Source: Siniperca chuatsi
Taxonomy: Eukaryota > Chordata > Actinopteri > Centrarchiformes > Sinipercidae
Length of the DNA stretch: 64,000 nucleotides
Direction: 5' to 3'
Assembly (NCBI RefSeq): GCF_020085105.1
Contig: NC_058064.1
Location: 5,001-69,000, forward strand
A program made the translations under genes and the position numbers. Under the pieces are notes generated by a model. The model searched no databases, was not told where the DNA came from, and saw nothing but the letters and a program-made list of their open reading frames with translations. Shown one piece after another: positions 1 through 64,000 of the stretch (within the stretch, counting starts at the first letter, position 1; every line of letters begins with the position of its first letter).

Positions 1-587
1 GAGGAGGTAAAAAAACACGGTCCGAGTCCAGGTGAAGCGTCCAGGTGTACGAACTACAGCCACACAGGTAGATCTCAGGTGTTTGTCCGCGCACGGATGG
101 AAGATGTGTTTTATTAATGTGGTTTATATTTACATTCCTGCAGACTCCAGTCAGAGCTGATGAGCTCTGTTTTACCAGAGTTGGTAGAATTACGTCTGTT
201 ACTACACTCGTGTTGTTAGTTATTTCTAGTTAGGGATTATCGTTAAATGGGTTATTACATCATTTATTACTAACTGCAAAGTTATCAGAGCCAGGGCTAA
301 ACAAGACAAGCACACTGCAAGGGATATTTACTATAGAACAAGTATAAAAAAAGAAACAAGTTATAATAAAATGTGTTTTATGTTTTAGTTGCCTTGGAAG
401 AAACATTTTGCAGCATTTTAAACTGATGCGAAACTTGAAATAAACCTCCGTCACTGTGTTTGTTAGTAGATATTAAAGAAGTTCAGCTCTGTTTATTTGT
501 CACTTCTCATTCAGTCACATCGGGATGTGATTCCTGTCATTTCTTTACTGCCTATAAGTCAGAATAATGTCCAAAACAAATGATCAG

Positions 588-1053
588 CAGTGCTGGAAGT
601 ACTCAGATCATTTACTTCAGTAGAAATATCAGTAATGTAAAAAATACTCGGTCAAAGTCCTGCGATGAAAAATTTACTGAAGATAAAATACGGAAGTATC
701 AGAAATAAAATGTTCTTAAAGAATCAAAAGTAAAAGTACTCATTATGTAAAATGACATGTCCTTGTTTTATTATTACATTACATCATTATTATTGTATTG
801 ATATGTAAGCTGTACTTTATTGTTGTAACTAGTCGAGGTGGAGTTTAAATACTTCATATACTGTTGGGGATTTTAATCTGCAGCCATGAGGGTTACGAAA
901 AGTAATTACAGCTTGTTAAATAAATGTAGTGCAGTAAAAAGTACAATAGTTCCCTCTGAAATATAGTGTTGTAGAAGTATACACTGGATAAGCAGCATAA
1001 AATACTGAGTACAAGTACAAGTACCTCTAACGTGTACAGTACTTCCACCACTG
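588..1053. mobile_element. Small TIR element (MITE-like)
   Basis: The two ends form an imperfect terminal inverted repeat: CAGTGCTGGAAGTACT at 588-603 and its near-complement ending CCACCACTG at 1053 (15 of 16 bases pair). The interior is AT-rich and full of GTACTT/AAGTAC motifs, as in the abundant non-autonomous TIR elements that begin CAGTGNTGGAAGTA in many teleost genomes. No transposase is visible, and I could not find a clear 8-bp target duplication (ATGATCAG against TTGCAATG). The rest of 1-1387 holds no gene I can support. It is 5' flank or first intron of calu. Confidence 0.6.
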
Positions 1054-1387
1054 TTGCAATGTAATTTCTCCAACTTTTGTTGGTATAAAATGTAATAATA
1101 ATAACAATAAACTTTATTTATTTTTACTTTCTTAATAATGTTACAAAGTAGGCAGAGTTCCATCGCAGACGCCCGCTCAGCCTCGTCACAAAGCTGGGAG
1201 TGGTAATAAGATACTCGGAGCTATCTGAGTGTCTCACAGTGTCGCAGTTTTAATGTCCAACATCTCTTAGAGGAATTTATGTTTAAGAAATCAATCTGAT
1301 TCTGATCTGAACTATGGAGGTGAGAAATGTTTCAAATCAAAGAGTTTTGATATCAGCCATCTAATGTGTCTTTGTGTCTCTGTCAGG

Positions 1388-4300
1388 ATGATCCGCCCAT
1401 TGCTGATGTGTTTCGTCCTTTGCGTCGTCTACGGCAGCAGTAAACCGACAGAGAAGAAGAGTCGAGTTCACGATGAAGAACCTCTCAGCCACCTCGAACA
1501 CGACGACAACAAAAACTACGACTACGACCACGAAGCGTTTCTGGGTCAAGACGAGGCCAAAACCTTCGACCACCTCCCTCCGGAGGAGAGCAAACGGAGG
1601 CTCGGGTGAGTTCAAGGGAAAGAAAAACATCCTTCTGCTCAGCGGAGACAAATCGTTTGTAACATTACTGAGAAAGACGAGACGCCAATAAATATGCAGA
1701 AATGTTCCTTCTTTGCTTTCACATCAGGACATCTGTTGGCTCAGACTTCTTTCGGGTGTCTTTGTGTCACTAAATGAACCAAACTGAAAAAATTAAATAA
1801 ACCTGAATAAACTTCTCTCTCTGTGTAAACTTACAAAAAGTTGTGGATGTTTCCACCAAGCAACAGGAAATATAAAGCAGAAGATTTCCAGTTTGTCACA
1901 ACTAGCATTGTAGTTATATCTAACGCCAATGAACTTCCAATAATATTTCCAATAAACTAGTCCATTTGACACTTTTCACGCGCTCTCACGCAGTGAAAAG
2001 CTCATTTATAACTGATAACGGGTCAACTCCGCCCAGCTAATGCGACACTAGCCTGAGCCACTCTCGCGATGTGAGCAGCAGACTCCGTGTGTCACTGATT
2101 ACGTGACATCTTTATATGGAGGCCGACAAGGGCAAACGCACTGCAGCTTAAGATAACACATGCAAATTAAGAAAACATCTTCATTAATTTGACAACACGC
2201 GCAGCATTTGGAAAACACAAAGACACTAAAAAGTGCTGAACACGGCTTTGACACGTTGTTGTTGCGCCGGTTTGTGACTCGTGAAGTTCTTGACGTCGGG
2301 TCGGTGTATCATCGGTTCATGTTCATGTTGTGGGTTTCTGACTTCTGCTCCTGCTCTACTCTGCACTGAAAGTGACGCTGCATGCAGCTCGCAAGAAGGA
2401 AAAAAGTGGAATTCTTTCAGTAATTTTAATGATTTGTGAGATTTAGTGTTTATGACAGATATTAACCTTCACTATCCTACCACCAGTGTTGACAGACGGC
2501 CTGCAGCCTGCATGGTAATCATATAGGCACGATTACACCAGAACTATACTGAGGTATAAGCTACAGAAGGCCAAGCAGTGAAATTATAAAGAGATAACCA
2601 GAATCACATTTTTTTGGGGGGGTGTTGTGCTTTGATGGCCGTAGTCACAAGATGGCGCCGTACGACCTCAGCCTGTCAAATCAAGGAGCTTTGTTGTCTC
2701 CTCATGGTGCATCACAGCATAACTGTCTAAACTTAAAAACTTATATTTGAGGATGAAAAATTTCACCGGTGGGTTTAATGCAGGAAACCTTGCAGACTGC
2801 AGGAAATGAGTCACAAAACTTTTTGGTGTCCTCTGGAAACACTTCCGTTGTCATTTTATGTATTTGCAGTATGTTTTCTTAATTTCCTTGTGTTTTGTCT
2901 ATTTGCATGTGTTGACATGTCAGTCGCAGTGCGTTTGCCCTTGTCGGCCACCGTACTTTTACCATCTTTAGATGTGAAAGTTAAGTGTGGATACATGAAG
3001 GTAAAAAGGATTATGTTCCTATATAAGCCATTACGTTTAAGACAATGAGATGGTGGCTATACGATGGGTTTTTTTGTTTTTTAAAATATAGACCTATCCT
3101 AGCTTAGATCCCACAGCACGATGTTCAGCAGGTTCTGGGTTAAACATGCGGAGCGTAAGAAGCCTGTTCTGAGGTATAGTTACCAGTTTTCTGGCAGAAT
3201 GATTAAACTGAGCATGAGAGCCATCTGATTCATATTGTGTTGCTTTTAAGTAGCTGAGAATATGATCATTTCATGTAGAAATGCAGAGAATGGTCCAAAT
3301 CCTTTTTCTCCCGTGAGTCCCATTTTTCAGCGCCCCCAGAAGGCCTACTCATAAGTTCATTTCAGTGTGCTCATGGACATCGACACACCATTTATAGAAT
3401 AACAGCAGATGCAGCCGGATCAGGTGGATGTTGGTGTTAGTGATCTGACTGTACACTTTCTAAGTGTCTGAGCTGATTAGTAATAAAGCAAACCTTTCAT
3501 AACAACACTGTGCTTCTCTCTGCAGCATCATCGCGGATAAAATCGACAGTAACAAAGATGGTTTTATCTCAGAGGAAGAGCTGAAGGTTTGGATCAAAAA
3601 CGCTCAGAAGAAACACATTTCGGACAGCGTGGAGCATCAGTGGAAAGACTTCGATATGAACAGTGACGGTGTGATCAGCTGGGAGGAGTACAAGAACGTC
3701 ACGTACGGGAGTTATCTGGGTAAAGAATGAAACGTCTGTTTTTAATGACGTCAAACAGCAGAGAGATTTCTTCTTCGGTAGAGTGATTTTCTGATCGATT
3801 CTCTGATTGATTACCTCTAACAGACGACCCTCAGACGGACACAGAGTATAACTACACTCACATGATGTCGAGGGACGAGAGGCGTTTCAGAGTCGCAGAC
3901 AGAAACGGAGATCTGATCGCAGACAAACAAGAATTCACGGCTTTTCTTCATCCTGAAGATCACGAACACATGAAGGACATCGTGGTGCAGGTGAGAGTGA
4001 TGTCACTGACAGGATGTCACTGACGTCATGTGATGTAGCTGAAGTCATGTGTGCGCTCACTGTCACAGGAAACGATGGAAGACATCGACAAGAACGGAGA
4101 CGGTTTCATCGACCTGAAGGAGTACATCGGTAAGAAGTACTGCACACGAACGTTTACTCATCTCCTTTTTTTAAATCAAACGTTAAATTAAAAGGTGAGT
4201 TTGGAGAGTTTCACAGGACGAAGGTCCTGTCACCTGTCAGGTGTTTGGTCCTGGATGGAGCAGACAGTTTAGTTTTAGAAGCGTGTGGAGGAGGTTGGTG

Positions 4301-5309
4301 GAGGTCTGGTTATGGAGGGAGTTTGAATGGAGTCTGTGGTGGGACAGGGAGCAGGGGAAAAGATAAGGTATGATCATATTACATTTCCATCACTGCTATT
4401 GAAGCCTGTATGGCGGACGAATTCAGCCGTGTGTTTCCTGTTTCAGTTTCAGATTCACAGGTCGGAGGTCACCTTTGACCGAGGGGGATGCACTGTGTTT
4501 GCAAATGTAGAAGTTATTATTCTAGCATGTTTCTTCACCATATTTAGCACATTATCACACTACCAGGCTACAAACTGCGCTCTCACACGCTGTTTACAGT
4601 CTGTGATCACTCTGATTATTTATTTATGCCAGCATCAGAAGCGTGACATGGCATCCTTTCTCTGGGCCGAGTGCAGGGAAACTTTGCTGAATGGAAACGT
4701 AATGTGACCGTAGCTTTAGTAGCGTCAGGTCATTGTTGGTCTGCACGTGGGATTTGACAAGAAGAAATTTGTACAGTATCACCAGACTTATAGTTTAATT
4801 AAACAATCAGAGTACTTTCACCGTTGGTAAGTAAGATTTACAGAAGAGAGATCACACAGTGTAAATAACTAGTTAGTTTCTCCTCTAATCTTTATCTCGT
4901 CTGTAGGTGACATGTACACTTCAGAGGATGAGGAAGAAGATCCAGAGTGGGTGGCGACAGAGCGTCAGCAGTTTTCCGAGTTCAGAGACAAAAACAACGA
5001 TGGAAAGATGGACAAAGAGGAAACTCTAGACTGGATTCTTCCATCTGATTACGACCACGCTGAAGCTGAGGCCAAACACCTTCTGCACGAGTCCGACGCC
5101 AATCAGGTCAAACTGATGTGTTTTTACTTTAAACCCACTGCTTCAGATTGACCTGTTCTCTCTGCAACTGTTTACATGTCTAACACCTGGGTGTCTTTTT
5201 TCAGGATGGAAAACTCACCAAAAAGGAAATTCTCGACAAATACGAGGTGTTTGTTGGAAGTCAGGTGACGGACTTCGGGGAGGCTTTACTACGACACGAC
5301 GAGTTCTAG
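1388..5309 (+). CDS. calu: Calumenin, ER-lumenal EF-hand Ca2+-binding protein
   Basis: Coding exons: 1388-1605, 3526-3719, 3824-3990, 4069-4129, 4907-5106 and 5205-5309. All join in phase with GT/AG borders and give 314 residues (human CALU has 315). The start ATG lies two bases after an acceptor (CAG/G-ATG), so a non-coding first exon must lie upstream. A signal peptide (about residues 1-19, hydrophobic [12 protein letters not shown]) precedes the family segment SKPTEKK. Six EF-hand loops follow: [60 protein letters not shown] and [12 protein letters not shown]. The protein ends HDEF, the CREC-family ER retention signal. The family (known) binds Ca2+ with low affinity in the secretory pathway and modulates folding and gamma-carboxylation. 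Teleosts carry calua and calub; I cannot tell which this is. Reticulocalbins are less likely because of SKPTEKK and HDEF. Confidence 0.95.
2121..2949. mobile_element. Fold-back / TIR element in calu intron 1
   Basis: A 24-base segment at 2121-2144, beginning GGCCGACAAGGG, has a perfect reverse complement at 2926-2949. Further in, AACACATGCAAAT near 2154-2166 pairs with its complement near 2901-2913. The arms are separated by about 780 bases with no transposase coding. This is the structure of a non-autonomous fold-back DNA element. The exact outer ends are not clear, because complementarity may extend a little beyond 2121 and 2949. Family unknown. Confidence 0.65.
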
Positions 5310-5926
5310 AGACGTAGCAGACTGTTAGATAGAAAACGTGATTTTACTCTTGTTTTTGACAAATAATTTATTTTGTAAACCTACAGAAGAGAACAGCTTT
5401 TAACAACTTTGTGTGTCTACCTTTGGTTTTAAAACTGTTACATTCAGATGATGGTCAAAGATGGAAACACAGCTTTGACTGGTCAGTTTGATCTTTCATT
5501 TCCATTTGTAGGTTGGCTTTATATTCCGTCCATTGTTTGTTTATTTTTCCTGTTAAACGTTGTAGTTTTCTGCTGCTGTGGTCAGTTGACTGAACTCTCC
5601 TCGCTTTGGTGCCTCACAGTTTTTATCTGTACATTTTATTTCATATTTCTTTCATTTGTGTTCATGATGCCAACAGCACTTAAATGTTTTGTGAAAAGCC
5701 TAAACTTTAGGACTTTGATTTAATGAGAGAATGAAGTCAAAGGAGTTGGAAATGTCATGAAGTGAGTGCTTTAAAAAGAATTGTCACTCTACATTTTATA
5801 TCACTGTAAAACTAATTTACACCAGTTTGTCTTGAATTTGCACACACGCAGAAAGTCAGTGGGTTAGGGTTAGTCATTCATATTTTACACTACATGCTGT
5901 ACTTTGACTTTCACAGCCTGTTTATC

Positions 5927-5932
5927 AATAAA
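5927..5932 (+). terminator. calu: calu poly(A) signal
   Basis: AATAAA lies about 620 bases after the calu stop codon, in an AT-rich stretch. It is the first good signal downstream, so the 3' UTR probably covers 5310 to about 5950. A short ORF inside it has no homology I recognise. Confidence 0.6.
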
Positions 5933-6293
5933 AATATATAGTTAAAATGGTGTTTTTGTTTGGAGTGAACCGATCCTTTAAGACCACACTGTTGAATAGT
6001 GCGAAACAGTCGGAACTGTATTCAGTGTCGATATGAGAGCAGAATGTTTACACAGAAATAAACAGTCTAAATTTCCTAAAAGAGACTGAGGACAAACAAA
6101 CTCTTTAGAATATTTTTATGAGATTTTGTTGTTGCCTTTGATCTAAACAAAGATGTTCTACAGTAAAATATCAGTTTGTTGTATTTACATGTTTTGAGTA
6201 TTTAACACATTTCCTCTGAGTCTTCAGAGAATAATTCCCCAAACTCTGACCTGTAAAAGTCCTTTTGTGATTAAATGTCCTTCTGTCTTCAGT

Positions 6294-6299
6294 TTTATT
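6294..6299 (-). terminator. opn1sw1: opn1sw1 poly(A) signal candidate
   Basis: AATAAA reads on the minus strand only about 14 bases past the opsin stop codon at 6313-6315. If used, it gives an unusually short 3' UTR of a few tens of bases. calu converges from the other side, leaving roughly 300 bases between the two transcript ends. Confidence 0.45.
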
Positions 6300-6312
6300 T
6301 TTGTTCCAAACA

Positions 6313-9300
6313 TTAAGAGGCTGTGGACACTGAAGACGTCTCAGTCTTTGAAGAAACGTCAGATGGTTCATCCATTTTCTTTCCAAAGACCATCTCCATG
6401 ATGCAGGCGTTAAACTGAAGAGAAGAGCAACAATAAAGATTATTATTATTATTATTACAGGATTTTATTAGAACCTCTGTTTGATCCGGTCTGACCTGAG
6501 TACAACAAAACACAGCTGGACACACAAACGGCATCAGGAACAATCACACACATCTCTAAACATGTTCAAAATGAAGTTGGATTTCATCCAATGGGATGAG
6601 ACATTCGAGAGTCAAACACACCTGAGATCACCTGAGCACTTCTAAATGTGAGCAGAGAAGTGAGATACTGAGGCAGCTTTTGCAGACCTTTATAAATAAA
6701 CATGATTTCTAAATGCGCGTGCTGCCTGCACGTCACAGCTGTTTTGTTGATGCTTCCTGTGGAAGTGGATTGTAGATGAATTTAGTCCATAAATCTGTCA
6801 GATAACGTTACTGACTGTAAGATGCTTCTTCTTAACGGCAGGTGCAGCAGATCAATCAGCTTCTGAATAGAGATATTGCAGTAATTACGTTTGCATTTGT
6901 CCATTCGTCCGTCTGTCTCATTATCGTTTGTTTTTGTTCGTTGGCCAAACATTTGATCGTAGTTTTCATTTCCAAAGGTTACTTTTTGTTTAGTTCTAGT
7001 CTCGTTTTCGTCGTGAGAAAAAGTTTGTCAATAAATGTTTCGTCATAGTTTTCATTGACAAAACTAAAAGTGGTTAAACTGTGCTCACCTGTAGAGGGAA
7101 GGGTTAACTGTGCTCACCTGTAGAGGGAAAGGTTAACTGTGCTCACCTGTAGAGGGAAGGGTTAACTGTGCTCACCTGTAGAGGGAAGGGTTAATTGTGC
7201 TCACCTGTTGAGGGAAAGGTTAACTGTGCTCACCTGTAGAGGGAAGGGTTAACTGTGCTCACCTGTTGAGGGAAAGGTTAACTGTGCTCACCTGTAGAGG
7301 GAAAGGTTAACTGTGCTCACCTGTAGAGGGAAGGGTTAATTGTGCTCACCTGTAGAGGGAAAGGTTAACTGTGCTCACCTGTAGAGGGAAGGGTTAATTG
7401 TGCTCACCTGTAGAGGGAAGGGTTAACTGTGCTCACCTGTTGAGGGAAGGGTTAACTGTGCTCACCTGTAGAGGGAAAGGTTAACTGTGCTCACCTGTTG
7501 AGGGAAGGGTTAACTGTGCTCACCTGTAGAGGGAAAGGTTAACTGTGCTCACCTGTAGAGGGAAGGGTTAACTGTGCTCACCTGTAACCTGTAGAGGGAA
7601 AGGTTAACTGTGCTCACCTGTAGAGGGAAGGGTTAACTGTGCTCACCTGTAGAGGGAAGGGTTAACTGTGCTCACCTGTAACCTGTAGAGGGAAAGGTTA
7701 ACTGTGCTCACCTGTAGAGGGAAGGGTTAACTGTGCTCACCTGTTGAGGGAAAGGTTAACTGTGCTCACCTGTAACCTGTTGAGGGAAGGGTTAATTGTG
7801 CTCACCTGTAGAGGGAAGGGTTAACTGTGCTCACCTGTTGAGGGAAAGGTTAACTGTGCTCACCTGTAGAGGGAAGGGTTAACTGTGCTCACCTGTAGAG
7901 GGAAGGGTTAACTGTGCTCACCTGTTGAGGGAAAGGTTAACTGTGCTCACCTGTAACCTGTTGAGGGAGGGGTTAACTGTGCTCACCTGTTGAGGGAAAG
8001 GTTAACTGTGCTCACCTGTAGAGGGAAGGGTTAATTGTGCTCACCTGTAGAGGGAAAGGTTAACTGTGCTCACCTGTAGAGGGAAGGGTTAATTGTGCTC
8101 ACCTGTAGAGGAAGGGTTAACTGTGCTCACCTGTTGAGGAAAGGTTAACTGTGCTCACCTGTAGAGGAAGGGTTAACTGTGCTCACCTGTAGAGGGAAGG
8201 GTTAACTGTGCTCACCTGTTGAGGGAAAGGTTAACTGTGCTCACCTGTAACCTGTTGAGGGAGGGGTTAACTGTGCTCACCTGTTGAGGGAAAGGTTAAC
8301 TGTGCTCACCTGTAGAGGGAAGGGTTAATTGTGCTCACCTGTAGAGGGAAAGGTTAACTGTGCTCACCTGTAGAGGGAAGGGTTAATTGTGCTCACCTGT
8401 AGAGGGAAGGGTTAACTGTGCTCACCTGTTGAGGGAGGGGTTAACTGTGCTCACCTGTAGAGGGAAAGGTTAACTGTGCTCACCTGTTGAGGGAAGGGTT
8501 AACTGTGCTCACCTGTAACCTGTAGAGGGAAAGGTTAACTGTGCTCACCTGTAGAGGGAAGGGTTAACTGTGCTCACCTGTAGAGGGAAGGGTTAACTGT
8601 GCTCACCTGTAACCTGTAGAGGGAAAGGTTAACTGTGCTCACCTGTAGAGGGAAGGGTTAACTGTGCTCACCTGTAGAGGGAAGGGTTAACTGTGCTCAC
8701 CTGTTGAGGGAAAGGTTAACTGTGCTCACCTGTAACCTGTTGAGGGAGGGGTTAACTGTGCTCACCTGTAGAGGGAAAGGTTAACTGTGCTCACCTGTTG
8801 AGGGAAGGGTTAACTGTGCTCACCTGTAGAGGGAAGGGTTAACTGTGCTCACCTGTAGAGGGAAGGGTTAACTGTGCTCACCTGTAACCTGTTGAGGGAG
8901 GGGTTAACTGTGCTCACCTGTAGAGGGAAAGGTTAACTGTGCTCACCTGTTGAGGGAAGGGTTAATTGTGCTCACCTGTAGAGGGAAGGGTTAACTGTGC
9001 TCACCTGTTGAGGGAAAGGTTAACTGTGCTCACCTGTTTGTTCATGAAGGCGTAGATGAGCGGGTTGTAAATACACGAGCTCTTGGAGAAAAACGCCGGG
9101 ATGGTGACGAATCGATAATCTTTGTTTTCGTCTGAAGAGTAGCTGAAGTAAAGACCTGCCAGAGCGTACGGACCGTAACAGGTGACGAAGGATGCCACCA
9201 TGATGATGATCATCCTCGATACTTCCTTCTCCGCCTTCTGGGTGGAGGCCGACTCCGTCTGCTGGGCTGCTACCTGAAGAAAACAAACAAGAAGTTCAAA

Positions 9301-10474
9301 CCAGGACGAGGATTTTCTGAGTCGCCAAAGACTCTAGGTTCTGTCTGCTGCAACAGAAACGTTATTTTTTAACATGTTTCCGAAGTTGTGACGCTTTCCT
9401 CATCAACAAAAATCACAAAATAATCACATGAGAGAAGTGAGATGCTGCTGGTGTTAAACTCACAGCTCTCAGAGCGCCCAATAACTGAGAGTAGGAGAAG
9501 ATGATGATGCTGAGCGGACTGATGAAGCAGGTCACTATCAGGAACTGTACGTAGCTGCTGCAGTTAAACTCCTCGCTGTGAGTGTACCAGTCGGGTCCAC
9601 AGGAGCAGCCCAGACCCTCGGGGATGTACCTGAAAACAAAAACATGGTTCATGTTTAAAGCATCAGATCGACTCAGACTGATGAGCTCCTACAGGTGTTA
9701 CCTACCTGCTCCAGCCAAAGAAAGGTGGGGCGGCACAGCCGATCCCCATGAACCAGGTGAAGGCGACAGCAGCCAGAGCATGGTGACTGCCGAACTTAAA
9801 GGCTCCAAACGGTTTACAGATGACCAGGTATCTCTCAAAAGACAGGGCAGCCAAAGACCAGGCCGTCACCAGTCCTGAAGACACAGAAGGGGTTAAAATA
9901 TGACAGTAGAAAGAAAGATTAAATCAACAGTCAGTAGTTTGACTAAAAATCATCTGTATCTCATTGTGTTTGCCTGCTGTTGAGATCAAATAAAACTCAC
10001 TCAGCTGATTTTATTGAAAAGATAAAACAGTTGGTAATAGAGCCCATGGCAGACTCGGGGCACACGTGGTGTGATGTAACATCTGTAGCATCTACCTGTT
10101 GCTGAAATAAAATAAAACAGCTGATTTGATCTACCTGCTATTGATCCCATGGCAGCCTCAAGGGCACACAAGGTGTAACCCAGGAAGTAGTAACCCCTCA
10201 GGGTGGCGACAAACACCTGACTGACAGAGAAGGTGACGAAGATGAATCCTGAGAAGCAGATGTTGACGAGGATGTAGTTGAGAGGGACTCGAAGCTTCTC
10301 GTACTTGACCGTCACGAGGAGAACGATAAAGTTTAAAGGTGCTCCCGTGAACAGAACAATGCCCATAAAGATGGTCTGCAAGTGAAACGCCCAATGAGGG
10401 GCCAGGTAATACTGGGGCCCCTCGAAGGGACTCACTTTAGAAATGTTCTCGTACAGGTGGAAGTGTTTCCCCAT
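6313..10474 (-). CDS. opn1sw1: SWS1 (UV-sensitive) cone opsin
   Basis: Five exons on the minus strand: 10474-10135, 9874-9706, 9629-9464, 9273-9034 and 6414-6313. They splice in phase to 338 residues; exons 2-4 measure 169, 166 and 240 nt, the sizes I recall for SWS1. It is a seven-helix GPCR that binds retinal. Visible are an N-terminal NIS glycosylation site, the counterion Glu113 (CALEAA), the Schiff-base Lys296 in [11 protein letters not shown], the NPLIY motif and a Ser/Thr-rich tail. By bovine numbering the tuning sites read F86, S90, Q93, A97, A114 and S118. Phe86 is the known signature of a UV-tuned pigment, so I infer UV sensitivity. The protein ends SVSTAS and lacks the VxPx-type end seen in many opsins. 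The position between calu and tnpo3 agrees with vertebrate synteny. Intron 4 holds a minisatellite that abuts the exon-4 donor. Confidence 0.95.
7071..9033. repeat. ~29-bp minisatellite in opn1sw1 intron 4, each unit carrying splice-site motifs
   Basis: Roughly 65 tandem copies of a 29-bp unit, GTGCTCACCTGTAGAGGGAA followed by GGGTTAACT. Variants differ mainly by TAGAGG/TTGAGG, AAGGG/AAAGG and TTAACT/TTAATT. Several units carry a 7-base insert (CTGTAACCTGT). On the opsin-sense strand a unit reads GTTAACC, then CCCTCTACAG, then GTGAGCACA: branch-like motif, pyrimidine tract, AG, and immediately a donor. The array begins at the authentic exon-4 donor, which is itself the first unit. Larger blocks also repeat, for example around 7951 and 8245. 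Confidence 0.97.
10021..10080 (-). repeat. Decayed copy of the 3' edge of opsin exon 1
   Basis: The stretch with CCCATGGCAG and GGGCACAC at 10043-10066 mirrors the end of exon 1 at about 10146-10175, and so does some flanking intron. The offset is about 103 bases. The copy has lost the donor and is diverged, so it is a relic of tandem duplication and not an alternative exon. Confidence 0.65.
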
Positions 10475-10515
10475 CGTGGCCCTGAGCTTTCTAACACACC
10501 TGAAGACTTCAGCCT

Positions 10516-10525
10516 CTTTATATAC
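10516..10525 (-). promoter_or_regulatory. opn1sw1: opn1sw1 TATA box
   Basis: On the minus strand GTATATAAAG lies about 42-51 bases upstream of the opsin ATG. Cone opsin genes are commonly TATA-driven with a short 5' UTR, and this spacing would put transcription start within about 20-25 bases of the ATG. Confidence 0.6.
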
Positions 10526-10594
10526 ACCCATAAACCACTTACACCAAAGATTTCCTCCGAAGAGCTGCTTTGCTTTTTCTAAAGTCACATCTTA

Positions 10595-10600
10595 GGATTA
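10595..10600. promoter_or_regulatory. CRX/OTX-like site upstream of opn1sw1
   Basis: GGATTA (TAATCC on the other strand) is the core bound by CRX/OTX5 in photoreceptor genes. It lies about 70 bases upstream of the TATA box. The motif is short, so position is the main support. Confidence 0.35.
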
Positions 10601-13200
10601 AGATCGTCACATTTCCCCTCTGTCTGAGGATGATTTCTGCTCGACAGACGGTGTTTACAGTCAAAGCAGGTATCAATGGGAGTATGAACATATTTCTGTT
10701 GTTTCAATATAAAAACAGACAGAGATCCCAGAGAGTTTGTCTTTGACAAAATAAGTGTTGAAAAAGCAGAAGGCTATGTGGGCTGAAAGAAGTAAAGAAA
10801 GTAAAAGACCAAAACAAATGAAGTCTAACCAAACTAAACCTGAAAGTAAACGTGGCAACAGCTCCATTTAACAAATACTAAAATATAAGCATTACTGCTG
10901 TCTTTCCTCTTACTGAACGATATAAACTGTAATAAACATCATGATGATATGATTTATTTTGTAAGGAAACGATGAATTAAATACATGAAATTCCATAAAA
11001 TAAAAACAACAGACGAGAACCGAGCTGCCGCGGGGCGTCACGGCGTTGGTATGGACAGAGACACGACATTTTTAAATAGTAAAACAACGTGGAAATCGAA
11101 TTTTGTCGAAGAATTCTGTTCATTAAAATATATAATAATATAATAATAATATATATAAATCAAACTTCTGAATGAAGGAACTTTTTTCTTTTACGTTCTT
11201 TTGCTTTGAAAATAGGGTGTCAGTTTACTTTTGATGTTTAAGGAACTACTGTATTGTATCTTTGTTTTTAATCTTTATTTAAATTCTGTAAAACTATTAT
11301 TTATTTATTTTATTACTTTTTTATTATTATTAAAAATTCTTTATACATATAAGTGCCTCAGTATTTTGGCTTCTTTGGGTTTTTGCTGCTTTTGAAAAAA
11401 ATCGTTTTTTAAAGTATTGATCACATTGTTGAAATTTTCACGTGTTTTTGAAATTATGAACTTTTTAACAGTTTTAAACCATTTTTTAAATCTTGGAATA
11501 AACTGAAGCTCAGGAACAGGATGTGATGGAAAATAATAATAATTTAACACAGTTCTGAGCAGCAGCTGATGTTTTTACTGTGGACCTGTCAGTGTTTTAC
11601 ATGAATATATGAAATGTAAAAAGTTATATTCAAAGTTAACATGCGCTATTGATTCCATATAAACCGTTTTACACACCTGTGGGGAACTTAATGAAGTATA
11701 AACCACCGTGATCTTGTAAGCAGGTCAAGGGTTGTGAGCAGCAGGTGCTCTGCAGATAAAAATCCCATAAGAACCTTTTTGTTTTCCGTCCATGTGACTT
11801 CAGATCTAATCCGGATGTTTCAGATTTACCTGAACAGGTCGTCCTCCTCAATCCTCCAAATCCTCAAAACATCGCCACAAAATCCGATTAGAGACAAAAA
11901 CACTCCGACTAAACACACAACTCCGACTAAACTGGTCTGAAATGACGAAGGGTTAATCTGAGGACGAGGATAAAGATCTAAATCTCTGCCTCTTTTTCAA
12001 AAACCCTCCACTCCTCCATCGTTTCATCTTCGCAGGACAGAACCTGCTCCTTCATCTCATCACTTCATCACTTTGTCTTCAGAGGGGCGAGGAAAGGGTT
12101 AAACCTGCACATATAAATTAAAATTTTATTTAAATTACTCTCCACTCCTCCTTCAGTTCATCGTCTCTGCTTCAGAGGACAGAAGCTGAAGGAAAGACTC
12201 AAATCAACAAATATAGGTTTGTTTCTAAATGAATTTCCACTCGTCATGTTAGTATAACTTCATTCATATTTCTCTTGTTTAAATGTTGAATTTATCCACA
12301 AATCAAAATATTGTAATCATTTCTGTCACTTTTAGAACCAACGTTGCCTCTTTGTTTGTTTAAAAGCAGCTGGATGACGTTTGGATATAAAAGCTCCAGT
12401 AACTGGTCCTCCATCTTCAGAGCCGGGGCTGTATCATAACCAGGCTGTGAGTTTTATGAAGCATGGGTATGAAACGACCTCCGTTTGGAGGTGATTCGCT
12501 GCAGCCAGAGACACAACCAACCTGAACTTGACAAACTGAAATATTCACTTGTATGACTTTCATTAAAAGTCCCCCACAGATCTGCTTCCTCTGAGGATGT
12601 AAAGCAGCTGTTTCTAACCTCTGATGGGAGTTTATATCTTTATATGAAACTCTCTGAAATCCTGATTTTAATTCTTTAACCAGCATGTGGAGAATAATGT
12701 GTAATGTTTTGAGTATAGTATTTTCTTTTGCTTGGTCTTTGTTTGGTTTGTTCTGTTCACCTCACGTGTTTACAGGTGGACAGGTAAAGGACCAGCGTGC
12801 ACCTGTCATATCAGAGAGGCAATGTTAAATAAACCATAAGAGAACATAAAAACTGTACAGACAATAAACATCTTTTAATTTAAACTTTGTTTCGAGTTTA
12901 ATTTTGATGTATGGACAAATAGTCCATTAAATACTGCCCAGTTTTTTATTTTATTATTTTGTAACATTTTTAAAAATGTTTTTACTTTTTATCCATTAAA
13001 ATGCACAGAGGTGCGCAATGAAAATGCTTTTGAAATATGGTGAAGTTTTTTAAATTGAAGGTATTTTGAATGGAGTTCTGTGTCTTTGTCCATAAACACA
13101 GCCAGATAAACTAAGATTTTGTTTTTGAATGAGGTTCAGTGTGAAGTCCTCCCATCATGACAGAGCGGAACTAATGTTCCTGTGTGTGTTTCCTGCCGGG
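10601..13200. other. Intergenic space between opn1sw1 and tnpo3
   Basis: About 2.6 kb between two divergently transcribed genes. It is AT-rich, with short ORFs that look random and similar CTCCACTCCTCC and CAGAGGACAGAA blocks near 12000-12190. I see no gene, RNA or recognisable transposon. Control elements for the opsin and for tnpo3 may lie here, but I cannot place them. Confidence 0.5.
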
Positions 13201-13232
13201 CGAGGATCGTGGTTGCACGCGGGAAGCCTGTG

Positions 13233-13263
13233 CGAGATGGCGGTCGACACACAGACCGTTTAG
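13233..13263 (+). promoter_or_regulatory. tnpo3: tnpo3 start region: YY1-like motif and 8-codon uORF
   Basis: GAGATGGCGG resembles the YY1 motif (AAGATGGCGGC) that sits at or just after the start site of many housekeeping genes. Its ATG at 13237 also opens a short upstream frame (MAVDTQTV, stop at 13261-13263) ahead of the main ATG at 13331. The surrounding 13190-13500 is the most CpG-rich part of this area, fitting a CpG-type promoter. Whether the uORF is within the transcript is not known. Confidence 0.45.
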
Positions 13264-13330
13264 GACTCGTTCAGATCCGCCGTGTTGGTTAACTTTCTGC
13301 CTTATCTTAACCCTGCTTCTAACCTGAACT

Positions 13331-31543
<18,213 letters not shown>

Positions 31544-31561
31544 CTGCAACCTTCACACGAC

Positions 31562-32785
31562 AACACCAGGTAACCATTCACACGACACCAGGTAACCATT
31601 CACACGATGACACCAGGTAACCATTCACACGACACCAGGTAACCATTCACATAACACCAGGTAACCATTCACACGATGACACCAGGTAACCATTCACACA
31701 ACACCAGGTAACCATTCACACGACGACACCAGGTAACCATTCACACGACACCAGGTAAACATTCACACAACACCAGGTAACCATTCACACGACACCAGGT
31801 AACCATTCACACGACGACACCAGGTAAACATTCACACAACACCAGGTAACCATTCACACGACGACACCAGGTAACCATTCACACGACGACACCAGGTAAC
31901 CATTCACACGATGACACCAGGTAACCATTCACATAACACCAGGTAACCATTCACACGATGACACCAGGTAACCATTCACACAACACCAGGTAACCATTCA
32001 CACGACAACACCAGGTAACCATTCACACGACACCAGGTAAACATTCACACAACACCAGGTAACCATTCACACGACACCAGGTAACCATTCACACGACGAC
32101 ACCAGGTAACCATTCACACGACGACACCAGGTAAACATTCACACGACGACACCAGGTAAACATTCACACGACGACACCAGGTAACCATTCACACGACGAC
32201 ACCAGGTAACCATTCACACGACGACACCAGGTAACCATTCACACGACGACACCAGGTAAACATTCACACGACGACACCAGGTAAACATTCACACACGGCG
32301 ACACCAGGTAACCATTCACACGACGACACCAGGTAACCATTCACACGACGACACCAGGTAAACATTCACACGACGACACCAGGTAAACATTCACACGACG
32401 ACACCAGGTAAACATTCACACGACGACACCAGGTAAACATTCACACGACGACACCAGGTAAACATTCACACGACGACACCAGGTAACCATTCACACGACG
32501 ACACCAGGTAAACATTCACACGACGACACCAGGTAAACATTCACACGACGCGACACCAGGTAAACATTCACACACACGACACCAGGTAAACATTCACACG
32601 ACGACACCAGGTAAACATTCACACGACGACACCAGGTAAACATTCACACGACACCAGGTAACCATTCACACAACACCAGGTAAACATTCACACAACACCA
32701 GGTAAACATTCACACAACGACACCAGGTAAACATTCACACGACACCAGGTAAACATTCACACGACACCAGGTAACCATTCGTAAA
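31562..32785. repeat. ~19-25-bp minisatellite just after the tnpo3 stop, each unit with a CAG/GTAA donor
   Basis: About 50 copies of CACCAGGTAACCATTCACAC with ACGACGA-type spacers of variable length (units of about 19-25 bp). There are AACCATT and AAACATT subtypes, and the AAACATT type dominates the later part. It starts 19 bases after the tnpo3 stop codon. The first unit supplies a CAG/GTAAC donor at 31569/31570 that could splice to a good acceptor at 32958/32959, so the whole array may be a 3' UTR intron. Confidence 0.95.
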
Positions 32786-32958
32786 TGTCATAAAATGTCA
32801 GAATACTGTTTGTTCATTTTATTTTTACATTCAGTGATGAAGAGTCTGAAATGTAAAAACAATGATACGGAACCATGAAATCAATCAGTGTCAACACTAA
32901 CTGGTTGTGTTTTTTTTTTTTCTTCTTCGGGTTAAATCTTTTGTTGTCTAAAATTCAG

Positions 32959-33575
32959 AGGTGACGGCAAAAAGCTGCGACTGCAGACGAGGATCCAAAG
33001 GGACGAGATGAAGATGATGAAGATGGAGGAGGGACTTTGAATGTGAAACTGGACGAACCACTCTGAAGGACTGACAGAGTGAAGACTGATTGGAAAGACT
33101 GAGTCCTCCAACCCGACCCCTGACCTCACCTGACCTCACCTGCAGCAGGTGTCAGGTGGGCGGGGTCGGGTCCAGCAGGTGGGCGGGGTCAGGACTAGGA
33201 GGAGTTCACTAAGTGAACTGATGCGGATCAGTCCTGTTGGATCTTCATCAGTAATCAATCGTAGGACGTGCCTGGTCAACAGTTTTTAAGAGAAGATTTA
33301 TTTTTGGGACTTTGGTCGTGATGTTTTTTGTCCGTGCCATACAAAGAGCCAAAAGATTTCCCATGATGCTCTTGGCTGAGCGGCTGCCTGTGGAGGCTGA
33401 ATGGTGGAGGATTTGGCGTCACCTTTGACCTTTTTAACTTTGGTTGAATTTTAGTTGTTTTTCCACAAAGTGAGACAGAGTGAACTCTGGGTAATGAGAC
33501 GGAGAGACTGACACCATGACATCATTGGTGATGTAGCCTTGTTGTAAACAATAAAAAAAACAACTGAAACAACAA
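32959..33575 (+). other. tnpo3: Probable tnpo3 terminal 3' UTR exon
   Basis: A pyrimidine-rich run (T11, TCTTCTTC) and AAATTCAG at 32958 make a convincing acceptor about 1.4 kb after the stop codon. The following sequence is more GC-rich, repeat-poor and non-coding, and reaches AATAAA at 33550-33555. I infer that the stop-codon exon ends at CAG/GTAAC (31569) and this is the last exon. If the intron is not spliced, the 3' UTR would instead contain the minisatellite. Confidence 0.5.
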
Positions 33576-34639
33576 ATGTCTGGTTTAGTGTTTAAATCGT
33601 CCCTTTGGAGTCTAATCCACAGTGTCTGGATGTGTCTCATTGTAGACTTTACTGAAGCTTCTGTATGCTGCTGTTTTATCAGGAGGTGTGAAGGTTAACC
33701 AGACAAACATCTATTTATCAAACCAAACAGTCAGTCAACATCACAAGTCTTCTCTCTCCTAAAACTGAAACAACTTGTTTAAACATTTCAGATAAAGCAG
33801 AAATCTCACCTTTTGTTTAATTGTCCAGGTAAGTTTTTGAGTGTGGAACAGGCTCATTGCTGCCCACCCTGTGGTGATGAAGAACATTCAAGAAGACTCG
33901 CTTTATTGTCTTGCATTGTAGGAAATTTGCATTGGGCTTCTACCCGTGCTGCATCCATAAAAACATTCCACATTCATAAAAGGGTTACAAGAAACATATC
34001 TAAGAACATATAAAACATACAGAAAAAACACCTAAAGAGATAAAACCTATGGTGCAAATATTAAATAAGTAAAAATAAAGCTCTGTTGGTTTACATATTG
34101 ATTTCGTCCTTGTTTTATCTGCCGCCATTTAAATTTTTTATTGAAGTAGGGATAAAAGTGTATCTAAATCTAGTCGATAACGTGGTTCTCTAACCCTCCT
34201 CCCTGGTGGCAGTAGCCGGCAGTCAGCGTGTAGCACATGGGATGGGTCGGTTATTATCTTGCTGGCTTGTCTTAGAACAGCCTTTTTGTGGGTAGATCGC
34301 AGGGACACTGAAACTGCAGTTCTCAGCAGCTGTCGTCACTGGAGCAGTCAGGAGTCCATTCAGGTTTGATGCATCAGAGTGAGACGAAGAAGACTTGCTC
34401 AAAAACTCACGTGGACGAGCGTCACGTAGGTGAGCTTTCTGCTTTAACAGAAGTGTTTTCTAATGAGACTTCAGTGATGAAGATTGTCTCTTACAGTACG
34501 TCTCCAACATGGTGGAAGACAGAGTCCGTCCCAAACACAGCTGATCATTCAGCTGACCTATGATCTCTTGTTTTAAACCCTGACTCAGTCCTCAGCTGGT
34601 TCTTCACACCAATGAACACAACATGTCCTATGTGGGTTT

Positions 34640-34990
34640 CTGTGGACTGTCAACTACCATTAATGTGTAAATACTTCTACTTAATTTTCTTCATTATTGT
34701 TTAATCTGCCACTTATTTTATTGATTAATCACCCAGTCTATAACGTCATACAACTGTGTAAAACACCCATCTCAGTTTCTCAGAGTCCAACGTCTTCAAA
34801 TGTCTTGTTTTGTCCGACCAATAGTCCAAAACCTAAAGAAATTCACTAAATTGTGATATAAAAAAATTATGTAAAAATCTGACACAATGGAGAAACTGAC
34901 ACCAGAGGATGAATGCTGATTGTGATTGATTATTGGCTGAAACAATGAATCAGTTAGAATTGGTGTAGAATCATTTTATGTTGTCAACTA
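34640..34990. mobile_element. Dispersed teleost repeat, copy 1
   Basis: It shares CCATCTCAGTTTCTCA, GTCCAACGT, CTTGTTTTGT, GACCAA.AGTC.AAAACC and CATTCACT-like blocks, in order, with 35858-36170. The ends are decayed. Confidence 0.6.
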
Positions 34991-35857
34991 CTTGTTTCAG
35001 TCCCAGTATCTTTATTTATTTGCACGTATCTTGACAACGTGACATGAAATAACAAAATTTAGCAGTTTACCAGCAGACATTTTGATGGTTGTTTTACATA
35101 TTTCTTGTAATGGACCCTCATACTATCACCCAGTGAGAAGCAGATAAAGAAATATCCAGATTGTGTTCCCTGGACAAATGAATATTGATCTGTGTGACAT
35201 CAGCTGATTACAACTGTTGGTCACAAACCAGGAGCCAATCATCAAAATGCAGCCGTCTGCGATCGGTGCAACCACAAACCATGACGTTTCAGGTTTGGAG
35301 AGGCATGCGGCGGGTCCGTGGGGTCAGGCTTAGAGGCAGCAACTGAAAATATGTAACGATGTTGATTTGCAGGAGCGTATGTGAGAGTTTGAAGGCTGGT
35401 GCAAGAACCATGAAGAGTCCCTTTAGTCTAGTTTAGTCTACATTCAGTCAGACTGCAGAAAGTCTTGAACCAATAAAATCTGAATCTTAAAGAATATCTT
35501 TATAAAATCTGAGTATGAACACCTGCAGGAAACCAGCTGTGGTTCATTCAGATCTGAATACTATAAACATTATTATCAGTGACCCAAACAGACAGGATGA
35601 GATTAACTGATGAATGTTTGCAGAAAAATAATAAAGCAAAGTTTAAAAGATGAATATTCACTACAGAACAAACATCCTGATGATTTATCTTTTCTTAGTC
35701 TTACCAGCAGATGCATTAAACATGTAAAGTTTGTCCTGAGGGTGGCGCTAGAGGAAAAAGCATTAAAGATTATCCTCTGGAGAGAAAGAGTAAATATGGA
35801 AATGCGGGGATTAGAACATTTTGTGTTAAACTGTCGTTTAGATTTTAATATTTCTTG

Positions 35858-36170
35858 TAGAGCTGCAACTACTGATTATTTTCATTATCAATTCATTTTC
35901 CAATTATTTTCTAAATTAATCATTTATTAATAAAATGTTAGTAATTAGTGACAAATGTCCATCTCAGTTTCTCACAGTCCAACGTGACTTGTTTTGTTCG
36001 ACCAACAGTCTAAAACCCAGACATTCACTTCACAATGATGTAAAACCGAGAAAAGCTAAAAATAGTAATAAATAATATTTTTCAAATTTTTGCTAAAAAA
36101 TTAAATTACTATTGTCATAATAGTTGCCGATTAATGTTGTGTCGATGGACTAATTGATTAATTAACCCTA
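35858..36170. mobile_element. Dispersed teleost repeat, copy 2 (TAGAGCTGCAACTA type)
   Basis: It starts TAGAGCTGCAACTACTGATT and ends in GCCGATTAATGTTGTGTCGA and TAATTGATTAATTAA. This is the pattern of a very common non-autonomous fish element whose ends contain GATTAAT repeats. Related to 34640-34990. Confidence 0.65.
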
Positions 36171-36413
36171 TTTGTACTGATGGTGATGCTGGAGGAAAAG
36201 TCAGTTTTCACCTTTTAGTAAATATCAGTTAAATGTCAGTAGTTATTATCATCGGTGGAACAAAACTAATCAAAGTGTGGATCTTTCCGTAGTATCAGGG
36301 CTATTGTGGACATGATCTTAGTAAAATCTGTCCTTCATAGACTTACAGTGTATTTCCCAGTAAATAAAGATGTAAAAACAACAGCTGATATGTGAAAGAA
36401 TACTGCAGTGGTC

Positions 36414-36419
36414 TTTATT
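36414..36419 (-). terminator. irf5: irf5 poly(A) signal candidate
   Basis: AATAAA on the minus strand about 1.04 kb past the irf5 stop codon. Other signals nearer the stop are not evident, so the 3' UTR would be about 1.05 kb. Confidence 0.45.
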
Positions 36420-37462
36420 GAAATCCTGAATCACTTACTGAGAGGAAACTTACTGAAATGATCTAAAACAGTTTAAAAACACAGTGATGTGTTTGTGGTC
36501 ATTGAACATGTCAGAGGTTAAAGGACAGATTTGGATTTTTCAAATCTGTTGTAATCCAAGATGCTAATTTAAGGCTTAGTTAGAGTTAGACGAATCACGT
36601 GGAGATCTTCCAAAGTTACAGACTGTTTAATATAAAATTCCCTCTTTGTGTTGTTGAGCTGCAGCGGCGGGATACGTCCAAGTAGTCCCATGAAGGTTTG
36701 TTGTCGGGACAAAACATTATAAATAAACCTGCAGACAAATGTCAGGACAGAGATACCCACATAATTAGTGTAACTCTAACTGTTGAAGCTTCATATCAAC
36801 TTCAGCTGAACTTTAGAAGGACTGTGGATTTTGACCTCCATCTTTTAGTGTAGCTGAGTTATGAAGAGACCTCTTCAGTCAGTATGAACAGGAGGAACGA
36901 TCGCTCTTTACATGATGGACATGAGAGGGTTGTTTTAGGATAGACTTGAAAAAATGTGAACCTGCCCTTCAACTCATTACAATACTGATGATCACTGTCC
37001 AGTTCACACTGAAGAACATAATCAGAAAGTTTCACTTCCTTTAAAAATGAGCAAAGATCAGCTGTTTTCTAACTAAAGTTCAGTTTAACAAGTGCAGGAT
37101 GGCAGAAAAGTTTAAAACAACCATTTGAATCTTTAATTACACTTACATATTGTATATAGTATATAGTTAATCTGATGTCCATTGTTACATTCAGCTGTTG
37201 TTCTGAAACAATCTGAGCAGTGTTGACCTGAACTCATCAGGACTCAGGACTTCACAGGAGTTCACAGTGTGAAGGGTTCATTAAAGGACCAGTTCAGTGT
37301 TTAACACAAACACTTGGAGTGTTCAGGATCTCTGAATAGGATGTGGATGTGCTGTTAGTCTCAGGTCCTCCTGAACCTTCTCGAGTCCTGGAGCTGATGA
37401 TGATGATGAGGCAGGACAGCCGTCAACTGTCCCATTATCCCGTTATCCCCGAGTCCTGTTGT

Positions 37463-40400
37463 TCAGGGGATATTAGGGGTCCAGGGACCCTGGATGTGTT
37501 GGCTCTGCAGGAGCCTCTGCAGCTCCTTGAACTGCTCCACCGTCTGATCCTTTACATCAGGGTTTGAGATCTGCAGCCGGATGCTGTCTGTGGACCAGCT
37601 GAGTTCTCCAGAGAACATCTCTGTCAGGATCCGAGCCACCACAGGAACCACCTGAGGACAACGAGAGCCAGGTTAAAACTGGACAACCAGGTTAAACCAC
37701 TATTACCCACGTTACCCACTATTTACATCTTAAAACCTCAAAAAGTGTCCACTTTTGTTTAGTTTTTTTTGTTTTTTTACAGCTCACTGTTGCAATCCCA
37801 AATTTTCACAGGAAGTTGTTGGTCGGTCACGGTGGCAGGGTGAGTTGTTGGTCACAGTAACAAAATGTATCCTCTCCAGGCATGTTTACAGATATACAAA
37901 CTTTAAATTACACCTACTTCTTCTCCATCATGTAATCTACACTGTCTGAATCTGAAAATATTGTTCATTTCTAAAGTTTAACAGCTGGATGCAAGATGTC
38001 TCCTTCTTCACTGCAAAATCCATTCTCAGTGTTTGTGACCTGGAGGCTTCAAGTTTTCACATCACACTGTGTCAGTTTCATACTGGATCCTGAATGGCTC
38101 CAAACTTGCTGTGATGTCATAAGTCCTGTATGTACGTCCAGGTGTTAAACTGAGATTTAAGGTGAGCTCAGAGAAACTGTCCTCCTTCAGCAGATGAGAA
38201 AGCAAACTCATTCTGTACAGTGAAGCTCAAACATCACAGTGGAGGAACAAGAAGCAAAACACATTTTTGAGTGGATGGGGACTTTAAATTATGACAGTGG
38301 ATTAGTCCCCCCCCGACGAGTGATGACGTCACATGAACAGACCTGGACGATGATGAGTTTTTTCTCTTTGGGTTTCTTGTCGGGCCAGTCCTCCCCGAAA
38401 CAGAAGTAGATCTCAAAGGGTGGAGGGTTCTGAGCTTCACCTTTCTGGAACAAGATCAGTCCTGTGGACAGAAGAATGTTTATTTTAACATGTTTCAAAT
38501 CTGTTGAAACTAAACATGTAGAGAGTTTTATAACTGCAGTTATTCGTCACCTTGCAGGAAGTCGTTAAGACTGAATACTTTGATCTTCTTCTCCCTCTCC
38601 ATGGGGTTCGGAGGACCCTGTTCAGGCATGCCCGGTCCGGACCAGAACACCTTACACTGACAGAGGCGGACGGCGTAGATATCCTGCTCCCAGATCTCCA
38701 GGATCAGACCACGGTCCATCACGTCCAGCAGAGCCTCGGTGTAGAACCGCTGCTTCTGGTTCTGGATCTCAGATGTCCCCGGGAACAAGACCTGCTGCAG
38801 GGTGACGGGTCCGAACAGGTCCACCTGCTCTGGGGTTGGCTCCAGGTGTCCGTAGTACAAACGGCAGCCCTGAGGGTTACTGACGGTCAGAGAGCCCATC
38901 GTTCGGCCCCGGTACTGGAACTTCAGGTCCAGATCTGTTACTATGCCAACAGTGAGAGAGAAAGAGAAGAATGTTACTAGGGCAACACACAGAGGGAACA
39001 GTTATTATATCTTAGGTACTAAGGCAACAGGACCAGGACCATTTAAAGAATAAAAAAAACACATCAAAATATAGGAAAAGTAAATTACTAAGTATTAATA
39101 TAAGTACTAATTTAATCTAATTCTGGTAATAACACACTCTTTACTGCAGTTTTCTTGGTAACGCTCAGTGTTGCTGAATAAACTGTTGTGATGTTCAGAG
39201 TGAAAAATGTATTTGAATCATGTTTAACCACAGAACCTGTTTCACCGTCCACCACACCTTCTTCACTGTGAGCCAACAGGTGGGTGTGACGTCCAGGTGA
39301 AGCAACAGAACAGACTAAAGGACAAATAAACTACTTTATGTTAACCTGCTGCCACTAGTATCAGACAGCACTCAGAGTAGAGCTGCACATGTTAACAGTA
39401 TAACATGTTAAAATAACATATTCATGAGTCCGTCTGTGAACATCAACAACATCTCTGAGGTAAAGACTGAATCAACATCAGCCTTGTTTTCTACCTGCAT
39501 AATGTAGTAAATGATAAACTGTATTCACACCTGTCCAACTGAGAACAGGAGTCGTCTGGGATTCAGTGTCTTGTTCCAGGGCAGCCGGAGCCGGGAATTA
39601 AACCACCAACCTTACAATTAACAGACGATAAACTGGACCATCTGAGACACATCCTGATTCTTCATGACTAGTTACCTGAACCTCCAGCCAAGTGTGTAAC
39701 CAGTGAGGGAAGGCTAGCTCTTCTGATGGTGCAAGGCTGGCAGTTTTCCCCTGCTTTCAGTCTTTGCGCTAAACTAGGCTAGGCTAAAAACATCTGACAT
39801 GTTGTCAAGTAACCTGCCTTCATTATTTTACTAAAGAGTCTGAATGTTGAGCCACAGTCGTCTTTATTGTCTCAACAAGAACCAAACACCACGTGGTGTC
39901 AGATGTGGAGCCTCTGTGAGCTCCAGGACTGTACAGAAGGTGCAAACATGCAGGGAAATGCAGCATCTTTGACTATGACTTAACCATGAAACCTGCAGAG
40001 CCCTTTGAGTTCTCAACATCAGAGATTTTAGTGTTTCAGAATAGCAATCCATTTCAACAATTCCTGTAATTCATACCAAGTGAAGAATCTTGTGTACTGC
40101 ATTAGAGAAGAGGCTAACAAAGTGCTATAAGGATGGATTCACATTTTTTCACGTATGCAAACAAGGACTAAATAAACTCGTATTAATGGTCCTGGTACCC
40201 CATACTCACACAGTACCCCAGATACGCTGGAGGACAAATGTGGACCTATCCTACATGTCTCTAATGGATCAGGTCTAATTGTTCTCTGGTTTATTTCAGA
40301 TCAGGTCTCATTTGGCTGAAAATTACTTTCTGCACGTTAGGTTTGGGCAGGTTTTCTACAGATCTGTTTGGGTCTTGTGGACCCGTGAAGATCTCTCTAC

Positions 40401-43097
40401 TGGATGCACAGATTTTAACATTTTGAACGTCCCTGCTGTAAATCATCTGTAACACCAGAACAACTTAAAACGTGTAGTTGCATCTCAGAGGTCGTACTCA
40501 CATGGGATGCTGCTCAGCAGGTCGTATTTGCAGGGTTGGTGGTTCTGAGGGTCCCCTTGGTTTTGTACACCCCCCATGCTGCTGGCCTCCATCGGGGCCG
40601 GCCCGGGGAGAGCAGAGGCAGCCGGCGTGGGCAGAGAATTCAAGTCCTGGAGTCCATTAGAGAGTCCTGCAGAATGGACGAAGCTCCCCTGATCCACCAT
40701 CCGACCCCGAGCCTGGAGGTCAGAGGTCATGGGGAGGTCAGAGGTCATGGGGACGACTCTGTCTGGGAGAAGAGGTATCGGGATCACATGTGGCGGTCCA
40801 AACGTCCCGTTGGTGGACAAACTGAACTGATTCACCTCTGAATGAGCTGGGAAGGAGCTGAAGGGGGGGGGGTCACTGATCCTGGGGTCTGATGAGACAT
40901 TACATCATCACATTACATCATCAGAGTCACCATCAGCACTGTTTCTACTGCAGGAACTTAACGCATCCAAACTAACATGTCTCCACTGTCTGGTTCTGTT
41001 TCCTCAGGTTCAGGTACTTCAAGTACTCACAGGGGTTGGTGGCAGTGCTTTCAATCCTGACTGGTCGAGCAGATGTGTCGTAACTTTGCACTGTTTGCTT
41101 ATACTGTCATTTTGTGTATATGTATGTAACAGATAAAGAGACAGTGTTGCTTTAATAAATAAGAGGAGTTGGGTTCTTTACTGCATTTCTCAGTAACATT
41201 CAGGGTAGCGTAGCTAATTTCAAAATAATGTAATGTTTTTCCTCTAACTCCACCTGCACAGCTTTACGTATTGTTGAATTAACAGAAACAGGAAGTTGTT
41301 CTTTCCAATGGAGGTGAATGACTGACAGTAACAGATTAGTGCATCAGATCACAGATGTGTTGGATTTTTTCAAACTCTGCGTTGAAACCGGACCATCAGT
41401 ATAACAGAAAGGAGAACCGAGGATTGCATGCGGTGACCTAACCTAACTCTACATCATTATATATTTTTTATTTGCTGCAGTTTGTTGACTCAGCTCAGCT
41501 GGTCTGGAGTCAGTCTATCTCACTTTGATTTGTTCTGTTAAACTGCTACTGCAGAAATTAATTTAATGATACTGATGTTTAAAAGTCATTATGTGTAAAT
41601 GTGAAAGAAAATCAATATCAGCTCCACTTCTTCTCTCCTACAACTGAACTCTCTGACCAAACAGAACATAAAAATGGCCATGTTTGTCCTGCTGTCTCCT
41701 TTTCAGTGACGTAGATCTGAAACGTTCTGATTTGTAAAACATGGTGGAAACACAAGAACCTAGAACCAAAGCCTTACCGGTTCTTAATAGTTCCAGGTCA
41801 ATAAGTTCCTGCAGTGGAAAGGTCCTTTATTGTTCCATGGAGAAAATTAACGAAACTTTTTACTTACTGATTGTGAGGTCCATCAGATTCGGCATCTGAG
41901 AATAAAACAAATTGTTCTTGCCAGGTGAGTCAGGTGATTAAAAAAACAAACTGTTTGTATTTTTACACATTTTATTCCTCACCTCCTCATCATCATCATC
42001 AACACCATCTGAAACAGAAAACAAATCACAGTCAGACATCAAGAAGAATTTGACAGGGCAGTTTCAAAAAGGTTTTTATCAATGGATTAGGATGTGGCAT
42101 AAAAAATCTATTTACAGGAACTCAAATGGGTGGTTAAAAAGAAAAACCTTTCATTGTTATGGTTTGAGGCTTGGAGTGTAGTTATTTCCTGTTTTATTTT
42201 GTAAACATTCTGCCTCATGTGTCTTGTTGTAGTTTTACTTCCTGTCTATTTGCTTTTTCTGCCAGTTTTGACTGTTTGCCCTGCCCTGATTAGATTCACC
42301 TGTGTCTTGTTAGCTCCCTTCACCTGAGTGTATTTAAGTCTGTGTGCTTCCTTTGTTCTGTGTCAATTCTTCATTGTATACTTGTCAAGCGTCCTGGCCT
42401 TTGTGTCCCAGTTTGTTGGCTTTTGGTTTCTTGTGGACCTCACTTTTGAAAATTTTGGATTTTGGATTATTGCTTATCACCTTGGACTTTTGCCTCTGCC
42501 TTTCTGATTTCGACCACTGCCTGCCTGACTACCCCTGTAAGCCCTTTTCTTTAATAAATCATTGATCTGCACCAGCTCTGCCTCCAGTGTCTGCATTTGG
42601 CTCCTGTTCCCTCGTATTTCCCTTGCTACCCTGCTTGACACCCAATACAACATTAATACGAGTTAATATATTATAAAATATATACAGACACATATCAGCA
42701 CACTTGCCTTCTTCAGGGTGTCTTCGTTGAGGCAGTTTTAATAATTAGGTTTTCTGAAATCGGCACTTTTAAAGTATTTCCACACTAAATGTTAATTTAC
42801 ATGAAGATATTCACTCAAAACCAGACAGGTAGTTAAATCCTTGTATTTCTGTTGCTTCATGTGATGGAAAGAAATGATTGTTTGACAACTTGTTTAATGA
42901 CATCAAGGGCAAGACAACAGCATGAATTTATTATAATTTCTCCGCCTAACTCGTCCATATCTTATATTATTATATAATTATATATTATATTAGTATATAT
43001 TATTATAATATCTTATAGTAGACAGGTTTCTCATTTACAAACAATCAAGGATGCGCACGCAGCAGGGGGGTAGAAAACAAGTTGCCACAATGTCATG

Positions 43098-43145
<48 letters not shown>

Positions 43146-46100
43146 CATATATGATTCTATATTAACATTTTCAGTATTTAGAAAAAAGCAACTTGCTGGA
43201 AACCAGTTAAAGCTTAGAGGTGAATTTGTATGCAACACTTTGCAATTTGCCAATTTTCATTTCCATTTCCAAAGTCTGGAATCATCTTCTAGTAGGAAAT
43301 AATGGATTGTTAATAATTTTTGCTGGCAAGTAGTAATAATTTATTTATAGTGAATCTTTACTGGGATCAACCAATTAAATACCGACCATGTGTTTTAATT
43401 GTAGAACTTAAACTCCCTTAAAGAGTTGAAACTCCAGCAGCATTTGTAGTCTTAAGAGCAACTTTACTCTCTGACTGACTTGTTTCATGTTTAGGTCTTC
43501 ATCAAGATCATATGGTTCTTCAAGTGTTTTATGATCGATACGATGATGAACATAAACTGAATTGAGTTGGCCTGACAATAAAGCCTCCAATGTACTACAA
43601 AGTCAACTCCCCTCAAGTCAGTAAAACTTCCAAATACCCAGACAGACTACACAGGTCCTGACCTTATTGTATTCAATTCAATTAAATTCAATTTTATTTA
43701 TATAGTGCCAATTCATGACAGAAGTTATCTCATTGCACTTTTCCTACAGAGCAGGTCCAGACCGAACTCTTTATAATATTATTTACAGAGACCCAACAAA
43801 TCCCACCATGAGCAAGCACTTGGCGACAGTGGCAAGGAAAAACTTCCTTTAAGAGGCAGAAACCTCGAGCAGAACCAGACTCAATGGTGGGCGGCCATCC
43901 GCCGCTGCCGTGTTAGGTTCAGAGTATTATCTACAGTCCTGTACACATGTATAAAACTATTAGAGCATCCTCACCTGTGTTCCCGGGCTGCTCACAGACC
44001 TCGTAGATTTTGTACGGTTGGACCGGAGTTTCTTTAGTGCCGTCAAATTTCAGCTGAAACTCTCTGCTTTTGTTCAGAGCACAGCGAAGGTTTGCTTTCC
44101 ACTTTGCAGGGTCAGGTTCATCCACACCTTCCTGATATTTACCTGTCTCCAAAGCCCACGCCTGAAAGACACAGGGCAGGGTTTACATGCATAGCAATAC
44201 ATTTAACTTAAAGATTGTAGTTCACACCTGAAAGACACAGATACGGTTTTTAAACAGTCAGCACATTTAAATGAATAGTTTGACATTTTTGGAAATAGTA
44301 ACGATTAGTGTCACACTGTATGCCGACATTGTTCAACTGAAGTTGGATATGTCTGTGGAAACACTTCAAACATGTCATTTACAAAGGCATCACCCAAAGG
44401 TGTTGATTAGCGAACGAGACACAAAACCATACTGGAAGGCGAGTCCTGCCCCCCACAACAATCAGGCAGCCTCTCACTGCAGATTCGGACCATGCCAAAG
44501 TAATAACTGATGCTATAGGAGAGTTTATCGCTGCAGATATGTGACCGTACTCAGTCGTAGAGAGTACAGGATTTAAGTGTATGGTCAAAGTGCTTGAGCC
44601 CGCTACAATGTGCCTTCAGATGAGCATTTTAATCAGTCCATTGTGCAGCTCTGTATAAACGAGCACAAGCTGCAGTTGTTCAGGAATTATCAACAGGTCA
44701 GAGTCTTATGATGGAGTATTACTGACATTTGTGTTATTTCTTTTGTTATTAACAATAATCCAGTACTTGAGTGCATTAACTGTTAAAGTAAGAATTATGG
44801 CCAATGAGCAAAATTGTTTTCTAATTTTCTACATTTCTTTGAATTCCCTGCTGTACCAAAAACGTACCGAAGCGTGACCCTAAAACCAAGGTACACACCA
44901 AACCATGAATTTTGTGTACTGTTACACCCCTAGTTTGTTAAAATGTCTGTAGTTCTTTTCACCAAGTGGGAGATATCGTGGCTGTCAAAAATTCCCGACA
45001 TAAGTCGAAAGCTGGCGTTTTTCCCTCACTCGGCTGCTCGTAACTACTGTTCAAACGATATTAAATAACATAACCCAACAATATATGACATATAGCATGA
45101 CGCAGCATATAACAAAAAAACATAAAATAACACAACATATAACATGACGCATAACATGAGATAACACATAACAAAATATAACATAATACTGTTTTTACAC
45201 TTAAACCAGATATAACATGTTAATCAGTTAGAGGTGCTGGTAGGTGGATTTTGTTCCCTTTGGACAGAGCCAGGCTAGCTGTTTCCCCCTGTTACCAGTA
45301 TTTATGCTAAGCTAAACATATTTAGCATACTGACATGAGAGTGGTATCAATCTGAACATCTGACTCTCAGAGAGGAAGAGCAGAGGATTTCCCTAAATGT
45401 TGAAGTGTTGCTTTAAGTATCAAACTGATGCAATCACTGAATGAAAACATGTGAAGACTCTGAAAACACTCCCGATTAAAAATCTAAAGTTTGGGGTTTA
45501 ATGTATCTGTGCTCAAAGTCAAACTACTAAAGTCAGTCTGAACAGCGTGATCAGAAATAAAAGCAGAAGCAGTGACCAGTGAAGGAGGAAGTGACATCAT
45601 CAGCAGTAAAGTTTAGGAGCCAATCAGCATGTTTCTCAGACTGAAGTCAGTTTTACAGAAACAGTGAAATGAAACTCTGAGGCTCAAACACAGGAAGTGG
45701 AGGAAGTCATACAGCTACTTCTTCTTCATGATTTTTGTGTTTTAACTGTTTTTATTGTTGGGGGTTGTTAATATGAACTCAGAGCTGTTTTAAACTGATC
45801 AGAATTCACTTTGCAATAACATCAAATGATGAAAGTGAGAATGTATCAGTGCATTCACTGTGAGAAGAGGAGGTGAGCGTCATTCATTTAAGCTTCAACA
45901 TAAAAACTTCAAAGTTTTAAAATCCATCAGTGATGCAGCCTGAGAAAGGCTCTCTCTTCTTCCTCATCATCACATGTTTAACTCCTCACTGCTCCAAAGG
46001 AGCTGCTAAACTAACTAACCCTAACTGTCAAATATCAAACATGTTTAAAGAAATCTTTGTGAGAGCGACTGGCAGCGACTTCAGATTGGACCCTTTACAT

Positions 46101-47660
46101 ATCATATCACACTCTTTGATTTTATCTGTCAACACAGACCCGGTCCAGACTGGAACAGACCCGGTTCAACTTGGTCCCATCACTTGTCATAAATCAGATT
46201 CATCATCGGAGATACCGTCCAGAACAAAACACAACATATAAAAGTCCTAATGTGAGTGCATGTCTTCAGAGGACAACAAGGCTGTTCTTCACACTGTTAA
46301 CAAATGTCATTATCATTTGTAAGGTGAGTATACAGCAAGTGAATAAACATCTTGTGTATATAATTATGCCGGGGGGCTAATAAATTAAAAGAAAAGAAAA
46401 TGAAGATAATGAACAAAAACCTTGTAATAAATCCTGGAGATGAAATGTGTTGTTTAACACAGATAATCAGCTCAGAAAAGTTTGGCTTCCTGCTTGTAAA
46501 TTTTGATTCATGATATAAAATCAAAATAACACATTTATTAATCAGATTAAAACAGAGCAAGAATCCCTGTCAAAGTCGTGTAAACTGATGTGATCAGCAA
46601 CAATTTGCTCCACAGTTGTTTTGAATGCGTTTCTCTGAGCTCCTCACTGAAAGTACAGCTCTCATTAATGTCTTTCTTTAGTTTCTGTAAATAACAATCG
46701 GTTAGATAAAACCTCTCTTTGACTTTGTACCAAACGGTATGCCAACAAATTTCTCCAATAAAACTGGATCAATAAAGCAGATAAAATAAATACTTTTTCC
46801 CTGTCATTTAACATTATTATACATAACTTAATTTATGGACATCTATGGTTTGATTTCTTTGCATGTGTGGATTTCATGAGTTGTTACCAACATCTGGCGA
46901 AAATTTAATTTCAATAGCACCTTTAGAAATACATTTACTGAGAAAAATGGTGACGTGTTCAATACTTATTTTACCCGCTGTATGACGAGGCAGAAGGTGG
47001 ATATATATAAGATATATATATATATAATTCTTATTTTTGTTCTCCATGAAAAGCAAGCTTTCCCAACAGCTGTTTCAGAGTCATCGTACAATAGAGGGTC
47101 ACTGACATTTTGCTTAAAACGTTTGAAAAGTGAAACACCACCTGAGGGAACATGAAGCATCAAAGACGATTCTTATAGTAACTATAGTCAAAACCGTAGA
47201 TTAACCAATAAAATAATATTACTAAACCACTATTTATTTTTATACAGAATATATCTATTGTTCCAGATAAAACACCTGTGAGGAGTAAAGTTATGCTTGT
47301 CACATTTATTTATGAGATGAGGAGTTTGAGGGGAATTTTGTCAGAATTGTAACTGCAGAATAACAAACACGAGACCCCCGACAGAAGAAAAGGCGTCCAG
47401 TTAAAGTTACGGATCATTGTTTTAAACAGCAGTTCATCGTTCGGGAGGTCAGAGGTCAGTGTTTAGGTGTTTAGGGTTAATCTGACCTTGAAGATGGTGT
47501 TTTCCTCGTCTGACGTTGGCGTGTGGCGCGTAGCGTGTTTCCAGGGGATCTGGAAGAGTCGGTGGTCTGAACTGAGCCACTGTAGACCAGGATACCTGCC
47601 GCTGTTCACCTGAGCCAACAACCAGGGCTTCAGACGGATCCTCCGGGGGTGGACATTCAT
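37463..47660 (-). CDS. irf5: Interferon regulatory factor 5
   Basis: Eight coding exons on the minus strand: 47660-47487, 44161-43975, 42008-41983, 41895-41868, 40837-40502 (or from 40846; both acceptors keep frame), 38940-38551, 38461-38343 and 37651-37463. With 40837 the product is 482 residues. Exons 1-2 give the winged-helix DNA-binding domain with five spaced tryptophans (LKPW, LQW, IPW, KAW, AKW). A short acidic linker (DDDDEE) follows, then a Pro/Ser-rich middle. The IAD-type domain has [20 protein letters not shown] and [12 protein letters not shown]. The end [20 protein letters not shown] matches IRF5 better than IRF6, and the tail-to-tail tnpo3 neighbour supports this. The factor acts downstream of TLR-MyD88 in interferon and cytokine induction. 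The IAD exon carries serines that may be phosphorylated; I do not assign sites. Confidence 0.94.
42158..42650 (+). mobile_element. Solo-LTR-like repeat in irf5 intron 2
   Basis: The block begins TGTTATGGTTTGAGG and ends near GCTTGACA. It contains a TATA-like GTATTTAAGTCTGTGTG and, about 225 bases on, the poly(A) signal TTTAATAAATCATTG followed by a GT/C-rich tail. TG...CA ends with a promoter and a poly(A) site are the layout of an LTR. No target duplication was found and no internal region is present. It could also be another interspersed repeat class. Confidence 0.4.
43100..43141. repeat. (AT)n microsatellite
   Basis: A run of about 20 AT dinucleotides in irf5 intron 2, within a broader AT-rich segment from 42960. 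Confidence 0.95.
43674..43920. mobile_element. Teleost LINE-type 3' repeat in irf5 intron 2
   Basis: TTTATTTATATAGTGCCAAT, GAGCAGGTCCAGACC, CATGAGCAAGCACTTGGCGA, GGCAAGGAAAAACTTCCTTT and GGTGGGCGGCCATC, in order, are the landmarks of an abundant fish repeat also seen (shorter) at 21538 and, by its first block only, at 47790. It ends about 50 bases below irf5 exon 2. Confidence 0.65.
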
Positions 47661-47785
47661 GGTGGGGGGACTGGGAGCACTGGGAGCACTGGGAGGGAAC
47701 TGGAGGAGACTGGGAGCTATGGGGGAACAGGAGAACAGGGTCCACAATGATTGAATGCAGATGCATCTGACATGAAGCTTAAAGT

Positions 47786-47850
47786 AAGTAAAGATTTATT
47801 TATACAGCGCTTTTCAAAACAGAATTATTTTAATATTTAAATATTATGAT
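47786..47850. mobile_element. Fragment of the TTTATTTATACAGCGC repeat
   Basis: GTAAAGATTTATTTATACAGCGCTTTTCAAAACAG matches the tail core of common fish LINE-derived repeats (quoted in part: AGATTTATTTATACAGCG). Similar tails are near 49730-49780 and 61966-62010. Confidence 0.4.
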
Positions 47851-48737
47851 TATTATTACAGCTGGATGTTAGAGATGAAAGGTCCCCTATACAAATGTTC
47901 AGTCCTTCATGATGAAGGTCTATATTCAGCAATGTGGTCAAATGACGACACCTGAGCCACTTGTATTCACTGATGAAGACCATGAGATACAGTTGAAAGC
48001 TCTGCCTGCACGTGGACCTTTGATTGAATATCCTTTGTTACAGACACTGTTAGTGTCGTCACTGCGACGAGAATCAGACTGAATTGATGTCAGTTTGAGG
48101 GTCAGATGTGGTTTTATTATCAGGTTTCTTATTGATCTGAGATCAGCTGTAAAAACTCCTCATCAGACGTGTTTATGATCCATCAGGAAGGGAAGTCTCT
48201 ACTGTCACTAAACAGAATAAAGGGTCATTCCACTGAAAAGCCACTGTAACACATCACAGAGGGAGGACGAGTTTATTAGACTGTTTCAAATAAAAATGGA
48301 GTCATATTCCTGTCGGAGACCTTGAGACGCTCACTGATGGAGATCATATTTACATCCCTGCTCTGCAACATGAATAAAACTACAACTTTCTACAATCCTG
48401 CCTCAGTCTCACTGAATGTCACTTTTAAAACTGCCACTGGTCCTCACAAAGACTGCAGTTCAGAGAAGAGGTGTGTTTTCAGTGGAAATGTTGCTCAGTT
48501 AGTTAGTGCTGCTGTTTGTGTAGATCTGCAGTTTGAATAAAGTTCTCAGTGTTTGAAGACTCTCAGTTTGCAGTTGATGGTTTTGTTCCTCAGTGAGTCA
48601 CAGTCATGGGACCAGATCTGAGCACACCGTATTAAACCACATCGGATCTCAGATCAGGACCGACGTGTGGCCTACCTGAGAAACTGAGGTCGTGACGTCA
48701 GAGATGTTACTGTCTCAGCCTTGTGGTTGAGGACTAA

Positions 48738-48738
48738 C

Positions 48739-48771
<33 letters not shown>

Positions 48772-48780
48772 CGCGCGCGT
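48738..48780. repeat. (GT)n(GC)n microsatellite at the irf5 promoter
   Basis: About 11 GT dinucleotides pass directly into seven to eight GC dinucleotides. It is 25-65 bases inside the probable first intron of irf5. Alternating purine-pyrimidine runs of this length can adopt Z-DNA. Confidence 0.9.
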
Positions 48781-48805
48781 GTAGTGATTTTAATGATGGA
48801 CTCAC

Positions 48806-48905
48806 CTGATCCGAGTCCTGGTCCCGGTCCCGGTCCTATCGGTGACTCTCCGATCAGTGGGTCGTTAAACAGCCGCGGGTTCAGGTTTTAATCGTCTGCA
48901 GCGTC
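48806..48905 (-). other. irf5: Probable irf5 non-coding first exon / promoter
   Basis: On the minus strand CGGATCAG/GTGAGTCCATC is a strong donor at 48806/48805, preceded by GC-rich sequence (CCGGGACCGGGACC-type) to about 48900. The coding exon 1 side has an acceptor at 47717/47716 (CCCCCATAG/CTCCCAG), 56 bases before the ATG. This layout, a 5' UTR split by a ~1.1 kb intron, is inferred and the transcription start is not fixed. Confidence 0.45.
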
Positions 48906-49779
48906 ACAGTGACGTCAACAAACAACAAACAAACAAACAAACAACCGCCAACAGAAACAAGCTGCTCACAGAAACAAACTTCAGTGAGAAACCTTAAAAA
49001 CGGAACTCAGATCAGATCCGAATCAGCGTGACACAATGACAACAACTACTTCCTGTTACAGAGACAAAATAAAAGCTTCAGTCACTCCATTAGAAATCTA
49101 AAGTGTGTCGTTTACTAGAAACTATTTTTGATCTAAATATGTTTATGGAGCAACAACAGACAGCAAAACACATAAAGACAGAAACTGTTAATACAAGATC
49201 AAGTCTGAAGTACAAATACATAAAAATACAAATACACACAGATACAAATATCTGGCTTTGTTTTCAATCTTACTTTTAATGTTGAGAAGATATTAATAAT
49301 CATATCTTTTCTTCCTTCGCTCCTTTTCCATCAGTGTTTCTGTTGTTACAGATTTTGGATTTTACAGATTGTAGCAAAAGCCTAACAACAAAAGGGAAAC
49401 ATATCGCTCGATGTTGGCCTGTAAAATATCTGTGTGGTGTTTAATATCTCAGCTTTTGATAATTAGAATTAAAAGATGAAGAATTATTAAATGATCTATT
49501 CTATATTTTACTTTTCCGAGGATCTGAGGCTGCTGAATCAGTGACATCTTTTAAATCGCTTCTCAAAACATTCTAGTACAGCGTTTTATTAACACATCTG
49601 ATCTGTTTTAATAGTTGTATTTATCTTTATTGTTGGGGGTTTATTTTATTTATGTATTATTTTAACTGCATGATTTTATTTGCCTCGGTCCTGGAACGTT
49701 TTAATCCTCGTTCAACAACGTAAAGCACTTTGTCACTTTATTTTTGAAAAGTGATGTATAAGTAAAGTTTACTATTATT

Positions 49780-49812
<33 letters not shown>

Positions 49813-50418
49813 TCATTCATTCATTCATTATATTTCACATTTTAGGTCCAGTAATTACAGGGATTGATTTTTAAATTGAAAAACTTCATTTTGATGTTTC
49901 TTAAATAATCATATCTTTAAGTGACCCATTTATGAGCCAGTCTGTCCTCTGATTGGCTAAAAGGAAAGAAAAAATTAAGAAATCCTGTTGCACATTTGTC
50001 TTTTCAATGCTTCAGTATTATAAATAGTATGAGTATTTAAATTGAGCTGATGCAGCAGGAGTTAATGTGGGTCAAAGGTCAACAGTCGACCAATCAGAGC
50101 TGCTGTTGCTGCTCTCTGTGTTAATGTGCATTGGCTACAGTCGTTTTTATGGATTCACAAGTCTTTAAAATAATTTAGGATATTACTATATATATTATAT
50201 TATATAAAGGTGAAGAGACCTCTCGAGGCTTTTATTGTGAAGATGCATCAGGTAGTTTCCGGTGTGTTTTCTCTGCAGGTGTTTTTACAGTCTGACAGAG
50301 ACACTTGTGTGTTTTTACAGAAGTAGTTCAGGCTCCTCCCCTTCCTTCCGCTGCACACAGGAAACTAAAGTTTGTTTCATTTTCAGGGCAAAAAATCTAC
50401 TGAACAACTTTATAACGA

Positions 50419-51690
50419 CTGACTGACTGACTGAATCACTGAATCACTGACTGACTGAATCACTGACTGAATCACTGACTGAATCACTGACTGACTGACT
50501 GAATCACTGACTGACTGAATCACTGAATCACTGACTGACTGAATCACTGACTGAATCACTGACTGAATCACTGACTGAATCACTGAATCACTGACTGACT
50601 GACTGACTGACTGACTGAATCACTGACTGAATCACTGACTGACTGAATCACTGAATCACTGACTGACTGAATCACTGAATCACTGACTGACTGACTGACT
50701 GACTGACTGAATCACTGACTGAATCACTGACTGACTGAATCACTGAATCACTGACTGACTGACTGAATCACTGACTGAATCACTGACTGAATCACTGACT
50801 GACTGAATCACTGAATCACTGACTGACTGACTGAATCACTGACTGACTGAATCACTGAATCACTGACTGACTGAATCACTGACTGAATCACTGACTGAAT
50901 CACTGACTGACTGACTGAATCACTGACTGACTGAATCACTGAATCACTGACTGACTGAATCACTGACTGAATCACTGACTGACTGACTGAATCACTGACT
51001 GACTGAATCACTGAATCACTGACTGACTGACTGACTGACTGACTGAATCACTGACTGAATCACTGACTGACTGAATCACTGAATCACTGACTGACTGACT
51101 GAATCACTGACTGACTGACTGACTGAATCACTGACTGACTGAATCACTGAATCACTGACTGACTGAATCACTGACTGACTGAATCACTGAATCACTGACT
51201 GACTGACTGAATCACTGACTGACTGAATCACTGACTGACTGAGTGACTGACTGACTGACTGAATCACTGACTGACTGAATCACTGAATCACTGACTGACT
51301 GACTGAATCACTGACTGACTGAATCACTGACTGACTGAGTGACTGACTGACTGACTGATTAAATGACTGACTGACTGACTGAATCACTGACTGACTGAAT
51401 CACTGACTGACTGACCGAATCACTGACTGACTGAATCACTGACTGACTGACTGACTGATTAAATGACTGACTGACTGACTAAATGACTGACTGACTGAAT
51501 CACTGACTGACTGAATCACTGACTGAATCACTGACTGACTGATTAAATGACTGACTGACTGACTGAATCACTGACTGACTGAATCACTGACTGACTGACC
51601 GAATCACTGACTGACTGACTGACTGACTAAATGACTGACTGAATCACTGACTTACTGAATCACTGACTGACTGATTAAATGACTGACTGA
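50419..51690. repeat. CTGA/ATCA minisatellite upstream of irf5
   Basis: About 1.27 kb built almost wholly from two tetramers, CTGA and ATCA, arranged as (CTGA)n-ATCA with n of 1 to 6. Variants with TTAAATGA and GAGTGA appear only toward the right end (from about 51240). Reading frames across it (SVSDSVIQ) are artefacts of the period. It starts about 1.5 kb upstream of the irf5 first exon. Confidence 0.97.
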
Positions 51691-51949
51691 CTTCACGTTG
51701 TTCATCATCAGTAGTTTAAACACTGACTGAATCACTGTAACTACAAACTACAGTTTCTAAAACTGTAGAAGAAGAAACTGGAACTGATCAAATTTAAATA
51801 ACAGGTCTGATATTCGTGTGTTTTTTATGTAACGTGAAGGTCAAAATGTACATAGTTAAGATTGATTTGTTATATATATGTACATACATAGATCTCTCTC
51901 TATATATAGATGTGTGTAGATATACATTTAAAAAAAACTTCATCCTTCA

Positions 51950-53975
51950 CCTCCCGCGGGTGGTCTCATCCTTCGAGCTCAGGTCCTCTACCAGAGGCCT
52001 GGGAGCTTGAGGGTTCTGCGCAGTATCTTTGCTGTTCCTAGTACTGCACTCTTCTGGACCGAGATGTCTGGTGTTCTTCCAGGGATCAGCTGTAGCCACT
52101 CCTCCAGTTTGGGGGTCACTGCCCCGAGTGCTCCAATGACCACGGGCACCACTGTTGCCTTCACCTTCCAGGCCTTCTCCAGCTCTTCTCTGAGCCCCTG
52201 GTACTTCTCTAGTTTCTCATGTTCCTTTTTCCTGATGTTGCCATCGCTTGGTATCGCCACGTCAACCACAACAGCTTTCCTCTGCTGTTTGTCCACCACC
52301 ACGATGTCAGGCTGGTTCGCCATCACCATTCTGTCAGTCTGGATCTGGAAGTCCCACAGGATCTTGGCTCGGTCGTTCTCTACCACCTTTGGAGGTGTTT
52401 CCCACTTTGACCTCAGGGTTTCCAGTTCATACTCAGTGCAGATGTTCCTGTACACTATGCCAGCTACTTGGTTATGGCGCTCCATGTATGCTTTTCCTGC
52501 CAGCATCTTACACCCTGCAGTTATGTGCTGGATTGTCTCAGGGGCCTCTTTGCACAGCCTACACCTTGGGTCTTGTCTGGTGCGGTAGATCTGGGCCTCT
52601 ATTGCTCTGGTGCTCAGGGCCTGCTCCTTTGCAGCCATGATGAGTGCCTCTGTGCTGTCCTTCATTCCAGCCCGCTCTAGCCATTGGTAGGACTTCTTGA
52701 TATCAGCCACTTCAGTTATGTTCCGGTGGTACATCCCATGTAGGGGTTTGTCCTCCCTTGATGGTCCCTCCTCCAGCATCTCTTCCTCTGTTCCCCATTG
52801 CCTGAGACATTCCCTGAGCATGACATCTGTTGGGGCCTTATCTTGGATGTACTTGTGGATCTTGGATGTTTCATCCTCGATAGTGACTCTCACACTCGCT
52901 AGTCCACGGCCGCCTTCCTTACAGCTAGCGTACAGTCTCAGGGTGCTGGATTTGGGATGGAACCCTCCATGCATGGTGAGGAGCTTTCCAATGTCATGAA
53001 TGACATCCCAATGTCAGAGCTGTAGATCCTGGTGGTGTGGATCAGTGAGTCGATGTCCCGTTTGCTCTTAGCGTATAGCTTGATGTCATCCATGTAGAGG
53101 AGGTGACTGATGGTGGCCCCATTCCTGAGTCGGTATCCAGTCTTGTTGATTATTTGGCTGAGGGGGTTCAGACCTATGCAGAACAGCAGTGGGGACAGAG
53201 CATCTCCTTGGTATATGCCACATTTGATGGATACTTGTGCAAGTGGCTTGCCTTTGGCCTCAAGGGTGGTTTTCCACAGCCTCATCGAGTTTGCAATGAA
53301 GTCTCTTAGAGTCCTGTTGATGTTGTACATCTCCAAGCATTCAGTGATCCATGTGTGTGCCATTGAGTCATATGCTTTCTTGTAATCAATCCAGGCAGTG
53401 CACAGGTTGGTGTGTCGGGCTCTGCAGTCTTGAGCGACTGTTCTGTCAACCAGGAGTTGGTGTTTGGCTCTTCTGGTTCCTTTGCCGATGCCCTTCTGTG
53501 CTTTGCTCATGTATTGATCCGTGTGTCCACTTATCTTAGCCGCAATGATGCCTGACATGAGCTTCCATGTTGTGGAGAGACAGGTTATTGGCCGATAGTT
53601 GGATGGGACTGTACCCTTTGCGGGATCCTTCAGGATAAGAATTGTATACCCTTCGGTAAGCCATTCAGGGTGCATCCCATCCCTTAGCAGCTGGTTCATT
53701 TGTGCTGCTAGGCGCTCGTGGAGTGCAGTGAGCTTCTTTAGCCAGTAGGTGTGGATCCTGTCAGGGCCCAGTGCTGTCCAGTTTTTCATACCTGAGACTC
53801 TTTCACTCTGGAGGTCTGCTCTGCTGTTATTACCCTGCCATTGAGCGTACACTTTCGCAGGTTGAGTTGCGAACAGCCGGTTTATTCTTCTGGCTTCATT
53901 ATCTCTCGGATACCTCATTAGGCAGCTGGCCAAGGCTTGGAGCCTTTGTTTGGCAGTTTCGAGTGCTTCAGGTCA
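51950..53975 (-). mobile_element. R4/Rex6-like non-LTR retrotransposon, internally deleted
   Basis: Two minus-strand frames, 53933-52938 (331 codons) and 52974-51988 (328 codons). The first is a reverse transcriptase: LGPDRIHTYWLKKL, SNYRPITCLST, AWIDYKKAYDSM, GIYQGDALSPLLFCIGL and the catalytic YMDD at 53095-53084. The second has the zinc motif C-x2-C-x8-H-x4-C (CRLCKEAPETIQHITAGC) and then a restriction-like endonuclease with QPDIVVVD...VVVDVAIPSD and KLEKYQGL. A downstream restriction-like endonuclease instead of an upstream APE domain places it with the R2/R4 group; Rex6 is the R4-type family known in fish. The frames meet at ~52960 with a frameshift and a short repeat (GACATTGG), and the RT region that usually follows YMDD is missing. 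The 5' end is truncated at the neighbouring Tc1 piece. Not functional. Confidence 0.8.
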
Positions 53976-53979
53976 GGTC

Positions 53980-54430
53980 AAATGAAGACTTTGGAGTGGC
54001 CTAGTCAAAGTTGAGCAAACTGTTTGCGAATGTTTATTCAACATCTGTTGCATAATAGCCGAACCTTATATGGATTCAGATGTGAATTTGATACAGCATT
54101 CTAGTGAGGCTGACAGACTTTGGAGTGGCCTAGTCAAAGTCCTGACCTGAATCCTATTGAGACCTTGGCATGACCTTAAAAAGGCAGTTCATGCTCAAAA
54201 ACCCTCCAATGTGGCTGAATTACAACAATTCTGCAAAGATGAGTGGGCCAGAATTCCTCCACAGTGCTGTAAAAGACTCACTGCAAGTTATCGCAAACGC
54301 TTGATTGCAGTTGTTGCTGCTAAGGGTGGAGCAACCAGTTATTAGGTTTAGGGGGCAGTCACTTTTTCACACAGGGCCATGTAGGTTTGGATTTTGTTTT
54401 CCCTTAATAATAACAACCTTCATTTAAAAA
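53980..54430 (+). mobile_element. Tc1/mariner transposase 3' fragment
   Basis: EWPSQSPDLNPIETL, the last catalytic block of Tc1-type transposases, is encoded at about 54121-54165. It continues in another frame as WHDLKKAVHAQKPSNVAELQ and ends KGGATSY with a stop near 54345. One base is missing after ETL (TTGGCATG for TTG-TGG-CAT), so the frame is broken. The segment GACTTTGGAGTGGCCTAGTC also occurs at 53985, about 130 bases upstream, marking a local duplication at the junction with the LINE. The 5' two-thirds of the transposase is absent. Confidence 0.75.
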
Positions 54431-54546
54431 CTGCATTTTGTGTTTACTTGTGTTATCTTTGACTAATATTTCAATTTGTTTGATGATATGAAACATTTAA
54501 GTGTGACAAACATGCAAAAAAATAAGAAATCAGGAAGGGGGAGATT

Positions 54547-54568
54547 TAAGGGTTAGGGTTAGGGTTAG
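54547..54568. repeat. Short telomere-like run
   Basis: AAGGGTTAGGGTTAGGGTTA: three units of TTAGGG at the outer edge of the Tc1 fragment. Too short to be more than a curiosity. Confidence 0.5.
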
Positions 54569-54949
54569 AATAAGAACACAAGGCAGCTTATTTCTATACT
54601 AATTATACTTGTAAAATAACTCTTCAGCTCCATCACAGCTCGTTGAGAGGCTTTCTGTATTTATAATCTCAAAATTTAAAATCGGAGTGGATTGAATGAG
54701 AATTTTAGCATCAGATCATATTTTTTTACAGTTCTTAATAATCTTAGTAATATGACTTTTGTAATTTTTGTACTGTAACCGAAGTTATTGATATTCACTT
54801 TAGTCTTAAATTCTTTCCTTAGTGTATGTTGTGACTGTTTGTGTGGTGATGTTTACCTGTTTATGTAACATTTTGTTGTGTACCTTAATTAATACCTTAA
54901 TAAGTGTCCTGTAGAGCCAGCGCTGTGATGTGTCAAGCTTTATTTGTGT

Positions 54950-55008
54950 GTTCAGGTGTGTGTTCAAGTGTGTGTTCAGGTGTGTGTTCAAGTGTGTGTT
55001 CAGGTGCA
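54950..55008. repeat. 12-bp tandem repeat (GTGTGTTCAGGT)n
   Basis: About five copies alternating TTCAGGT and TTCAAGT. The frame NTHLNTHL through it is artefactual. Confidence 0.85.
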
Positions 55009-55291
55009 TGATCTGTTTATTGGTTGCAGTCTGTGCAGATGGTCTGGTTGTTTGCTGTTTTTAAGTTGCTCTAATGAGTTGCTCTTTAATAAGGAACGTA
55101 ATATTTGATAAAGACTGTTTATTGTAGTTTCAAATTTACATATTTTATCACACTTTAACCACAAAGAAAAATAATAATAATAATAATGATAATACATCCA
55201 AACCACTGAAAGATAAACTAAACTGTTATTGATTTATTTTGTAACAGATTATTTAAAAGTTAAAATGATGATCCAATGTGTTTCCCTGTGG

Positions 55292-55305
55292 CCAGCAGGG
55301 GGGGC
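55292..55305 (+). promoter_or_regulatory. CTCF-like motif
   Basis: CCAGCAGGGGGGGC fits CCASYAGRKGGCRS at 13 of 14 positions (G for C at position 12). It lies between irf5 and the unidentified membrane-protein gene. Motif only. Confidence 0.35.
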
Positions 55306-56101
55306 TGCAGCTCCCTCAGCACCCTATTCCTGTGTTCATGGATGGGTTTGTTGTCTGTAGACTCACATTAGTCTCCACTTGCCTTCTTGTTGAAGTGTTA
55401 GATGTTCATTGGTTGCTGTTACTTTAAATGTGTTCAGCTCTGTTGCTCACTCTTTCAAAGGCATCTGCAGTTATGACACTGATAAAGGCTGGAAATCCAA
55501 AAAGCATTTTGTCCTCTGTGAAGACTTTTCATCGAGTGTGAACCTTTTCTGTCATCATTAGTCGATATTAGAGGGTGAAACACTGATCTGTCTGAGTGGT
55601 GGAAACTCCTTTCTTCTTCTGTCTTTACTGTGACAGCAGACAGACGACAGGAAGTAAGAGACAGTGCTTTGGTTCATGGTGGACGAGTGTTTCTGTAGGA
55701 GGGGAGGGACTTTTCCTCTTTATACAACTTCTGAAATTTGCCTTTTCGTCAAACACATTTGTACATTTTTATTTGTGTTCATTTTTATCATGACAGATTT
55801 GTCAGCAGTATTGAGACTAATTTCTCTCCATGAAATATCACAACAAAAGTAAACATGATTTATAGTTAAAGGTTTGATTCTTTAACAGTAACAAAGTGAT
55901 TCTCTGTTCAGTGAATCACAAGTCTGATATCGAATGAACTCTCTCAGGTGTTTATCAGACTCAAGTTTGTTGACTAGGAATTTGCTTGGTATATTGGTGC
56001 ATAACACTAAACATAGTGAGTAGAAAATATAAAGAAAGATGAAGAGAGGTGTCACATGTATGTGTTTCTGTTCAGTGATTGGCTCCAGAGAGGTGTCAGA
56101 T

Positions 56102-59100
56102 TTATGTGTTTCTGTTCTGTAATTGGCTACTGCTGCAGTCAGTGTCCTCTGAGCTGGGCTCGTCTGCAAACAAACAGATCACAGAGACCATCGTCCTGTA
56201 CGGGTCCTCTGACTCCTGTAACATCTCCTCTGATTGGTCAGTTTCCATATCGTCGTCTCTCTGAAGAGTTACTGTGTTCACTGCTGTGATGTCATCACTG
56301 TGAACTCCTGCGGACACACCTGTGGAATGTAGACCCTCTCTAACGTTAGATAATCTGGGGGTTTCATTGGTTTCTGTCGCCTCAGACCGCCCTTCTGGTT
56401 TTTCTACGACAGGAAACAGTTCAGAGTGAAGTCTTGATCTTCCTCCAGGATCACTGATGAAGATGTTTGATGAAGATGATGAAGGAGGAGGAAGCAGAGA
56501 GTGTTTCCTGGTGTAGACTCCTTGTCTGCCATGAAAACTCTCTGAGTGTGAAGAAGACTCATGGCTGAAAGCTCTGTTGCTGTATGAAGACTCCTCCATA
56601 CAGAAGACATGTCGACTGGAGCTCACCTGTCAGTCAGAAAGAGTTTAGATTTAGGTTCAGTTTGTTTTTTTAATTTCATCATGTGAGACGGACAGACTCT
56701 GAATTTTTTTCTCAATACAGAGTACAAATTCAGACTCGTATTCTTGGGAGTTTGAAGTTGTCAAGTTCAGTTCAGAATTCAAACTCCTGAGAACAGATCA
56801 GTTTGTAACGGACATCAGCAGATTAGCAGGACACTGATGATTTCACTTCAACACACCTGCAGCTGTTCATAACTTCTGTTCATAACTTCAAACTGTTCAT
56901 AACCTTAAACTGTTCTTAACTTCTGTTCATAATTTCTGTTCATAACTTCATATTGTTCATAACTTTAAACTGTTCCTAACTGTTCATAACTTCAAACTGT
57001 TCATAACTTCTGTTCATAACTTCAAACTGTTAACATCAAACTGTCCATAACTTCTGTTCATAACTTCTGTTCATAACTTTAAACTATTCATAACTTCAAA
57101 CTGTTCATAACTTTAAACTGTTCATAACTGTTCATAACTTCAAACTGTTCATAACTTCAAACTGTTCATAACGTTACACTGTTCTTAACTTCTGTTCATA
57201 ATTTCTGTTCATAACTTCATATTGTTCATAACTTTAAACTGTTCCTAACTGTTCATAACTTCAAACTGTTCACAACTTCTGTTCATAACTTCAAACTGTT
57301 CTTAACATCAAACTGTCCATAACTTCTGTTCATAACTTCTGTTTATAACTTTAAACTATTCATAACTTCAAACTGTTCATAACTTCTGTTCATAACTTTA
57401 AACTGTTGATAACGTTAAACTGTTCTTAACTTCTGTTCATAATTTCTGTTCATAACTTCAAACTGTTCTTAACATCAAACTGTTCATAACTTCAAACTGT
57501 CCATAACTTCTGTAAATAACTTCTGTTCATAACTTCAAACTGTCCATAACTTCTGTTCATAACTTCTGTTTATAACTTTAAACTGTTCATAACTTCAAAC
57601 TGTTCATAACCTCTGTTCATAACTTCAAGCTGTTCATAACTTTAAACTGTTCATAACTTCAAACTGTTCATAACTTCTGTTCATAACTTCAAACTGTTCA
57701 TAACTTCAAACTGTTCTTAACTTCTGTTCATAATTTCTGTTCATAACTTCAAACTGTTCTTAACATCAAACTGTTCATAACTTCAAACTGTCCATAACTT
57801 CTGTAAATAACTTCTGTTTATAACTTTAAACTGTTCATAACTTCAAACTGTTCATAACCTCTGTTCATAACTTCAAGCTGTTCATAACTTTAAACTGTTC
57901 ATAACTTCAAACTGTTCATAACTTCTGTTCATAACTTTAAACTGTTCATAACTTCTGTTCATAACTTCTGTTCATAACTTCTGTTCATAACTTTAAACTG
58001 TTCATAACTTCTGTTCATAACTTCTGTTCATAACTTTAAACTGTTCATAACTTTAAACTGTTCATAACCTCTGTTCATAACTTCTGTTCATAACTTTAAA
58101 CTGTTCATAACTTTAAACTGTTCATAACTTCTGTTCATAACTTCAAACTGTTCATAACTTTAAACTGTTCATAACTTCTGTTCATAACTTCAAGCTGTTC
58201 ATAACTTTAAACTGTTCATAACTTCAAACTGTTCATAACTTTAAACTGTTCATAACTTCTGTTCATAACTTCAAACTGTTCATAACTTTAAACTGTTCAT
58301 AACTTCTGTTCATAACTTCAAGCTGTTCATAACTTTAAACTGTTCATAACTTCTGTTCATAACTTCAAACTGTTCATAACTTTAAACTGTTCATAACTTC
58401 TGTTCATAACTTCAAGCTGTTCATAACTTTAAACTGTTCATAACTTCTGTTCATAACTTCAAACTGTTCATAACTTTAAACTGTTCATAACTTCTGTTCA
58501 TAACTTTAAACTGTTCATAACTTTAAACTGTTCATAACTTCTGTTCATAACTTCAAACTGTTCATAACTTTAAACTGTTCATAACTTCTGTTCATAACTT
58601 CAAGCTGTTCATAACTTTAAACTGTTCATAACTTCAAACTGTTCATAACTTCTGTTCATAACTTCTGTTCATAACTTTAAACTGTTCATAACTTTAAACT
58701 GTTCATAACTTCTGTTCATAACTTCTGTTCATAACTTCTGTTCATAACTTTAAACTGTTCATAACTTCTGTTCATAACTTCTGTTCATAACTTTAAACTG
58801 TTCATAACTTTAAACTGTTCATAACTTCTGTTCATAACTTCTGTTCATAACTTCTGTTCATAACTTTAAACTGTTCATAACTTCTGTTCATAACTTCTGT
58901 TCATAACTTTAAACTGTTCATAACTTTAAACTGTTCATAACCTCTGTTCATAACTTCAAACTGTTCATAACTTCTGTTCATAACTTCTGTTCATAACTTT
59001 AAACTGTTCATAACCTTAAACTGTTCATAACTTTAAACTGTTCATAACCTCTGTTCATAACTTCAAACTGTTCATAACTTCTGTTCATAACTTTAAACTG

Positions 59101-61515
59101 TTTATAACTTCAAACTGTTCATAACTTCTGTTCATAACTTCTGTTCATAACTTCTGTTCATAACTTTAAACTGTTCATAACTTTAAACTGTTCATAACTG
59201 TTCATAACTTCAAACTGTTCATAACTTTAAACTGTTCATAACTGTTCATAACTTTAAACTGTTCATAACTGTTCATAACTTAAATTTGTTCATAACTTCA
59301 AACCTAGTCTGTGTGTGAAGTTTTACGCATCACTAAATTACAACAGGCTGCACCAAACAAACTAATTATCAGTAACGACAGGAGCTGTAAGAGAACAAGA
59401 ACAAATGGACAAATGTGGGCAAAATATAAAAATCCAAAGATATATTAGTAAGACTTGAGCAGGTTTGAACTCATTTTATGATCTTTTGTTTTCAATCAAA
59501 CAATATTTCAGCTTTTAATTCACTGATTTTATCACTTTTTATTCTTTTAAGTTAATCCGACTCCTGATTCAGTTTATTCAGACTTCTGAATACTATGAAT
59601 TATCTAAATGAATGTATGAATGTAGTTTGGATTAAACAGAAATATCTGAATAAATATTTCACATTGTTTGCTCATATGTTGTTTGATAGGTTTTAATGTT
59701 AATGTTAACGTTACCACCAAACACTCAAAATATTTTTTCAATTTCATTTCACTGTCGGCATGTTAATCTTTAGTTGGACAAACTGTTCAAGCGATTTTCC
59801 AAAACCTGTCCCACGTTACTTGGAATCGGCCGGCTTCTTTTGAGTGTATTTTACATGAATGTAAACATCAGCCTTTGACTGCACATGACACCTGTAACTG
59901 GAACCCGGTCCGACTCTCTGATCCAGGACTACCAAAAACCTCCAGAGTACCACTGACACTCAGCGAGAGAGTCTTTCACAGTAGCTGTGATTTATGTATT
60001 TCTGTGCTTACATGAGACTCCTTGTGAAACTAGTTGTTACTGACAGCTGGATATCTGGGCAGGTTTACCCGATGAAGCTAACATTTACATACCTGTCTAT
60101 TAATAACACATTACATTAAAAACATTAATTTATTGTTTGGTCACACTGTGAGCAGTAGGAGTGTTTTTACATATTGTGTTTTATTTTGTATGTGTAAATG
60201 CAGACCAGCTCATTTTATTCTTTGTTTTAGACAGAAATGTAAATACTTTAACACTATGTAAAGTCCTTTATTTAAATCAAAATATCAGTCAGAAAAAATC
60301 ACAGATATATTCCTCAAATCTATCAGCGGTATGTGAACACAGGGCTCTAATATTCACCACATGATATTGAAGATGGATGTTAATGTACTCTCCTCTAAAA
60401 AAGAAACACAGGACACCACAGAAAGACTTCCACTCCACTGATGTTGGCTGTAACAAAAGCACATCACAGGAAGTCCACACTGACTATCACAACATCACAT
60501 CACTGAAGAGCAGCTTTAAACTCACCGTCTGAAACCACAGGAAACTCTACAGAAGAAGAGGTAACACATGAGACAGGAGAGTTTGTATCATCTCATTATA
60601 AATGTATACAGTTCTTCACTGTCTGAAAGTAACAGTAAACTCTGCAGAAGAAGAGCTAACATGAAATATACAGAGTGCAGAGAAAGAATCAGAAGAGTCT
60701 GAATATTTTATATCATCTGAATATAAACTCACAGACTTTGGCATTTTACAGCTCTGTGTTATTTCCTTCATGAACCCATGTTGTGTTGTGCAGATGAAAA
60801 CTGAAGTGACCTTTTATAACTGCCCTGATTTAAAGCTACAATAACTGATTTGATTTTGTCCACTTGTTTTCAGCATAAACAAGTTGTGAACACAACACAG
60901 ACATATCACCTTTCAAGTTGATATGTTGAACTGTATGTGTTTTAAGTTGTTAATTTCCACATCCACAGTGGCTTTTTTTCAGCTTTTTCTCTGAAAACGA
61001 TGCTATGAGAGCAGTGAGAGAGAACCAGAACAGTAAAGTTGTGGCCGAACAGATAAACAACGAGCTGAAAGTCACTATAAAGCTCCGTAATGCCGAGCGG
61101 AGCTGCAGATTCAGCTGATGATTCACTACCAGAGACACCCAACACATTGTCACACTGTTTTCACATTGTCACTTCATACATTGTTTTTATAAAAATATAC
61201 CTTATAGACACTTTAAGGTTATAGAGAAATAGGCCTACTGCAGATTTGAAAGTTTTTTTTAATATGTTTTAATGTTTCAAATATCTCGTCAGGTGTATTA
61301 AAGTGATTCAGTTCGTACCACGTTGGGATGTTTCCCGAGGGCGACGGGTGCGTGTTCGTCAGCGTTTCTTTGTCGTCGTCTTCTCTTTAAAGTTCGAAGC
61401 AGCAGAAACAGAACAGATGATAGAAACAATAGCAGGATCATTGCTGCGATTCCTCCTGCCAGTCTGCTGTCCACATCCCCAAACAACTGCTGCTCAGTGA
61501 ATTCACCACAAGGGA
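56102..61515 (-). CDS. Unidentified single-pass membrane protein, transmembrane exon and cytoplasmic-tail exon (partial)
   Basis: Two exons are clear. 61515-61319 encodes a juxtamembrane PCGEFTEQQLFGDVDSRL, a transmembrane helix (GGIAAMILLLFLSSVLFLLL) and a basic stop-transfer run (RTLKRRRRQR). It starts in phase 1 after TTTTCAG and ends in phase 0 at CAACGTG/GTACGA. 56626-56102 starts in phase 0 after CTGACAG and codes for 174 residues, rich in Ser and acidic, ending QLQNRNT. Acidic patches (DDDMETDQSEEM) occur near the C-terminus. The orientation is type I, with an extracellular part that should lie above 61515; I found no exon there up to 64000, and the gene may run off the window. The exon phase and PCG start would suit a TNF-receptor-like or Ig-like receptor, but no diagnostic motif supports either. 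The intervening 4.7 kb intron holds a minisatellite and a candidate microexon. Confidence 0.7.
56865..59305. repeat. CTGTTCATAACTT minisatellite in the membrane-protein intron
   Basis: About 2.4 kb of 13-17-bp units, mostly CTGTTCATAACTTCAAA, CTGTTCATAACTTTAAA and the shorter CTGTTCATAACTT. Unit subtypes change along the array: the left third has more CTTAAC, TTTATAA and CCATAA variants, while the centre and right are more uniform. No splice motif is evident in the unit. Confidence 0.97.
60480..60735. repeat. ~95-115-bp tandem duplication around the candidate microexon
   Basis: ACTCTACAGAAGAAGAGGTAAC and, 95 bases on, ACTCTGCAGAAGAAGAGCTAAC share flanks including TATCATCT and ATATAAA blocks; TTTAAACTCAC at 60516 and TATAAACTCACAG near 60722 also correspond. 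Two diverged copies with possible partial third. Confidence 0.5.
60526..60546 (-). CDS. Candidate 21-nt microexon of the membrane-protein gene
   Basis: On the minus strand a pyrimidine tract CCTCTTCTTCTGTAG is followed by 21 bases (SFLWFQT) and a strong donor GTGAGT. Both neighbouring coding exons meet in phase 0 and 21 is divisible by three, so inclusion keeps frame. A diverged relative with a like acceptor (CTTCTTCTGCAG) lies at 60641-60620 but measures 22 nt with a weaker donor GTGAAG. This is inference from splice signals only. Confidence 0.35.
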
Positions 61516-61576
61516 CTGAAAACAGAAAAACATTGTTAGTGTGAACAAACCATGAAATACAAATATATAGTTTCAT

Positions 61577-63940
61577 GTTTACAAAAGGCTCACTAAAATC
61601 CTAAAACAGCTGTAGTTTTTAACAAAAGTAACTCCAACATGTGGAAATAGGGACTATTTTCAGTGGTGAATTAATCCACATTTTGATCAGGATACACACA
61701 CAATACTTGTTAGTAGGGTAAATTCAGTGATGAAAATACAGAAAATCACCAGCCTTGTACCATGTTTATTAAATAATCAGAAAGGACATAACATGATTTT
61801 ATGGTGGTAAACAGCTCATTTCTGTAGCAGCAGCTGTTAAACTTTATAATCATGATTCATGGCGTTGTTAGAGCCACTTTTTGTGTTAGTTACAAAGTAT
61901 GCATTTTCACAATATGTCACATAAATTAAAGAGTTACTCTTTGACTTAGGAAATAATAATAATAATAATAAAACTTTATTTATAGAGCACTTATCAAAAC
62001 AAAGTACAAAGTGCTTCACAACAAGAGAACAAGTAGTAACAGTTTTATTTTTTGAGCAGTTATTTTTTAATTAGATGATGATGATCAGCAGTGGTAACAG
62101 TGAAACCTGTGTAAACATGTATGAAATGTGTGTAGAGTAGGGCTTCGGTACAGTCTTTGACCTCACCTCAGACTCAAACATGCGAGAACAGTTTTTAAGA
62201 CAATAGTATAAATCTATGCATTTAATGCATAATAACAATAATCACTTAACAATGTCAGTACCAACACACAAATGAAAATTGGACTAGAATCCAACACAAG
62301 TCTGAAATGAATTTCAGTTCAGTTTCTTATTGCACTGAAATCACTTTCACTGTCAAACAAATTGATTTATTAATTTTGTACTCTTGGGTGTGGGTAACCA
62401 AGCAGGGATGGAAATAATTAATTTTAAATTTGGTGGTTGCTACACCTACCAAAAATGGCATGTTCAATACAAGGGAAGAAAGAGGTGCTGGAAAATATTT
62501 TACTTGGAAAATTATAATTTGATTCAAACTTATTTCTTTGCAAAATGTATTAAATGTATTAATTGTATTAAATGTTCCACAGATTCAAGGAAGTTGTATA
62601 AAATTGTTGAAAAGATACATAGGCCTAATATGTCTTTAAATTAAATATACTCAAAATAAGTAATAAAATACTGTAAATGTAATTCTTATTTGCACTAAAA
62701 TAAAAAGAAGAGGTATTTGTCATTATTGACCAATGAATTATAGTGATAAATGAGCTGAAACATTTTGGTAATAATCACTGGACACACAACTATCAATCTG
62801 TGCCTTATTTCCTGTCCACGGAGACTCTGATACATGAAGCGCAGCAGCAGAGGGAAAAAGGAATGACAGTGACCCAGAAGAGAATGACTTCTCTCTCGTA
62901 CATGTGAACATATTTGTTTTGTACATTGGCTATATGCCCTGATGCGAGCCTTCATCACCACGAACCAAGGGCTACTTTTGGAGAAGGCAATAACAGACAG
63001 CTTGGTTGGACAGCGTGACTGCAGCCCACTGTGAATATTTTTGCATTCAAAGTAAACGAGTTCACTGTGTGCCTTTGTACATCAACAGGAAGCGAAACTG
63101 TAGGATTTATGAATGAAGTTTGGTGAATAAGCAAAAAACACTGCTCTTACCATTTACAGTCACCGCTAATTAATATCCTCTCTCATCCCAAACTGCATCA
63201 TCATTAGGTCGGTTTCTCACACAGACCCAGCTGGAGTTCAGGTTTAACCGCCGGCATTCTGTGTTTCCATTTCAGGTCCCTTCAGTCTGCCTGGTGATGT
63301 TTGGTTAAATGAATGAATGGCCACCAGTTGACTTTGGAAACATTTACCTCATAGACACTCCTGGTTAGTACATATCAAATTTACTTATAGGAATCAGAAA
63401 TATGTCATTATTTGCTCATGCTATGTGTGGCTGGCATATATTGATTACTCATAATGGCGTGGTTTAGAATTTGAGAATGATAATATTTGTGTGAGTATAC
63501 TACATTGTAAAGTGTTAGATACTTACACCTGTTTTAGACCGAGTGTACTTGAATTTCATTTAATGAAAACTGTCCCAAAACTGTTAGCTAACTGTTACTT
63601 CTGTTTTTCTTCACTTTTTGTCCTAAAGGGGAATATTTAGCAGATGACTACTTGTGAGAAAATCATTAATCTGACTGCTAATAAGTAAATGGGTTTTACA
63701 ATCCATTGGTTATGCACTAGCACCATCAAAAATACTAATATTTCAGTGATAACCTGAATGATGCAATCTCAACGCGATGACCTGTTTGTTTGCGCCTCAG
63801 ACAACACGGATTAGTCATCTCCCCCAAATACCCGTATGAGTGTGTGAAAGACTATATAACCGGAGCACCCCTCCTTATTATTGCCATTCTATATTGTTCT
63901 TAAATTATCTAAGATTTGTATCATGTTATCCTTCTCCCAT
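61577..63940. other. No gene identified
   Basis: AT-rich sequence with short random-looking ORFs. A LINE-tail-like stretch (AATAATAATAAAACTTTATT, then TATAGAGCACTTATCAAAAC) is at 61958-62005. I looked for extracellular-domain exons of the minus-strand membrane protein and saw none that I would defend. Confidence 0.4.
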
Positions 63941-63943
63941 ATC

Positions 63944-64000
63944 AAGTACGGTGTGCCTCAAGGTTCAATTCTGGGACCAATACTGTTCTCCTCATACATA
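63944..64000 (+). mobile_element. LINE reverse-transcriptase fragment at the window edge
   Basis: The plus strand reads KYGVPQGSILGPILFSSYI, the conserved RT block before the catalytic box in CR1/L2/Rex-type LINEs. It runs off the end of the window, so extent and integrity are unknown. Confidence 0.75.

What the first reader, a model, noticed from the sequence alone, without database searches (positions are those of the whole stretch)
7071..9040. Opsin intron-4 minisatellite is an array of recursive-splice-like sites
Seen directly: on the opsin-sense strand every ~29-bp unit reads GTTAAC, then CCTTCCCTCTACAG (or CTCAACAG), then at once GTGAGC. That is a branch-like motif, pyrimidine tract, acceptor AG and a strong donor with no exon between them, repeated about 65 times. 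Known: such juxtaposed 3'/5' splice sites are the ratchet points of recursive splicing. Inference: the intron could be removed in steps, could generate 29n-nt pseudo-exons, or could soak up U1/U2AF in UV cones. I know of no described case of a minisatellite made of ratchet points.
Basis: partly seen in the sequence, partly recalled or inferred. Interest (0 to 1): 0.75.

Follow-up and report, generated by a model that had tools for sequence, protein, structure and literature searches.

The report
Opsin splice donor copied 66 times
In a fish UV-opsin gene the start signal of an intron has been copied 66 times in a row as a 29-base repeat; the motifs are real, but they most likely arose by DNA duplication at the splice site, and stepwise 'recursive' splicing through them is possible but unproven.

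Summary
Intron 4 (6415-9033, minus strand) of an intact SWS1 opsin begins with 66 copies of CAG|GTGAGCACA. Of the 65 copies after the first, 56 match a published recursive-site motif (Y5+N0-4YAGGT); 34 other annotated introns hold 7 such sites in 22.8 kb.

Two smaller TNPO3 arrays (31548-32780, 26002-26062) also start at donors: 3 of 5 intronic arrays (P=0.0005). Nine of 37 window introns carry a copy of sequence flanking a splice junction (three weakly), against 0 of 55 myosin introns. The unit core was found only here in the 719-Mb genome; seven other opsin intron-4 starts lack it.

Best reading: a young minisatellite born by tandem duplication across a 5' splice site near a chromosome end, its copies mostly inert. 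Array acceptors are weak (6.2 bits against 16.6 native), and 64 of 65 downstream donors would truncate the opsin. Tandem AGGT dual-specific splice sites (human UBC) and a donor minisatellite (IFI6) are already described: a new variant. Recursive splicing cannot be tested without RNA.

The parts
9034..9273 (-). SWS1 exon 4 (ends ...FMNKQ, CAAACAG); its last bases AACAG are shared with the repeat unit
   Evidence: 5 nt exon-side homology
6415..9033 (-). SWS1 intron 4, 2619 nt; native acceptor AG at 6415-6416
9028..9033 (-). copy 1 of the array = native 5' splice site GTGAGC of intron 4
7072..9037 (-). 29-nt minisatellite, 66 copies of CAG|GTGAGCACA; 9 units carry an extra GTTACAG (36 nt), 3 lack one C (28 nt)
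7060..7088 (-). copy 66, diverged (GTGAGCACAGTTTAACCACTTTTAG), runs into intron sequence that is not repeated: right-hand edge of the array
6313..6414 (-). SWS1 exon 5, coding part, to the stop
31548..32780 (+). sibling array, 25-nt unit, starting across the inferred donor (31570) of the TNPO3 3'UTR intron; unit shares about 22 nt with the exon end; 51 AGGTAA copies
   Evidence: human TNPO3 has a non-coding exon 23 joined to exon 22 (PMC3646821, passages)
26002..26062 (+). sibling mini-array, about 23-nt unit, 2.7 copies, starting at the donor (26005) of TNPO3 intron 17
16014..16065 (+). TNPO3 intron 2: donor (16018) copied once at +39 (16057) as ACAGGTAACATGT
9973..10176 (-). SWS1 intron 1: degenerate tandem duplication of the exon 1 end and intron 1 start (donor 10134; donor-like copy at 10095); limits of the loose alignment
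19678..19840 (+). TNPO3 intron 7: acceptor plus exon start duplicated upstream (46-nt match; exon starts 19813)
20983..21108 (+). TNPO3 intron 10: acceptor plus exon start duplicated upstream (about 40-nt match; exon starts 21085)
25085..25376 (+). TNPO3 intron 15: acceptor region duplicated upstream (33-nt match; exon starts 25373)

Best explanation
The array is a minisatellite that was born on the gene's own 5' splice site. A short DNA segment spanning the exon 4/intron 4 border (...AACAG|GTGAGCACAGTTAACC...) was tandemly duplicated and then amplified in blocks, so each unit inherits the native donor and the CAG before it. The acceptor-like part is the Y-rich intronic end of the duplicated segment. 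In RNA, exon 4 is most likely still joined to exon 5 from copy 1, and copies 2-66 act mainly as inert or weak decoys. Because the unit starts with GT and ends with AG, use of a downstream donor would leave a retained block that is itself GT...AG; if it is three or more units long it could be removed in a second step and give the exact exon 4-exon 5 junction. That would make the expansion tolerable. Shown: the sequence, the coincidence with the border, other junction duplications in the window, the unit core found only at this locus. Inferred: the duplication history, use of copy 1, tolerance by second-step splicing.
For: Copy 1's GT is the donor, and exon homology ends 5 nt into exon 4. Copy 66 decays into non-repeated intron. 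Sibling arrays start at two other donors; 3 of 5 intronic arrays start at a donor, P=0.0005 under random placement. Copies of junction-flanking sequence pass the alignment test in 9 of 37 window introns against 0 of 55 myosin introns (Fisher p=0.00014; 6 of 37 and p=0.003 without the three weakest; introns of 350 nt or less: 3 of 19 against 0 of 48, p=0.02). All 65 exact genome-wide matches of the unit core lie in this array. Seven other opsin intron-4 starts show no donor array in the roughly 0.5 kb examined. The block of unit types DCDBEBA occurs twice, as expected of block amplification. Location: the window is C23:5001-69000 of a 23.7-Mb contig, and the 11 CAGGTRAG array clusters that I count on C1 in the listing lie within 1.9 Mb of the ends of that 38.1-Mb contig. 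The native acceptor scores well above the array's (16.6 against median 6.2).
Against: No RNA was available, so use of copy 1 is an assumption. Whole-site scores put the array's donors and acceptors inside the range of real sites (donor 44th percentile, acceptor 35th), so use of some copies is credible. No orthologous fish locus could be searched, so the duplication history is not polarised. Acceptor-side copies are as common in the window as donor-side ones (5 and 4). Three of the 9 hits are weak (TNPO3_i2, TNPO3_i12, IRF5_iC, scores 24-26). A simpler 18-mer test is less clear-cut: at 2% or fewer controls, 3 donors and 5 acceptors of 37 in the window, but also 3 acceptors (0 donors) of 55 myosin introns. 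In 17 motif-selected arrays elsewhere 9 start within 5 nt of AG|GT against 5.5 expected (P=0.05), so genome-wide generality is not shown.
Confidence: 0.68

Rival explanations
1. Recursive splicing: exon 4 is joined in steps to array units used as zero-length exons, each step regenerating CAG|GTGAGC, before the final join to exon 5.
For: 56 of 65 unit borders and 9 sites inside 36-nt units match the published recursive motif, against 7 in 22.8 kb of other introns. The regenerated donor is identical to the native one (sequence). Recursive splicing is reported in human introns of median 3.4 kb, down to 0.2 kb (PMC10156609 section 8).
Against: The branch-like A lies 15 nt from the acceptor G. Intron-side acceptor score is 6.2 against 16.6 for the native site. 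A 29-nt step is far below the shortest of the 37 introns annotated here, 76 nt. Sibling arrays at donors lack acceptors. An intron of 2.6 kb needs no ratchet (inference).
Confidence: 0.12
2. The array leaks: a fraction of SWS1 transcripts use downstream donors or whole-unit pseudo-exons, giving truncated or frameshifted opsin and lowering output; array length then tunes UV-opsin level.
For: 65 competing donors identical to the native 9-mer. Donor 2 gives a frameshift (+90 aa), donors 3-66 a stop 10 aa after exon 4, and 2071 of 2080 whole-unit pseudo-exons lose the native C-terminus.
Against: No transcript data; the open reading frame is intact, so the gene seems to be kept despite the array; retained units may be removable in a second step.
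Confidence: 0.1
3. Selected splice or U1 platform: the units are kept identical because many U1/U2AF sites are useful (anchoring, protection from premature polyadenylation, or titration).
For: 66 of 66 copies keep CAGGTGAGC and the variable columns avoid it; one AATAAA lies between array and exon 5.
Against: Avoidance is not convincing: P=0.05 for the 12-nt block and 0.13 for the 9-nt donor if 5 variable columns fall at random. Recent block amplification gives the same purity. The first 211 nt tested (exon end and array start) fold no better than shuffles (z=+1.1).
Confidence: 0.06
4. Chance: an ordinary minisatellite whose unit happens to contain AG|GT and happens to abut an exon.
For: Tandem arrays rich in CAGGTRAG are common in this genome (2163 overlapping matches against 368 for the reversed motif).
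Against: Its first copy is the donor itself, and two more arrays in the window start the same way (P=0.0005).
Confidence: 0.04

Closest known systems
Dual-specific splice sites (AGGT) in tandem arrays, human UBC and 77 human introns (Duan et al. 2024, PMC10809524: abstract, passages and section 8 seen)
   Same: Tandem array whose unit borders are AG|GT, usable in principle as 5' or 3' splice site; a unit-multiple can be spliced out.
   Different: UBC units are coding and splicing is shown by RNA; here the units are intronic, mostly 29 nt, not a multiple of 3, the first one is the native donor, and no RNA evidence exists.
IFI6/6-16 minisatellite with multiple splice donors (Turri et al. 1995; seen only as cited in PMC4526556 and PMC2915984)
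   Same: A minisatellite that supplies several splice donors.
   Different: There, two downstream repeat units are stated to be used as donors (PMC4526556); the paper itself is not held, so unit details are not compared.
Ratchet points / recursive splice sites (Joseph et al. 2021 PMC8605326, passages; Hoppe et al. 2023 PMC10156609, passages and section 8)
   Same: Juxtaposed acceptor and donor; motif Y5+N0-4YAGGT met by 56 of 65 copies.
   Different: Described Drosophila sites lie mostly in long introns with well-conserved motifs; here 65 sit side by side in a 2.6-kb intron, with weak acceptors and a short branch distance.
Intron gain by tandem duplication of AGGT-containing segments (Rogers model; ATP2A1; 24-bp AGGT repeats in fission yeast genes; potato RdRp; PMC4974935 abstract and introduction read)
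   Same: Tandem duplication carrying AGGT or an exon-intron border supplies new splice sites.
   Different: There, new introns arise from exonic segments or at a border; here an existing intron's donor is multiplied inside the intron.

Membership tests
Recursive splice sites / ratchet points | Sequence Y5+N0-4YAGGT (tract, acceptor AG, immediate donor GT) | tested here: met
   56 of 65 unit borders plus 9 AG|GTTACAG sites
Recursive splice sites / ratchet points | Acceptor strong enough to compete with the native one | tested here: inconclusive
   35th percentile of real sites when exon bases are included, 15th percentile intron-side; native 16.6 against 6.2
Recursive splice sites / ratchet points | Splicing intermediates or lariats into the site | not testable with these tools
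   no RNA data
Recursive splice sites / ratchet points | Evolutionary conservation of the site | not testable with these tools
   no orthologous fish locus on hand; seven other opsin intron-4 starts in the same genome lack it
Tandem arrays of dual-specific splice sites | AG|GT at the unit borders, GT...AG multiples of the unit | tested here: met
Tandem arrays of dual-specific splice sites | Same AGGT used both as 5' and as 3' splice site | not testable with these tools
   no RNA data; copy 1 is a 5' site by gene structure
Minisatellite nucleated at a 5' splice site | First unit coincides with the gene's donor | tested here: met
Minisatellite nucleated at a 5' splice site | Ancestral single-copy donor in an outgroup | not testable with these tools
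   no orthologous locus available
Dispersed introner-like element | Many copies at unrelated loci | tested here: not met
   65 of 65 exact matches of the unit core in the genome lie in this array

The most novel reading that the evidence does not exclude
Minisatellites nucleate at real 5' splice sites and are tolerated because their AG|GT borders make them self-correcting: whichever of the 66 donors is chosen, leftover GT...AG blocks can be spliced out later to give the same mRNA. SWS1 intron 4 would then be removed by many alternative multi-step paths, and array length would set how often they fail, and so UV-opsin output.
Probability: 0.15. Interest if true: 0.8.

Novelty: new variant of a known kind. 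Interest (0 to 1): 0.45.

Why it matters
Identical competing donors in a row test how the spliceosome picks one 5' splice site out of 66 with the same sequence, and whether AG|GT arrays are removed in more than one step. If duplications across splice junctions regularly seed minisatellites near chromosome ends, they are a route by which ordinary genes acquire dual-specific splice sites, variable introns and perhaps new introns. It also shows that a natural visual gene with an intact reading frame coexists with such an array.

Tried and rejected
Rejected: a dispersed repeat (unit core found only here). Strong selection on the donor motif (P=0.05 and 0.13). A stable RNA fold (z=+1.1 for 211 nt). 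A rule that donor copies carry an acceptor: it looked striking at first (of 105 AGGT sites in the 34 non-array introns the only one passing both thresholds is the TNPO3 intron 2 donor copy), but with intron-side scores only SWS1 intron 1 and TNPO3 intron 2 lie in the top 6% of intronic CAGs, the first opsin unit in the top 16%, and two of five donor copies are at background (P=0.03, after the fact).

Inconclusive: genome-wide generality. One search found many CAGGTRAG arrays, but of the 17 sampled many are ACAGACAGGTGAG-like runs; one (L052) appears to lie beside an exon on the other strand (by eye, UBE2C-like, recalled). For 9 of the 17 I looked for open frames before the first copy and identified no gene.

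Limits of the intron set: 21 TNPO3 introns by spliced alignment to human TNPO3 (for intron 13 I took the second-ranked junction), the TNPO3 3'UTR intron inferred, SWS1, CALU and IRF5 introns by eye (the SWS1 reading frame was checked). In one search two IRF5 offsets were one base off; corrected. The acceptor value printed for TNPO3_i17 belongs to a site at +1070, not to the array; the array copy is scored. The placement test (within 25 nt of the donor) used 5 arrays of period 10 or more and 2.5 or more copies that overlap annotated introns; a TA run (43098-43164) was left out, and with it the count is 3 of 6. The myosin sample has shorter introns (median 104 against 346 nt) and comes from 9 gene regions of one family. 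TNPO3 intron 17 fails the alignment test; in the 18-mer test 1 of 28 controls is as good. Of the seven opsin paralogue stretches, two have small 12-bp repeats about 0.4 kb after the donor and some introns are very short. An earlier count said 10 of 17; the right count is 9.

Literature: searches; among the titles and abstract starts listed there I saw no minisatellite of ratchet points and no SWS1 intron-4 array. The lists are capped and the library holds open-licence papers only.

Full report
WHAT IS THERE. On the minus strand, window 10474-6313 encodes a complete SWS1 opsin of 338 residues in five exons. The best solved relative is human short-wave-sensitive opsin 1 (E=7.7e-137), and Pfam gives 7tm_1. 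From that alignment I place Phe at bovine site 86, which by recalled rule means UV sensitivity. Intron 4 runs from 9033 to 6415 (2619 nt). Its first 1.97 kb is a minisatellite: 66 copies of CAG|GTGAGCACA in units of mostly 29 nt (TRF 7072-9037). The density is far beyond that of other introns: 56 of 65 unit borders, plus 9 AG|GTTACAG sites, match the motif Y5+N0-4YAGGT used in print to look for recursive sites, while 34 other introns annotated here hold 7 in 22,772 bp.

The first copy is not a decoy: its GT at 9033 is the donor of intron 4, directly after ...FMNKQ. The exon shares its last 5 nt (AACAG) with the unit. At the other end, copy 66 keeps GTGAGCACAGTT(T)AACC and then runs into non-repeated intron. 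This is the anatomy of a tandem duplication that started on the exon-intron border. The order of unit types shows a repeated block of 7 units (DCDBEBA at units 22 and 32), so growth was at least partly by blocks. The unit core has 65 exact matches in the 718.8-Mb genome, all here. Of 24 other matches to the exon 4 peptide I fetched the stretch after seven; all start after the same NKQ or NRQ and none has a donor array in the roughly 0.5 kb examined (0-2 AGGTR each; two have small 12-bp repeats further on).

NOT ALONE IN THE WINDOW. I annotated 37 introns of CALU, TNPO3, SWS1 and IRF5. Two further arrays start at a donor. One is a 25-nt array of 51 AGGTAA copies at the 3'UTR intron of TNPO3, whose unit shares about 22 nt with the exon end. 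That intron is inferred here; in man, TNPO3 exon 22 carries the stop and is joined, in one form, to a non-coding exon 23 (PMC3646821, passages). The other is a 2.7-copy array at TNPO3 intron 17. Three of five intronic arrays begin at a donor, P=0.0005 under random placement in their introns. An alignment test for copies of sequence flanking a junction (against 300 shuffles and against the other introns) is passed by 4 donors and 5 acceptors of 37 introns in the window and by 0 of 55 myosin introns from nine other gene regions (Fisher p=0.00014; without the three weakest hits 6 of 37, p=0.003; introns up to 350 nt, 3 of 19 against 0 of 48, p=0.02). A cruder 18-mer test gives 3 donors and 5 acceptors of 37 in the window, 0 donors but 3 acceptors of 55 in the myosins, so the acceptor-side contrast is less sure than the donor-side one. 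The best cases are TNPO3 intron 7 (46-nt match spanning the acceptor), TNPO3 intron 10, and SWS1 intron 1, where about 30 nt of exon 1 and the intron start are copied downstream. So this locus seems to have suffered repeated small duplications at exon borders.

WHERE IT LIES. The window is C23:5001-69000 of a 23.67-Mb contig. In the listing (capped; C1 comes first) the CAGGTRAG arrays of C1 form, by my count, 11 clusters, all within 1.9 Mb of the ends of that 38.1-Mb contig. Clustering of minisatellites near chromosome ends is known in man (recalled).

HOW IT MOST LIKELY WORKS. With a position weight matrix from 34 introns of the window, the array donor scores 7.7 (44th percentile of real donors) and the array acceptors have a median of 8.7 (35th percentile) when three exon-side bases are included. 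Counting intron bases only, the acceptors have a median of 6.2 (15th percentile) against 16.6 for the native acceptor. The branch-like A is 15 nt from the acceptor G, and the shortest intron annotated here is 76 nt, so a single 29-nt step is implausible; steps of three or more units are possible in principle. Using donor 2 would add a frameshifted tail, donors 3-66 a stop after 10 residues, and only 9 of 2080 whole-unit pseudo-exons keep the native end. The simplest reading is that exon 4 is spliced from copy 1 and the rest is mostly inert. A further inference explains tolerance: since each unit is GT...AG, a block retained by use of a later donor is itself removable, and the second splice restores the exact junction. 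This is the logic of the 'DSS expansion' model of Duan et al. 2024 (section 8), applied here to an existing intron.

AGAINST MY READING. There is no RNA and no orthologue. The donor and acceptor motifs fall within the range of real sites, so some use is credible. My own idea that donor copies generally carry acceptors did not survive a fairer score. Generality beyond the window is not shown (9 of 17 sampled arrays begin within 5 nt of AG|GT, 5.5 expected, P=0.05).

COMPARISON. By sequence it meets the description of a tandem array of dual-specific AGGT splice sites (human UBC; [quoted passage not shown] PMC10809524). It resembles the IFI6 minisatellite that supplies several donors (Turri et al. 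1995, not held, known through PMC4526556). It meets the sequence definition of recursive sites, but the defining evidence, intermediates or lariats, cannot be tested here. Tandem duplication carrying AGGT or an exon border as a source of splice sites is known, including 24-bp AGGT repeats in fission yeast genes (PMC4974935 introduction). New here, as far as the searches named in Tried and rejected show, are the scale (66 copies), the intronic setting on a native donor, and several such events within one 64-kb window.

Noticed in passing
window 51988-53972 (minus): Two long open frames (341 and 344 aa) that look like a reverse transcriptase of a non-LTR retroelement (YMDDIKLY; recalled motif).
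   Followed up: no
window 50417-51692 and 56863-59300: Two further large tandem arrays (GACTGACTGAAT-type, and CTGTTCATAACTT-type of about 2.4 kb) whose consensus units have no AGGT, outside the annotated genes.
   Followed up: no
window 19678-19840, 20983-21108, 25085-25376: Duplications at acceptors and exon starts in TNPO3 introns 7, 10 and 15: about as common as donor-side ones, but not grown into arrays.
   Followed up: partly
G000 contigs C1 and C2 (L039-L055): CAGGTRAG arrays: 2163 overlapping matches against 368 for the reversed motif, on C1 listed only near both contig ends. L041 and L044 have similar flanks before the array, perhaps a small dispersed family.
   Followed up: partly
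G000:C16:28499108-28501138 (L056): A myosin head matching positions 2-679 of 679 in one uninterrupted frame of 1969 aa: an intronless, perhaps retro-copied, myosin heavy chain.
   Followed up: no
window, SWS1 intron 4 between array and exon 5: A sense-strand AATAAA starting 55 nt before the end of the intron, relevant to any idea of U1 protection from premature polyadenylation.
   Followed up: no
window 23237-23352: A perfect 12-bp x 9.7 array (CTCAGCGACACA) inside TNPO3 intron 12, 190 nt from the donor: an intronic array that does not start at a donor.
   Followed up: no
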